From NCBI GenBank assembly GCA_903862655.1, contig CAIOZA010000006.1, positions 48,431 through 112,430 of the forward strand: a stretch of DNA of 64,000 bases, read 5' to 3'. The notes beneath the pieces were generated by a model. It worked only from the letters and a program-made list of their open reading frames with translations, was not told the origin of the DNA and did no database searches. Shown here piece by piece: positions 1 to 64,000 of the stretch (its first letter is position 1; every line of letters begins with the position of its first letter). Origin of the DNA: an uncultured Ignavibacteria bacterium. GTDB taxonomy: Bacteria; Bacteroidota; Ignavibacteria; Kapaibacteriales; UBA2268. Position numbers and translations under genes: made by a program.

Positions 1-1
1 A

Positions 2-364
2 TTGTATGCTGGCAATTGTTTTGTTTCTCTTGATAAATATGCAGAAGCAGGAAAATATTTCAAAATTGCAACTGAATCAGAATCAGCTGTAATCAAGGAA
101 GGTGCCAACGCAGGATTGGGAGTTTGCAGTGAGTCAGAAGGCAAATTTGAAGAAGCTGTGCAAAATTACGAGAAAGCTATTTTAGTTGCAAAAACACCGG
201 GAACACGAAATAAATATGAGTATTTCCAGGGTTTGTGCTACGAAAAATTAGGACAGAAAGAAAAAGCCGAAAAAGTTTACAGAGATATAATAGCCGAGAA
301 TGCTTCCGAATTTGTCGGAATGGCAAAAGGTGGACTGATAAGAATTGGCACGATTATTGAGTAG
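2..364 (+). CDS. TPR-repeat protein, C-terminal part (5' end outside window)
   Basis: TPR-like helical repeats (KYAEAGKYFKIA, KFEEAVQNYEKAI, GQKEKAEKVYRDII); ORF open at the left edge. Confidence 0.7.
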   Translation: MYAGNCFVSLDKYAEAGKYFKIATESESAVIKEGANAGLGVCSESEGKFEEAVQNYEKAILVAKTPGTRNKYEYFQGLCYEKLGQKEKAEKVYRDIIAENASEFVGMAKGGLIRIGTIIE

Positions 365-468
365 TTAGAATCTCAATATGCTCTTTTACATAAAATTGCA
401 GTTAATTAATTTAAGCAGAAATTTAGATAAAATTTGTTGTACAAAATAACAATTTTTTTGGAGGTATT

Positions 469-3400
469 ATGCGTCGATTGTTTCGTTTGACTCTTCTGGG
501 AGTTTTACTGAGTGTGTTGGCTTTTATGGAAGCTTACGCTCAGCCCCAGGTGTTTGTTTCTGGGCGAATAGCTCAGAGTGATGTACGAGTGTTCTTAAAG
601 GACTCAACGTACATCATTGACAGAGACTATGTTATCGCCGGTACTCTAATTATAGAGCCGGGGACAACAGTTAAATTCTATCCAAATGGTAGAATTATCG
701 ATTCCACAGGCGGTAGAATCATTGCAGACGGTTTGGCAGCAGCTAATTATAGCGCTAACCCCGGCAGCATTGATCCAATTCAGCCTCCGGGATCAACCAA
801 TAATCCAGATGGCTATACAGGCTATGCGGATTTGGATTACTTCACTCGTAGTGGTGTAGTTAATGCATCAACATCTTATGATGCCACCATTCACAGTGCA
901 AAACGCGAGTTGATGTTCAGTGTAGTATTGAACAAAACAACAAGAAGAATTGAGAATTTAATTGAAGATCAAGTTGGAACTACTCTTGTCGCTGGCAGAG
1001 CAAAAGTTTCATTTGAGGCTGCAATGATGTTCTATGCAGCTCGTTTGCAGACAGATCCATTGAATGATGTCGCTCTTAATTTATATTCTTGGAAAAGAAT
1101 CGGCGGTTCTTCAGTGAATGTAACAAACGGTAAAATTTATTTCAAAGGAACTGCTGTTAATAATATTTCCCAAGAATGGGGACATATTATTATATTGCCT
1201 GGAGCAAGATCAGCTTTCTTTAGAAATTGCCAGTTTGAAAATTTCAAAAAAGATGTTGCAGTTGACAGCAGAGATTTGTTTAATCCATCATCAATATATA
1301 GTGATGCCAATTATACAAACCTAAATAATGTGTTCCGTTCACTTACCAATGGTAGTGGTGGAGCAATTACAACATTTTCATCCAGAACATGGCTTCTTGG
1401 TGTAACTTTCAAGAATAACTTTGCACGCGTTAGAGGTGGTGCTTTGAATATTCTTCAAACACCAGATGGCTTTCCAACATCAGACATTTCAGGTCTGGGA
1501 TTCTATGCTGTCGATAAAAACCCAAATCTCACTGAGAGAGATGGTTCAATTTCAACGGTTATGCAGAATCACAGAATACCAATGATTGACCAGATTGACG
1601 AATCCGGACCAGCTAAGGATGTATTGACTAGTAGCCAGCGCCGTGCTTATGATGACGCTCGTCTAGCTATATATTTAGGTAGAGTTCGTAATCTTAAATT
1701 TGAAGGAAATAAAGTTCAATTAGCCAAAGTAGAGCAAAGACAAATCGGTACACCACCAGTAACAGTTGTTATGGATGTATTAGATACTCCTGCTCCCTAT
1801 CCTTTCCAATGGGGTAATCATGCTTATGGTGGTGCCGTTTATATCTCAGGTAAAGATGGTCAGCCAGGCGAAAATACTCAAATTGAAATTGGCTTTGGCG
1901 TTAACAATAAAATAAATACAAGTGCCGGAGCTCTTAATTTCTCTGAAGATTCTTTCGAGGCATTAGGAAATACTGCCAACAACTACCAGAACAACGGAAG
2001 CACATTTGGTGCTCGCGGTGGTGCTATTTATGTTGGTAAGTACACTTCATTGATGGTTTCAGGTACTTATGATGCTAATGAAACATATTCAAAATATTTA
2101 CAAGATGAGTCCGCTGCTGGTACAAACAGTGGTTTCTACTCACGTGGTGGAGCTATTTTCTTGGAAAATACATACGGTAGATTAACTGTCCGCGGTGGTA
2201 TTCCAAGTGATAATAATGCTCTTTACAAGACATCATTTACAAATAATAAATCAGGAGCCGGTGGAGCTATCTTCCAAGATGGAAATCCAGATCCTGTCAC
2301 ATCACCAATAGTTGGTGGTTCCGATCAATCACCAATAACCAGAAATTATGGTTACGGTATTAAGTTTGTCGGCAATCAGGCAATTTCCTATGGTGGTGCT
2401 ATAGCAACACTTAGAAACCTTTCAATCTATGGTGCTGGTGGTGTTGATCAGACAACACAATCCGTAGCTTTCTACGGTGGTTCTTTACCAGTATTGTTTG
2501 AAAGAAATACGGCTGGTTTCAGCGGTGGTGCTGTTGATATCCGTATACCGAATCAGAATCCATTAATCCCTACATATCAGCGTACAGTTCAGTTTGCAAG
2601 AGTAGACTTCCGTAACAATGATGTAGGTTTAGGAATTGCTGATGTAAACAAACCAAATGTTCGCGGTGGTGGTGCTGTTTATTCATTAAACGGCGACATC
2701 AACGTTGTTAAAGGTGTAACATTCCTTGCAAATAAAGTGCGTAACGGTAACGGTGGTGCTATTTGTATGGTTAACCCAATGACAACAACAGAACGCTATT
2801 ATGTTAACGACATCGATAGAGTAACTGTTGACTTCGCAACAGGTTTAGTAACAGATTACAAATCAGAAGATTCTGTATTTACATATAAGAAAACTGATGG
2901 TTACTTGCCTGATGCTAGAATGATGACAAGATTCATTCAAAACGAAGCATCGGCTGACGATAACATTTTAGGTACTTACAGTGGTTCCGGTACAACTCAA
3001 ATTGGTTGGGGAACAATGGGAACAGGTAATATGCTTCATTCAATTACATTCCTTGATGCAAACTCAGGTTTCGCAGTAGGTATGTATGGAACTATCGTTA
3101 AATTAACGAATGGTGGAGCAAATTGGTCATATAAAAATTATCCAACTCCATATAGATTAAAGAGTGTATATTTTACAAACTATAATAATGGTGTTGTCGT
3201 TGGTGATAGAGGTCTTATCCTCAAATCAGCAGATAATGGAAATAACTGGTCAGTAGTTAAATCAGCTATCGAAAGTTATTCACTCAATGCAGTAACTTTC
3301 TCAGGTTCAATGGTTGGTTACGCAGTAGGTGGAAATGGTATGATTTTCAAAACAACTGACGGTGGTAATAATTGGTTTGTACCGAATTCAGTACAAGCTT

Positions 3401-6400
3401 CAACAAGCAATTTAAATAGCGTATATTTTACCGGCATTAATAATGGTATCATTGTTGGTGACAGAGGAACAATCCTTGCCACAACAAACGGTGGTACTAG
3501 CTGGGATGTTAAAAATGCAAATACATACAGTAACCTTTCAAGTGTTTACTTTGTAGATGCACAGGTTGGATTCGCAGTAGGTTCATTTGGACAAATGTTC
3601 AAAACAACAAACGGCGGTAACGCTTGGACAGGTATTTATGATGATGCATCGAAGAACTTTACACAGGTATTCTTCACATCACAAACAACAGGTTATGTTG
3701 TTGCTGATCTCGGTGTAGCACTAAAGACAACAAACGGCGGAACAAGCTGGACAGCATTAACAACTGGAACAACTTACGGACTAAAGAGCATTTTCTTCCC
3801 AACAGGAGCAGATGCTTATGCTTGCGGTGATTACGGTCAGGTAATTAAATCAAATGACGCTGGAGCCACATGGTCAGTTGTTATTCCTGCCGACTTATCC
3901 AATATTGATGTTAAAAGACATCATCCACAGGTTGGTTTAGTTGAAAATGGCGTTGCCCTTGGTGGTGCCATGTTTATTCTTGACAGTGTAACTGTTGACC
4001 GTACAAACAGAGTTGACAGAATTCACTTCAACCGTGTAAGAATTGAAAATAACAAAGCTTATACCGGTGCTGCTATATATTCAGATAACTGGAACTTACA
4101 GCTCAGATTTAACCGTTCATTGATTACAGGCAACGTTGCGTCATCAAACATCGGTGTTAATCAGAACGTAATTACTGGACCAGTATTCAAAGATAGCAAT
4201 GGCGGTTTGATTGGAAATGAAGCATCAAGCGATTTAGCAAGTTCCATTCTTTATGGAGAAATCGTTGGTCCATATCCAGATTCAAGTTATACAGATAATT
4301 TTGCTAGCTATGCTGCTAACTCAATTTATAATAATACAGCAAGATTTTTAATCAGACTTCCTGACGGTCCAAATTCAAAGGGCGTTTTGGCAGGTAGATT
4401 ATCAGGCTTTGGTGGAACTGACACACTCCGTACTAACTACTGGGGTAAAACAGAAGCAAATGTAAATGTAGTTATCAATAATGTATTCACAGGATCTGCA
4501 ACAGAAGAAACATTCTTCGTTCAAAATCAGTTCAATCCTGGCAATGAAACATATATGAAATACATGTTCACTCCATCTAATCCTACAGAGCAAGGTCCAT
4601 TTGAGTCAATGTATAAATATACTTATACATCAGTGCCTTTCATTAATGGAGCAAATGAAAACACAGTCGGTACAAACAGCATTCCTGCTAAAGTACTTAT
4701 GGCTGGTGTTATTTATGACATCCATGATAAAGGACTTGACATTAAAACAGCTGACTATTCAGCTCGCAGAATGAGTCCTATTGAAGATTTCGCAGTTGGT
4801 ATTCCTCCTTATATCAAAACATATAATACAGTTGGATTACCTTCTTACGGAAAATATGTAAAACGTTGGTTACGTGATCCATTCATTGCAGAAGCTAAAA
4901 ATACAGACGGTACATTAAAATACCCATGGATTGCAGATATGCAGGATGAATTCAGACCAAGCAAAAATGGTAGCTATTACCATCCAGTTGGTTATCCTTT
5001 GTTCTTAGAAACATCATTTGACTTAAGTTCAAAAATTGCTGAGAAAATGAACTTTGATACATTACAGCTCAAAGAATCAATATTCTTCGTAATTAATGAA
5101 ACATCTGGTGATTTTATCAGAACAAGTATGAAACAGGTTGATTTTAATGCTCCATACAGAGAAACATTCCGTACAAGAGTAGATCTCATTCCTGATTCAA
5201 CAAACAGAAGACCAAATACAACAATTAGAAGAGCTGAAGAAGGTCTCTTTAATCTTGGTACAGGCAACTACTTACTTGAAAAATTAAGATGGGAACCATA
5301 TCAGGAAGACAGAGCAACACTTATTGGCCGTCGTTACAGCTCTAGTGTAACAGGATTTGCCAATATGCCAAACATCTTCTCTAACAGACCAACTATGCCA
5401 GTATCAAATAATAGCAACCATACATTCTATGGTGGTGAAAAATATCAGGCACTTCCAGTAAACGTTGGCGATAGAATAAGAGTTGTTTCTAGAACAGTTC
5501 TATGGAGAGATAATGTTAATCCAGCATTCGATGGTGGTATTAGCTTTGATATCGTAGGTTCAACAGAACCACCGGTATTTACAGGTAATATTATTAAATT
5601 GAAAACAGATACGCTATATAAAGAAGTTGGTTCAGAATTACCTTGGGAAGCTGGCCAGAAAAAAACTATAGCTATTACTGAATTCCTTAATAAAATATTA
5701 GTAACAGAAGATAGAGAATATCCAGTAGATCCAGGCACATACAGCGGTTTAACCGTTGATGAAGGCCAGGGACGTGACTCAATTTTAACAGTCACAGCTA
5801 TGGATACAAATAAATTCTATGATCCACGTTCATATCACAAAGCATTGGAATTCCCACAGCTTATGTATTCATGGCGTCCAGTTGTTGACAACAGTGTTAA
5901 CTCACCAACAGCATGGAATTCAGGTTTATATCAGTGGTTAATGGTTGACAGTATTCCAGCAGGAGATACTCAGCACGAAAACCCAAGAGATTTAGCTAAA
6001 GGATATTTGATGTTCCGTGGTAGACCAACTAATCCTTATGTTGTACCAGGCGGTGAATGGATAGAAGTTACATCTTCAAACTATCCACCAACAGCAGCAA
6101 CAGTAGATTTTCTTAAAAATCTAGGTCTTACTCAGGATCAAATCGATACTTATATTGACTTATTCAAATCTACTCTTTCACAGGGTAAATATGATGCAAC
6201 TAATGCTAGATTCCTACAGCAAGATACAGTTGACTTCGGTGGAAACAGAAAAACTGACTATCAGTTTAAGATTTTTGTTGTAAACCAGCCACCAGTATTT
6301 GCAAGTTGGGTTGCAACAGACGTTGAAGCAGAAACTCAAAAAGTAACTGTTGAAAGAAGATTGAATATGAACGGCGATAAAGAAGTATGGGTTGTTTATA

Positions 6401-8610
6401 CACCATCTGTTTATACATGTGGAATGACACCAGACGATCCTTTGACACCATTCAATGATCAGAAAATGAAAGCTAATCTTACAGATAAACTAAGATTCCA
6501 GGCTGACTTCAATACACCAGATGAACAAGAAGACTATTGGGCAAACCAATTAGGCAGAACTTGGGATTATCGTTATGGTAGAACAGCTTATGGATTCGTT
6601 AGCGTACATGTAAGACCAAATGACGAAACTGTTATAGATTCTACAAATTATGACAGCAATAACCCACCTGACGGATCAAATGATCAGGTTCTTGTTAGAC
6701 AAAACAGACCTATTTGGATGGCTAATAAATATTTAACCAAATATAGTACAGACAATCAAGTTGACGCTTTTGGTGCAGATTTCCAGACAGCTGGTAAATT
6801 GAACATCCGTATTGATGGAGCAGAAGCTAGAACGCTGTTAACAGGAACACAGGGTAACGGTTACCTACACGTTGATACATTGTTCACTGTTATCTGTAAT
6901 GACGGTCACGGTGGAATGGCTACTATCACTTTACCTGTATACGTAAACGTACAGCCAGTAATTTTGACAGAGTCACTTCCAGCAGCAAAAGAAGACTATG
7001 ATTATAACTTCAATAACGGCCAGAATATGGTTGATTCATCGAAGATGATCAAAATTTTCGATCCTAATACAGACCAGGAACATAGATTTGAATTAGTTTA
7101 TGCAGGCGATCCTAGAGATCAAATTGCAATTGATCCTTGCTATTCAGAAGCAGGCGTTTATGACCTTAAAGACAAAAAGACAACACCTGATTGGTTGAAA
7201 ATTAACACAGTCAGTGGTTTACTTTATGGAATACCAGGCGTAAAAGATGCTCCTAGAACAGAAAAAGTAACAGTAATCGTATGGGATATTATCGACGGAA
7301 AAAATCAACTTTCAGCTTTAAAAGTACTTGATTTATTTGTTGATTCAACAAATCATAAACCACACATTAATGCTGCTCCAATCGTAAGATGTATTGATAA
7401 GGGATCCAGCTACTCTGATACTCTTATCGTATCTGATTATGATTTATTAAGAGGACGTAATCCAGGCGATCCAACTGAAACATTGACAATAAAAGTTGAA
7501 GACAAGAATGGTAATCCATTAACTGGATTCACAGTCGAACCATCAACTATTACTGGAACAAAAACAAATGATTCAGTTAAGGTTCTTATTAAAACAAATA
7601 ACTTTGATGTCACACCCGATAATGATGGTAAAGTAACTATCGTAGTTACTGTAACTGACCAATCAGGTATGTCAAGCTCATTAATCTATAGACTAATGTA
7701 CAGTAATCCTACAGACTTTATCTGCCATTTGTTAATTGAAAACACATGGCCAGGTGGAATCCCAGGAGAAACTAAAGCAGCATGGCAAGTCCTTGATTTC
7801 GGTACAGCACCAAAAGATGCTACTACTGGCGATGGATTAGACAACGAAGAAGTAGGAAGACTTGACTATCAGTTCTGTGAATATGATTTGCCACCAATTC
7901 CACCAAATGACGTATTTGATGCAAGATGGAGCATTCCATTAACAAACGGAACTCATAGAAATATATTCCCGAAAGCAAAACCAGCTGTCAACGATGTTAG
8001 AATTTTCAAAGGAAGATTCCAGGCTGGTGGCGAAGTTGGCAATACACCAATCTACTACCCAGTATCATTGAGCTGGAACAAAAACGAAATTCCTGATAAA
8101 GGATCTGTCGGAAATGTTAACTCTCAGTGGTTCATCAGAGACGCAGGGTCAAATGGAAACCTCTTCAACTATAACATGAAGACAGGTATTGGAAGTCCAG
8201 GACAATTCGCATCTGATTATAAGATCGTTACAGAAGGCGAAAGATTCAGAGTTGAAATACACAATGCAACTGTTGACGCTTTCATTATTCTACACGATTG
8301 GGCAAGTGGTATAAATGAAACACCAGCAGGATTTGAAGCCGGTATTGCAACAGTATCTCCTAATCCAGCTTCAAGCACAGCAATAATTACTATCGGAACA
8401 AGAGAAAACGGTAATCTTAAACTGGATGTTGTCGACGCTCTAGGTAATGTAGTTGCAACAATTGCAAATGCTGACTATACTTTAGGCATTTATGACATTA
8501 ACTGGAATACAACCGGTTATGACGGAACACCACTAGTAAGCGGAACATATACACTACGCTTAACAGCAGGTTCATTGACATCAACAGCTAAGATGATTAT
8601 CGTTAGATAA
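469..8610 (+). CDS. Giant (2713 aa) T9SS-secreted surface protein: Pmp-like beta-helix with embedded 7-bladed Ycf48-like propeller, Ig/cadherin-like segments, T9SS C-terminal domain
   Basis: Signal peptide (LLSVLAFMEAYAQ); many FxxN...GGA[IV] repeats; seven ...GxxVGxxGxIxKTTNGGxxW units; He_PIG-like motif (PDWLKINTVSGLLYGIPG); C-terminal SPNPASSTAIITI...GTYTLRLTAGSLTSTAKMIIVR. Confidence 0.9.
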   Translation: MRRLFRLTLLGVLLSVLAFMEAYAQPQVFVSGRIAQSDVRVFLKDSTYIIDRDYVIAGTLIIEPGTTVKFYPNGRIIDSTGGRIIADGLAAANYSANPGSIDPIQPPGSTNNPDGYTGYADLDYFTRSGVVNASTSYDATIHSAKRELMFSVVLNKTTRRIENLIEDQVGTTLVAGRAKVSFEAAMMFYAARLQTDPLNDVALNLYSWKRIGGSSVNVTNGKIYFKGTAVNNISQEWGHIIILPGARSAFFRNCQFENFKKDVAVDSRDLFNPSSIYSDANYTNLNNVFRSLTNGSGGAITTFSSRTWLLGVTFKNNFARVRGGALNILQTPDGFPTSDISGLGFYAVDKNPNLTERDGSISTVMQNHRIPMIDQIDESGPAKDVLTSSQRRAYDDARLAIYLGRVRNLKFEGNKVQLAKVEQRQIGTPPVTVVMDVLDTPAPYPFQWGNHAYGGAVYISGKDGQPGENTQIEIGFGVNNKINTSAGALNFSEDSFEALGNTANNYQNNGSTFGARGGAIYVGKYTSLMVSGTYDANETYSKYLQDESAAGTNSGFYSRGGAIFLENTYGRLTVRGGIPSDNNALYKTSFTNNKSGAGGAIFQDGNPDPVTSPIVGGSDQSPITRNYGYGIKFVGNQAISYGGAIATLRNLSIYGAGGVDQTTQSVAFYGGSLPVLFERNTAGFSGGAVDIRIPNQNPLIPTYQRTVQFARVDFRNNDVGLGIADVNKPNVRGGGAVYSLNGDINVVKGVTFLANKVRNGNGGAICMVNPMTTTERYYVNDIDRVTVDFATGLVTDYKSEDSVFTYKKTDGYLPDARMMTRFIQNEASADDNILGTYSGSGTTQIGWGTMGTGNMLHSITFLDANSGFAVGMYGTIVKLTNGGANWSYKNYPTPYRLKSVYFTNYNNGVVVGDRGLILKSADNGNNWSVVKSAIESYSLNAVTFSGSMVGYAVGGNGMIFKTTDGGNNWFVPNSVQASTSNLNSVYFTGINNGIIVGDRGTILATTNGGTSWDVKNANTYSNLSSVYFVDAQVGFAVGSFGQMFKTTNGGNAWTGIYDDASKNFTQVFFTSQTTGYVVADLGVALKTTNGGTSWTALTTGTTYGLKSIFFPTGADAYACGDYGQVIKSNDAGATWSVVIPADLSNIDVKRHHPQVGLVENGVALGGAMFILDSVTVDRTNRVDRIHFNRVRIENNKAYTGAAIYSDNWNLQLRFNRSLITGNVASSNIGVNQNVITGPVFKDSNGGLIGNEASSDLASSILYGEIVGPYPDSSYTDNFASYAANSIYNNTARFLIRLPDGPNSKGVLAGRLSGFGGTDTLRTNYWGKTEANVNVVINNVFTGSATEETFFVQNQFNPGNETYMKYMFTPSNPTEQGPFESMYKYTYTSVPFINGANENTVGTNSIPAKVLMAGVIYDIHDKGLDIKTADYSARRMSPIEDFAVGIPPYIKTYNTVGLPSYGKYVKRWLRDPFIAEAKNTDGTLKYPWIADMQDEFRPSKNGSYYHPVGYPLFLETSFDLSSKIAEKMNFDTLQLKESIFFVINETSGDFIRTSMKQVDFNAPYRETFRTRVDLIPDSTNRRPNTTIRRAEEGLFNLGTGNYLLEKLRWEPYQEDRATLIGRRYSSSVTGFANMPNIFSNRPTMPVSNNSNHTFYGGEKYQALPVNVGDRIRVVSRTVLWRDNVNPAFDGGISFDIVGSTEPPVFTGNIIKLKTDTLYKEVGSELPWEAGQKKTIAITEFLNKILVTEDREYPVDPGTYSGLTVDEGQGRDSILTVTAMDTNKFYDPRSYHKALEFPQLMYSWRPVVDNSVNSPTAWNSGLYQWLMVDSIPAGDTQHENPRDLAKGYLMFRGRPTNPYVVPGGEWIEVTSSNYPPTAATVDFLKNLGLTQDQIDTYIDLFKSTLSQGKYDATNARFLQQDTVDFGGNRKTDYQFKIFVVNQPPVFASWVATDVEAETQKVTVERRLNMNGDKEVWVVYTPSVYTCGMTPDDPLTPFNDQKMKANLTDKLRFQADFNTPDEQEDYWANQLGRTWDYRYGRTAYGFVSVHVRPNDETVIDSTNYDSNNPPDGSNDQVLVRQNRPIWMANKYLTKYSTDNQVDAFGADFQTAGKLNIRIDGAEARTLLTGTQGNGYLHVDTLFTVICNDGHGGMATITLPVYVNVQPVILTESLPAAKEDYDYNFNNGQNMVDSSKMIKIFDPNTDQEHRFELVYAGDPRDQIAIDPCYSEAGVYDLKDKKTTPDWLKINTVSGLLYGIPGVKDAPRTEKVTVIVWDIIDGKNQLSALKVLDLFVDSTNHKPHINAAPIVRCIDKGSSYSDTLIVSDYDLLRGRNPGDPTETLTIKVEDKNGNPLTGFTVEPSTITGTKTNDSVKVLIKTNNFDVTPDNDGKVTIVVTVTDQSGMSSSLIYRLMYSNPTDFICHLLIENTWPGGIPGETKAAWQVLDFGTAPKDATTGDGLDNEEVGRLDYQFCEYDLPPIPPNDVFDARWSIPLTNGTHRNIFPKAKPAVNDVRIFKGRFQAGGEVGNTPIYYPVSLSWNKNEIPDKGSVGNVNSQWFIRDAGSNGNLFNYNMKTGIGSPGQFASDYKIVTEGERFRVEIHNATVDAFIILHDWASGINETPAGFEAGIATVSPNPASSTAIITIGTRENGNLKLDVVDALGNVVATIANADYTLGIYDINWNTTGYDGTPLVSGTYTLRLTAGSLTSTAKMIIVR
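3031..3894 (+). repeat. Seven tandem ~41-aa Ycf48/BNR-like beta-propeller units inside the 2713-aa CDS
   Basis: Units ending GTIVKLTNGGANW, GLILKSADNGNNW, GMIFKTTDGGNNW, GTILATTNGGTSW, GQMFKTTNGGNAW, GVALKTTNGGTSW, GQVIKSNDAGATW. Confidence 0.85.
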
Positions 8611-8621
8611 AACATTATAAT

Positions 8622-8647
8622 TGGAGTGCAGATAAAACTGCACTCCA
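8622..8647 (+). terminator. Hairpin downstream of the giant CDS (possible weak terminator or mRNA processing signal)
   Basis: TGGAGTGCAG-ATAAAA-CTGCACTCCA, 10-bp perfect stem, no strong U tract. Confidence 0.5.
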
Positions 8648-8677
8648 TTAATTAAGAAATTTAATTTTAATAATTAA

Positions 8678-10567
8678 TTGGAGATCAACATGAAACGTAA
8701 CTTAATTGCTGTGAGTCTAGTGTTACTGTTTGGGCTAGCCTTGACGTTGCAGCCATTAAAAGCTCAGGTTTATGGCGACTTCGATACAATCAGAATTGTA
8801 TACAACACACCATATGTGGAACTCGGTTCAGACAAAACTGTCATTCCAGTATCTGCGTTTGGACTACCTCCAAACTGGATTCAGGATCTAGATGATGGCT
8901 ATGCATATCCAACGGGTATTGACATTGGGTTTCCTTTTGAATATAATGGTGAAGTTTACAACAAAGTATGGATATGTGTTAATGGATTTATGACATTTAC
9001 ACCACCACCATTCTATCCATCTAAAGAGCCAAAAGGCCTTTTTATTCAGAATGTATCGTATCCCAATAACGTAATCGCACCTTTTTGGGGTGACCACAGA
9101 TTAAGACAAGATGCTGAAAGATTCAACGGCTATATGCCTTCTGAAATTTCTTTCAAGTCAGACGTAGTTAATGGTATTTTTACCGTACAATGGAAAAACT
9201 TAAATGTTAATGATCAGACTGTAAAATCATCAGTTGCTAATTTTCAGGCAAGAATTTATAAGTCAGTTGACCCATATTCAAGTCAGGGCAATATAGAATT
9301 TGCTTATGGCCAAATTGGTGGCAATACTTATGATCCAGGTACTTTAGTTGTTACAAAAAATGCCTCAGTTGGTATTAAAGGTGAATTCTCTGATTTCCTT
9401 AATGGTCTGGAATTCCAAAAAAGTGATAATTCTTATGACATTTTAGTTGCAAGAACTTCACAAAGAGTAACTAACGAATGGACACCATCCGGTGGAAATG
9501 AAAAAAGAATCAAATTCAACGCTTCTATACGCTACAATGTCGAACAATGGTGGGGTGACGGAGATGCTGATATGTCAAAAGGTTTTGGCAATAAGCATTA
9601 TAATTTACCTCAGAATCGTTTCGTAACTGTAAACGATGCAAGAGTTGTAATGCGTTCAATTGCTACAAAAGTGCCACTTGATAGTGTTAGAAAAAGAAAT
9701 GCATTCCACGCTGATGTCAACCATAACGGTAGATACTGGTGGGTTAATCCAAATACATTGCAGGATATTACTTGGAGAGACAAGCTGGAATATCAAAATC
9801 TTCCACCACTTGTTAACTCTTTAAAAAGTATTTTCTACAAAGCAAACGAATATGATGCAGCAATGATGATGCTCTATATGTCAGCTAGAATTCCTGATCT
9901 TCCATGGTTATTGGATACTATTCCCCTTTATGGAAAGATTACAGTTAATGACATTAAAGCATCTGGTCTTAAATTTGGTGCATCACAGAAAATATCCAAT
10001 AATACATTTACATTTCCAGTTTATTTAAACGGATATGCAAATGGACCAATTGGTATTGCTTTTGAACTAAATTCAAATGTGACTGATGTTAAAACTACAA
10101 GCAATGATGTTATAACAGAGTATAACAACGGATCAGTAGTTCTAGCAGGTATAGGCGAATATGATGCTCAGACACCAATTGCTTATGTTACAGTAAATTC
10201 AGCTACAAATGATTTATTAGCAAATAATGTAAAATTTAACGACAGAAAAGCAGAAGATGTAACAATGCTTTTAGCTGGTGTTGAAGATCCTCAGAATCTT
10301 TCAATATCAAATACACCTAATCCATTTACAGTATCTACAGTAATAAGTGCTCAGATTACAAATCCAGGCGTTTATACAGTAAATATCTATGATGCAACAG
10401 GATGTAAAGTTAAAACATTAACATCCGGTGAGCTTAATGCCGGAATAGCTACCTTCGTATGGGATGGCTCAAACGATGCAAATCAGACTGTTCAATCAGG
10501 AATTTATATCTATAGATTGATGGGCGAAAATGTATCGTTCTCAGGTAAAGTTATTTTTAGTAAGTAA
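8678..10567 (+). CDS. T9SS-secreted protein with dockerin-like and cohesin-like segments; start probably ATG at 8690 (MKRNLIAVS)
   Basis: Signal peptide; nidogen-like VWICVNGFMTFTPPPF...IAPFWGD; GDGDADMSKG...FVTVNDARVVMRSIA...HADVNHNGRYWW dockerin-like; TPNPFTVSTVI...GIYIYRLMGENVSFSGKVIFSK sorting domain. Confidence 0.85.
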   Translation: MEINMKRNLIAVSLVLLFGLALTLQPLKAQVYGDFDTIRIVYNTPYVELGSDKTVIPVSAFGLPPNWIQDLDDGYAYPTGIDIGFPFEYNGEVYNKVWICVNGFMTFTPPPFYPSKEPKGLFIQNVSYPNNVIAPFWGDHRLRQDAERFNGYMPSEISFKSDVVNGIFTVQWKNLNVNDQTVKSSVANFQARIYKSVDPYSSQGNIEFAYGQIGGNTYDPGTLVVTKNASVGIKGEFSDFLNGLEFQKSDNSYDILVARTSQRVTNEWTPSGGNEKRIKFNASIRYNVEQWWGDGDADMSKGFGNKHYNLPQNRFVTVNDARVVMRSIATKVPLDSVRKRNAFHADVNHNGRYWWVNPNTLQDITWRDKLEYQNLPPLVNSLKSIFYKANEYDAAMMMLYMSARIPDLPWLLDTIPLYGKITVNDIKASGLKFGASQKISNNTFTFPVYLNGYANGPIGIAFELNSNVTDVKTTSNDVITEYNNGSVVLAGIGEYDAQTPIAYVTVNSATNDLLANNVKFNDRKAEDVTMLLAGVEDPQNLSISNTPNPFTVSTVISAQITNPGVYTVNIYDATGCKVKTLTSGELNAGIATFVWDGSNDANQTVQSGIYIYRLMGENVSFSGKVIFSK

Positions 10568-11750
10568 TCTTATTATCGCTTTCCTCTGGCTGATGCTTAT
10601 ATGCATCAGCCAGAAGGCAAAGGCGGAAGATACGGTTAGAGCAAAAGTAAACAGCTATCAGATAGTCGATCCTTGCGGAGACAAAATTGACCAGGTGTTG
10701 ATAGCATTAGATCTGGGAAAAATTGTTAAAACAGATTCGCTCTTTGGATGTGACTTTCAACTTAGTTATGATACTTCAAGGTTGAAGATGCATTCGGGGT
10801 TGTATATAAACACGCTTTCAGAGTTCTTTGAAGATAAGAATGTTAGTTTTTCAAAAAGCGGAAAAATAACAGGATATGTCGCAGTTGCTAGTTACTTTAG
10901 TCCGCCGGTCTATGGTACTAAACCACTTATGGCATTTCAAGGCAATTATTTGACATCGTGTAAAGATTCAATTGAAATTAAAATTGAATATCTAGAATTT
11001 ACAGATGAATTTAAAAGACCTGTTATTTATCAAAGTGGGTATGTAGTCGCTGAGCCAAATGTTAAGAATGATCTTCATATTAAAGTGTATCCAAAAGTTG
11101 ATACAAGCAGATTTAATATGGATACTTCTGAGATTGAGATATATTTATTGTGCGAACATAAACCAGATTCAGCTTTAAGTAGACTAGAGTTTGATTTAAA
11201 GTTGCAGAAATCAGAAAAATATATCATAAAAAGTGTTGAGCTATTGAGCCTTGATGTTTTAGATGCAGAAGATCTCTATTTTACGAATGATTCTATAATT
11301 GCAAGATTGAATGTAAAAGGAAAAGTAGATAAAATACCTTTAATAAAATTCAGAATTGCTGAAATAAATAGAGACACATCGTTAACATCATTTGAAATCA
11401 ATGTTACAAAAGTAGATGAATGTGCATGCGTCACTAAGAAAATTACTGGTATAGGTTATTTGAAAACTGAAGAAGAGAAACAAGACACTACCGAGGTAGT
11501 AAATCAGTTTTTATCACAAATTCAACAAATGTCATACAATAAATTGACAGATGAATTTTTGATAAGTGCTGAAAAAGAGATTAAAAGCATTGAAATATAC
11601 AGCATTCTTGGCGAAAAGTTGTATGAAAACGCAGAAAATGATAAGAGATTTATAGCAGTGCCTGCATACAAATGGTCAGCAGGATATTACATCGCTATAG
11701 TGGAATTTCTTGACAAGAAAAAAGAACAGAAAATTTTGATAAAAATTTAA
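10530..11750 (+). CDS. Secreted protein with cohesin-like N-terminal segment and T9SS-like C-terminus; 5' end overlaps the upstream gene by 38 nt
   Basis: Signal peptide MYRSQVKLFLVSNLIIAFLWLMLICISQKAKA|ED; GCDFQLSYDTSRLKMHSG... cohesin-like; C-terminal IKSIEIYSILGEKLYEN...GYYIAIVEFLDKKKEQKILIKI. Confidence 0.75.
   Translation: MYRSQVKLFLVSNLIIAFLWLMLICISQKAKAEDTVRAKVNSYQIVDPCGDKIDQVLIALDLGKIVKTDSLFGCDFQLSYDTSRLKMHSGLYINTLSEFFEDKNVSFSKSGKITGYVAVASYFSPPVYGTKPLMAFQGNYLTSCKDSIEIKIEYLEFTDEFKRPVIYQSGYVVAEPNVKNDLHIKVYPKVDTSRFNMDTSEIEIYLLCEHKPDSALSRLEFDLKLQKSEKYIIKSVELLSLDVLDAEDLYFTNDSIIARLNVKGKVDKIPLIKFRIAEINRDTSLTSFEINVTKVDECACVTKKITGIGYLKTEEEKQDTTEVVNQFLSQIQQMSYNKLTDEFLISAEKEIKSIEIYSILGEKLYENAENDKRFIAVPAYKWSAGYYIAIVEFLDKKKEQKILIKI
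10585..10614 (+). promoter_or_regulatory. 12-bp perfect hairpin inside the signal-peptide coding region of the downstream gene and 18 nt after the stop of the upstream gene
   Basis: TCTGGCTGATGC-TTATAT-GCATCAGCCAGA. Confidence 0.6.
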
Positions 11751-11786
11751 TTATTTATCGTTTAATTTATTAAAACGGGGGTACAC

Positions 11787-14700
11787 ATGAAGTTTAACTT
11801 ATTACACAAGAAAAGCACCCGACTTATTTTCGGACTTTTGCTGGTACTCGCATTCGTACTTGTAAATTTCGGAAGTACACAGGCTGCTTACGACAAACCG
11901 GGCGTGCCAAGATTATCCTTATCAGGTAATGATAGTTGGGATGATTCCTGGTATCCTGACGGCAGAATTTGGCTACCACCTGCTGCAAATGGTCCACGTG
12001 AGTTTTTGATGCCAGTGTTTATTGATAACAGATGGCACACCTACGTAGAAACACAAGACATCTATCAGGCAAACCCAATTAAGAGCTTTAGATTTAAGGT
12101 TCTTTATAACATGGGTGCAGTCAGACCAGTTAGTGTAGAAGTATCATGGCCAATGAAAGACGAAAGACTTGGCTACAAACCACTAGCAGAAAAATTTCAA
12201 ATGAGTTGGAATGATGAAAAAGATTGGACTTATGGAGATTATTTCCAGTCGGATCCATCTTACGAATTATACTCAAAAGGAAGATCTCTTACCATTAATG
12301 GTATTAGTACAGAAGCATTACCAAATACAGATCTTTATTCTGATGAATTTAAAGTTTTACTTTATATCAGATTCAGAGTTATGGCTGAAGACGGTCAATC
12401 TACAACTAATGCAAGCGGTATGCCTATCTATATTAAAAATGATACAATTATGTATAACGATTTGAATGTGCAGAAAGAAGCTCCATTCAAAGTATTAAGA
12501 CCAGAATATAAAGGTAGATTAGTATCCGATGACTATCCTAATCCTGATCAATCAGTTGATTGGTTAAACCTTAAAAGCTCAGGAGCCGGATTAGCTGGTT
12601 ATAATAATAAGCCACCCGAGAATCAGACAAACATCAGATGGGCTTCCGGTTGGAGATGCCGTCCAGGTACAATTTACTTAAGATTAAGTGATAACGTTCC
12701 TGCATTTGGATGGTTATTAAACCGTGGAACAGGTCTTACACCTCCAATTGAAGATGTACCTAATCTTGACGATGTTTGGAATTTAAGAGATCCTATAACT
12801 GTCGATTCAGGAGCTATCTATCCTCATTATGGAACAAGAGAATTTCAGCTGTATAATAAAGTTTCAGCTTCGAGACTCTTAGATATTACAATTGAATCTG
12901 ATTCACCTTGGTTACAATTCAGAACAAAACCAGGAACTTCATCAAAGAATCCAATCGTTCAGCCTACACGTTCAGGTTACATCAATTGGATCGATAATGG
13001 AATTCTAGGAGATGCTGCAAGAGGAACCCCAAATCCAACAGTTAATTCAGTTGCAGATGGTGAAGTTCATATTGAAATTCGTTGCAATCCTGATGAATTA
13101 AACAATGATCCAAACATACCTACACCTGAAAAATGTGGTGTATATGTAGGCTATATTACTTTCAGGTCTTCAACTGCATTGGTAAATCCAGTCAGATTGA
13201 GAGTAACGTTTATATATTTCAGACCTCCAGTAGAGCTGAACACAGATTTACAGAGAGAAGCCGGTATATATCTAGACATATTCAATTCTGCTACCAAACC
13301 TGATTCTGTCAGAATGATTTTCGGTACAGGTTTTAAAGCAACAAATAGTTTTGATACACTATTTGGCGAATATGCTTATGATGATATGATGAGAAAATCA
13401 TTTGATGCACGTTGGTTTCCACCTAAATCATCAGATCCAAATTTAATCTTAAAAGTTCCTTTTGGATTTGGAGATTTTTGCCCGGATGATGATGATCTGG
13501 ATAATACACCAAAACGTTCAAATTCACGCGACATTCGTAGCAATAGAGACACTAATCAATCAATAATTTATTATTGCAAGATTAAAGCCGATGATGCCAA
13601 CGTATATCCTTTAGTTCTAGAATGGGATACTGGAGATTTTCCTGATGGAGCTCAGTTATTCTTAAAAGATGCAGTTAACGGTTTCTATTTCCCTGATGTT
13701 GATATGCGTAAAGCCAATTCAATTGGAACAACTCGCCGCTCATTTACAATTCAGGATGCTAGAGTTAAAGAATTTATTATTGAATATACACTACCTAAAG
13801 TTATTGATTATGTAGATGAATACGGTCAACCCATTATTAAAAAAGGTTGGAATCTGTTGTCATTGCCAGTTCGCCCAGTAAACTCAAACTCTGATGTTTT
13901 CTATCCGAACGCAATCAACAAACCATATTACTTCTCACAGAATCAATATCAGGATGAAGTAAAACTTAGAGTTGGTGTTGGTTACTTTATTAAGTATTCA
14001 GACAATGTTGATGTTAAATTCGCTGGTACATATATCAAAGCTATCAGCCCTGATGGAACTCCAGCAGATTACCTTAAAGTTTATGAAGGTTGGAACACAA
14101 TTGGTACAGTATCTGTACCAGTCAATATTCTAGATATAGAATTCCTACCATTTGGTCTTAGCTTGCCCTCAGCTAGTAAAATGAGGACAGCCGGTGTTTG
14201 GGGTTATAAAACAAATCTTGGATATCAGCAGGTTTCCGAATTACGTCCAGGTCTTGGCTATTGGATCAAAACAGACGCTGTTGGTTATTTAAGTTTAATC
14301 GCACCATTGTACAAACTTTCAGTTGGAACAGATGTAAATCCAAAAGAAATCGCTTATAACATGAGTGCTAAGCTAAATGTCCGTGACAATGCACAAAGTG
14401 AAACATCAGTGTATTTCGCTGGCTCAAACATGACAGAAGCAAACTTCGAATTACCACCAACACCTCCTGTTGACTTATTCGATGTTAGATTTAATCAAAA
14501 TACTAACCTTACAGTTGCAAATGAATCAGTGATCAGACTTCAGGGTGTCAACTATCCAGTAGCTCTTTCAATGAATAAAGCAGATGCAGACTATAAGTTC
14601 TATGATGCAGCAACAAATGCTTATATCGGTGAAATCACTAAAGGATCAAGTAATAACGTGATTGTAACAGAAGGCTCAGGAGCAATTAAGGTTCAAAAAA

Positions 14701-14972
14701 CTGAAATTAACTCTGATTTCTATATCACAAATTATCCTAATCCAGTAGAAACAATGACAACTGTAAAATTTGCCATCCCAACAGATGAAAATGTAGTTGT
14801 TAAAGTTTATAACACACTTGGTGCCGAAATCGGAACTTTAGTTAATGGTTACAAAGCAGCTGGTGTTTATACAGAAACACTTGACGCTACGTTGTTTACT
14901 TCCGGATCTTACATCGTTAAGATTGTGGCCGGTAATAATACAGCGGTTCAGACAGTAACTGTCGTTAAATAG
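11787..14972 (+). CDS. T9SS-secreted protein (1061 aa) with tandem 'GWNLLSLPV' modules
   Basis: Signal peptide (LLVLAFVLVNFGSTQAA); KKGWNLLSLPV and EGWNTIGTVSVPV modules; C-terminal NYPNPVETMTTVKFAI...GSYIVKIVAGNNTAVQTVTVVK. Confidence 0.88.
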   Translation: MKFNLLHKKSTRLIFGLLLVLAFVLVNFGSTQAAYDKPGVPRLSLSGNDSWDDSWYPDGRIWLPPAANGPREFLMPVFIDNRWHTYVETQDIYQANPIKSFRFKVLYNMGAVRPVSVEVSWPMKDERLGYKPLAEKFQMSWNDEKDWTYGDYFQSDPSYELYSKGRSLTINGISTEALPNTDLYSDEFKVLLYIRFRVMAEDGQSTTNASGMPIYIKNDTIMYNDLNVQKEAPFKVLRPEYKGRLVSDDYPNPDQSVDWLNLKSSGAGLAGYNNKPPENQTNIRWASGWRCRPGTIYLRLSDNVPAFGWLLNRGTGLTPPIEDVPNLDDVWNLRDPITVDSGAIYPHYGTREFQLYNKVSASRLLDITIESDSPWLQFRTKPGTSSKNPIVQPTRSGYINWIDNGILGDAARGTPNPTVNSVADGEVHIEIRCNPDELNNDPNIPTPEKCGVYVGYITFRSSTALVNPVRLRVTFIYFRPPVELNTDLQREAGIYLDIFNSATKPDSVRMIFGTGFKATNSFDTLFGEYAYDDMMRKSFDARWFPPKSSDPNLILKVPFGFGDFCPDDDDLDNTPKRSNSRDIRSNRDTNQSIIYYCKIKADDANVYPLVLEWDTGDFPDGAQLFLKDAVNGFYFPDVDMRKANSIGTTRRSFTIQDARVKEFIIEYTLPKVIDYVDEYGQPIIKKGWNLLSLPVRPVNSNSDVFYPNAINKPYYFSQNQYQDEVKLRVGVGYFIKYSDNVDVKFAGTYIKAISPDGTPADYLKVYEGWNTIGTVSVPVNILDIEFLPFGLSLPSASKMRTAGVWGYKTNLGYQQVSELRPGLGYWIKTDAVGYLSLIAPLYKLSVGTDVNPKEIAYNMSAKLNVRDNAQSETSVYFAGSNMTEANFELPPTPPVDLFDVRFNQNTNLTVANESVIRLQGVNYPVALSMNKADADYKFYDAATNAYIGEITKGSSNNVIVTEGSGAIKVQKTEINSDFYITNYPNPVETMTTVKFAIPTDENVVVKVYNTLGAEIGTLVNGYKAAGVYTETLDATLFTSGSYIVKIVAGNNTAVQTVTVVK

Positions 14973-14994
14973 TAAATTCTCACTTTGAGATTTT

Positions 14995-15046
14995 AAGCGA
15001 ATGGGCATCATAGGGTTATTCCATGAAGCCCATTTGCTTTTTGTAT
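14995..15046 (+). terminator. Rho-independent-like terminator after the T9SS gene
   Basis: AAGCGAATGGGC ... GCCCATTTGCTTTTTG inverted repeat followed by T-rich run. Confidence 0.6.
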
Positions 15047-15096
15047 TCTACTTTATATGTTGAAAAATTGCCACTAATTGAAAATATTCTACTAAA

Positions 15097-15876
15097 ATGA
15101 AAAAAACTATAACAATAATTATATTTGCTTTAGCTTTTTGCTCAATCTCAAAAGCTTATGAAAATATCAAATCTAGAATTGAAGTTGATAGCAAACAAGG
15201 TTATCATGTTGATAATCTTAGATTCGGTATAAATTCACTGGCTACAACCAGTCTTGATAAAGATTTAGGTGAAACAGAAGCTCCGCCTATGGGACCTCCA
15301 AAAGGTGTTTACGCTGTTTTCGAAATTTTCGATTCTACTCAAATGGCAAAAATTTGGACTTTTATGGATTTGAGACCTTTTCCTATCGTACCTTATGATA
15401 CTGTTTTTCATCGTTTGATTATTAAAAAGGGGGCAGGTGATTTATGTACTTTTACATGGAATCCACTTTTCCCGGAAATTTTATCTGCCGTGCTTGTCGA
15501 TGCACTGACCGGTGGTAAAGTCATAAATATTAACATGAAGGATTCTGTAAATGCATTTATTAATAATGAATTTATTGAATTATTTATACTAAAAGTAGTT
15601 TATGACCCTACAACTTACATCGATGAGAATAACTTTAAAAACAATGAAGAGTTATCTGCGTATTTTAGTCAGAGCAGTGAATCGCTTACTATTGAATCAA
15701 AAGTAGGTATAGAGAGTTACGAACTTTATTCGATTTCGGGTTTAAGTTTGTTAAAAGGAAATTCTAATTTGAGTAAATTGACTCTAAATGCTATAAATAT
15801 ACCTAATGGAGCTTATATTTTTAAAGTTAAGGATCTTAACGGTAAGTACATATTAAGGAAAATTGTAAAAGCGTAA
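15097..15876 (+). CDS. Secreted hypothetical protein with T9SS-like C-terminal domain
   Basis: Signal peptide MKKTITIIIFALAFCSISKAY; C-terminal IESYELYSISGLSLLKG...PNGAYIFKVKDLNGKYILRKIVKA. Confidence 0.75.
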   Translation: MKKTITIIIFALAFCSISKAYENIKSRIEVDSKQGYHVDNLRFGINSLATTSLDKDLGETEAPPMGPPKGVYAVFEIFDSTQMAKIWTFMDLRPFPIVPYDTVFHRLIIKKGAGDLCTFTWNPLFPEILSAVLVDALTGGKVININMKDSVNAFINNEFIELFILKVVYDPTTYIDENNFKNNEELSAYFSQSSESLTIESKVGIESYELYSISGLSLLKGNSNLSKLTLNAINIPNGAYIFKVKDLNGKYILRKIVKA

Positions 15877-15959
15877 TTTGGCTGTGTTGTAAATATATTT
15901 AAGGTAAAATATAATTAATAGCATATATCAACGTTAATAAAACTTATGATTTAACAGAA

Positions 15960-17219
15960 TTGGAGCCGGAGCAAGTGAGTTTAGAAAATCAAGAAAATAA
16001 TCAAATAAATCCAGAACAGGATAGGCCAAGAAAACCTAAGAGAAGACCCATTAGGCCTAATCCAAGAGTAGATGAACCTCAATCTGAAAAAATAATTACA
16101 ACAGATAAGCCTGAAACAACTTCTCCTCAGCCCAGGATAATTCAAAAACAACAACAACCTCAGGTAAAACTACAAAAAGATGTTACTGTAGTTGTTCCTG
16201 CTGCGAATGCTGAAACTCCTGTTGTTAATAAACCGCAACACAAATTCCCTAGAAGTAATAATCCTAGAAATCAAAGAAATCAGGACGATACTTTAGTTTC
16301 CGTGGTTATTCCTTTGTTTAACGAGGAAGAATCAATTCCTGAATTATCCTTACAACTTGAAGGAGTACTGAATAAAATCGCTGGTAGAAAATGGGAAGTC
16401 ATTTTCATTGATGATGGTTCAACTGATACCTCATTTCAAGTAATTAAGCAGCTAAATGAAAGAAATAGAAATTTCAAGGCTATTAGATTCAGAAGGAATT
16501 ATGGTAAATCAGCAGCGTTACAGGCTGGTTTCCAGCAAGCAGAAGGAAAGATTATTATTACTATGGATGCTGACCTTCAGGACGATCCAAAAGAGATACC
16601 TAATCTTATTAATAAGCTCAAGGAAGGATATGACCTTGTTTCTGGTTGGAAGAAGAAAAGATATGATCCTTTTATAAAGAGAATCACATCCAGAATTTTT
16701 AACTTCTTCACCTCAATCTCGAGTGGCGTAAAGCTTCATGACTTTAATTGCGGATTAAAGGCTTATAGACGCGATGTAGCGAAGAGTTTGCAGGTTTACG
16801 GTGAAATGCACAGGTATTTACCTGCGTTGGCAAGCTGGGATGGATATCGCGTAGGAGAGCTAGCTGTTCAGCATCACCCAAGAAGATATGGCAAGACAAA
16901 GTACGGCATGTCCAGATTTATAAAAGGATACCTGGATTTATTGACAGTATTGTTTACAACAAGATATTTGAAAAGACCTTTACATTTCTTCGGCACCATT
17001 GGCAGTATATTTGCTCTTGGAGGCCTTGGAATCAACATATATCTATTAGTTGAGTGGATAATGGGTTTAACCTATCTGAGCAACAGACCTCTGTCGCAGT
17101 TAGGAATCGCTTTGATTATTGTTGGTGTTCAGCTTATATCTATTGGTCTTGTCGGTGAACTGATAGCAAAGAACTCAGTTGATAAATTCAAAGTAAGTAT
17201 TAAAGAAAAATTAGTATAA
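15960..17219 (+). CDS. Glycosyltransferase family 2 (polyprenyl-phosphate type), with ~110-aa disordered N-terminal extension
   Basis: VSVVIPLFNEEESIPEL...FIDDGSTD...TMDADLQDDP...; two C-terminal TM segments; ORF begins at TTG, alternative GTG at 15975. Confidence 0.88.
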   Translation: MEPEQVSLENQENNQINPEQDRPRKPKRRPIRPNPRVDEPQSEKIITTDKPETTSPQPRIIQKQQQPQVKLQKDVTVVVPAANAETPVVNKPQHKFPRSNNPRNQRNQDDTLVSVVIPLFNEEESIPELSLQLEGVLNKIAGRKWEVIFIDDGSTDTSFQVIKQLNERNRNFKAIRFRRNYGKSAALQAGFQQAEGKIIITMDADLQDDPKEIPNLINKLKEGYDLVSGWKKKRYDPFIKRITSRIFNFFTSISSGVKLHDFNCGLKAYRRDVAKSLQVYGEMHRYLPALASWDGYRVGELAVQHHPRRYGKTKYGMSRFIKGYLDLLTVLFTTRYLKRPLHFFGTIGSIFALGGLGINIYLLVEWIMGLTYLSNRPLSQLGIALIIVGVQLISIGLVGELIAKNSVDKFKVSIKEKLV

Positions 17220-17234
17220 AAAGTTAAATTAAAC

Positions 17235-17972
17235 ATGAAGAAGTTACTATTAATAATAATTTTAGTCGCAGTTTCATCGTTTCTGGCTAATGCACAGAAT
17301 AGCAAATTTAGTCTTAGCGGTGGACTTTTGACTATGAAGATACTTGGTTCAAATGCAAACTCTTCGCCTATGGTACAAAGAGATCCTGCAAAGAACAATA
17401 TAATTGGTGGCGGGTTCTCTCAGACTAATTCCGGATTTTCTCTTAAACTGAATTATGATCTCGATGAAGCCGGAACATATTCAATGCCTATGGGCTTTGA
17501 GTATATCCACCTTAATGCAAGAGAGAGAATTCCAATTGCAAAAAATGTTACTGCTTACCTGAGCAATGATGCTTATTTGCCTGCTGTGGTTGTTGGATTT
17601 AATTATAAGTTCTATAAATTCAAATTTACAAATGTTAGAGCATATACGGGTCTGGACATTAAAGGTACTTTTTTGCAGGTTGGTAAATTCTTTAGAGAAA
17701 TTCATTACGATAAACCAATCGATTCAACTGATGTTCTGGAAATTGACACTAAGAGTGCTGCTTTCAGATTGGGTGGCAATATTAAGTTTGGATTTGTTGG
17801 CCAGATTATTGGGAACGTATATATAAATTCATTTATTAGTTTTGGTTTACTTAATCTTGCACCTAAAGATAATGCCCGCGGTGAACTGCTGACTACTGGG
17901 ATACTGACAGAAGCAAATGAGACTTTTACAAGTACTATGAACTTCGGATTATTATTGGAGTATAGATTCTAG
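17235..17972 (+). CDS. Outer-membrane beta-barrel-like secreted protein
   Basis: Signal peptide MKKLLLIIILVAVSSFLANAQ; alternating beta pattern ending MNFGLLLEYRF. Confidence 0.65.
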   Translation: MKKLLLIIILVAVSSFLANAQNSKFSLSGGLLTMKILGSNANSSPMVQRDPAKNNIIGGGFSQTNSGFSLKLNYDLDEAGTYSMPMGFEYIHLNARERIPIAKNVTAYLSNDAYLPAVVVGFNYKFYKFKFTNVRAYTGLDIKGTFLQVGKFFREIHYDKPIDSTDVLEIDTKSAAFRLGGNIKFGFVGQIIGNVYINSFISFGLLNLAPKDNARGELLTTGILTEANETFTSTMNFGLLLEYRF

Positions 17973-17974
17973 TT

Positions 17975-19054
17975 ATGACCAATAAGATAATTTATTATCC
18001 GGACTGCAAATATTTCAGGGGCGACATTCCATGCCGTCCTCATAAGTCTGAAGGTTACCATTGCGAAACCTGTCCGGTTTATTCAAAATCTGTAAGTCGG
18101 ATTTTAATAATCAAACTTGGTGCTATTGGGGATGTTATCCGCACTACACCTCTCCTTACAAAAATAAAAGCTGAAGAGCCGAATTCAGAAATTTGGTGGC
18201 TCACTTATTCTCCCGAAATTGTACCTTCATTAGTCGATAAGATTTTAGGCTTCACACTTGAAAATGTAGTTACTCTAAAATCAGTAGAGTTCACAAGGAT
18301 AATTAATCTGGATAAAGACTACCATGCCTGCGCTTTGGCTAAAGAAATCAATGCTAAGCAAAAGCAGGGCTATACCATGATCAATGGAAAACCTGCACCG
18401 GCAAACGATGAGGCTGTTCCCAAATTCCTGACGGGTCTGTTTGATGACATTAATAAGATTAATGACAAGTCTTATCTGGAAGAGATTTTTGAAATATGCG
18501 GTTGGAAATTTGAAGGACAGGAATATATTCTTGAATTTGATTCTTCCAAAAAATGGGATATTCCTTCCGGTGGGAAGAAGATAATAGGACTAAACACAGG
18601 TTGCGGAGCCAGATGGATATCGAGATTATGGGATAATAAATACTGGATTGAATTAATCCGGTTGTTGATGGATAATGGATATTTCCCTGTCTTATTAGGC
18701 GGCAAACAGGAAGATGAGAATAACCGTAAACTTGAAAAAGAAACCGGTGCTTATTATGCGGGTTATTTCAGTCTTCAGGAATTTATTTCTCTGATGAATC
18801 AATGCGATTGCGTCGTTAGTGCTGTAACTATGGGAATGCACATAGCAATCGGATTAAAGAAGCCTCTTATCTTGATGAACAATATATTTAATCCCAAGGA
18901 ATTTGAACTCTACGGCAGAGGGGAAATTGTTATGCCTGAGAAAGAATGTAAATGCTTTTTCAGCCCCAAATGCCAAAATGATGAGTACTTCTGTATGGAT
19001 TCACTTAAATCAACAACTATATTTGATGCAATTGGAAGACAATTCACTCAATAA
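17975..19054 (+). CDS. Glycosyltransferase family 9 (heptosyltransferase-like) with Cys-rich N-terminus
   Basis: RILIIKLGAIGDVIRTTPLLTKIK; N-terminal YYPDCKYFRGDIPCRPHKSEGYHCETCPVY. Confidence 0.85.
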   Translation: MTNKIIYYPDCKYFRGDIPCRPHKSEGYHCETCPVYSKSVSRILIIKLGAIGDVIRTTPLLTKIKAEEPNSEIWWLTYSPEIVPSLVDKILGFTLENVVTLKSVEFTRIINLDKDYHACALAKEINAKQKQGYTMINGKPAPANDEAVPKFLTGLFDDINKINDKSYLEEIFEICGWKFEGQEYILEFDSSKKWDIPSGGKKIIGLNTGCGARWISRLWDNKYWIELIRLLMDNGYFPVLLGGKQEDENNRKLEKETGAYYAGYFSLQEFISLMNQCDCVVSAVTMGMHIAIGLKKPLILMNNIFNPKEFELYGRGEIVMPEKECKCFFSPKCQNDEYFCMDSLKSTTIFDAIGRQFTQ

Positions 19055-19200
19055 GGTTGTACAAAAAAATTGATTTTTAATGTTGTGATTAATCCGTTCA
19101 AATTTGAAATAACCACCAAGACATGCTTTCTGTTTAGCTCTTTTGAGCAGTAAAAACTGAATTATTAGTGTTTTTTTAGTATTTATTTTTTAAGAAAATT

Positions 19201-19581
19201 ATGAAACCCATACTTATAGCAGGCTCACTAATTGTCAATTTTGCTCTGATTGCATATTCAATAGCAATCATCACCGAACAAAGAAAAAAAATTCTCAGCA
19301 AAAAAGTCTTTATGTTTCTGACAATTGGAGTCACATTTGATATCATTGCAACAACATGCATGATCCTAGGCTCATCAAAAGGCCCTTTCACTCTGCATGG
19401 TCTGGTGGGATACTCATCTCTTTTGGGTATGCTTATTGACTGCATATTGATTTGGAAATTGAAGAATAAAAATGGCTTTGATACTCCCGTTCCCCAAAAT
19501 GTGCATTTATTTTCGAGATATGCATATATCTGGTGGATTGTTGCCTATGTAACAGGTGCTCTAATTGTTGCTTTCAGATAA
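19201..19581 (+). CDS. HsmA-like small four-TM membrane protein
   Basis: 126 aa, four hydrophobic segments, ...HGLVGYSSLLGMLIDCILIWKL...; family recalled, not searched. Confidence 0.55.
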   Translation: MKPILIAGSLIVNFALIAYSIAIITEQRKKILSKKVFMFLTIGVTFDIIATTCMILGSSKGPFTLHGLVGYSSLLGMLIDCILIWKLKNKNGFDTPVPQNVHLFSRYAYIWWIVAYVTGALIVAFR

Positions 19582-19610
19582 TATTAATTTTGAATAATAC
19601 ATTGTAAAGA

Positions 19611-21095
19611 ATGATTCTTAAAGATTTATTAGAAAAAGTTGAAATCAGTCAATTAATCGGTTCTGATTCGATCGAAATTAGCGGTATCGCTTACGATTCC
19701 AGAAAGATTGAAAGCGGATACTTGTTTGCTGCTCTCAGAGGTTCACAGGCTGACGGACATAATTTTATAGGTTTAGCGATTGAGAATGGTGCTAAGGCTA
19801 TACTGTGCGAGCAGGTTCCCGATGGGTACTTTGAAAATATAACCTGGATTGTAGTGAATGATTCCAGAAAAATACTGGCAAAGATTTCTCACAATTTCTT
19901 CGGCAATCCAACTTCGAAACTCAGAATGATTGGAATCACCGGAACAAACGGTAAAACAACTACAACTTACCTGATGAAATCCATTTTTGAGGAAGCTGGT
20001 GATAAGTGCGGTCTAATCGGAACAACCGGTATCATCATTGGAGATGAATTCCTTCCCGCTACTCACACAACACCCGAATCGCTAGAATTGTGTGCCTACA
20101 TCGATATAATGCTTAAGAAGGGCGTTAAAACGGTTCTTATGGAGGTGTCATCGCATGCATTGGATCAGCACAGAGTTGATTACATTGACTTCGACACTGT
20201 ACTCTTCACTAATCTCACCCCCGATCACCTGGATTATCACAAGGATATGGTCGAATATGCCACAGCGAAGAAAAAACTTTTCGATATGTTAAAACCCGAG
20301 GCTAAAGGTCTGTTATTCAATTTGAGTGAATTTACTGACTATTTTGTGCAGGATACTAAAGCAAAGACATATCTTCTGGGCAGATTTGACAATCCCGATT
20401 TTCTTATTGGCAATGAAAACATTGGCTTGGGCAAGACTGAGTTTAGAATGTCTCTTCCATTAGAGCTTGGAATGCCAACGATAAACATAAAAACAAAACT
20501 CTCCGGACGTTTCAATATCGATAATGCTGCTTTGGCTGCCGGTGCGGCAATTCTGAATGGAGTCGACATCAAAATTATTATTAAGGCATTATCAACTGCA
20601 GCCGGAGCTCCTGGCAGAATGCAGACCGTTAATCTTTCCAATGGAGCTTTGGCTTTAGTAGATTATGCTCATACTCCTGATGCTCTCGAGAAAGCACTCG
20701 TTGCCTGCCGTGAGGTGCTTCAGAATGCAGGATCAGATGGAAGGCTAATCACTGTATTTGGATGCGGGGGAGACCGTGACCGGACGAAAAGACCTGTTAT
20801 GGGTAATATTGCTTCTAACAAGGCTGATCTTGCAATAATAACAAGTGATAATCCAAGAACTGAAGATCCAAATGATATAATTCAGGAAGTATATGCCGGA
20901 ATTGATGATGCCAACAGAGCTAATGTTATGATTATTCCTGATCGCGCAGAAGCTATTGATTATGCTGTAGAGATATCAAAAATGAACGATTTGATTCTTG
21001 TTGCAGGCAAAGGGCATGAAAATTACCAGATAATCGGGAAAGAAAAATATCATTTTGATGACACGGAACAATTGATGCGATTTAGTAAAGTTTAA
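19611..21095 (+). CDS. murE: UDP-N-acetylmuramoyl-tripeptide synthetase (meso-DAP type)
   Basis: GITGTNGKTTTTYLMKSIFEEAG; TTPESLELCAYID; VDYAHTPDALEKAL; meso-DAP-specificity motif DNPR (TSDNPRTEDP). Confidence 0.95.
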   Translation: MILKDLLEKVEISQLIGSDSIEISGIAYDSRKIESGYLFAALRGSQADGHNFIGLAIENGAKAILCEQVPDGYFENITWIVVNDSRKILAKISHNFFGNPTSKLRMIGITGTNGKTTTTYLMKSIFEEAGDKCGLIGTTGIIIGDEFLPATHTTPESLELCAYIDIMLKKGVKTVLMEVSSHALDQHRVDYIDFDTVLFTNLTPDHLDYHKDMVEYATAKKKLFDMLKPEAKGLLFNLSEFTDYFVQDTKAKTYLLGRFDNPDFLIGNENIGLGKTEFRMSLPLELGMPTINIKTKLSGRFNIDNAALAAGAAILNGVDIKIIIKALSTAAGAPGRMQTVNLSNGALALVDYAHTPDALEKALVACREVLQNAGSDGRLITVFGCGGDRDRTKRPVMGNIASNKADLAIITSDNPRTEDPNDIIQEVYAGIDDANRANVMIIPDRAEAIDYAVEISKMNDLILVAGKGHENYQIIGKEKYHFDDTEQLMRFSKV

Positions 21096-21185
21096 ACCTG
21101 CATAATTCATTAGCACCTCCTTAATATTTTGTGAATCAATGAACCAGCTCTACTTGTTCCAAGAGGGATTAAGGGGGTTTCCGCA

Positions 21186-21275
21186 TTATATTTTCACAAA
21201 CTTCCCGACTCTTTCCCCAATCCTCACAAAATACATCCCCGGAACCAAGCCGGAAACATCGATTTTACACATTTC
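21186..21275 (-). pseudogene. Orphan T9SS type A sorting-domain C-terminal remnant (no surviving upstream ORF)
   Basis: Minus-strand reading EMCKIDVSGLVPGMYFVRIGERVGKFVKI*; in-frame TGA two codons upstream. Confidence 0.65.
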
Positions 21276-21346
21276 TCGTCAGCAAGCAGGGTGAAATACA
21301 CTTGCATTAATTGAATCGGATTTTTGATTTTTGAATCGAAGAATAA

Positions 21347-21365
21347 CCGCAGGTGAAACCTGTGG
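21347..21365. repeat. Palindromic dispersed repeat (copy 1)
   Basis: CCGCAGGT-GAA-ACCTGTGG following TTTGAATCGAAGAATAA; related copy near 33648-33688. Confidence 0.5.
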
Positions 21366-21477
21366 GGTATGAATATTTGCGTTTCTCAGTATATCTCCTG
21401 TATTCCTCTGTGCATCTCTGTGTAATTTTTAATATCGTTGGAGAACCACTGAGAAATGCAGAATTTTCCTCACCCTG

Positions 21478-21500
21478 CCCTCCCCAACAATTGGGGAGGG
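21478..21500. repeat. REP-like perfect hairpin
   Basis: CCCTCCCCAA-CAA-TTGGGGAGGG. Confidence 0.8.
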
Positions 21501-21517
21501 AATTAATACACCTACCA

Positions 21518-21538
21518 CCCCGCCTTGGAAAGGCGGGG
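21518..21538. repeat. REP-like perfect hairpin
   Basis: CCCCGCCTT-GGA-AAGGCGGGG. Confidence 0.8.
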
Positions 21539-21597
21539 AAAAATACAAATTGCATCAATTGCACGATTTTTTGTATTTCTCTCCCGTAGGGAGAACA

Positions 21598-21685
21598 GGT
21601 CGGTAGAAAATAGTTTATAGTTTGCTTTGTTCCGTCCCGTACGGGACGGCAGATGGTTCTGTTTGGATACATGTTTCTACCGATC
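21598..21685. repeat. Composite inverted repeat: outer arms enclosing an 18-nt perfect palindrome
   Basis: GGTCGGTAGAAA (21598-21609) ... CCGTCCCGTACGGGACGG (21632-21649) ... TTTCTACCGATC (21674-21685). Confidence 0.75.
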
Positions 21686-21922
21686 TGCTGTGTCTGACGG
21701 GATAGAATACATGGATTTCTTACTGTGTTCGAAATGATATGCTGAGTTGATGCGGAAGGACAAAGATACATGGATTCTTCAGTCGCTACGCTCCTTCTGA
21801 ATGACCAATTCTATAGTATTTCACTTCATTATTCAATGTTCGGTGTTCGATATTCGACATTCAGGGAGATTCATCACTGCGTTCGGAATGAAAATATAAT
21901 TGTACCTTTGATACAACACATT

Positions 21923-22735
21923 TTATTTTGATAAAGACTGAATTATAAAATAAATGCTGATTATCAGTAGAAAAATACTGTAAACACGTTTAATCAGCAC
22001 TATTGACAATGAAATAGTAATTTTAGCTCCAATAATGGCACCCAATAGCAATCCTAATGCAACAGTTAATCCTAATGAGATGTTCAAATGTCCGGCGTTG
22101 TTGTAGGCAATAACTCCAGGCAATCCAACCGGCAGCAGCAACGCTCCGAGTGAAGTACCGATAGCGGTTTTTGTATCGAAATGCAGAAATGTAACCAGAA
22201 ATGGAACAATCACAAGCCCGCCGCCAATGCCGAACATTCCAGATAATACTCCGGCTAAAATCCCAATCAATATAGTATATATAAAAACAAGCGTATGCTT
22301 GATTGAGTTTTTCAATTCATTTTCATTAACAGAAGGTAATTCCCTTTTCAAAATATATCGAAACCACAAGTCTTTTGGATTTGAAAATGTCCAAACCACA
22401 TAAAGCAGAAAAAGCGAATATAGTGCCTTTAGCAATTTTGGAGAAAAATAAAGAGCTAACTCCGATCCAAACCAGACACCAATAATAAGACCACCAGCCA
22501 GTATTAACGATATTCTTATCCTTAGAAAACCATTTCTATAATACTGAATGACAGCGAAAATCCCCACAGGCAACAGCAAAGCGAGAAGTGATGTTCCATT
22601 GGCTTGAGTCAGACTATAACCTGCAAAAAACACCAATGCAGGCACAATAACAACGCCTCCACCAATACCAAACATGCCGGCTAATATACCGGCTATAACT
22701 CCAATTGCTAAGTTAATAAAGAATGTATCTTGCAT
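21923..22735 (-). CDS. TSUP family transporter (TauE/SafE sulfite exporter-like)
   Basis: Duplicated motif AGMFGIGGGVVIVPAL / SGMFGIGGGLVIVPFL; polytopic membrane protein. Confidence 0.88.
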   Translation of the reverse strand: MQDTFFINLAIGVIAGILAGMFGIGGGVVIVPALVFFAGYSLTQANGTSLLALLLPVGIFAVIQYYRNGFLRIRISLILAGGLIIGVWFGSELALYFSPKLLKALYSLFLLYVVWTFSNPKDLWFRYILKRELPSVNENELKNSIKHTLVFIYTILIGILAGVLSGMFGIGGGLVIVPFLVTFLHFDTKTAIGTSLGALLLPVGLPGVIAYNNAGHLNISLGLTVALGLLLGAIIGAKITISLSIVLIKRVYSIFLLIISIYFIIQSLSK

Positions 22736-22923
22736 AGAATGAGAAAAAAATGGCTGCTTTTTTAGAAATAATTCAATTTAATATTTATGCGACACCAAAA
22801 ATTAAAGAATGTCTCACACAATAACAAAAATAGTGATAAAAATATTTAATCAGGTGTAACTTTTAGCTTAAAAAGGCTATATTTGTAATAGTATCTGCTC
22901 TTAAAATCAAATAGGAGTTTGAA

Positions 22924-23844
22924 ATGAATTACAGATTATTAGTTTTATCGATTGTTATCTTCATTAGTACTTACTCTCTTTATTCATCTGAACCTCTAGT
23001 CAGATTCTATCTTCAGGATGGAAGTATTAAATCTTACAATTTAAGCGAAATTGACAGCTTGAATATGATTGACAAAAAGAACAACTACGTTATGCGAATT
23101 CATTATCAGGACACACTTATAGCTTACTATCCAATTGAAATCATCGGAAGTATCAAATTTGAAAAAGACAGCGCAAAACATGACATTCTCAATGTATATA
23201 TCTTTTCATACCCCAAAAGCTATATATTAAGTTCTATCGATAGTGTCATTTTTTATATCGATCCATATCAGCCACTTACAATCGGCTCTCAGGTCTGGAT
23301 GCTGAAGAATCTCAATGTTGATCATTATCGCAATGAGGATTCTATACCTGAAGTAAGAGATTCAGTTACTTGGGCGAATCTTACTGCAGGAGCATGGTGC
23401 TATTATAAGAATGATTCTTCCAATGGCGCTATCTATGGCAAGCTATACAACTGGTATGCAGTTAATGATCCTCGTGGCTTAGCGCCTGTGGGCTGGCGTG
23501 TCCCTAGTGATAATCAATGGACTGAATTAGATAATCATCTTGGTGGTTCTATTTTATCTGGTGGCAAGCTTAAATCCATAGGTACAAAGGAATCTAGTAA
23601 TGGTTTATGGTATAGTCCTAACACAGGTGCAACTAATGAAAGTGGATTTTCTGCTCTCCCTGGCGGTTACCGCGACAACATTGGTTCATTCGGTGCTTTG
23701 GGTATCGGTGGTGGCTTGTGGACTTCTTCTGAGGTGGATTCTAGACAATCCTGGTACAGAGGATTGCACTATAATTATGCCTACTTAGGTAAGTTCGATA
23801 CCATAAAGGAAAATGGTTTTTCAGTCCGTTGTGTCAAAGACTGA
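22924..23844 (+). CDS. Secreted protein with FISUMP (Fibrobacter succinogenes major paralogous) domain
   Basis: GSQVWMLKNLNVDHYRNED...YGKLYNWYAVNDPRGLAPVGWRVPSDNQWTEL...NGFSVRCVKD. Confidence 0.85.
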   Translation: MNYRLLVLSIVIFISTYSLYSSEPLVRFYLQDGSIKSYNLSEIDSLNMIDKKNNYVMRIHYQDTLIAYYPIEIIGSIKFEKDSAKHDILNVYIFSYPKSYILSSIDSVIFYIDPYQPLTIGSQVWMLKNLNVDHYRNEDSIPEVRDSVTWANLTAGAWCYYKNDSSNGAIYGKLYNWYAVNDPRGLAPVGWRVPSDNQWTELDNHLGGSILSGGKLKSIGTKESSNGLWYSPNTGATNESGFSALPGGYRDNIGSFGALGIGGGLWTSSEVDSRQSWYRGLHYNYAYLGKFDTIKENGFSVRCVKD

Positions 23845-23923
23845 CTCAGTAGTAAATAGAAGAAAAAAAATAGGTTCATGCTTAAATCGTTTTTATTATT
23901 ATGGTTTAATTTTGGGACAAACA

Positions 23924-24130
23924 ATGAATACATTTAGTGATATAGTAGAAGAAGCTGATAAACTAACTCTTGAAGAACAAGAAACCTTTATTGAAATTCT
24001 TCAAAAAAGAGTTTCTGAAACTAAAAGAAATAAATTAATAAAGAAAGCTTTAGAATCTAGTGAAGAATTTGGCAAAGGTCATAAGCTTACGTCAAGTATT
24101 GACGATATAATGAAAGAAATTGCATCTTGA
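23924..24130 (+). CDS. Putative antitoxin of type II TA pair (68 aa; internal ATG of the listed 23813 ORF)
   Basis: MNTFSDIVEEADKLTLEEQETFIEILQKRV...; immediately upstream of and overlapping a RelE-like ORF (TTGA junction). Confidence 0.7.
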   Translation: MNTFSDIVEEADKLTLEEQETFIEILQKRVSETKRNKLIKKALESSEEFGKGHKLTSSIDDIMKEIAS

Positions 24131-24426
24131 AATATCAGCTTGTTAAAACTTCTAATTTCATTCGATCTGCAAAAAAGTATGCTCGAAATAATTCTGATTT
24201 TCTAATAGCATTAAATGAATCATTAACCCTTCTAACTAAAGATCCTTCTACTTCGAAATTAAAAACTCATAAGCTAAAAGGTGAATTGAAAGAATTTTGG
24301 TCATGTAGTGTTGATTATAATATAAGGATTCTTTTTCAATTTGTTAAAGCTATTGATAGTGTATCCGGTCAACCTGTCGAAGCCATATTATTAGTTGACA
24401 TAGGTTCTCATGATGAAGTTTACTAG
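24127..24426 (+). CDS. RelE/YafQ-family mRNA interferase-like toxin, TTG start
   Basis: VKTSNFIRSAKKYARNN...HKLKGELKEFWSCSVDYNIRILFQF...ILLVDIGSHDEVY. Confidence 0.85.
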   Translation: MKYQLVKTSNFIRSAKKYARNNSDFLIALNESLTLLTKDPSTSKLKTHKLKGELKEFWSCSVDYNIRILFQFVKAIDSVSGQPVEAILLVDIGSHDEVY

Positions 24427-24471
24427 ATAACACTTATTTTTATTATCATTGACCCTTACTTATAATTAAAA

Positions 24472-24502
24472 AATGCCGCTCAGAGCAATCCGAACGGCAT
24501 TA
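24472..24502. terminator. Bidirectional terminator hairpin between convergent TA and dnaJ genes
   Basis: AATGCCG...CGGCATT with A/T tracts on both sides. Confidence 0.6.
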
Positions 24503-24522
24503 AATTTTTAGATTTCAATTCT

Positions 24523-25728
24523 TTAAAAGAAAACATCTTTCACTTTATCAAAAAAGTCCTTGTCTTTGCCCTCGTTAACTTCCTTCTGATGGTCAGGTTG
24601 CTTGGGATTAATATTGGGACTATCTGCCAATTCTTTGAGTGTGGCTTTCTCTTTCGATGTAAGAGAAGTCGGCACGTGAACATTCACCTGAACTATCTGA
24701 GTTCCTTTGCCATAGGAGTTAAGATGCGGGATTCCTTTGTCGTTCAGTTTAATTAAAGTTCCCGGCTGTGTGCCTGCTTCAATTTTAATTGTTTCGGAGC
24801 CATATAGAGTAGGAACCTGAATCTTAATACCTAATGCTGCATCAGGATAACTAATATTCAAAGCATAATATACATCGTCGTTGTGTCTTTCGAAGTATGG
24901 ATGCGGCTTCTCTTCGATAACAACAATAAGGTCTCCATATTCTCCACCTCTTCTGCCAGCATTACCCTTGTTCCTTAATGGGATGTAATTGCCGCCTTCA
25001 ACGCCCGGTGGAACATTTACCTTAATAGTGTCGTCTGCCTGAGTTCTGCCCTCACCACGGCAAGTTACGCATGGTTCACTGATGATCTGACCGGATCCAC
25101 CGCAGTTTGCACAAACGGAAATGTTTATAAACTGACCGAACATCGAACGAGATACTTGCCTGAGTTCACCTGCACCATCGCAAGCTGTACATTTTTTATA
25201 GCCTGATTTCTTGTTGGCACCAGTTGAAGAGCAAGTCTCACAGCCCACCCAACGCTTTATTTTGATTGTTTTTTCTACGGTAGTAGCAATTTCTTCAAGA
25301 GTGAGTTGCAGTCTTATCTTCAGATCTGAACCACGTTCAGCCATGGATCTTCTTGAGCCTGATGAATTTCTTCCGCCGCCACCGCCGCCGAAGAAACTAT
25401 CGAAAATAGTGTTTCCACCACCACCGCCACCACCGCTAAAAATATCATTGAAGGCCGAGAAAATATCTTCAAAACCCGAATAGGCATGATAATCTTGTCC
25501 GGCACGCATTCCCTGATGTCCGAACTGGTCGTAACGTCTTCTTTTAGTTTCATCGTTGAGAACTTCATAAGCCTCAGCAGCTTCTTTGAACATCTCTTCG
25601 GATTCTTTATTATCAGGATTTTTGTCCGGATGATATTGCAGTGCTAGCTTTCTGTAAGCTGATTTTAATTCATCTACTGAAGCATTCTTGCTCACACCCA
25701 AAATCTCATAATAATCCCTTTTCGGCAT
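24523..25728 (-). CDS. dnaJ: Chaperone protein DnaJ
   Basis: [14 protein letters not shown]...HPDKNP; G/F-rich region; four CxxC zinc-binding repeats. Confidence 0.96.
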
Positions 25729-25740
25729 ATTTTCTCCTGA

Positions 25741-26454
25741 TTAGTTCGGTTCACCCGATGATGTAACTACCTTAGTGTGACGAATAACTTTTTCTCTTAG
25801 AGTATAACCTTTCACAACTTCCTGCACAACATGACCTTCCTTAATTTCGGAAGGCATGCTCAGAAGAGCTTCATGGAAATGAACATCGAAAGGATGGCCA
25901 ACAACATTGTCGATTGGCTTAACTCCTTCATCTTCCAAAAGCTTCAGGGCTTTCTGATGAATCATTTCAATACCGGTCAGAATGGATGTTGCGTCATGTG
26001 ATTGACGGGCTGAGTCGACAGCATTTGTTAAATCGTCAATAATAGAAAGGAATTTCAATAAAAGTTTTTCGTTAGCATATTCGATAATATCATACTTTTC
26101 TTTTTGAGTTCTTTTTATCACATTCTCCAGCTCGGCAGTTTTTCGAATTGCCTGATCCTTCGCTTCATCGCGTTCTTTTTCGAGAGAGTCAATTTTGTCA
26201 TTCAAAGATTGAATTTCTTCAGCAATTTCATGCTGGAGAGTCATTTCGTCTGTGTTGGTCTGTTGTTCATCTTTCGGTGTCATTTCTTCACCTCCTTCGA
26301 GTAATTCTTCTAAATTTTGAATAGCTTCATCATCCAAACCTGTAATAGGAATCGACCTGCTCCCTTCATTGCGCATATAAGCATTATAGATATCTTTCAC
26401 TCTATTGCTGACTGGTCTAAGTGGCTTTTGCTTGTTTCCGGATTTGTCTTCCAT
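25741..26454 (-). CDS. grpE: Nucleotide exchange factor GrpE
   Basis: GIEMIHQKALKLLEDEGVKPI...FDVHFHEALLSMPSEIKEGHVVQEVVKGYTLREKVIRHTKVVTS; upstream of dnaJ. Confidence 0.95.
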   Translation of the reverse strand: MEDKSGNKQKPLRPVSNRVKDIYNAYMRNEGSRSIPITGLDDEAIQNLEELLEGGEEMTPKDEQQTNTDEMTLQHEIAEEIQSLNDKIDSLEKERDEAKDQAIRKTAELENVIKRTQKEKYDIIEYANEKLLLKFLSIIDDLTNAVDSARQSHDATSILTGIEMIHQKALKLLEDEGVKPIDNVVGHPFDVHFHEALLSMPSEIKEGHVVQEVVKGYTLREKVIRHTKVVTSSGEPN

Positions 26455-26666
26455 TGTTAAGCTAACTCCTGTTTCAGTTTGTATTAAATAATAAAATCCA
26501 GTTTTTTTCGATCTAAGTTAAACATAGACGAAAAAAAAAACTTTTCTTGTAGTCACTCTAAAATTGAGAATGAAGAAAGAAAAGTATTATGTTAGATTAG
26601 AATAAATCGATTTGATAAAAGGGGACTGGTAATGAACTTTTCCACAATCAATTTATTGAAAATTGA

Positions 26667-26846
26667 TTAATCAAGTTTCTTAATTGAATTCCACCAATCT
26701 TTAAGGCTACTTTCTTCAACTGACTTTTTGAAATATTCTAACAATTGATAGTTATTCATTTCTTTTGTTTCATTATAGATAAGCTCTTCTATTAGATATT
26801 TATTGTTTAAGCTACTAAATGAGCGATCATCATTCTTCATGTTCAT
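26667..26846 (-). CDS. Small ORF (59 aa) overlapping the 3' end of the PIN-domain gene; candidate partner (not in ORF track)
   Basis: MNMKNDDRSFSSLNNKYLIEELIYNETKEMNNYQLLEYFKKSVEESSLKDWWNSIKKLD*; 17-nt overlap with upstream gene. Confidence 0.6.
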   Translation of the reverse strand: MNMKNDDRSFSSLNNKYLIEELIYNETKEMNNYQLLEYFKKSVEESSLKDWWNSIKKLD

Positions 26847-27297
26847 AATTTAACTCCATTGGTGTAATTATATTAATTAAACCATATCCATTAATAGAAT
26901 TAACGTAATTATACTGTTTTATTTTATCTAATCTTACAATATGCTTAAAGTTCCATGACACAATAGCATCAGCTTTTGAAACTGTTGCTGCAGCTACATG
27001 TATGGAATCGTCTTTATATTTTTCACTTACAATTTTTTCCATTAAATATTTATCTGCTAGTTCAAGTATTTCATTATTTAATTCTACTAATTCGATATTT
27101 GAAGAAGGTAAAGATTGCAATAATTCAATTAACTTTTCTGGTCCTTTTGTTAATTCTCTTATGATAACTTCCGAAATTAATAGAATTACATTTCCACTTA
27201 TTATCTCATTAATAAAAAAATTTGAATATCGGTCAAACTCTTTATCGAAACAACCACCAATTACTGAAGTATCGCAATATATTCTTAATTTATTCAT
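26830..27297 (-). CDS. PIN-domain protein (VapC-like putative toxin)
   Basis: RIYCDTSVIGGCFD; conserved acidic residues (E in EVIIRELTKGP, D in DDSIHVAAATVSKADAIVSWNFKHIV). Confidence 0.8.
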   Translation of the reverse strand: MNKLRIYCDTSVIGGCFDKEFDRYSNFFINEIISGNVILLISEVIIRELTKGPEKLIELLQSLPSSNIELVELNNEILELADKYLMEKIVSEKYKDDSIHVAAATVSKADAIVSWNFKHIVRLDKIKQYNYVNSINGYGLINIITPMELNYEHEE

Positions 27298-27354
27298 TTC
27301 AAAGTCCTCTCATGTGAGATAAAAACCTGTAAATTATCACTATCACTTAAAAGA

Positions 27355-28458
27355 CTATTTTGCATTTAGTGTAAACCTGTCTATCTCTTTACCCTCGATG
27401 TTGTAAACGTAAAAGTTAAGTTCCGATCCATCAATTTCGAAATATCCGTAGTGATGTTCTTTTGCTGACTTTACTGTATATTTCTTAAGCTCTGGAGTGT
27501 ACAATGGTGCTCCTCCGCCTGCCAAAGTAAGATGAGTTATACCATTTACTTCATTCCTCTGGTAAAAGTGTGAATGTCCGTTTAGAACAAGATTGACTTT
27601 GTACTTCTCAAACAAATCCTCAGATACTTTCACCATAGGCTTAAACTCATTGTGCCCACCTCCAACATAAGCTGATTTATGAAAAGCAACAATCTTCCAT
27701 TTTTTTGTAGTATTCTTCAGTTCCTTTTCAAGAAAAACATATTGAGGGCTTCCCTTTTTGCACGATGTCTCTGTGCTAAGTATTATATAAATGGCATCCC
27801 CTATCTCGAATGAATAATAATCCTGTCTTCCGGAGGCTGATAATGGTGCCTGTGTGAATGCTTTTGTGTTTTTTGAGAATCTCTCATGATTGCCGACTGC
27901 ATTAAAAAAACAATACGATGATGCTAAGTTCAATAGCTCAGGAACAAAAAACTCATCCTTAAAAGATTTATATTTAGAATCAAAGCATATATCACCAGTC
28001 ATGATGACTATGTCGGGCTTAGTAGCCCTAACCTGTGCACTGATTTCAGAGAATACTTTAGGTTGTGACCGTCCGTCACCCATCACTGCAACCTTCAATA
28101 ATCCAACAACAGGAGGAGTTTTGAATGTCTTTATGTAATTATCAACGCCATCTTGGATCACTTTGTAGTAGTATTTTGTATCGGGCTTAAGTCCATCCAG
28201 TTGAATCCTATGAACATAAGTTTCAGGAACTGCATCGGTCGATTCGTTATAGCTGGTTGAACGATTCATTTCCATGTTCTCATTTTCGCCATAGAGTACT
28301 CTCACTTGAGTCTGATTGCTACATTCTGCCATAATCATCACACTAGTCGTAGTAATTGCCTGCAGGTAAGGGAGCATCAGAACATCAGCGAACAAACAGT
28401 TGTTTGCAATCATCAATGCACAAATAAGTAAAATCCGTTTGATTAATTTTTGTTTCAT
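27355..28458 (-). CDS. Purple acid phosphatase-like metallophosphoesterase, secreted
   Basis: Signal peptide; Fn3-like N-domain; VMGDGRSQP, MTGDICFD, VGNHERF, FHKSAY, NGHSHFYQR. Confidence 0.88.
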   Translation of the reverse strand: MKQKLIKRILLICALMIANNCLFADVLMLPYLQAITTTSVMIMAECSNQTQVRVLYGENENMEMNRSTSYNESTDAVPETYVHRIQLDGLKPDTKYYYKVIQDGVDNYIKTFKTPPVVGLLKVAVMGDGRSQPKVFSEISAQVRATKPDIVIMTGDICFDSKYKSFKDEFFVPELLNLASSYCFFNAVGNHERFSKNTKAFTQAPLSASGRQDYYSFEIGDAIYIILSTETSCKKGSPQYVFLEKELKNTTKKWKIVAFHKSAYVGGGHNEFKPMVKVSEDLFEKYKVNLVLNGHSHFYQRNEVNGITHLTLAGGGAPLYTPELKKYTVKSAKEHHYGYFEIDGSELNFYVYNIEGKEIDRFTLNAK

Positions 28459-28462
28459 CTCA

Positions 28463-30319
28463 TTATCCGTTATTTTTTTCTATGACAATTTTATTATAAG
28501 TTTCATCCAGGATATAATCTTTATTTTTTATTGTTTTGATCCACTTACGAATGCAATCAACAAGAACAATGAATACTGAAATAAGTATTGCGGCAGTCAG
28601 CAGAATATTTATTAAACCAACAGTAAACTTCTGTCCATTCTGAAGCATAGGTACATAGATTGTAAATATATTCATGAATCCTGCATAAATTGTTACAAAA
28701 CCGACGAACGTCATTGGTACAGCTGTAACCCATGCGTATCTTACTTTTCCGCGGTTGATGATAAATGTAGTACCGATCACAAGAGCAATTGTGGCTAGTA
28801 GCTGATTAGCCACACCAAACATAGGCCAGATGGTAGCCACACTACCTGTATAGATGAAATATGACCAAGTAAACACAACTATCACACTTGTTATTATTGT
28901 TCCTGGAACCCAGCTGGGTTGTCCGAATTTTGGGTAAAACTTACCAAGAACCTCCTGAAGTACAAATCTTGCTATCCTCGTTCCGGCATCAATAACTGTA
29001 AGAATAAATAATGCTTCGAACATAATCGCAAAATGATACCAATAGGACATCAGCCCCCCCATTCCCGGGATAGATGAGAATATCTGTGCCATTCCTACTG
29101 CAAGCGATACTGCTCCACCTGTTCTGCCTGCAATCTGCTCCCCTACTTCTTTGCTAAGCATCTGAAGATTTGAGGCAGTAAATCCAAGAGATTGTAGTTG
29201 TGGAACCAATGCAGTGAATTTCTCAACCGGTACATTTATCGCAAAATAGTCATAAGGCAGAAGTGATGTCGCGGCTACAAGAGCCAATATACTAACAAAT
29301 CCTTCGACAAGCATTGATCCAAATCCTATGAACTTGATATGCCGTTCACGATCGAGCATTTTTGGAGATGTGCCGGAGCTGACAATGGAATGGAATCCTG
29401 AAATAGCTCCGCATGCAATTGTTATAAACAAATAAGGGAATAATGGTCCTGGTATTATCGGTCCTCCGCCTTTAGTGAAGATCGTGAAAGCAGGCATCTG
29501 AATCGTAGGAGCAACAATGATGACACCAATCCCCAAGAAGAAGACTACACCTATTTTCATAATCGAGCTAAGGTAATCTCTCGGTGATAACAGCATCCAA
29601 ACTGGCAGTACTGAAGCCAGAAGCCCATAGACAGCCAGTGCGATTGTCAAAGTTTTTCTGTCAAGCAGAAATACATGATCCAAAGGTGAACCCGGAATAT
29701 ATTTTCCGAAAATAACAGCCAATGTTAAAAGTGTTGTTCCGATTATTGTGGCTTCTACTGTTCTTCCTGGACGGAATTTGAACATCCACCAGCCCATGAA
29801 GAAAGCTATCGGTATCGTACAGAATATCGTAAATGCTCCCCATGAACTTTCTGCAAGTGCGTTCACGACGACGATCCCTAAGCCTGCAAGAGCCACGATC
29901 ATAATTATCAGTACGGCAAACGAAGTTGTATAACCGCTCAGCTTGCCGACTTCCTTCATTGCTATCTCGACAAGGGACTTTCCGTCATGCCTGATTGATG
30001 CCACAAAGATCACATAATCATGCACAGCTCCGGCGAGAACAGCACCGAGAACCATCCATGCAAAACCAGGGAAATAGCCGAACTGTGCCGCCAACACCGG
30101 TCCCACGAGCGGTCCTGCACCTGCGATAGCTGCAAAATGGTGCCCGAACAGCACCCATTTATTCATTGGATAATAATTATGCTCATCGCGGAACTTATGA
30201 GCAGGAGTATTATTCAAATCATTCAGCACAACCACTTTAGTTACGATGAAAGAATAATAATATCTATATGCCAAAGCGAAAACGGCAAGAGCTATAATCA
30301 AGAGAGGCATTGCGTTCAT
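28463..30319 (-). CDS. cstA: Carbon starvation protein CstA family transporter
   Basis: RDEHNYYPMNKWVLFGHHFAAIAGAGPLVGPVLAAQFGYFPGFAWMVLGAV; polytopic. Confidence 0.92.
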   Translation of the reverse strand: MNAMPLLIIALAVFALAYRYYYSFIVTKVVVLNDLNNTPAHKFRDEHNYYPMNKWVLFGHHFAAIAGAGPLVGPVLAAQFGYFPGFAWMVLGAVLAGAVHDYVIFVASIRHDGKSLVEIAMKEVGKLSGYTTSFAVLIIMIVALAGLGIVVVNALAESSWGAFTIFCTIPIAFFMGWWMFKFRPGRTVEATIIGTTLLTLAVIFGKYIPGSPLDHVFLLDRKTLTIALAVYGLLASVLPVWMLLSPRDYLSSIMKIGVVFFLGIGVIIVAPTIQMPAFTIFTKGGGPIIPGPLFPYLFITIACGAISGFHSIVSSGTSPKMLDRERHIKFIGFGSMLVEGFVSILALVAATSLLPYDYFAINVPVEKFTALVPQLQSLGFTASNLQMLSKEVGEQIAGRTGGAVSLAVGMAQIFSSIPGMGGLMSYWYHFAIMFEALFILTVIDAGTRIARFVLQEVLGKFYPKFGQPSWVPGTIITSVIVVFTWSYFIYTGSVATIWPMFGVANQLLATIALVIGTTFIINRGKVRYAWVTAVPMTFVGFVTIYAGFMNIFTIYVPMLQNGQKFTVGLINILLTAAILISVFIVLVDCIRKWIKTIKNKDYILDETYNKIVIEKNNG

Positions 30320-30471
30320 ATTTACCTCAAACTATATTTTGACTTTAATTTACTATTTATTTAATTATTGAATCAACAAATTTATCAAAATAAATTAAAT
30401 TAATTTGCATTGACTTTTAATTGATTGTAATTTTAATTTTATAATTTTTCCAATTTTAGGAAACTAATTAA

Positions 30472-32118
30472 ATGAAATTTATTGCTCTTTGTATGGTTGC
30501 AATTTTTTCTCTAACTTTTATTTCATGTGAGAAAAATATGCCTGAAAAAAATAAACCCGCATCTCTTGCTTCAGAGCGATTGAAAGCTTTTGCCAAAGTC
30601 GAAATCACTACTGATTTAAGTGGATTAACTGACAACGAAAAGAAAGTCGTCCAACTACTTTCCGAAGCCGGCAAGATTGCCGACGAAATTTACTGGAAGC
30701 AAAATGCCGCCGATGGTATCGCAATCCGCGATTCCCTTGCTAAACTCAAAACACCCGAAGCTGAAGAAATGCTCAGACTTGTTAAAATCTGGTATGGTCC
30801 TTATGATGCCATGTATGACGAAGCAAGATTTGTCGGTAATGGTACCAAAACTAGACCCAAAATGGGCAATCTCTATCCTCAGGACATCACAAAGGAAGAA
30901 TTTGAGAAGTATATACTGGCTAATCCCGATCAAAAAGCTTATCTGGAAAGTCAGTACTCAGTTATCAATCGTGAGGGAAATAAGTTGATTCCGGTTCCAT
31001 ATTATCAGGCTTATCCCGAAATGCTGAAAATAGCGGACCTCATCGACGAAGCCGCGAAATTTGCAGATAATCCTTCATTTAAGAATTATCTAACTCTTCG
31101 TGCCAAAGCCATCAGAACCGATGAGTACTACGAAAGCGATGTGGCATGGATGGACATTAAGAACAGCAATATCGATGTTGTTATAGGTCCTATCGAAAAC
31201 TACACCGATGCTTTGTTCAACTACAAAACAGCATTTGAATGCGTTGTGATGATCCGCGATAAGGAAGCCACAAAAGAACTGGAACTGTTCGAAAATAATA
31301 TTGATAATTTCGAGCATAATCTTCCTTACGACAAGAAGTACATCCGCGAAACAGCAGGTAAAGGGAACATACTCCAGGTTATGAATGTTTATTTCTTCGG
31401 TGGTGACTGCAACTCAGGAACTAAGACTATTGCAGCATCACTACCCAATGACCCGAAAGTTACTGAAACAAAGGGCAGTAAGAAATCAATGTATAAGAAC
31501 ATTATGGAAGCCAAGTTTGATAAAATCGTGAAACTCATTGGAGAAAAACTTCTTGCGCCGGAGCTTGTTCCATTTATTGATAAGAAATGCTTCACAAGTT
31601 TTGTCACTCTTCATGAGGTTTCGCACACACTTGGAAGAGGCTATGTTTTCGGAAACGAATCACTCCAGGTTAGAAAAGCTTTGCAGGAAAGATATTCGGC
31701 TATCGAAGAATTGAAGGCAGACATTCTCGGTATGTACAATCATAAATATCTTTTGGATAATAAACTGATTTCCACAGATGTTTTCAAAAAGACAATCGTC
31801 ACTTACATTGTTGGATTATACAGATCAATCCGTTTCGGTGCAGAAGAAGCTCATGGCAAAGCTAACATCATTCAGCTGAACTATCTCTTCGAAGCAGGAG
31901 CAATCAAGTTCGACAAGAACGGCAAGCTGACTTATGACGACAATTTGTTTATGGTGAAAGTTGCCGAGCTGGCTGGCAAGGTATTGACATTGCAGGCTGA
32001 AGGCGATTACAAAGCAGCTGGAGACATGATAGCAAAATATGCAAAAATGACAGATGAGACTAAGAAACTCTTAGGATCATTGACAGATGTGCCAAGAGAT
32101 ATAGACAATCAGAAATAA
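30472..32118 (+). CDS. M49 (dipeptidyl-peptidase III)-like metallopeptidase, lipoprotein
   Basis: Lipobox SLTFISC; HEVSHTLGRG; EELKADILGMYNH. Confidence 0.75.
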   Translation: MKFIALCMVAIFSLTFISCEKNMPEKNKPASLASERLKAFAKVEITTDLSGLTDNEKKVVQLLSEAGKIADEIYWKQNAADGIAIRDSLAKLKTPEAEEMLRLVKIWYGPYDAMYDEARFVGNGTKTRPKMGNLYPQDITKEEFEKYILANPDQKAYLESQYSVINREGNKLIPVPYYQAYPEMLKIADLIDEAAKFADNPSFKNYLTLRAKAIRTDEYYESDVAWMDIKNSNIDVVIGPIENYTDALFNYKTAFECVVMIRDKEATKELELFENNIDNFEHNLPYDKKYIRETAGKGNILQVMNVYFFGGDCNSGTKTIAASLPNDPKVTETKGSKKSMYKNIMEAKFDKIVKLIGEKLLAPELVPFIDKKCFTSFVTLHEVSHTLGRGYVFGNESLQVRKALQERYSAIEELKADILGMYNHKYLLDNKLISTDVFKKTIVTYIVGLYRSIRFGAEEAHGKANIIQLNYLFEAGAIKFDKNGKLTYDDNLFMVKVAELAGKVLTLQAEGDYKAAGDMIAKYAKMTDETKKLLGSLTDVPRDIDNQK

Positions 32119-32140
32119 ATTTAAGAGTCATTCTGTTTAT

Positions 32141-32262
32141 GAGATTGTGTGAAAACAACGATTTTGTCATTCTGAGGGAGCGAAGCGACTGTGAGTTCCG
32201 AAGGACTGCGTAGCGCATCCAGGATTCATATGGACTAGATTCCTCACTACGTTCGGAATGAC
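32141..32262. repeat. Dispersed ~120-bp repeat (copy; also 59285-59400, partial at 21768-21805)
   Basis: GAGATTGTGTGAAAA...GTCATTCTGAGGGAGCGAAGCGAC...GTTCGGAATGAC shared with 59285 region. Confidence 0.7.
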
Positions 32263-32380
32263 GGCTATAAAATACTTTACTCACAGTAATACATGCAGGA
32301 ATCTATTGATTTTGTTAAATTAAAGATTTATAGCTTTTTTAACGATAATGATTATAATGTATTCGTATTAATACAATTAG

Positions 32381-32450
32381 ATTCCTGCATACGCAGGAAT
32401 GACAAATGGTTAGAGCCGAATACAGATCAATTCCTGCATACGCGGGAATT
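32381..32450. repeat. Two copies of the ATTCCTGCATACGCAGGAAT palindromic repeat
   Basis: ATTCCTGC-ATAC-GCAGGAAT at 32381-32400; AATTCCTGCATACGCGGGAATT near 32429-32450; related copy at 49307-49324. Confidence 0.75.
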
Positions 32451-32499
32451 GCTAAACAAAGTTTCTTATAAATAAAGAAAAAACGAGAAAGGAACCGGC

Positions 32500-33573
32500 A
32501 TGGCTGGTATTGAAATTCAATTAACTGATAAGAGCAGAATTAACGATCCAAATTGGAATGAACTTGGGTTTGGCAGATACTTCTCTGATCACATGTTTAT
32601 CACTAGATACACAAAGGGAGAATGGGACAATGGCGAGATTCTGCCCTACGGTCCTCTTCTGATTGAGCCCGGAATGTGTACCTTGCACTATGGACAAACC
32701 ATTTTTGAGGGATTAAAAGCATTCCGCGATGTTCGCGGTGGAGCCAATCTCTTCCGTCCAATTATGAATGCACGCAGACTCAACAATTCTGCGGACAGAC
32801 TCTGCATACCAAGATATGACGAACTGAAGCTTATCGATTCAATGATTGAATTGATAAAAATTGACAAAAACTGGATTCCAAAAGTAAAAGGACAGTCACT
32901 CTACATACGCCCGGTAGCTTTCGGTTCGGGTAATTTCTTAGGTGTTCAGGCTTCCGAATCATACATTTTGTGCGTGATGACATCGCCTGTGTCATCCTAC
33001 TATCCGGAAGGTCTCAACCCCGTCAGAATAATGATTGCCGATGATTATGTACGTGCAGTCCGTGGTGGACTTGGCTCAGCAAAAACTGCCGCAAACTACG
33101 CGGCATCACTGCTAGCCGCCAAAAAAGCAAAGGAAAAGGGCTTTGCTCAGGTTCTGTGGCTCGATGGCGTATCGCGCGAATTCGTCGATGAGGTTGGTGC
33201 TATGAATATTATGTTCGTCATCGATAATGAACTGATCACACCTCCACTCACTCAGGATTCAATACTAGCCGGTGTAACTCGCGACACAGTCCTTACTCTT
33301 GCCAAAGAATGGGGAATGAAGGTATCCGAGCGTTCAATCACAATGAATGATGTAGACAATGCCAACCACGCTGGAACATTGCAGGAAGTATTCGGAACTG
33401 GTACTGCTGCCGTGATTTCACCGGTTGGGGTGCTAAATTTCAAGAATGAGGATATAGTAGTTAATGGCAACAAAATCGGACCGGTAGCACAGAAGATGTA
33501 CGATTACATAACAGGTATTCAGTGCGGTGAGATTGAAGACACTCACAACTGGAATGTGCATTTCGATTTATAG
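32500..33573 (+). CDS. ilvE: Branched-chain amino acid aminotransferase
   Basis: HYGQTIFEGLKAFR...RMNARRL; YIRPVAFG; GGLGSAKTAANYAASLLA; EVFGTGTAAVISPVG. Confidence 0.95.
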   Translation: MAGIEIQLTDKSRINDPNWNELGFGRYFSDHMFITRYTKGEWDNGEILPYGPLLIEPGMCTLHYGQTIFEGLKAFRDVRGGANLFRPIMNARRLNNSADRLCIPRYDELKLIDSMIELIKIDKNWIPKVKGQSLYIRPVAFGSGNFLGVQASESYILCVMTSPVSSYYPEGLNPVRIMIADDYVRAVRGGLGSAKTAANYAASLLAAKKAKEKGFAQVLWLDGVSREFVDEVGAMNIMFVIDNELITPPLTQDSILAGVTRDTVLTLAKEWGMKVSERSITMNDVDNANHAGTLQEVFGTGTAAVISPVGVLNFKNEDIVVNGNKIGPVAQKMYDYITGIQCGEIEDTHNWNVHFDL

Positions 33574-33595
33574 AATAAATATGTTTTTAATTTTT

Positions 33596-33633
33596 AGATG
33601 TCCAACACCTCAAAGGTGTTGGACATCTTTTTT
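33596..33633 (+). terminator. Strong terminator or REP-like hairpin after ilvE
   Basis: AGATGTCCAACACCT-CAA-AGGTGTTGGACATCT then TTTTT; 15-bp perfect stem. Confidence 0.8.
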
Positions 33634-33732
33634 ATTATTTCTGAATCGAAGATGCTGAATTTGAATAACCTCGAGCGAACCTGTGGGAATGAATGCATAT
33701 TCTCCGGTAAGTATTGCAACCGCTTTTTGGTA

Positions 33733-33754
33733 GGTCAATCAGCCTTGATTGACC
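33733..33754. repeat. REP-like hairpin
   Basis: GGTCAATCA-GCCT-TGATTGACC. Confidence 0.7.
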
Positions 33755-33780
33755 ATGTATTTCCTAATTCAACAACAGCT

Positions 33781-33800
33781 GACAATCAAGGATGATTGTC
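33781..33800. repeat. REP-like hairpin, same family as 33733-33754 in opposite orientation
   Basis: GACAATCA-AGGA-TGATTGTC. Confidence 0.7.
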
Positions 33801-33821
33801 CCACGATTTTTCCTACTCCCC

Positions 33822-33930
33822 CTCCACAATCTTAATTTCTTCTTCTGTTAGGTCGTAGAGCTGATAGACAAGTCTGTCGATTTTCTTGTAGGTGCTGCGA
33901 TGAACTGCTCTATCTGCTTGCATGTGAATA
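33822..33930 (-). pseudogene. Decayed duplicate of the restriction-modification gene 3' end
   Basis: 33822-33889 matches 34501-34568 at 64/68 positions; encodes YKKIDRLVYQLYDLTEEEIKIVEG vs DKKIDRLVYQLYDLTEEEIMIVEG. Confidence 0.85.
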
Positions 33931-34431
33931 TTATTTGTTGTATTCATCATCTTCCCAATTCAATGGATTGAATTCTATATATTTTCTTATTTCGTATAAT
34001 TCTTTGTCGTTTCTTATTATATGTTCGTAAAATGAACGTTGCCAAACGGAAGAACCAGTGGTATTATGAAATATATTTATGCGTTTTGAAGAAAATGTTT
34101 TTAATTGTCTGACAATTTCGGTCAAATCTTGTTTTGTAGGGGCGGATTCTAAACCCGCCCTTATTGAATTTTCAATAATAAGGATTAGATGCAAATGATT
34201 GGGCATAATGGAATAGTAATCTAAGTTGATATTAGAATTGTGTTTTTTGAGATTATTCAATACTTCCTTTACAATCTCACCATTACCGTTCAAATACATT
34301 TGTCCTTCTATAATCTTCCCAAGCAGGCATCTTCTGTCTTTTGCACAAATAGTTACAAAATAATAACCAGGCAGGGAATAATCATATTCCTTCAAGCGTA
34401 AAGATTTTCGTATGGGTATTGTTTTTTTCAT
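33931..34431 (-). CDS. REP-associated tyrosine transposase (RAYT, Y1_Tnp/TnpA_REP family)
   Basis: GYYFVTICAKDRRCLLG; MPNHLHLILII (HUH); LKTFSSKRIN; SVWQRSFYEHIIRNDKELYEIRKYIEFNPLNW. Confidence 0.9.
   Translation of the reverse strand: MKKTIPIRKSLRLKEYDYSLPGYYFVTICAKDRRCLLGKIIEGQMYLNGNGEIVKEVLNNLKKHNSNINLDYYSIMPNHLHLILIIENSIRAGLESAPTKQDLTEIVRQLKTFSSKRINIFHNTTGSSVWQRSFYEHIIRNDKELYEIRKYIEFNPLNWEDDEYNK
34135..34160. repeat. REP-like palindrome inside the RAYT ORF
   Basis: TGTAGGGGCGGATTCTAAACCCGCCC, encodes part of NSIRAGLESAPTKQD in the ORF. Confidence 0.7.
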
Positions 34432-34451
34432 ATATTTTTATTCATGTAGTA

Positions 34452-34479
34452 TCGGGCGGGTTTGGAACCCGCCCCTACA
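34452..34479. repeat. REP-like palindrome between RAYT and RM gene, opposite orientation to the in-ORF copy
   Basis: CGGGCGGGTTTGGAACCCGCCCCTACA (reverse complement TGTAGGGGCGGGTTCCAAACCCGCCCG). Confidence 0.75.
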
Positions 34480-34491
34480 AAATTCAATTAA

Positions 34492-37311
34492 TTATTCTCC
34501 CTCCACAATCATAATTTCTTCTTCAGTCAAGTCGTAGAGCTGATAGACAAGTCTGTCGATTTTCTTGTCCGTATATTCTATTCTGGCTTTTAGTTGCTCT
34601 TTCTGCTCGGGTAGTGTGGAATTTTGCAAATCTTTATTGAGCTGGAGCATTGTATCTACTAATGAAACTAATTCCTTTTTTAAATTCGGGAACAAATTAT
34701 TGTAAATTATCAAATCTTTTATAGGTAGCTTAGCAAGCTGATTAGTTCTGATTTTTGAAAATGCTCCAACAGTTAAATTAAGAGCAATTAGTTTTATATA
34801 ATAATTTGCAAGATTTGAATTTATTATTGCTAATAAATATTTCAAATTATCTTGAGTATTTTCCACAGATTCTTTCAGATATATTGAATATAAAGAACTT
34901 AAAAAATATCTATGTTCAAAATCAAGTGTAGCAATAATTCGATTTGATGTTTCCCGTATAGCTATTTTATTAGTTTCATAAAATGATTTATTTTTCCAAT
35001 TCCTTGCTAACCATTCCCCATATTTGATAAATACATCATATTCCAGAGTACAGAATCTCTGAATCGATTTACCCCTTAATGATTTTTTCCAGTTTTCATC
35101 TTGCAACATCTCAGATTTAATGACATACTGTTTATCATCTCCTGTTTTTATACATTGTCTTATGAAACATAATTCACCAAGTTTTTTGCTTTGATTTTCC
35201 ATTTTATTAATTAATAAACTAGCATTCTCATTAACAAAGATATCAATTACATTATTTTCTTTATCCAAAATATCGATTTGTGAAATTGAAAAAATTTCAT
35301 TTTTATTAAGGAACTCAATAGAATTAACTTGATTTTGGATTTCGATTTGATTACTTAAATTTGTTTCATTTGTGATTATTATTATGCATGTTTTTATTGT
35401 TGGTAATGAAAAAACTGGAATCGAAAAATTAACAATTTTATTTATAGAAATATTTTGTAATAAGTATTCTCTTAATTTTCTCGAGTAAACGTTTGTTAAG
35501 ATCGGACTTGGAATAATTAAACCAAGTTTGCTGTTTTGATTATTTAAAAGTGATATTGACTTTTCAATGAATAACTCAAAATTATCAAATCTTCCCTCAA
35601 CAGTTTTGTACTCAGAAATAAAGTATTGTTTTAGGATTAAATCATAAACTGCACCATACGGTGGATTCCCAATAACAGCATCGAAACCACCCTGCTTGAA
35701 CACTTCCGGGAATGCACTCTGCCAGTTGAATGGCTTGACTTTCTTTTCGATATTCGGTTCGAAGTCCAGTTGATTGTCATAGAAATCAATATCTATCAAG
35801 CTATTGCCACTTTTGATATTGTTGTCCAGTGTTGGCAGAATCCTCTCATGCAAAAGTGAAAGCTGATTGTTTATCGAGGCTTCTGTTTCACCTTCCATCG
35901 CTTTGAGCATCAATGAAAGCTTTGTTACTTCGACAGCGTTGGTGTCAATATCGACACCGAAAATATTATTGATTAGAATCTGTTTCTTGATTGATGTTGT
36001 TAAGTTTCCATCGGGTGTCAGCACTTTATCTTTTTTCTTCGTTTCATCATTTTGATAATACGACCTATGCCAATCCAGCAGGAACTGATAAGCACCGAGC
36101 AGGAATGAACCTGAACCGCACGCAGGATCGCAGATTTTGATTTTGCTTACATCTTCGGGAGTTTTATCCTCAACGAGCTTGCCGACAGTGTTCTTAACAA
36201 TATAATCCACGATATACTGAGGAGTATAGTAAACACCGCCTGCTTTGCGGACTTCAGGCTTTTCTTCGATTTTGATGCGATGTCCGGGAGTTATGCGGAT
36301 AACTTTGCCCAGATACTGTTCGTAGGAATGACCGAGAATTTCAACAGGAATCACGGAGAACTCATAAGGACTTTTGGGATAGTACATCTCTTCGATGATT
36401 GTTTTCAAAGTCTTATCGTCGATGCTCAGACTATCTGTGATTGTATCCTTCTTGTAATCGAAAAGACCGGAATTGTACTTCTGGTCAGCAGAGTGAAACA
36501 GCACTTTAAGATTATCATAAACATTCGAACCGAGTGATTTCTGAAGCTGTCCCTCAAGCTCTACACCTCTATCTTCGCAGATACGAAGAAATATTATTCT
36601 GTCAATAATCTTCTGAAGCGAGTAATTGAGTTCATCCTCACCGATTGAATTATTACGGTTAACAATATTGCGAGCAAGAATATCTCTCCAGCTATCGAGC
36701 GATTTTAAGAACTCAGCATCTACACCGGTTGTGCCTTTCTTGCCTTTGTTCGAACTGATATATTTATCGAAACTGCCCTTTAGTACTTGCTCTTTTGAGA
36801 ATGTATCCCAAAGGAAATCAATTTCGGATAGATAATCTTTAAAATTTAGATATTTGATTCTTGAAACCGACGCCCTGTCTGTTGGTGCAGGTTTAACTGT
36901 GCAATCATAAATAGATAATTCTTCGAAGTCTGTAATGATGGAAATCGGCATCTTCGCACTCCAGCCATATCTACGAAGCTGGTACGCAGGATCAATAGCA
37001 TCCTTGATGTCCACACTGGGCTTCTTGGCTTCCACAAAGAATTTACGCTGACCGTAAACAGTGAAGCAATAGTCTGGTGCTTTGGTGCTAAGTCCTACTT
37101 TCAACCTATCTTCATGAATAACTTCGCGATAACTTTCAGCAAGTCCGGCACGATTGTTAATATCCCATCCCAGAGCCTCAAAGAATGGATTTATGAAATC
37201 ATTCCTCGTCTGAGTCTCATTGTAAATCCCAGCCTTATATTCTTTGATGTGATAATCGAATCGTTCGATTAACTGACCAATAACATCGATAGACTGTTGT
37301 TTAGATTGCAT
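34492..37311 (-). CDS. Type II/IIG-like restriction-modification enzyme (Eco57I-type methylase with TaqI-like specificity region)
   Basis: KICDPACGSGSFLLGAYQFLLDW; FDAVIGNPPYGAVYD; N-terminal nuclease-like region (RNDFINPFFEALGWD...YCFTVYGQRKFFVEAKKPSVDI). Confidence 0.9.
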   Translation of the reverse strand: MQSKQQSIDVIGQLIERFDYHIKEYKAGIYNETQTRNDFINPFFEALGWDINNRAGLAESYREVIHEDRLKVGLSTKAPDYCFTVYGQRKFFVEAKKPSVDIKDAIDPAYQLRRYGWSAKMPISIITDFEELSIYDCTVKPAPTDRASVSRIKYLNFKDYLSEIDFLWDTFSKEQVLKGSFDKYISSNKGKKGTTGVDAEFLKSLDSWRDILARNIVNRNNSIGEDELNYSLQKIIDRIIFLRICEDRGVELEGQLQKSLGSNVYDNLKVLFHSADQKYNSGLFDYKKDTITDSLSIDDKTLKTIIEEMYYPKSPYEFSVIPVEILGHSYEQYLGKVIRITPGHRIKIEEKPEVRKAGGVYYTPQYIVDYIVKNTVGKLVEDKTPEDVSKIKICDPACGSGSFLLGAYQFLLDWHRSYYQNDETKKKDKVLTPDGNLTTSIKKQILINNIFGVDIDTNAVEVTKLSLMLKAMEGETEASINNQLSLLHERILPTLDNNIKSGNSLIDIDFYDNQLDFEPNIEKKVKPFNWQSAFPEVFKQGGFDAVIGNPPYGAVYDLILKQYFISEYKTVEGRFDNFELFIEKSISLLNNQNSKLGLIIPSPILTNVYSRKLREYLLQNISINKIVNFSIPVFSLPTIKTCIIIITNETNLSNQIEIQNQVNSIEFLNKNEIFSISQIDILDKENNVIDIFVNENASLLINKMENQSKKLGELCFIRQCIKTGDDKQYVIKSEMLQDENWKKSLRGKSIQRFCTLEYDVFIKYGEWLARNWKNKSFYETNKIAIRETSNRIIATLDFEHRYFLSSLYSIYLKESVENTQDNLKYLLAIINSNLANYYIKLIALNLTVGAFSKIRTNQLAKLPIKDLIIYNNLFPNLKKELVSLVDTMLQLNKDLQNSTLPEQKEQLKARIEYTDKKIDRLVYQLYDLTEEEIMIVEGE

Positions 37312-37379
37312 AATTAATTTTAGAATTCATTTGGTATAACAAAGTTATTAGTATTATTTTTTCTTTTGTTTTTAATCGT

Positions 37380-38162
37380 TCATCTCCACGATTCGTTATC
37401 GGAAAATATCTTTTTTATATATTTTGCCTGAATGAGTTCAAATCCGTCTGAGGGATGGAGTTTGGGTGTGTGTTTGAAGGATTCGCCAACAACATAAAGA
37501 GGAATTTTGTTATATGCAATTTTTGCAAGTTTCTGCGACGGTGCTCCATTCAGAGCATTGCCTGCATCATCGTAGCCATCGCAACCAACAAGTACAAAGT
37601 CGGGTTTTTGGGGAAGCTTGTCAATTTGCTCTAACGGAATTTTGACAGGCTCAATTCCATTCCTGTGCAGGACAGAAGCCAGCAAATCCGCGTAATCTCT
37701 GCCTCTCCAAATAGATTCGACAGAATAAATATCAAGAGGGATACCGAATTCTTGAGCTTTCAAAAGCACACCGATTACATTGTTGCTGTAGCTGCATGTT
37801 ACTATTGTTTTCTTTTTCTTCGATTTGCCGAACAGCTCGTCGAAGCAATTTCCAACAGAATCGAGAGTACAATTTAGGAAACGCTCTCTGACTTTATCAC
37901 AGAAATATTTTTTTACCTTGCCGACCGATTTGAAATAATCATGCATTGCATAGTCAACAACAGTATCAATAGCGGACATCGAGGGTTTTGTCTGTTTTAA
38001 TTTTTTGGCAATATCATTGGGGAAAGTCATATCTGTGCCGGCATTTAGGTCAATAGCAGCGGTGACAATGTCCAGCGCATGCAAGGCTATAGCAGAGCTA
38101 CCGTTGATATAATCATTTCGTAGTTCTTCAATCTGATCGTATAATGCCTGAAATAAATACAT
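37380..38162 (-). CDS. Initiation-factor-2B-like (eIF2B / MtnA / ribose-1,5-bisphosphate isomerase superfamily) protein
   Basis: TIVTCSYSNNVIGVLLKA...VESIWRGRDYADLL...PDFVLVGCDGYDDAGNALNGAPSQKLAKIAYNKIPLYVVGESFK. Confidence 0.7.
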   Translation of the reverse strand: MYLFQALYDQIEELRNDYINGSSAIALHALDIVTAAIDLNAGTDMTFPNDIAKKLKQTKPSMSAIDTVVDYAMHDYFKSVGKVKKYFCDKVRERFLNCTLDSVGNCFDELFGKSKKKKTIVTCSYSNNVIGVLLKAQEFGIPLDIYSVESIWRGRDYADLLASVLHRNGIEPVKIPLEQIDKLPQKPDFVLVGCDGYDDAGNALNGAPSQKLAKIAYNKIPLYVVGESFKHTPKLHPSDGFELIQAKYIKKIFSDNESWR

Positions 38163-38365
38163 AAAATAAAAATTCTACTTTATTCAGATATTGATTAACA
38201 ATTAAAATTAAGAAAAAAAAATCAATAATTTTCAAATACTCTCAATTTTATTAAAAAAAGTGCGTTTTTCACTAAAAAATCAGTATCATTTGGTATTTCT
38301 TTTTGTTTAGAAAGTGTTTAATTTTGATAAAATTATAAAATTTCATTTATGATAGGATTTGAAAC

Positions 38366-38692
38366 ATGAAGTTTATATCACAATTAGACATCCCAAACCG
38401 GAAGGAACTGGAAAAGATGATGAAAACCTCTGATACTTATAGAAACAGGATCAGAGCACATGCTATTCTTTTAAGTTACAAGAAATATTCAATTGATGCA
38501 ATGGCAGACATTTTCGAGGTTCATCGCGACACAATCAGCCGTTGGATCGATTGCTGGCACGAGCAGGGCGTATCTGGGCTGAAAGATGCCCCAAAGCCTG
38601 GTCGTCCCAAAGTAAAAAACAATGTGGAACAAGATATATCGAATAATTTTGTATCCAGAAGGAACGAATACAAATTAGTTGCAAGGTCATAA
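38366..38692 (+). pseudogene. IS630-type transposase N-terminal (HTH) fragment lacking the DDE domain
   Basis: RNRIRAHAILLSYKKYSIDAMADIFEVHRDTISRWIDCWHEQGVSGLKDAPKPGRPK; ORF ends at 108 aa. Confidence 0.75.
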
Positions 38693-38731
38693 CTTATTTC
38701 ATCTGTTTTGATTCAGATAAGATTGTGAAAG

Positions 38732-39460
38732 TTATAAATCCCCGAGTTGAGGCTTGATTATGATTTCCTCCACCATCAGGTTGCCAAGGTAGCTGAGCTC
38801 AAGTGTGTTTTTTATTGCCAATGCCATGTCGATAGGCTTCATCATTCTGAAACCGTTGATTGCAATGTCTTCATCGCTCCATATTCCGCTTATTGTTGCT
38901 CCAGGCAGCATATCAATGATTTTTATCCCATATTTTCTTACTTCCTCTCTCAGTATCCGATCCATTGTTAATAGCCCGGCTTTACTGGCAGAATAAACCG
39001 AAGAATTAAGGAAAGTAGAATTCACAGCCACAGAGAGTATGTTCATAATCACACCTGATTTCCTTTCAATCATGTCCGGTAAAATAGCTTTCTCAGTAAG
39101 GAATGGTCCTTTCAGATTGACATCAATAATCTTAGTAAAATCCTCATAATCAGTATCGAGGAACGGCTTGAAAATCCCAACTCCGGCATTATTAATCAAA
39201 ATGTCGGGTACACCATAGTAATCTTTAATGCTCTTGTATGCCTTAACAATATCATTTTTATTTGAAACATCGCATTTGATGGGAATGATTTCCTGCAATT
39301 TAGAAAGTGCTTTAAATTTATTTTTTAAATCTTCAGCATTGCTCGAAGAAGCGAACACAACTGCACCGGATGATGCCAGTAATTCTGCCGTTGCCAGACC
39401 AATTCCTCTGCTTGCTCCGGTTATCCATATTTTTTTTTCCGATAAAATAGATAAAGACAT
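38732..39460 (-). CDS. Short-chain dehydrogenase/reductase
   Basis: WITGASRGIGLATAELLA; INNAGVG; SVYSASKAGLL. Confidence 0.9.
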   Translation of the reverse strand: MSLSILSEKKIWITGASRGIGLATAELLASSGAVVFASSSNAEDLKNKFKALSKLQEIIPIKCDVSNKNDIVKAYKSIKDYYGVPDILINNAGVGIFKPFLDTDYEDFTKIIDVNLKGPFLTEKAILPDMIERKSGVIMNILSVAVNSTFLNSSVYSASKAGLLTMDRILREEVRKYGIKIIDMLPGATISGIWSDEDIAINGFRMMKPIDMALAIKNTLELSYLGNLMVEEIIIKPQLGDL

Positions 39461-39548
39461 AACTCTCCATTAAAAATGATTACAAATATGGGAAAAAGTT
39501 TGATAAATTATTGATAATTTTGTCTTTTAAAACGTTTCAATTTCGATA

Positions 39549-40877
39549 ATGAATTTCGACATCAATAACGACGGCGATAGCTTAGAAAAAATTATCAATC
39601 AATTATTTTCTCTTCATCGTTTTGGAATTGAACCTGGTCTGGAAAGAATTGAATTTCTACTGAACCACACTGGAAATCCCGAAAATTCTTTCAAATCAAT
39701 TCATGTGGCAGGCACCAACGGCAAAGGATCAGTCTCTTCGGTAATCGCATCCATACTTACAGAAGCAGGGTACAAGACAGGACTTTATACATCGCCTCAT
39801 CTCGTAAAATTCAGTGAAAGAATTAGAATCGACGGTAAGCCCATCAATGATTATGAACTTGCAGAGCTAGCAATTAAATACATGAAAATCGGTGAAGAGA
39901 ATAATGCCACATTCTTCGAAATAACAACAGCCATTGCTTTCGATTATTTTGCTTCGAATAAAGTTGATTTTGCAGTAATCGAAACTGGGATGGGTGGAAG
40001 GTATGATGCAACGAACGTTATTACACCGGTAGTTTCTGCTGTTACTCAAATAGATCTCGATCATCAGGACTATCTGGGCAATTCTCTTGAAATAATAGCT
40101 TACGAAAAGGCAGGTATTATAAAGAAGGAAAGACCAGTAATAATTCTTGAACAAAGACCTGAATTGAAAAAGATTTTCGGCGATTATGCTGATTCACTTA
40201 ATTCTGCTGTCGTGTTCATCGATGATAATTATAAATGTAATATTTTATCCAGAAACGCTGATTTATCTTCAAATCTCAGTGTTGTCACACCTGATTTTCA
40301 CTTCGAAAATTTAAAATTAACCCTACCGGGTGATCATCAAACAGGCAATCTTCTTACGGCTCTGACTTGCATAGCTTCACTTCGGAAGTCAAGCCATATC
40401 TCGGATGAACATTTAATCGCCGGGATTGAAAATGTAATCAGCAACACGAAAATAACGGGCAGAATTCAAAAGATTTCTGTCGACCCGTTGATTGTACTCG
40501 ATACTGCTCACAATCCTTCCGGAATAGAAGCACTGGTCAGAACTTTAGATCAGCACTCAATCAAGGATTTCACCTTCATCTTCGCAGCGATGAAGGATAA
40601 AAATGTTCTTTCGATGATAGATACAATCATCTCTTCAAATCAATGTAAAGAGTTGATTTTCTCAACTCCTGAAATAGAAAGAGCGGCAAATGAGGATTTC
40701 TTCATCGATTTTATCGAAAAGAACAAAAATTTATCCAACACTGAACTAAAATATATTCCTAAAATTAAGGATGCATTCACCTATGCATCCACTCAAAACC
40801 GACCCATAATTATTGCCGGGTCATTCTATCTTGCAGGAGAATTTTTATCATATTTCAATCAATTTTATCAGGATTAA
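39549..40877 (+). CDS. folC: Folylpolyglutamate / dihydrofolate synthase
   Basis: FKSIHVAGTNGKGSVSSVIASILTEAGYKTGLYTSPHLVKFSERI; ETGMGGRYDATNVI; LDTAHNPSG. Confidence 0.94.
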   Translation: MNFDINNDGDSLEKIINQLFSLHRFGIEPGLERIEFLLNHTGNPENSFKSIHVAGTNGKGSVSSVIASILTEAGYKTGLYTSPHLVKFSERIRIDGKPINDYELAELAIKYMKIGEENNATFFEITTAIAFDYFASNKVDFAVIETGMGGRYDATNVITPVVSAVTQIDLDHQDYLGNSLEIIAYEKAGIIKKERPVIILEQRPELKKIFGDYADSLNSAVVFIDDNYKCNILSRNADLSSNLSVVTPDFHFENLKLTLPGDHQTGNLLTALTCIASLRKSSHISDEHLIAGIENVISNTKITGRIQKISVDPLIVLDTAHNPSGIEALVRTLDQHSIKDFTFIFAAMKDKNVLSMIDTIISSNQCKELIFSTPEIERAANEDFFIDFIEKNKNLSNTELKYIPKIKDAFTYASTQNRPIIIAGSFYLAGEFLSYFNQFYQD

Positions 40878-40881
40878 ATCT

Positions 40882-42429
40882 ATGTTAACACCGGACACGC
40901 ACAAAATCAAACGGGCTTTAATTTCAGTTTCAGACAAGGAAGGCATCGTCGAATTTTCGAAGGAACTCGAGAGTCTTGGTATCGAAATATTTTCTACAGG
41001 CGGTACTCAGAAGGCTTTGGCGGCGGCAGGGGTAGCCGTCAAAAGTATTTCCGAACTCACAGATTTCCCCGAAATCATGGACGGAAGAGTCAAAACACTC
41101 CATCCGAAGATTCACGCAGGACTTCTGGCAGTTCTGGACAACGAGACACATCTGGCTCAAATGAAAGAGCACGATCTTGAATCAATCGATCTTCTGATCG
41201 TAAATCTCTATCCGTTCGAGCAGGCTCTGGAAAAGAATCTGCATCATGACGAAATGATAGAGAACATTGACATCGGAGGTCCAGGAATGCTCCGCGCTGC
41301 GGCTAAGAACTATCTCTGGACAGCACCAATCGTCAATCCGGAAAGATATACAGCAATTTTAGCTTATCTGAAGGAAACAGGCTCAATCCCTGAAGATTAC
41401 AGACTGAAACTTGCAGCCGATGTATTCACACATACTGCATACTATGATTCATTAATTTCTGGCTATATCCGCAATAAAACTGATGATCCGAGACCTGACA
41501 AATTTGCTCAGCCAATGAAACTAACTCAGCATCTGCGTTATGGTGAAAATCCACAGCAGTATGCCGGGCTTTACGGAGATTTCAATAAGATATTCAAGCA
41601 ATTGCATGGCAAGGAGTTATCGTACAACAATATTCTAGATATCGATGCTGCATCAAAGTTGATACTCGAATTCGACGAAACTGCACTCGCCATTATCAAG
41701 CACACAAATCCTTGTGGCGTTGCAACAGCCGACACACTTGTAGAAGCTTACCACAAAGCCTTTGCGACCGACACAGTGTCTCCATTCGGCGGAATCATTG
41801 CAGTAAACAGAACTGTCGATAAAGCTACTGCAGAAGCTGTACATTCACTCTTCACAGAACTTATCATTGCTCCTGAGTTTACCGAAGAAGCTTTGGAAAT
41901 CCTTACAAAAAAGAAGGATAGAAGACTTATCCTCGCCAATTACGACTTACTTAGGGAATCGCTTACGTACGATATTAAATCAGTTGCAGGTGGATTCCTT
42001 CTCCAACAGTCAGACACAAAGCTGATTGACGAGAATTCGCTCAAAGTAGTTACTCAGAAGAATCCCTCACCTGCAGAATACAAAGCACTGATGTTCGCGT
42101 GGAAAGTATGCAAGCATGTTAAATCAAATGCAATTGTTTATACATCGGACGATCGCACACTCGCTATAGGAGCAGGTCAGATGAGCAGAGTCGACTCGGC
42201 CCGCATCGCTGTCGAAAAAGCAAAAATGATGAATCTCGATCTCAAAGGTTCTGTCGTGGCTTCCGATGCATTCTTCCCGTTTTCCGACGGAGTTCTGCAG
42301 GCAGTCGAAGCAGGTGCCACAGCCGTAATTCAACCTGGTGGCTCAGTTCGCGATGAAGAAGTAATCAAAGCAGCGGACGAAAACAATATTTCTATGATGT
42401 TTACAGGAATGCGCCATTTCAGGCATTAA
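40882..42429 (+). CDS. purH: Bifunctional AICAR transformylase / IMP cyclohydrolase (internal ATG 40882 preferred over the listed 40813 TTG)
   Basis: KRALISVSDKEGIVEFSKELESLGIEIFSTGGT; GRVKTLHPKIHAGLLA; LRYGENPQQYAG; IIKHTNPCGVA. Confidence 0.95.
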   Translation: MLTPDTHKIKRALISVSDKEGIVEFSKELESLGIEIFSTGGTQKALAAAGVAVKSISELTDFPEIMDGRVKTLHPKIHAGLLAVLDNETHLAQMKEHDLESIDLLIVNLYPFEQALEKNLHHDEMIENIDIGGPGMLRAAAKNYLWTAPIVNPERYTAILAYLKETGSIPEDYRLKLAADVFTHTAYYDSLISGYIRNKTDDPRPDKFAQPMKLTQHLRYGENPQQYAGLYGDFNKIFKQLHGKELSYNNILDIDAASKLILEFDETALAIIKHTNPCGVATADTLVEAYHKAFATDTVSPFGGIIAVNRTVDKATAEAVHSLFTELIIAPEFTEEALEILTKKKDRRLILANYDLLRESLTYDIKSVAGGFLLQQSDTKLIDENSLKVVTQKNPSPAEYKALMFAWKVCKHVKSNAIVYTSDDRTLAIGAGQMSRVDSARIAVEKAKMMNLDLKGSVVASDAFFPFSDGVLQAVEAGATAVIQPGGSVRDEEVIKAADENNISMMFTGMRHFRH

Positions 42430-42456
42430 AATCAAGGTAAAAAATTTTTACAGATC

Positions 42457-42490
42457 AATGGGGATTATTCACAAGTCCCCATTTTTTTTT
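42457..42490 (+). terminator. Rho-independent terminator of purH
   Basis: AATGGGGA ... TCCCCATT followed by T9. Confidence 0.85.
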
Positions 42491-42590
42491 ATAAGGGTAT
42501 TCTAAAGACATTTCCAATTTCCCCACTCATGACTTGCTTATGTATCTATAATTTGGTAAGTTGGTTTTTTGCATTTAGAGAAATCTAGAT

Positions 42591-44423
42591 ATGAGCTTCT
42601 TCAGATTATTTTTAATTTTTGCTGTAGTTATTATTGCCTTTACATCGTGTGAATATTCACCAACTGGTTCTAATTTTCATAACATAGATTCTAGTTTTAC
42701 TCCTCCAATAGTTAATATTCAGCTCCCTGAACCAGGGCAAACAATAATGATACAGGATAATATCGGTTATAATTTAATATATGCTCTTAATGGTGATGTA
42801 TCTAAATTGTACAAAGTACTTTTCTATATTGATACGAGCTTAATTTTCGAATCTCGCTCTTCTATGTATTTAATCAGTATGTTAAAAAGAACCGATAAGC
42901 TTCTAGAAGAACATGTCCTTAGAATGATTGTTATCAATCATTCCGGAACAGGGAGTTTGGCAGATAAGTTAGGAATGGAAGGAACATATACCGAAAGAAC
43001 CTGGAAATTACAGATTTACAATCCGAATCTATTTATTCCAGACTCTGCATCTTACACAATTGAAGATGGAATCTTGAAACTAAATTGGAAAAAGTATCCA
43101 TTCGATAATTTCATTCGAGCCGAAATATCGAAAATCTTTTATGAAGATAATGTTAGCAAGAATCATAATTTAGTGCCGGTTACAGACAAAGAGACAAATT
43201 GGTGTTATGATCGCAGCTATGTTGGCGAGCAAGCCTCATATCAAATAAAACTATTATATAGTGTCGGAAGCGATATTTTAACTTTCAGTTTTCCCGAAGT
43301 CTCCGTGCCAAAGGACTTACCGGTATTCACATTTAAAAAAGTTGATAATTCATCGATCGAAGTTTTCTGGACTAAGAACAAATTTTATAACAGCATAGCA
43401 AGTCTTACGTTTTCAAACACAAAATTATTTCCCAATTTCAGTGTCGATAGTAAATACCAATCAACTATCATCAAAGATCTTCCTCTAGGATCGACTGAGA
43501 ATATTAATGTTGCGCTTGTACCAAATGATTCCTATAATTTTTCTTGGGTCTCGGTCAGCGTTCCTGTTTTTACTGGCGACCCTTCGTTTAAGTACTTAGA
43601 ATTCGAAGCACGAAATGGAGATAATATTTACTATTTACAAAATTCAACAGGTTATACTTATAGTTTCAAACTCTACAAATACTCATTATCTGCCGATAAA
43701 ATTCTTGACTCTGTGAGCTTGAGTACGCAAACTTCCAGAGATAACCGTGTAGCCATTTCTCCATCGGGCAAGAATATAGTGTATCGAACGGGTAATGATT
43801 TAGCTTGTTGTTTAAATGGTGACATTTCACATCCCAAGATAATAACGGATTTACAACTAACAGGAAAATCGTCGAACTATGGCTTCGATTGCCAGGCAAT
43901 ATCAGACAATGGGATTCTAGTTGCAGGATTGTCAGGAGTTTATGTATATGATTTAATAAACGATAAATTGGTTTGTACTATGCCGGCGAATTCGCCTTCA
44001 GAGCTAAATATTTCAGCAAACGGGGACTATATAGCACTTACAAACTCAGGTACAATAACATCAAAGATTTATAAAATCGAGAATGGCTCTGCGAAAATGA
44101 TTATTGATGGTTTCGTTGGTTATAATTTTCAATTTGACAATAACATCAACAGTAAGGTCTATTACTATGACGTAGATAACAAATCGATGAAATATTTGGA
44201 TTGTTCAAGTAATGTAAATACTTACATGTTAAGTTCATTTTTGATTTATTTGGATCTGGAATCAGGCAGAGCCATCAGAAATATTGATTCCAAAAACAAT
44301 GAAATTCTTGATATAAATAATGGGTTACAGTCCATTTATAAATATAAATCCAACAATGGATCAGGATATATTAAAGGTGATTACATTTATTTTTCGTCAG
44401 GTTTGAAATGCAAACTCAGATAA
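42591..44423 (+). CDS. Lipoprotein with C-terminal WD40-like propeller
   Basis: Lipobox VVIIAFTSCEYSP; DNRVAISPSGKNIVYRTGNDLACCL, LNISANGDYIALTNSG. Confidence 0.65.
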   Translation: MSFFRLFLIFAVVIIAFTSCEYSPTGSNFHNIDSSFTPPIVNIQLPEPGQTIMIQDNIGYNLIYALNGDVSKLYKVLFYIDTSLIFESRSSMYLISMLKRTDKLLEEHVLRMIVINHSGTGSLADKLGMEGTYTERTWKLQIYNPNLFIPDSASYTIEDGILKLNWKKYPFDNFIRAEISKIFYEDNVSKNHNLVPVTDKETNWCYDRSYVGEQASYQIKLLYSVGSDILTFSFPEVSVPKDLPVFTFKKVDNSSIEVFWTKNKFYNSIASLTFSNTKLFPNFSVDSKYQSTIIKDLPLGSTENINVALVPNDSYNFSWVSVSVPVFTGDPSFKYLEFEARNGDNIYYLQNSTGYTYSFKLYKYSLSADKILDSVSLSTQTSRDNRVAISPSGKNIVYRTGNDLACCLNGDISHPKIITDLQLTGKSSNYGFDCQAISDNGILVAGLSGVYVYDLINDKLVCTMPANSPSELNISANGDYIALTNSGTITSKIYKIENGSAKMIIDGFVGYNFQFDNNINSKVYYYDVDNKSMKYLDCSSNVNTYMLSSFLIYLDLESGRAIRNIDSKNNEILDINNGLQSIYKYKSNNGSGYIKGDYIYFSSGLKCKLR

Positions 44424-45097
44424 AAATTATTACACTTCTTTTTGTCCTAATAAGTTCAAATCTTTATTCTCAAACGAATTATCCATTTGACATGGAACCT
44501 GGTTTTGGGTTTGAGCTTCAAATCGGGTACCCAACATTAAATCTTGATCCGCTCAAAGAAACCAGGGACAATGGATTAACCTCATTTGAATTCCCTGCTA
44601 AAGTAACTGATGATTATCCTCACCTTCCTTATTTCCAGGGAGAATTGCTATATTGCAGTAAGCTTTTCGATTTAGGACTAGCCTTCTCATTTTTGACAAC
44701 CGGCACAAGAGTTCATTATTCTGATTACTCAGGTGAGTATAAATTCGACAATGTTATTTCAAATTACGAATACGGGTTAATCATTAAAACAAAGGACGTC
44801 AACAGGGATTCTCCCTATGGAGTTCAATCGTATGTAGAAGTAGGTTATTCTAGTTTAAGGATGAAATCCACTGAATATATTCTCATCGGGAATCAAAAGC
44901 AATCAAATGACGATTTGTTCACTAATACACTGTTATTTTGTGAGTTAGGATTAAAGGGTAATTACTATTTCGATAATTTTATTGCCTCAATAGGCATTTC
45001 TTATTTTCTGGAATTTGAAAATGAACTGTCAATTGGTTTTGATGGCTTCAGAGCTCATATAGGAATTGGTTATAGATTACCTTTTTCGAAGAAATAA
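44408..45097 (+). CDS. Outer-membrane beta-barrel-like protein, overlaps upstream lipoprotein gene
   Basis: Signal peptide (IITLLFVLISSNLYSQT); C-terminal FRAHIGIGYRLPFSKK. Confidence 0.6.
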   Translation: MQTQIKIITLLFVLISSNLYSQTNYPFDMEPGFGFELQIGYPTLNLDPLKETRDNGLTSFEFPAKVTDDYPHLPYFQGELLYCSKLFDLGLAFSFLTTGTRVHYSDYSGEYKFDNVISNYEYGLIIKTKDVNRDSPYGVQSYVEVGYSSLRMKSTEYILIGNQKQSNDDLFTNTLLFCELGLKGNYYFDNFIASIGISYFLEFENELSIGFDGFRAHIGIGYRLPFSKK

Positions 45098-45130
45098 AAG
45101 GGTTTGTTCTGTAAATTCTCTATGATTTTT

Positions 45131-46393
45131 TTATACAAATAATTCACCACGAACCCAAACAGAATCAACATGGTTCACACCGAAATGATAGAACAGATCT
45201 ATATAGGATGTTGTGTCGGTCAATATCAGGTCAGCATCTTTGCCAACTTCAATGCTTCCGGCTTCACTAGAATAACCCAATGAGTGAGCCGCATTTAGAG
45301 TTGCAGCATTAAGAGCTTCTTCTGCAGTCATCCTCATGTTAATTACAGAGAGTGAAAGGATATTCTGCATATTTTCCGTGAAGCAAGAACCAGGATTGCA
45401 ATCTGTAGCCAGAGCAACTATAGCACCTCTATCTATAATCTTGCGTGCCTGAGCATAAGGCATTCTGATGAAATATGCTGTTCCCGGCAGGAGGGTAGCT
45501 ACCGTACCCGAATCGCGAAGTTTATCAATGTTTTTATCGGATATAAATAGCAGATGGTCGGCTGATATTGCTCCGATATCTGCGGCTAATCCAGCTGCAT
45601 CGACATCAGCAAGCTCATCGGCATGCATTCTTATCTTCAACCCCAAATCCATGGCAGATCTAAAAATTCTCTCTGCCTGCTGAATTGAATAGTAACCTTT
45701 ATCAACGAATGCGTCACAATATTCGGCAAGCCCTTCCTCAGCAACAATCGGGAGCATTTCCTTACAAAGAATTTCCACATATTTATCGTGGTTATCCTTA
45801 TATTCAAGCGGGAAATCATGGGCACCCAGAAACGTTGTTCTAATCTTTATCGGGAGTACCTCTTTCATTTTCTTGATAGCTCTCAGCATCTTCAGCTCTG
45901 TTTCGAGATCAAGCCCATAGCCACTTTTAATCTCAAGAGAAGTTGTTCCATACTTTATCGCAGATTTTGCAAGACGCAATCCATTGTCGAAAAGCTCTTC
46001 GATTGTCGCATTTCTTGTTGCCCTAACCGTTGCCTGAATCCCACCACCTGATTCGGCAATCTCCTGATAAGTCGCGCCTCTCAATCTTCTGCCGAATTCG
46101 TCGGAACGATTGCCTGCAAACACAATATGAGTATGTGAATCAATAAAACCCGGAAGAACGGTTTTTCCTTCAGCATCAATGATTTTATCAGGAATTATTG
46201 ACTTATCGTCGAGTTTTTTCTTGGCATCAGAAGAAGTTCCTATCCATTCAATTTTTTCACTGAAAAGGATTGCTCCGTCTTTAATTTCAGCTACATCCGA
46301 TATAGCCATTCCGGTTTTATATTTTTCACCTTTTTGTGAAATTGTTACAAGTGAGCCAATATTAAATAATAAAGTCTGCATTTTGATTTCCAT
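45131..46393 (-). CDS. hutI: Imidazolonepropionase
   Basis: VLPGFIDSHTHIVFAGNRSDEFGRRLRGATYQEIAESGGGIQATVRATR; MHADELADVDAAGLAADIGAISADHL; ALATDCNPGSC. Confidence 0.94.
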   Translation of the reverse strand: MEIKMQTLLFNIGSLVTISQKGEKYKTGMAISDVAEIKDGAILFSEKIEWIGTSSDAKKKLDDKSIIPDKIIDAEGKTVLPGFIDSHTHIVFAGNRSDEFGRRLRGATYQEIAESGGGIQATVRATRNATIEELFDNGLRLAKSAIKYGTTSLEIKSGYGLDLETELKMLRAIKKMKEVLPIKIRTTFLGAHDFPLEYKDNHDKYVEILCKEMLPIVAEEGLAEYCDAFVDKGYYSIQQAERIFRSAMDLGLKIRMHADELADVDAAGLAADIGAISADHLLFISDKNIDKLRDSGTVATLLPGTAYFIRMPYAQARKIIDRGAIVALATDCNPGSCFTENMQNILSLSVINMRMTAEEALNAATLNAAHSLGYSSEAGSIEVGKDADLILTDTTSYIDLFYHFGVNHVDSVWVRGELFV

Positions 46394-46465
46394 TCAAAGA
46401 AATTTAAGATTACAATTTACAAAAAATGATTTAAAGAAAATATACCACTTGGGATATAATCAAAA

Positions 46466-46497
46466 AGGAGCTTCAAAAAAAGCCCCTTTTCTTTAAA
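46466..46497 (-). terminator. Terminator for the HMGCS-thiolase-DUF35 operon
   Basis: Minus strand AAGGGGCTTTTTTTGAAGCTCCTTTTT. Confidence 0.6.
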
Positions 46498-46517
46498 TTA
46501 GCATATTGAAATCAGAA

Positions 46518-46907
46518 TTAAATAAGGATAGCCTTGTAACCATAGTTGATGATTCCGGCATCGCCTTCTTCCATAACCTTTCTGAATATCAGCTCAACTC
46601 TTGAGCCGATTTTCAATTCATCTTCTTTGCAATCAACAACTTGAGTTGTGAGTCTTGCTCCTTCATCGGTTTCGACGATTGCAATTGCAAATGGTGTCTG
46701 CTTTGCGTAGGCATCAGATGCAATATGAATAATTGTGTAGGAAAGGATTGTTCCTGTTCCATTTAAAGTAATCTTTTCGAATTCTCTGTCCCCTGTTTCA
46801 GGGCAGATGTATCTAGTTGGTAAATACACTTTTCCGCTTTTGAATTTTGTTGCTTCAAGTCTGTAGCGGTGAGGTATTTCGCGTGAATATCTTGGACTAA
46901 TAGCCAT
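46518..46907 (-). CDS. DUF35 OB-fold (acyl-CoA-associated) protein with degenerate zinc ribbon
   Basis: IPHRYRLEATKFKSGKVYLPTRYICPETGDREFEKITLNGTGTILSYTIIHIA...TPFAIAIVETDEGARLTTQVVDC. Confidence 0.85.
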   Translation of the reverse strand: MAISPRYSREIPHRYRLEATKFKSGKVYLPTRYICPETGDREFEKITLNGTGTILSYTIIHIASDAYAKQTPFAIAIVETDEGARLTTQVVDCKEDELKIGSRVELIFRKVMEEGDAGIINYGYKAILI

Positions 46908-48055
46908 TATTGTGCCTCCAGAATGTGTACAACAGAACTTCCACCGGAACCACCCATATTTTGGGTCATACCATATTTTGCATTTTCAACCTGACGTTTG
47001 CCGGCTGTGCCACGCAACTGCTCAACTGCTTCGATTACCTGGGCAACGCCTGTTGCGCCGACCGGATGACCTTTAGCTTTGAGTCCTCCACTCGAGTTGA
47101 TGACAATTTTACCGCCATAGGTTGCTTCACCGTTAGCGATTGCTTTTCCACCCTTACCGTAATCGAAGAAACCAAGTTCTTCGGCAACGATAATTTCAGC
47201 GATAGAGAAACAGTCGTGAACTTCTGCAAATGATATATCCGAAGGTTTCAAACCTGCCATTTTGTAAGCACGTTCACCTGCAAGGCGAACAGCATCCAAA
47301 CGTGTTAGATCCTTGTGGTCATGCAATGCGATAGGGCCTGTTGCGGCACCGATAGCTTTGATTTTGACAGGATTCTTAACGAATTGCTTTGCCATCTCCA
47401 TTGGACAAAGAATAACGGCTGCAGCTCCATCGGTTATTGGTGAACAATCCATAAGTCTCAGTGGATCAGCAACCATCGATGAAGTTAGCACAGTTTTCAT
47501 ATCCATTTCGAATGGATACTGGGCATTAGGATTATGTACAGAATGTTTATGATTCTTGATTGGGACCTGAGCCAGTTCTTCACGTGTTAAGCCATACTGG
47601 TGCATGTAAGCACGAGCCATCATAGCATATAAACCCGGGAAAGTAACTCCTGTGTATGCTTCGTATTCCTGATCAGATGCGGTTGCCAAAACGAAAGTTC
47701 CGTCTTCGATATCCCACATTTTTTCAACACCACCAGCCATGACGATATCGCTCATACCTGAAGCGACTTCCATGAAAGCTGAACGAATAGCAACACTGCC
47801 GGATGCACATGCCGATTCAACTCTTGCGGCTGGAATTCCGCGCTGACCCATATAATCTGTCATTACAGATGCAATGTGCTCCTGATATGTATAGAGTCCG
47901 CTGGACATACAACCGACATATAAGGAATCGATTTTATCGACATTAGCATCTGCCATTGCTTTAAGAGCAGCTTCGGCAAACATGTCACGGATGCCTTGAT
48001 CCCAAAGCTCACCGAATCTTGTCATCCCGACGCCGATTATTGCAACTTCTCGCAT
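46907..48055 (-). CDS. Thiolase family protein (acetoacetyl-CoA thiolase-like, archaeal/SCP2 type)
   Basis: [54 protein letters not shown]. Confidence 0.9.
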
Positions 48056-48137
48056 AAATATTACTCCATTTATTTATTGATTTACTTTTTAATATAATAT
48101 TATTTAAACTTACATCAGATGAATTAATCAATCAAGA

Positions 48138-49184
48138 TTATTCACCAAATCTAATCTTTTTACGATATGCTACATATTGACCGTAATCGAGATAAATTTT
48201 CTTTCCGTTGAGCATGTCTCTTGTTTTGGGAGCCAGATCCTGAACTTCTGCAATTTTATCCTGAGCTTCAAAAATGAAACCATCACTGCCAGCACCCGAA
48301 CCAAATGAAACCATGAATATCTTCTCGCCGGGCTTGACAATGTCAAGTATAGCTGTTAATCCTGTTGGAGAAGAACCCGAATAGGTGTTACCCATAAGAT
48401 TGACAACCCAACCCTGATCCATCTGCTCTTGAGTGAATCCGAGAGTTTTACCAGCTTTAAGAGGGAATTTGCCGTTTGGCATGTGGAATACAGCATGAGC
48501 GAAATCGCTTGGCTTCATTCCTGATTTTTCGAGAAGAATACTTCCGCAACCGAGTAAGTGCTTGAAGTAAGCAGGCTCACCTGTGAAACGTCCGCCATGT
48601 CTTGGATAATGCTGATACTCGCGACGCCAGAAATCTGCTGTATCGCTTGTATATGAATGCGTGTAGAGAACATCTGCCAATACATTTGTTTTACCAAAAA
48701 TAAAAGCAGCTCCACCAGCTGATGCACTGTATTCGAGAGCATCGCCCGGAGCACCCTGAGATGTATCGGCTCCGATACCGAGAGCATATTCCATGTTGTC
48801 TGCTTTGACGTGGCTATATGCAACATACATTGCTTCTGAACCAGCTTTGCAGGCAAATTCAAAGTCAGCAACGTGAACATCAGGTCCAATACCCATAGCG
48901 TCCACGAGAACTGTTCCTGAAGGTTTTACGGCATAAGGATGCGATTCTGACCCAATATAAACAGCTCCAATTTTCTGAGGATCAATACCTGCACGCTTTA
49001 GAGCATTCTTAGCGGCAGCTATCGCTATTGTTATTGTATCTTCATCCCGGCCTGGCACTGTTTTTTCTTTCATAAGCAAACCGCGTTCGATTGCGACAAT
49101 ATCATCGCCCCATTGACTGGCAATTGTGCCTGCCTTGATGCGGTAAGCTGGTACGTATGCACCATATCCGACAATTCCTACCAT
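48138..49184 (-). CDS. Hydroxymethylglutaryl-CoA synthase (archaeal-type)
   Basis: GIVGYGAYVPAYRIK...TVPGRDEDTITIAIAAAKNAL; ADFEFACKAGSEAMYVA; GDALEYSASAGGAAFIFG; NLMGNTYSGSSPTGLTAILD. Confidence 0.9.
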   Translation of the reverse strand: MVGIVGYGAYVPAYRIKAGTIASQWGDDIVAIERGLLMKEKTVPGRDEDTITIAIAAAKNALKRAGIDPQKIGAVYIGSESHPYAVKPSGTVLVDAMGIGPDVHVADFEFACKAGSEAMYVAYSHVKADNMEYALGIGADTSQGAPGDALEYSASAGGAAFIFGKTNVLADVLYTHSYTSDTADFWRREYQHYPRHGGRFTGEPAYFKHLLGCGSILLEKSGMKPSDFAHAVFHMPNGKFPLKAGKTLGFTQEQMDQGWVVNLMGNTYSGSSPTGLTAILDIVKPGEKIFMVSFGSGAGSDGFIFEAQDKIAEVQDLAPKTRDMLNGKKIYLDYGQYVAYRKKIRFGE

Positions 49185-49306
49185 ATTAACTCCAAATGAT
49201 TAATGAACTGAAATTTAAAAATACCTATGAAAAATACTGATTTTTAGATGCTAAATATAAGACAAATTCAGTGTAACTCTTAAATAAATGTGCTATTTTT
49301 TGTCAT

Positions 49307-49324
49307 TCCTGCACATGCAGGAAG
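49307..49324. repeat. Palindromic dispersed repeat TTCCTGC-ACAT-GCAGGAA
   Basis: Same family as 32381-32400. Confidence 0.6.
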
Positions 49325-49525
49325 CTTGTATTAAAGTCATATACAAAATAATAACTTTTTAACAGTCTCTTTTCATGATCTTGATTGAGATAAGATTACA
49401 AATTTACCAATTTTTCTTTGTTTTTCAATATTTTCTTTAGTTCAAAAACAATGCACAGTTAGGAATTCAAAATATTGGTTTTATCTTCATTATAAGTTTA
49501 ATGTTTTATGCTTCCCTTTAACAAC

Positions 49526-50122
49526 TTATGATGCTTTCAGCAATTTCTCTATATCCTCTGACATTCCTTCAGGGCTTGCCATTGATCCGTAGCGGTCGAA
49601 TGGTATGCCGTTCTTATCTATCAGGAATTTCGTAAAATTCCACTTAATCGCTTTTGTACCAAGAATTCCCGTTACTTTCTCTGTTAAGTATTTATACAAA
49701 GGATGGGCATTGTCTCCATTGACGTCGATCTTGTCGAACATTGGAAAGGTGACACCGAAATTAATTGAGCAGAATTCCTTGATTTCCTTGTTTGTGCCAG
49801 GTTCCTGAGAATTGAATTGATTGCAGGGGAATCCGAGTATAACAAGACCTTTGTCCTTATACTTTTCATAGAGAGCTTCCAGACCTTTGTACTGCGGAGT
49901 AAATCCGCATTTGCTGGCAACATTGACAATCAGCAAAACCTTGCCCTTATACTCGTTTAGGCTCATATCATTTCCGTCAATTGTTTTGACATTAAAGTCA
50001 TACACAGATTTTTCTGCTTTTTTTGTCTCTTGAGAGAACAATGTTGCGCCGAATATCAGTGAACTAAAAATTAGCAAAGCCAAGCCTCCCCGAAATATAT
50101 ATGAATTTATACATAATTTCAT
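49526..50122 (-). CDS. Glutathione peroxidase-family thiol peroxidase, secreted
   Basis: NVASKCGFTPQYKGLEALYEKYKDKGLVILGFPCNQFNSQEPGTNKEI; KWNFTKFLID; signal peptide. Confidence 0.93.
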   Translation of the reverse strand: MKLCINSYIFRGGLALLIFSSLIFGATLFSQETKKAEKSVYDFNVKTIDGNDMSLNEYKGKVLLIVNVASKCGFTPQYKGLEALYEKYKDKGLVILGFPCNQFNSQEPGTNKEIKEFCSINFGVTFPMFDKIDVNGDNAHPLYKYLTEKVTGILGTKAIKWNFTKFLIDKNGIPFDRYGSMASPEGMSEDIEKLLKAS

Positions 50123-50211
50123 AATAACGCCTTATATAGATATATTGTAATAACAATAATTGAGGAAATAAAGACGATGGAGGATGAGGTTAATTGAATT
50201 CGAATATTTAC

Positions 50212-50248
50212 AAAAAAAGTGCTTCCTGTCTAGGAAACACTTTTTTCA
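50212..50248 (-). terminator. Terminator hairpin after the HMA-domain gene
   Basis: AAAAAAGTGCTTCC...GGAAACACTTTTTT. Confidence 0.65.
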
Positions 50249-50290
50249 AAATGGATTTAAACTATTAATGGTTATAGTTATTTCAGCAGA

Positions 50291-50641
50291 TTAATTGTGT
50301 CCACCTTTTTTACAGCATTTTGGCAGTTTGTCATAGGCTGTTTTGCTTGCTGGTTTGTCGTCAGCATCATAACCCAATTTTGTAATTGCTGTTTTAATTT
50401 CATCAGGTGTAAGCTTAGCAGGATTGTAGTTCACAGTTACAAATTTGGTTGCAACGTCCAGATCTGACTTGGTTATTCCTTCAACTTTACCGAGCCCCTT
50501 TTCAATTCTACCTTTGCACATGTCGCAGACGGCTGATGTCTTGATTTTGACTTCGCTGGTCTTATCTTCAGCCTTGGTGACATTGTAAAAAAGTGCAATA
50601 GCAATAAGACTTAGAACAAGTGATTTTATCATATTTTTCAT
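50291..50641 (-). CDS. Secreted heavy-metal-associated (HMA) domain protein
   Basis: TSAVCDMCKGRIEKGLGKVEGI; signal peptide; C-terminal CCKKGGHN metal-ligand tail. Confidence 0.85.
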   Translation of the reverse strand: MKNMIKSLVLSLIAIALFYNVTKAEDKTSEVKIKTSAVCDMCKGRIEKGLGKVEGITKSDLDVATKFVTVNYNPAKLTPDEIKTAITKLGYDADDKPASKTAYDKLPKCCKKGGHN

Positions 50642-50673
50642 TATAATATCCTTTATTTCTTAAAAATTTAAAC

Positions 50674-52308
50674 TTATATATTGACGAATAAATGATGTTC
50701 CCTATTTTGTCTGCAAATTTCTTTTAAAATATTGACAAATGATGTCTTTCCATAAAGATTGATAAAAAACAGAGGTGTAAATATCCGTTCCTGTAAAGTA
50801 TCAATAGGGAAGAGAACCGTAGAACAGTATTTGTAACGTGAAAGAGTAACTTCGTTATTCCTCTTTAATGCCGAATTCAACTTTTTAAGGATGTTTTCTG
50901 TCAGCAGTTCCGATTTAACCTCAGCTGCTTTAACTGTAGAGGTTAGAGTCGGATCTGAATGCAAGACGAGGTTTGCAATTTCTCCGAAAGAAGATTGAAT
51001 AATTGATTTTTGGGTTTCGATTTTCTGCAGAAGTGCATCATCTTTTTGGGCATTGAGTAAATCGTATTCTATATAGCTGAACGGAGTAAGAAAGAATTCA
51101 GGCTCCAGACTGCTTTGTTCAAGTATTCGTGCACTTTTGCGGTCGATAATAGTTGCAGAATGTCTGGGCAAATATGCTGCCATAGAAACATCGAAATATT
51201 CGAACAGTTCTTTAATTTGAGAAATATACCCTATTTCGCTGGGACCTCCGATATATGCTGCATTAGGAAGCGCATAATCCTGAAAGACAGGTCTGAGGAG
51301 AACATTAGGTGAGAAATTCTCTGGTTGTTCCTCTGCTGATTTTATCAACAATTCACAAGAGACTGAATCAGAGCCTATCTTAAAAGAAGAAATCTCATCA
51401 TCGGGTATAATTTTCTTTCTAACATTATCAGAATGATAAAAAAGATTAACTGGTGAATGTTTCGCCTGAATGTGATAACCATTTGAGGTGAGAACCTCAT
51501 TTGCTTCATGAATTATCTTGTCTGCTGTCCCTTTGGCAGAAATTTCTTTTAGAATAAGTGGCTTGCAAACACCTGATTTCATAATTTCAGATGCTTTGAT
51601 AAATAGTATCCCGGAATCTCCTGCGATGCTATTGATCAATCCAAGAAAGGCATCAGTCCAGTGAATCTCCGGCTTGTAATGTTGAATCAGTAAATCGCTG
51701 ATTTCAGATGTAAATTCTGTTTGGTTGAGGCTAGCAATAAAATTAGCAATATTTTCTAAAATCGTATCATCAAATACTTTTTCAGAAACCATTGTTTTTT
51801 CAGTTGTGGCGGACTTATCTATACAGGAAAATCGCTGCACAATATTTGATTTATCGGGACAATATATGTGGGAGGCTTCATGGCTATCGTGGTCGTTATC
51901 CTCTAGCCAGAAAACTGGGATAAAATTCAGACCGCGATGCTGTTGATTTAATTCTTCCGCAAGGCTTACAGTCGAGAATAACTTTAGTAGTGTGTAAAGT
52001 GGTCCACCCAGATATCCAACCTGCTGCCCTGTCGTTACTGTTAGAGAATTTGTGAGTTTTAACTTTTCAATGTTTTCAGTCTGAATTTCAGATAAATTAA
52101 GAGACGACATAGATTTGACAAGAATCTCATTCAATTGATTTCTCAAGTTATAATCAATTGATTTCTTATTAAGAAAAGCTGAATCTGAAAATAATCCTTC
52201 ATTATTGGAGAATCTGCTTAGAATAAACTGTTTTCCTGTAATAAAATCCAGGAAAAGTTTAGAAAATCCCTTAATCTTGTCATAATTATAAGTTTTCAAA
52301 TTTTTCAT
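50674..52308 (-). CDS. bshC: Bacillithiol biosynthesis cysteine-adding enzyme BshC
   Basis: TTGQQVGYLGGPLYTLLKLFSTVSLAEEL...FIPVFWLEDNDHDSHEASHIY; C-terminal coiled coil and LFPIDTLQERIF. Confidence 0.92.
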   Translation of the reverse strand: MKNLKTYNYDKIKGFSKLFLDFITGKQFILSRFSNNEGLFSDSAFLNKKSIDYNLRNQLNEILVKSMSSLNLSEIQTENIEKLKLTNSLTVTTGQQVGYLGGPLYTLLKLFSTVSLAEELNQQHRGLNFIPVFWLEDNDHDSHEASHIYCPDKSNIVQRFSCIDKSATTEKTMVSEKVFDDTILENIANFIASLNQTEFTSEISDLLIQHYKPEIHWTDAFLGLINSIAGDSGILFIKASEIMKSGVCKPLILKEISAKGTADKIIHEANEVLTSNGYHIQAKHSPVNLFYHSDNVRKKIIPDDEISSFKIGSDSVSCELLIKSAEEQPENFSPNVLLRPVFQDYALPNAAYIGGPSEIGYISQIKELFEYFDVSMAAYLPRHSATIIDRKSARILEQSSLEPEFFLTPFSYIEYDLLNAQKDDALLQKIETQKSIIQSSFGEIANLVLHSDPTLTSTVKAAEVKSELLTENILKKLNSALKRNNEVTLSRYKYCSTVLFPIDTLQERIFTPLFFINLYGKTSFVNILKEICRQNREHHLFVNI

Positions 52309-53876
52309 AATTTTGATCTTCTTAATATTTGAAAATTTTTAAACTCTTTATTTAAAACAAAATTTATACTGACGTAATCAGCAAATAAAGGATTTGTTGT
52401 AAAATATTTCCAGCTTGTTTGATCGTGCCCGTTTGCAATTGGTGTGGGATCATTTTTCTGAATAATCAGCCAGTCTGCATTTTTTAGCTCATCAAAAGCT
52501 TCTCTTCTCCATAATGGGATTTCGATTTTATTGATGTAAAAACAGGATAGAAGGAACTTTCCCGAGGCTCGTTCTCCAATGTAATAGTTAATTATGCTGG
52601 AGGCAATGCTCACAACCATTGCTCTATCTTTGGGATTGGAATTATTGAGGAAATATGAGGCAACATCCTTGTGTTCTTTCCGTAAAACAGCCTGTGATTC
52701 TTCCCGGTTGTAGAACAAATCATACTTAACTCTGTCGGTTACATAGTAATACGAAGGAGGAAGCAGATTGAACCAACGCGGCAAAGGACTAAAGCAAAGA
52801 AAGAAAATAATGGTTGATATTATAATACTCTTGTTGGTTGGACTTTCGCCCCAAGATCTTTTGAATAGAACGATGACATAATTTAGACCAATCGCTCCGA
52901 AAATTGCGTAAACGGTGAACAGACGCTCGAAGTGGTATAAGAAAAATTTTCTTTCTACTATTACTGATATGCTGAGAAGTATGAGCAGAACGAATGATGA
53001 TGTTAGTAATGCTTTCTCGGTGTCTTTACTGTTTTTGTGTCTTCTCAGCGCCCATAGCAGTCCGAGAAGAATAGAACAAGTCAGAGATAACGAAAGTTTG
53101 TCTCCGAATACTTCTGCTATCGTTTTGAGAGAATCGCGGAGAACATTGCCAAAAATAGTTGATTGAGAATAGATGCTGAGATATTGATATACATTGCTAA
53201 ATCCATCTTGAACGGCAACGGACAAAATGAATGGCAAATATGTGAGAATAATCGCCGCAAAGAATCCCAAGAAATAATGAAAAGTTCTTTTTAAAAGGAT
53301 TTTAGCTTCCTTTTCACCTGATAGAATATCAAATAAAATCTGATACAGAATAATTATTCCCATTGTAAATTTCAATCCTGTTACCAATCCAGCGAGAAAT
53401 CCGGCAATAGCCAAAACCGAAAAATTCACTCCCTTTTTCGAGGATAGTCCGATTATTCCTATTGTCAGAATGGGCACATAGCTTTCGACCTGCATAGTCT
53501 GATTATGTCCCATCGCAGTATAGCTTATCGCATATAAAATTGCACCAAGATAAGCTGTAAGCGATGATTTTGAGAATTTCCCAATCAGTTTGTAAATGAG
53601 TGTAGCCGTTAGGGTCTGAATAATAAAATCAAATAATCGGATTCCTATTTCAGAATTGCCGAAGATAGAATAGATAAAAGCAAAAATATAATAAATAAAT
53701 GGAGGCTTAATGTCAATGAAATCCACATAAGGCAAACCACCATGAGTAATTATTTTGCCGGCCTGAATGAATATCGCTGTATCGGTGGCTATAGGGAAAA
53801 ATAGAATGGGAGCCAGTAATAGCATCAAAGTGAGACAAACAAACAGATTCTTATATTTTTCGATTATATTTATCAT
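52305..53876 (-). CDS. GT39-like integral membrane glycosyltransferase
   Basis: GGLPYVDFIDIKPPFIYYIFAFIYSIFGNSEIGIRLFD; ~10 TM segments; 4-nt overlap with bshC. Confidence 0.8.
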   Translation of the reverse strand: MINIIEKYKNLFVCLTLMLLLAPILFFPIATDTAIFIQAGKIITHGGLPYVDFIDIKPPFIYYIFAFIYSIFGNSEIGIRLFDFIIQTLTATLIYKLIGKFSKSSLTAYLGAILYAISYTAMGHNQTMQVESYVPILTIGIIGLSSKKGVNFSVLAIAGFLAGLVTGLKFTMGIIILYQILFDILSGEKEAKILLKRTFHYFLGFFAAIILTYLPFILSVAVQDGFSNVYQYLSIYSQSTIFGNVLRDSLKTIAEVFGDKLSLSLTCSILLGLLWALRRHKNSKDTEKALLTSSFVLLILLSISVIVERKFFLYHFERLFTVYAIFGAIGLNYVIVLFKRSWGESPTNKSIIISTIIFFLCFSPLPRWFNLLPPSYYYVTDRVKYDLFYNREESQAVLRKEHKDVASYFLNNSNPKDRAMVVSIASSIINYYIGERASGKFLLSCFYINKIEIPLWRREAFDELKNADWLIIQKNDPTPIANGHDQTSWKYFTTNPLFADYVSINFVLNKEFKNFQILRRSKL

Positions 53877-53956
53877 CCGATTTATTCAGAAGTTTGAAAA
53901 TAATAATATGCAAATATATTAAATGTAAACACATATTCAGAATTGAAAATAAAAAA

Positions 53957-53986
53957 AAGGGTTGCCTGTGATGATAAGCAACCCTT
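53957..53986 (-). terminator. Terminator after the T9SS gene
   Basis: AAGGGTTGC...GCAACCCTT with flanking A8 (U tract on minus strand). Confidence 0.75.
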
Positions 53987-54030
53987 ATTGTTTGTGTCAT
54001 TTTCTCAAATGAAAATGTCAGAAAATATAA

Positions 54031-56022
54031 TTAACGGATAACATTCAAAGTTTTTGTGACTGTCTGTCCGTCGACTGTGACTCTCAAGTAATATGATCCA
54101 TTTATTAAATCACTCGTTTTAATGTTAACACCATTGACGCCAGCTCCAACATTTTCATTAAGAACTGTTTTAACTTTTTGACCAAGGTTGTTGAACATCT
54201 GAATATTTACCTGTGAAGCATTTGCAAGGTTGAAACTAATTTCAGCCTGATCTGCTGAAGGGTTAGGATAAATGTCATTTACGGAAAAAGCAACATTCTG
54301 TTCCTGCTTGATGTCAGTTGAGAGTGATACCATTGCCATATAAGTTCCCTGCCTATAATCTCTTAACATCTGCTGAACTGTAGTAGGATACCCATTTCTT
54401 GGATTGTTAGGATCTGTATAGGCAGTTTTTAATGTACGCTGCGAAATCAAAGGAATTTTATTTAAACTTGGCACGATCAGAGGAATATTAGTTACCTTAT
54501 CATACATAGCATCTTTTGTTACATTAATAGTTTGGCTCCATTCCATATCTGTAACGCGTTTGTATGCCATAAATACGTCAGTAACATCCATAGATTTGAT
54601 TGTTACAGGAACATTTGCAGCAGTAACGTCACCTGTCGAAGGATTTATTGATGTTGTAACTACAGTAATGTTTGGATTAACAGCAACAGAGTCTCCTGTG
54701 TAATCAACCCATTTTGCAATTATATACTGACCATCTGCTGTTTTGGATAACTGTAATTCATTACCCAATCTGCTTGATTCGAGTGAATCTTTCCAGTTTG
54801 CAGTTGAGTTAGTAATGTCTGCATTTCTAATTACTCTAAGATCAAACCCTGAGAAATCGCTAATCTGGCGCATTTGCCATGTGCTATTCAACTTGAAACA
54901 ATCAACGATTTGAAGCTTATTCGTTCCATCATCATTTTTCAATACCATTCTGACTGCAAAATGATATTCATCTTCGCCTGTTACTACAAAGCCTTCTGGT
55001 TCATAAGAAATGATCCATGAATTTGCAGGATTGCATCCCATAACGGTAACATAATTCGTGAATAACGAGTAAGGCATTTTGTCGAATTCTACCCAGGTAG
55101 CTCCACCGTCAGTTGATTTTGAAACTGCAGGAACTCGGTGATCAGGATCATCGGCGAACATATTTTTAACACCGGCATAAGCATTACCCTTTTTGTCAAC
55201 GTCTATGTACATACCATCCTGGTAGGATGAGTTTAGGGCTGTTGAAGGACGGAAATTTTCAATTGACCATTGTGGTGGAACGTTCTGGCTAGTCCAATTT
55301 TCATTCTTCATGTCGAATGATGAACAACCATAATAACCATATTGGTAACCCTGCTCATTGGCTAGTGTTCCAACATTATAAAAAGCTTCTAAGTTCGCAA
55401 TTGGAGCGGCTGCAGCTCTTGTCATCAGCCATTTTTGATTATTTACTGGACCCAATGCAGGAAACGGTGTAATGTTTGATGTTGTATTGACGATCATGAA
55501 CATATTGCCAGCCCATGTGTAACCGTTATTTACATCAGCTAAAGTACTTGTCATCATATAATGGAAATTTTTGGGATCAGTTGACTTAGTCGGATTAGTT
55601 ACAGAAATTGATGGCCAAACCGGGTAAAAATTTGGTTCATTATATAAATCAATTGGTTTCCAGCTTTTGCCTTCATCCATTGAGTATTTTATATAATAAT
55701 AACCTACTACTTGAGTTCCGACTAAATATGCTTCATTTCCTCCGATAATCAGCGCATTTGAGTTAGGCTCATAAACAAAAGGAGTAACGTCTCCATACAT
55801 TGAATATGACGCATCCTGTGCTGTATCTGCATAAGCAGCAGCCTGCTGATCGTCAGGTGAAATTTTGGAAGTACCAATATCATATAATGTAGGTTTGAAT
55901 TTAGGTAATGCCGGACGGGCGGCATTTTGATTAAGACAGGATTTTTGCCAGTCAATATGCTGAGCAAAAGCACCTATTGAAAAGATTGCAAGAACAATCA
56001 TAGCGGCGAAGATTTTTTTCAT
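54031..56022 (-). CDS. T9SS-secreted BNR/sialidase-like protein (start MKKIFAAMIV at 56022 preferred over 56049)
   Basis: Signal peptide; YYIKYSMDEGKSWKPID, AVSKSTDGGATWVEF; C-terminal DIYPNPSADQAEISFNL...GSYYLRVTVDGQTVTKTLNVIR. Confidence 0.85.
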   Translation of the reverse strand: MKKIFAAMIVLAIFSIGAFAQHIDWQKSCLNQNAARPALPKFKPTLYDIGTSKISPDDQQAAAYADTAQDASYSMYGDVTPFVYEPNSNALIIGGNEAYLVGTQVVGYYYIKYSMDEGKSWKPIDLYNEPNFYPVWPSISVTNPTKSTDPKNFHYMMTSTLADVNNGYTWAGNMFMIVNTTSNITPFPALGPVNNQKWLMTRAAAAPIANLEAFYNVGTLANEQGYQYGYYGCSSFDMKNENWTSQNVPPQWSIENFRPSTALNSSYQDGMYIDVDKKGNAYAGVKNMFADDPDHRVPAVSKSTDGGATWVEFDKMPYSLFTNYVTVMGCNPANSWIISYEPEGFVVTGEDEYHFAVRMVLKNDDGTNKLQIVDCFKLNSTWQMRQISDFSGFDLRVIRNADITNSTANWKDSLESSRLGNELQLSKTADGQYIIAKWVDYTGDSVAVNPNITVVTTSINPSTGDVTAANVPVTIKSMDVTDVFMAYKRVTDMEWSQTINVTKDAMYDKVTNIPLIVPSLNKIPLISQRTLKTAYTDPNNPRNGYPTTVQQMLRDYRQGTYMAMVSLSTDIKQEQNVAFSVNDIYPNPSADQAEISFNLANASQVNIQMFNNLGQKVKTVLNENVGAGVNGVNIKTSDLINGSYYLRVTVDGQTVTKTLNVIR

Positions 56023-56268
56023 AAACACTCCAAATTTTAAAATTAACAATACAAATTAATAATTTATTTATCTCACTATTTACTAAGACACCTTGAACTG
56101 CAAAAAAGTTACAATTTAAATTAAAATAAGGTTCTTACAAGAAATTTAAATTAGTAAAAATCAAATAACTATCAAAATCTTATTTGATTTGAATAACTAA
56201 TCAAGAATGTGAGTTGTGCGAAATACTCACATTGTGTCATTATCTTTAATGAGTTTGCCAGGAAACTT

Positions 56269-57660
56269 CTATTTTATCTGAATCAGTTTATAGTTCATAA
56301 TGCCCTTTTCAGTTTTAACCCGTATGAAATATATTCCTTCTGCAAATTCTAATATATTTATTATCCTTTGCTCTTTTGACTGTAAAATCATATTCCCCAT
56401 TATATCAAATATTTCGTACTCGATTGCATTCTCAGGCAATGTAATTGTTCCGTTAATATTTGCAATTACTTGATCTGGAGCAGATTCACGCACATCAGCC
56501 GGAATCGGGAAATGATAGGCTCCTATGTCAAATGTACCCTGGGAAATGTAGTTAACAGAATCATGCGGATGAAGATACTCTCCTGTCGGTGCTGTATCGA
56601 ATCCGTCAACCACAGGTGGCTGAATTCCTGCTCCGATAGCAGATGAACCGGCTGTAATGTGGTAGTTAAACTTTGAGATATCCTGAAACTTTAGTAAATC
56701 AGGTTCTTCAGTGAATAGATTATTCTTTGATATCCACTTTGCTATTGTTTGAGCATAAGTTATTGCTGTTGTACCACAAAAGATATTATTCACGAAACGG
56801 ACATCGGTTGCTCCATCGCGGACATTCACAAAGCCGCACTTTGTTCTGCCGGAAACAAGAGTATTATTGATAAAATATAGTTTTGCCTCCGGATTATTGA
56901 AACCTTCGGTTCCAAATGTTACTGAGGTGTAATTGTCGGATGCCTGGCTCTCGTAGAAGACATTTCCGATTACAAAACTCTTTCCGCCGTTCGGCATATC
57001 CAGAAGATAACTGGAGTTTCCATCAGAACTGTCGGTAAGGAAGTTATACATTATATAATTATTAAGTGCACGAGTCTTGAGTGTATGACCGGACTTAGCA
57101 TGATGCGAATAATTGAAACGGAAAGTGAGGCTGCGAACATGATTTATATAGAGATTATGTGAAAAGCCGTCCCCAAAGCCCATGTATGCGAATTCACAGA
57201 ACTCAATAAGGATATCGCTGTTAGCATTGTCTCCGGCGAGAATTCCATCTTCATTATCGTGGAAATAGCAGTGACGAACAGTGAGGTGAGTACCTTCCAT
57301 CCTTATTCCTGCACCATTCTTATCAGGAACTCTAGCATCGGAGAACTCGATATTCTCGATCGTAGTGTTTTGTCCCTGAACGATCCATATAGCTTTATCC
57401 TGCGGGATTTTGGATCCTGCAATCAGATGTGCCTTACCACCGACTCCGCGGATGAGAAGATCATTCTTGGTCCAAATAGCACCATCGCCAATGTAGTCCC
57501 CGGCTGTAATTTCAACAGTATCTCCGTTGCTGACCTTAGATGCAGCTTCGCTCGGAACCATATACTTTTCGGCAGGACCTACTCTCAGCACAGATGCATA
57601 AGCAGGTAAAACCGCCAGAATAAGTAATAAAGCTATTTTTCTCATATCAATCCTGCCCAA
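56269..57660 (-). CDS. Secreted right-handed beta-helix protein with T9SS-like C-terminal domain (true start probably MRKIALLL)
   Basis: GDTVEITAGDYIGDGAIW..., parallel beta-helix repeats, C-terminal ENAIEYEIFDIMGNMILQSKEQ...GIYFIRVKTEKGIMNYKLIQIK. Confidence 0.85.
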   Translation of the reverse strand: MGRIDMRKIALLLILAVLPAYASVLRVGPAEKYMVPSEAASKVSNGDTVEITAGDYIGDGAIWTKNDLLIRGVGGKAHLIAGSKIPQDKAIWIVQGQNTTIENIEFSDARVPDKNGAGIRMEGTHLTVRHCYFHDNEDGILAGDNANSDILIEFCEFAYMGFGDGFSHNLYINHVRSLTFRFNYSHHAKSGHTLKTRALNNYIMYNFLTDSSDGNSSYLLDMPNGGKSFVIGNVFYESQASDNYTSVTFGTEGFNNPEAKLYFINNTLVSGRTKCGFVNVRDGATDVRFVNNIFCGTTAITYAQTIAKWISKNNLFTEEPDLLKFQDISKFNYHITAGSSAIGAGIQPPVVDGFDTAPTGEYLHPHDSVNYISQGTFDIGAYHFPIPADVRESAPDQVIANINGTITLPENAIEYEIFDIMGNMILQSKEQRIINILEFAEGIYFIRVKTEKGIMNYKLIQIK

Positions 57661-58902
57661 TTATCGATGAAAGGTTCTGAAAGCTTCTAGTGCATCGGGG
57701 AATGGCGATAAAGCTCTCTCAAGCACACCGTGAGTAACGGATATAGCAAGACCGTAATTAGTTATCGGCACGCCGGCTTGCTTGCATTTGAATATCCTGA
57801 CAAGCTTTTCGTTGCGTGTGAGCATACAGCTTCCGCAATGAATCACAAGATTGTAATCAGTGAGATTCGCAGGGAAGTCGCGTCCCTGAGTAACGTCTAT
57901 ATCTATATCGAATCCTATATATTTTTTGAGCCAACCGGGCATCTTTATTCTGCCGATATCGTCTTTAAGCGGATGATGTGAGCATGCTTCGGCAATAAGG
58001 ATTTTATCTCCCGGTTTCAGACTATTGATGGCAGCGGCACCACGGACTTCTTCAACCAAATCACCTTTGAAACGGGAAAAGAGTATAGAGAAGGTTGTTG
58101 TCTTGACATCAGCAGGAGTCTGAGCCATCATTTTGTCCACTACCTGAGAATCGCAGATAACGAGATCGGGCTTTCTGCTCAGCATTTGTAATGACTTGGA
58201 ATATTCGCTTTCCTTAGTAACGACCGAAACGGAATCATTATCAAGAATATCACGCAGAGCCTGAACCTGAGGCAGAATAATTCTTCCCCGCGGAGCTTCG
58301 GAATCAATCGGTATAATAAGAACCACTAAACCACCCGATGGAATCAGATCGCCAAGCAGTGGCATGGGCTTCATGAAGTCATCTGGAGCAGATGCTATAA
58401 TTGCATTTTTGAGATCGGTGATATAAGTATCTCTGTTTTCGGGAATGACGGAAGACAAAGTCACGATATACTTAGCATTGAACTTCATCTTTTCGATGAA
58501 CTCCGGCGTCGGCTCTTCAATGTCAGTTTTGTTGATGACAATTACCAACGGGATTTTCCTGTCGTGAGCTTCTTTGATGATCTGATCTTCGAACTCAGTC
58601 CAAATATTTGGTTCTGTGATTAGAACAATAACATCGGCACGGTCGAGTATCTTCATAGTTCTTGCGATACGTGCTTCTGAAAGAACGGAGGTATCATTGA
58701 TACCGGCTGTATCGAGAATATTCACAGGTCCCAGAGGCAGAAGTTCAATAGATTTTTCGACGACGTCGGTGGTTGTTCCGGGTATTGGTGAAGTCATTGC
58801 TACATCCTGTCCGGCAATCATATTCAGAACAGAGGATTTGCCGACATTAGTTCTTCCGAACAGAGCCAGCTGTAACCGCATAGATTTAGGAGTCTTTTCC
58901 AT
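57661..58902 (-). CDS. hydF: [FeFe]-hydrogenase H-cluster maturation GTPase HydF
   Basis: GRTNVGKSSVLNMIAGQDVAMTSPIPGTTTDVVEKSIEL; NKTDIE; cluster ligands ACSHHP ... HCGSC. Confidence 0.94.
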   Translation of the reverse strand: MEKTPKSMRLQLALFGRTNVGKSSVLNMIAGQDVAMTSPIPGTTTDVVEKSIELLPLGPVNILDTAGINDTSVLSEARIARTMKILDRADVIVLITEPNIWTEFEDQIIKEAHDRKIPLVIVINKTDIEEPTPEFIEKMKFNAKYIVTLSSVIPENRDTYITDLKNAIIASAPDDFMKPMPLLGDLIPSGGLVVLIIPIDSEAPRGRIILPQVQALRDILDNDSVSVVTKESEYSKSLQMLSRKPDLVICDSQVVDKMMAQTPADVKTTTFSILFSRFKGDLVEEVRGAAAINSLKPGDKILIAEACSHHPLKDDIGRIKMPGWLKKYIGFDIDIDVTQGRDFPANLTDYNLVIHCGSCMLTRNEKLVRIFKCKQAGVPITNYGLAISVTHGVLERALSPFPDALEAFRTFHR

Positions 58903-59222
58903 TACTCAGATTCCTTCGCGAACAAACGCAGATGCACGACATTCGATATGGTAATCAAAAGCCACACAATTCCGAGAGTAAAGAGAATTTTTGCTATGAA
59001 CAGGAGTACGGAAGTTAAGTTTGAACCTAAATGCGAGGGTTCAGCTCCGAATAAAAGGATAAGACCTTCTTTTACGATCATGTAAACAGATGCCGAAAAA
59101 AGCGAAAAGAGTGCAATACGCAAAGCACCTCTGATGTCAAACAGCTGAAGAGTACCTGAATATGTATTATATGCAAGTAGAGTCAGGATGATAACTATGC
59201 TGATAAGAATTGGAATATTCAT
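58902..59222 (-). CDS. Small membrane protein (three to four TM), overlapping hydF start
   Basis: 106 aa hydrophobic; TAATG junction with hydF. Confidence 0.6.
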   Translation of the reverse strand: MNIPILISIVIILTLLAYNTYSGTLQLFDIRGALRIALFSLFSASVYMIVKEGLILLFGAEPSHLGSNLTSVLLFIAKILFTLGIVWLLITISNVVHLRLFAKESE

Positions 59223-59284
59223 TTTTATTTCTTTCCATAAAGGTAGGTTCTAAAAATTCAATTTTTGTTGTCATACCTGCGTAT

Positions 59285-59400
59285 GAGGCTGTGTGAAAAT
59301 GAAAACTCCGTCATTCTGAGGGAGCGTAGCGACCGTGAGAATCCATTCTGTTTTTCAGGAAAATTCAAATACATGGATTCTTCACTTCGTGCTGAATGAC
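59285..59400. repeat. Dispersed ~120-bp repeat, second full copy
   Basis: GAGGCTGTGTGAAAA...GTCATTCTGAGGGAGCGTAGCGAC...GCTGAATGAC aligns with 32141-32262. Confidence 0.7.
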
Positions 59401-59628
59401 ATCTAAATCTGACTTTTCACCCTGTGTCTTATACAGGTATCTATAAACCCGCATCAATACAAGATTCCTATTGCACAGGAATAACAAAAAATGTATTTGT
59501 AGAACTCCTTTTAAGTTATAGTATTAAACATATCGATTCAAAATTAACTAAATCGGAGTTTAAATTCACTTTAAATATTTATCAATCTGCTTTGTCTATA
59601 CCTTTTTAAAATTTTTTATTCTGAAATA

Positions 59629-60402
59629 ATGAAAAGTCGCTACTTATTTCCATTGCTAGTTTCATCATTAATGCTTTTCTTTGCTCTAAACTCTTGTACT
59701 GTTGTTAAATGGACAGCAGGAGCCAATATTGACTCCCTCCAGTTTGCCAAGTCGAGAGAAGCCAAAATGCTGGACAATCGCTACAAATCAACATCTAAGC
59801 TTCTGTCACGGCTGAAATCCGGTGAACCGACCGAAAATGCAGATATTTCCTTCTATCTTTCACCTGATCTGATGAAACGGATACTCTCGCAGTATAACGG
59901 GAGTACAGGCTGGCTTGACGGAGTAACGAGTTATAAGATTCTATCACTCGATCTGAAGCTGAACTATGGCAGTGCGAATGTGGCTCTCAATCTTGATGCG
60001 CATAATGAAAAATACAATGTCAATGTCAAACTCACAATGGATTGTCTGCTCTATCTTGAAACCGCGAACAATCAGCTTTTCATCAGGATAGAGCCATACA
60101 ACATCTCTCCTGCGGTTAATGCCGGTGGTCTGCTTGGTTCAACTGAGGAGATAATTGCCAATCTGATCAAAATCAACATGGCTGATATCGGTAAACAGAT
60201 GCCGCCACTGCAAGTTCCGGTTGACTTCACGAATAATATAATTCTCCCGGCAAATAATATTTTGGTCAAAGATAAGCTGAACATGAGTATTCAGAATCCA
60301 AAGACAGTTATCAACTTCAAACTTAAACTGAAGGAAGTGATAATCTTCACTAATGCCGTCTTCGTCGCAATGAACTTCGACAATATGGAGGTGGCGAAAT
60401 GA
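59629..60402 (+). CDS. Lipoprotein of unknown function (SMP/TULIP-like fold possible)
   Basis: Lipobox LFFALNSCTVVK; amphipathic beta pattern; ATGA overlap with next ORF. Confidence 0.6.
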   Translation: MKSRYLFPLLVSSLMLFFALNSCTVVKWTAGANIDSLQFAKSREAKMLDNRYKSTSKLLSRLKSGEPTENADISFYLSPDLMKRILSQYNGSTGWLDGVTSYKILSLDLKLNYGSANVALNLDAHNEKYNVNVKLTMDCLLYLETANNQLFIRIEPYNISPAVNAGGLLGSTEEIIANLIKINMADIGKQMPPLQVPVDFTNNIILPANNILVKDKLNMSIQNPKTVINFKLKLKEVIIFTNAVFVAMNFDNMEVAK

Positions 60403-61241
60403 GAAGAATACTCTTAACACTGTTAATTGCTGTCATTCCTATGCTTTACGGATGTTCATCCTATAAGATGGCATCGCTGGAAGATTCACAAAAGTCAATA
60501 GACATCAACAGATGGAAGAACGACAGTTTAGAGGCAATACTCAAGCCAATGCTCAAGATTCCCGAAGGTAATGACCTGATAATGAAAATGGAACTCGGAG
60601 CTATCAACAAGATTCTCAATAAATACGCTTACAACAGAACCGACGATATTCTCCTCTTCTTCCGCAAAAGCAAGGACTTTATGAAGGAAGATAAGAGTAC
60701 ACTGGGAATAAAATACACGAACTTTATTGACATTGATACAGGATTTGTGAGCCTCAACCTCAAATCATTGCAGATGAACAAACTGCATCAGAACAAGGTT
60801 GATGGCATGATTGAGCTTGAGGGTAAAGGATTTATTTCGGTTTCCGGTAAATATACAGGAATCCCTGCATCGGCTTCACCGGAAGTGGAACTTTACCTGA
60901 ATGAAGCTATTTCCATGGAACTATTGCCGACAGATACGGGATACGTTCTATTGAAGCCTGTTCCCAAGGACATAATTCTCAAGATAAAATTCAGCATCAA
61001 TCTTCTTGGATGGAAAATTCCATATTATCAGGAAATTCCATTGAAATTCGCAGAGATGATGAAGCCTGTGGCTTTTCCACTGGCTGTCAATACTGATGTT
61101 ACATTCCCGCTTCCGGCGCAGAAGTTCGGCAACGATAAAGTGGAAATGGTGCCCTACCAGATGATCTTCCATAAAACTAAAGTATCCGGTGTCAATACGA
61201 AAATCGAATACAGAACAGATATTGATTTGAAGAGGAAATGA
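60399..61241 (+). CDS. Lipoprotein of unknown function, translationally coupled to 59629 ORF
   Basis: Lipobox AVIPMLYGCSSYK; 4-nt overlap. Confidence 0.6.
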   Translation: MRRILLTLLIAVIPMLYGCSSYKMASLEDSQKSIDINRWKNDSLEAILKPMLKIPEGNDLIMKMELGAINKILNKYAYNRTDDILLFFRKSKDFMKEDKSTLGIKYTNFIDIDTGFVSLNLKSLQMNKLHQNKVDGMIELEGKGFISVSGKYTGIPASASPEVELYLNEAISMELLPTDTGYVLLKPVPKDIILKIKFSINLLGWKIPYYQEIPLKFAEMMKPVAFPLAVNTDVTFPLPAQKFGNDKVEMVPYQMIFHKTKVSGVNTKIEYRTDIDLKRK

Positions 61242-61344
61242 TTTTATCAGATTTTTCCTGATAATTATTTACAAACAAACTACAATTAGTTGATCAAGCG
61301 GATTACTAATTCTGTAACAAATCCTTAGTTGATCTTGAAAAACA

Positions 61345-61378
61345 AAAGAGGGGATGCAATTCGTTGCAACCCCTCTTT
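61345..61378 (-). terminator. Terminator of rho, UUCG-like tetraloop
   Basis: AAAGAGGGGATGCAA-TTCG-TTGCAACCCCTCTTT. Confidence 0.8.
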
Positions 61379-61401
61379 ATTAAACTATGTATTACTGTCT
61401 T

Positions 61402-62718
61402 CTAGCTGTTCATTGCCATTAGGAAGTCACGGTTGGAGCGTGTTCCCTTCATTCTATGAAGCATAAATTCAATTGCTTCGACTGCATTCATCTCGCTGAG
61501 CACCTTACGGAGAATCCAGATTCTGTTTAGTTCTTCCTGGTCGAGCAGTAACTCTTCGCGGCGTGTACCGGAGCGGTTAACATCGATAGCAGGAAATACT
61601 CTGCGGTCAGAAATTTTTCTGTCGAGAACGAGTTCCATGTTACCTGTTCCCTTGAATTCTTCGAAAATAACTTCATCCATTCTGCTTCCTGTGTCAATCA
61701 ATGCGGTTGCAAGTATTGTCAGCGATCCACCTTCTTCGATATTTCTTGCGGCACCGAAGAATCTCTTTGGTTTGTGTAAAGCATTCGCATCGACACCACC
61801 GGAAAGAATCTTTCCAGAGTGAGGTACAACTGTGTTGTGTGCTCTGGCAAGGCGAGTGATCGAATCCAAAAGAATCACAACGTCCATCTTGGCTTCTACA
61901 AGTCTGCGTGCTTTATCGAGAACCATATCGGCAACCTGGACGTGACGATCAGGTGGCTCATCAAATGTTGAAGCAATTACTTCAGCTTTGACGGATCTTT
62001 CCATGTCTGTAACTTCTTCCGGACGTTCATCTATAAGAAGAACGATCAGCTTGATTTCAGGATGATTTCTTGTGATACTGTTGGCAATTTGCTGAAGAAG
62101 AACTGTTTTACCCGATTTTGGAGGTGAAACAATCAGACCGCGCTGTCCTTTGCCCAATGGGCTAAGAAGATTAACTATTCTCATTGAGTATTCACTAGGC
62201 CCGGATTCGAGATTAATCTTTTTAGTAGGATAAAGAGGAGTAAGATTGTCGAATAAAGTACGATCACGGATTAGATCAGGATCGAGATAGTTCACAGTTT
62301 CGACTTTAAGAAGAGCATAGAATCTCTCAGCTTCCTTAGGTGGTCTCACCTGTCCTCGAATAGTATCGCCGGTTCTCAGAGCAAATTTTTTGATCTGTGA
62401 AGGTGAAACGTAGATATCATCGGGAGAAGGTAGATAATTATAATCCACAGAACGCAAAAAGCCATAACTATCGGGAAGCACTTCGAGCACTCCTCCGCTT
62501 GTTATCAAACCGTCATTCTGCTGTTCCTTAGGTGCAATGCTAGCCTGAGCTTCAACAATTTTGAGTATAAGTTCCTGTTTTCTCAGATCAGCAAAATTTG
62601 TGATACCAAGGGCTTTTGCCATCGAGGTTAATTCAGCAATTCGCTTGCCTTTGAGATCCGCAATGTCAATCGTTGCGGGATTTGAGGTTTCCTGATTGTT
62701 CATAATTTCAATCGACAA
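61402..62718 (-). CDS. rho: Transcription termination factor Rho
   Basis: [96 protein letters not shown]. Confidence 0.97.
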
Positions 62719-63022
62719 ATTTAAAACAAATTATTTTTTTAGATATGTTCCTAATTTAAGCTTTATTGAGTTTGTGCTTTACGATGTTCTTGACAAAATC
62801 AAAACTAATATATAAATCGGCAGAGACACAGTTATATTAACGTAAATAACATTCTTAAGTTTCAATAATAGTTCACACACATTGGTTATTTTTTAGAATT
62901 TGTACAGTTATTCCCATGATAAGATATTCGACTTGCGTAAGTGTTACTTTGATTCTTTCGCAAAATGGTGTGTACTAACATAACAAAATTAATCAAAAAA
63001 ACGAATAATGCAAGAGTTTTTA

Positions 63023-63051
63023 TTGACTTAACAGTAAATTTCTTTTAGAAT
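63023..63051 (+). promoter_or_regulatory. Sigma70-like promoter candidate upstream of the ftsL-like gene
   Basis: TTGACT-N17-TAGAAT. Confidence 0.35.
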
Positions 63052-63121
63052 TATTGAATTTAAGACATTTTCTGTATAATATAATTTCGTATTTTAGCAG
63101 TGCAAACTTAAGGAATTCTTT

Positions 63122-63490
63122 GTGGATTATTCTAAAATATATCATTTTAATAAGGGCAATGCTCAGACACCTGATTATCCTGATCAAACCGAGCCTGTGA
63201 AAAAGCCATCAACAGAAAAGAGGATTCTCAGCAAATGGAATGCTCTGATAGTGCTGATCGTTACTGCAGTCCTTATGATACTTTACGTCAGCAATGTCAT
63301 CGAAGTGAAATCCCTGCTCAAAGAGACAAGCTATCTCAAGAAACAGGCAGAGATGATCGAAGACAAAAACCTTCTGTTATCAACTAAGATTAACGAGCTG
63401 GAATCCCCAGAACGAATAACTAAAATTGCCCGCGATAAATTCGGCATGATTAAGGCTGAACAAACACCAATAAATATCAGCAGAAAATAG
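63122..63490 (+). CDS. FtsL/FtsB/DivIC-like cell-division protein
   Basis: Single TM followed by coiled coil (LLKETSYLKKQAEMIEDKNLLLSTKINELESPERITKIARDKFGMIKAE). Confidence 0.75.
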   Translation: MDYSKIYHFNKGNAQTPDYPDQTEPVKKPSTEKRILSKWNALIVLIVTAVLMILYVSNVIEVKSLLKETSYLKKQAEMIEDKNLLLSTKINELESPERITKIARDKFGMIKAEQTPINISRK

Positions 63491-63618
63491 TCGTTAGGAA
63501 TCTGCTTGCCTAACAACTGCAAATACAATTTATTCCCCTCACTCCTGTAACTTTTTCCACTTATTATTTGTTTTAGTGTTATATTTGTATAACTATATTC
63601 AATTATGAAGTTCACACT

Positions 63619-64000
63619 ATGAAAACATTCATATTCATCGCTCTAATTTTATTTTCATCTCCCAAATTATTTGCTGAATCTGATACGATATGGAATTTTC
63701 ATTCTACTTATTTAATGCCTTATTTTAATCCTGGATTTACGCTTGATGGCTCTAGATTTATATGGAATAGATCAGATTATTTTAGATGTATTTCGTCTTC
63801 TGATGGAACAGTTATACAGGATAGCATTGTCCCTAAGGGATTACATAATAATACTATCCTACTCTCTTCAGATAGTTTAAATTATATGTTTTTCGATGAC
63901 GGAATATTAAAAATATACTCGCTGGACAGCTTTAAACTGGTAAGGCAGTCTGATACTATCTATCTCGGTGATTTTGATATTAGCGGATGGTCTCCATTTG
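63619..64000 (+). CDS. Secreted propeller-like protein, N-terminal part (runs off right edge; absent from ORF track)
   Basis: ATG at 63619: MKTFIFIALILFSSPKLFAESDTIWNFHSTYLMPYFNPGFTLDGSRFIWNRSDYFRCISSSDG..., open to 64000. Confidence 0.65.
   Translation, partial: MKTFIFIALILFSSPKLFAESDTIWNFHSTYLMPYFNPGFTLDGSRFIWNRSDYFRCISSSDGTVIQDSIVPKGLHNNTILLSSDSLNYMFFDDGILKIYSLDSFKLVRQSDTIYLGDFDISGWSPF

Follow-up and report, generated by a model that had tools for sequence, protein, structure and literature searches.

Predicted split-loop dockerin and cohesin encoded side by side in a conserved T9SS-cargo cluster of Kapabacteria

Introduction

The cohesin-dockerin pairs known so far come mainly from cellulosomes that degrade plant material. 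There are precedents both for surface-anchored cohesin-dockerin systems and for dockerins with inserts in their calcium-binding loops. In the ScaA dockerin and the CttA XDoc of Ruminococcus flavefaciens, inserts of 12 and 13 residues interrupt the second Ca loop (PMC5934362). For Candidatus Stygibacter (Cloacimonadota), a cohesin-dockerin complex has been proposed that comprises a large scaffoldin with tandem cohesins, enzyme clients, and a C-terminal domain for surface attachment (PMC8542988). A literature search returned no paper that connects dockerins with Kapabacteria or cohesins with Kapaibacterium.

Here, we have analyzed a window of DNA (the whole stretch under study, 64,000 nucleotides in length) from a genome that has Candidatus Kapaibacterium MAGs (Bacteroidota, Kapaibacteriaceae) as its closest named relatives; the genome searched comprises 4.07 Mb in 148 contigs. 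Two neighboring genes, designated P1 and P2, encode a predicted dockerin and a predicted cohesin, respectively. Like ScaA and CttA, P1 has two Ca-loop/helix repeats with a split second loop; unlike in those proteins, both of its loops are split, the insert in loop 2 is much longer (mostly 33-88 residues) and contains a predicted hairpin, and the dockerin is internal rather than C-terminal and is carried by a T9SS cargo of Bacteroidota. The first domain of P2 shares the fold of type I and type II cellulosomal cohesins (PF00963), whereas P2 itself is no repeated scaffoldin but a T9SS-anchored protein of 406 residues with a single cohesin (perhaps followed by a degenerate second one) and the cysteines C49 and C144. 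As in Stygibacter, the cohesin and dockerin are predicted outside Firmicutes and on proteins with a conserved C-terminal domain for surface attachment; in contrast to Stygibacter, they form a fixed pair within a conserved cluster, and no enzyme domain was seen in its five proteins. The modules of P1 and P2 belong to the class of modules outside cellulosomes that is cited in PMC8542988. The modules themselves are already known; the features that appear to be new are the interruption of both loops, the dedicated pairing, and the conservation of a five-gene cluster.

A conserved five-gene cluster of T9SS cargo proteins

Proteins with a TIGR04183 domain are exported by the T9SS and held at the cell surface by this tail. 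Five T9SS-cargo genes (P0-P4) form a cluster on the forward strand, in which P1 and P2 occupy the second and third positions. Gene 1, P0 (469-8610; 2713 aa, tail 30.0 bits), combines PMP repeats with a YCF48-like propeller; the repeats are of the Chlamydia type, and many relatives have a shorter P0 without the propeller part (residues ~850-1145). P1 (8678-10567) is a secreted protein of 629 aa when read from the TTG at 8678, the ATG at 8690 being the likelier start. It consists of a NIDO-like N-terminal domain (NIDO matches in 13 of 62 P1 orthologs), a split-loop dockerin, a beta sandwich, and a T9SS type A sorting domain/FlgD_ig at 10313-10555, which was located by domain profile search and scores 32.4 bits against TIGR04183 (cut-off 23). 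P2 (10530-11750) is likewise secreted and has two domains ahead of its T9SS sorting domain (11559-11744), which reaches 23.8 bits against the same cut-off. Genes 4 and 5 encode P3 (11787-14972; 1061 aa, tail 36.1 bits) and P4 (15097-15876; 259 aa, tail 28.2 bits). P3 is conserved across the class, and a domain search found no known domain in it apart from its T9SS tail. A Pfam search of P0-P4 detected no enzyme domain, and PDB sequence searches with intact P1, intact P2, or their profiles retrieved nothing relevant except the FlgD-like tail.

The preliminary description had described P1 and P2 as overlapping genes. Their open reading frames indeed share 38 bp in different frames, but this is not a conserved feature: an overlap is present in 22 of 75 orthologous loci, and in nine of these it amounts to a single base. 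What is conserved is the gene order. As read from ORF and BLAST/HMM positions, about 80 Kapabacteria loci show P0-P1-P2-P3-P4 as far as their contigs extend, and the same order is found, at approximately 30% identity, in three genomes that represent two other families of the class. The P2 open reading frame is absent from five of 80 loci, four of which are contig ends, the fifth (L086) being an ORF-calling miss in a genome that does possess P2. Strong matches to both P1 and P2 occur in 44 of 54 family genomes, and throughout the family the two genes are neighbors; the sole exception is G016, where they fall on separate contigs and P2 borders a contig end. Two order-mates that lack the P1 dockerin also lack P3 and all of P2 beyond its tail, indicating that the unit is gained and lost together; in a third order-mate without this dockerin (G188), P3 lies at a contig edge. 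Elsewhere in the window, a Fib_succ_major domain protein is encoded at 22924-23844 (E 1.5e-43).

A dockerin with both calcium loops split

The predicted dockerin occupies residues 291-413 of P1 (9548-9916) and has the layout W-G-D-G-D-A-D, a 14-residue insert, a VTVND helix, a linker, H-A-D-V-N-H-N-G-R, a 36-residue insert, and an EYDA helix. The first half of Ca loop 1 (DGDAD, residues 294-298; 9557-9571) is separated by its insert (residues 300-313, 9575-9616; 12-17 aa in orthologs) from the position-12 Asp, D320 (9635-9637), which falls within helix 1 (residues 318-330; 9629-9667). The first half of Ca loop 2 (DVNHNGR, residues 346-352; 9713-9733) is followed by an insert with a predicted beta hairpin (residues 355-390; 9740-9847) and by helix 2 (residues 391-401; 9848-9880), which contains the position-12 Asp, D393. 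The second insert measures 33-88 aa in most orthologs and is visibly shorter in L235 and L236, which belong to another family of the class (f14). Both loops have ligands at positions 1, 3, and 5 as well as 12, each with a helix behind it, as in type I dockerins, which consist of two repeats of a 12-residue DxNxDGxxxxxD Ca loop and a helix. The motif is present in all 62 non-redundant P1 orthologs, among which W292, G293, G295, D296, D320, D346, V347, H349, G351, R352, D393, and A394 are invariant or nearly so.

In one subclade, Ca loop 1 no longer has its first Asp, D294 being replaced by F, Y, or M (WGFGD, WGYGD, or WGMGD); the members of this subclade are L101, L103, L106, L108, L109, L111, L113, L115, L119, L122, L124, L125, L136, and L145. 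The same subclade has YQGD or YLAD in place of YHGD in P1 and, along with it, S for G73 in the P2 cohesin; these substitutions may either mark the clade or have occurred in concert.

Pfam gave no dockerin (PF00404) match on intact P1, and weak dockerin matches were obtained for just two of the 62 intact orthologs, which can be attributed to the splitting of both loops. When the inserts were removed, Dockerin_1 became the top Pfam match in four of five orthologs (E 9.5e-4 to 0.07), whereas controls with displaced cuts gave Dockerin_1 in none of the five; for the spliced P1 of the window it was the top match with 19.8 bits (cut-off 22.9). A profile of the spliced domain retrieved cellulosomal dockerins from the PDB (4uyp, 4fl4, 1daq, 2mte, and 5m2s; best E 5e-5), and the mis-cut control profile retrieved none. 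Compared with two Pfam-positive dockerins of the same genome, the spliced profile aligned over both repeats with a probability of 76% (E 2.2e-5), versus 0.6% for the control. Since the mis-cut controls also lose one loop Asp and several other loop residues, they demonstrate the importance of the register without being entirely neutral. When the intact domain was compared with Kapabacterial dockerins by profile-profile methods, the signal was weak. In the AlphaFold model of the dockerin together with the following beta domain (pLDDT 92, pTM 0.88), pLDDT exceeds 90 over the dockerin and a helix follows each Ca loop. The duplicated dockerin loops suggested earlier are thus supported by the conserved motif, the spliced searches, and structure prediction, which places the helices as expected of a dockerin, and P1 is best described as carrying a predicted true dockerin in which each Ca loop is split by an insertion.

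Beta domains of P1 and P2

The preliminary description also placed a cohesin-like domain after the dockerin. A beta sandwich is indeed predicted with high confidence at residues 431-531 (9968-10270), but its identity as a cohesin is ambiguous: in Foldseek searches, a CLIPPER adhesin domain and CBM2 rank beside or above cohesins at similarly weak E-values, and profile comparison with the P2 cohesin revealed no similarity. The term cohesin-like therefore rests, for this domain, on a weak fold match.

The case is clearer for P2, whose start had likewise been described as cohesin-like. An AlphaFold model of residues 32-322 (pLDDT 94) contains two beta domains, the first of which (residues ~36-172; 10635-11045) is the predicted cohesin. 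The best Foldseek match of the model was a type II cohesin dyad (3l8q_D, E 2.5e-12); single cohesins matched with TMt values of 0.72-0.79 at about 3 A, among them 5nrm_A (TMt 0.79, rmsd 2.8 over 151 columns), and the nine-strand cohesin fold was found. Integrin and adhesin Ig-like domains also score against the model, owing to the two-domain arrangement of P2. At the sequence level, P2 of the window obtains 14.5 bits with Pfam Cohesin (PF00963; cut-off 24.1), matches to this family occur in 15 of 73 P2 orthologs (best 2.5e-5), and the protein at the position of P2 in L236, from another family of the class, reaches 47.8 bits (E 2.3e-12) over two stretches. Conserved features of the P2 family include DSLxGFxFxIxYD...NTLSEFF...GxIxGYA...PLIAF and, within the cohesin, C49 and C144. 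Fold and family matches together support the view that P2 begins with a true cohesin and continues with a second beta domain (residues ~183-313; 11076-11468), in which a CxC (298/300) is conserved. The latter is possibly a degenerate second cohesin; profile comparison of the two domains of P2 detected no similarity.

A putative dedicated joint within a surface complex

The explanation toward which we lean, by a modest measure, is that P0-P4 form an ancient five-gene T9SS surface cluster and that the split-loop dockerin of P1 joins the cohesin of P2 one-to-one in a core complex. P1 and P2 would be exported through the T9SS, after which their sorting tails would hold both at the outer membrane. 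Calcium would then fold the P1 dockerin, which would plug into the P2 cohesin, and this joint would help hold the products of P0-P4 together as one core cell-surface complex. Direct binding is inferred from the adjacency of the two genes throughout the class and from their uniqueness: the P1-type dockerin occurs once in this genome, and so does the P2-type cohesin, apart from one weak match. Such numbers point to a dedicated joint, with no set of clients, and not to a scaffold of the cellulosome type that serves many enzymes, for which several cohesins and several dockerin-bearing enzymes would be expected. The surface-assembled scaffold proposed at the outset is accordingly not supported. The conserved unit is larger than the pair and comprises five genes. 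Because these genes are conserved across the group, P1 and P2 are probably dedicated parts of one core surface assembly and not of a machine for degrading cellulose. In addition, the pair lies in a cluster retained across a class of bacteria that lack cellulosome features, which suggests a basic function on the cell surface. Extended to the whole class, the proposal would describe a non-enzymatic surface structure of Kapabacteria, made of five T9SS cargos with one dedicated Ca-dependent cohesin-dockerin joint in which inserts open both dockerin loops; this broader picture is offered tentatively.

If true, the cohesin-dockerin module would be used here as a fixed joint within a core assembly at the outer membrane, and P1 and P2 would offer a compact and testable example of proteins that associate with one another once the T9SS has exported them. 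Pfam-based surveys would also miss a dockerin of this type, in which both Ca loops are split.

Some features count against a P1-P2 joint. Identity among orthologs is 20-28% for P2 and 40-58% for P1, so P2 is evolving much faster than P1, which would be unusual for one side of a tight interface; the loss of the first Asp of loop 1 in one subclade also weighs against it. Mutual information between P1 and P2 (60 pairs) was highest for dockerin residue 344 with cohesin residue 73; as the residue combinations concerned (H/G, Q or L/S, and K/L) are clade markers, covariation could not be separated from phylogeny and was not counted as evidence of binding.

It is also conceivable, though rather improbable, that both domains are correctly assigned and that their partners lie elsewhere, the P2 cohesin taking another dockerin and the P1 dockerin another cohesin, with P1 and P2 being co-transcribed cargo without mutual binding. 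Candidate partners are available, since three cohesin genes and three dockerins in the genome exceed the Pfam cut-offs. A dockerin protein of about 490 aa on contig C93 occurs in 40 of 54 family genomes with one match each; it represents a second core dockerin and a candidate competing partner for the P2 cohesin. However, the adjacency of P1 and P2 has been kept over very large divergence, even between families of the class, which is better accommodated by a dedicated pair.

We attach a similarly low probability to the P1 dockerin being an internal module seated on its own beta sandwich, in the manner of X-modules in XDoc dyads, so that calcium would only stiffen P1 and the P2 domain would be a spacer or adhesin fold. 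The pTM of 0.88 for the two-domain model suggests that the dockerin may pack on its own beta domain as a fixed unit, the inserts in both loops recall those of R. flavefaciens CttA, which act as internal buttresses (PMC5934362), and the fast divergence of P2 would also fit; yet a cohesin in the very next gene would then be left unexplained. Finally, an unrelated Ca-binding domain with a chance resemblance to EF-hand loops would agree with the failure of Pfam on intact P1, the scarcity of weak matches among orthologs, and the weak intact-domain comparison, but it is very unlikely given the invariant motif, the predicted helix behind each loop, and the recovery of Dockerin_1 and PDB dockerins upon removal of the inserts and not in the mis-cut controls.

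Other cohesins and dockerins

Cohesin matches at E <= 0.01 are found in 49 of 54 family genomes. In the genome analyzed here, the further cohesin genes over the Pfam cut-off lie at C39:10138-10449, C27:122255-122800, and C142:102868-103017 (L001-L003, L006), in open reading frames of 1036-1544 aa. The Pfam dockerin of the approximately 490-aa protein is located at C93:41214-41495 (L010) and reads VWPGDANND...DCDGNGE. Open reading frames of approximately 2000-2150 aa with a canonical short dockerin (GDVxxDGxINxxDR...DVTGDGxVNAxDR) are represented by L173, L175, L181, L184, and L185 and are recurrent in family genomes.
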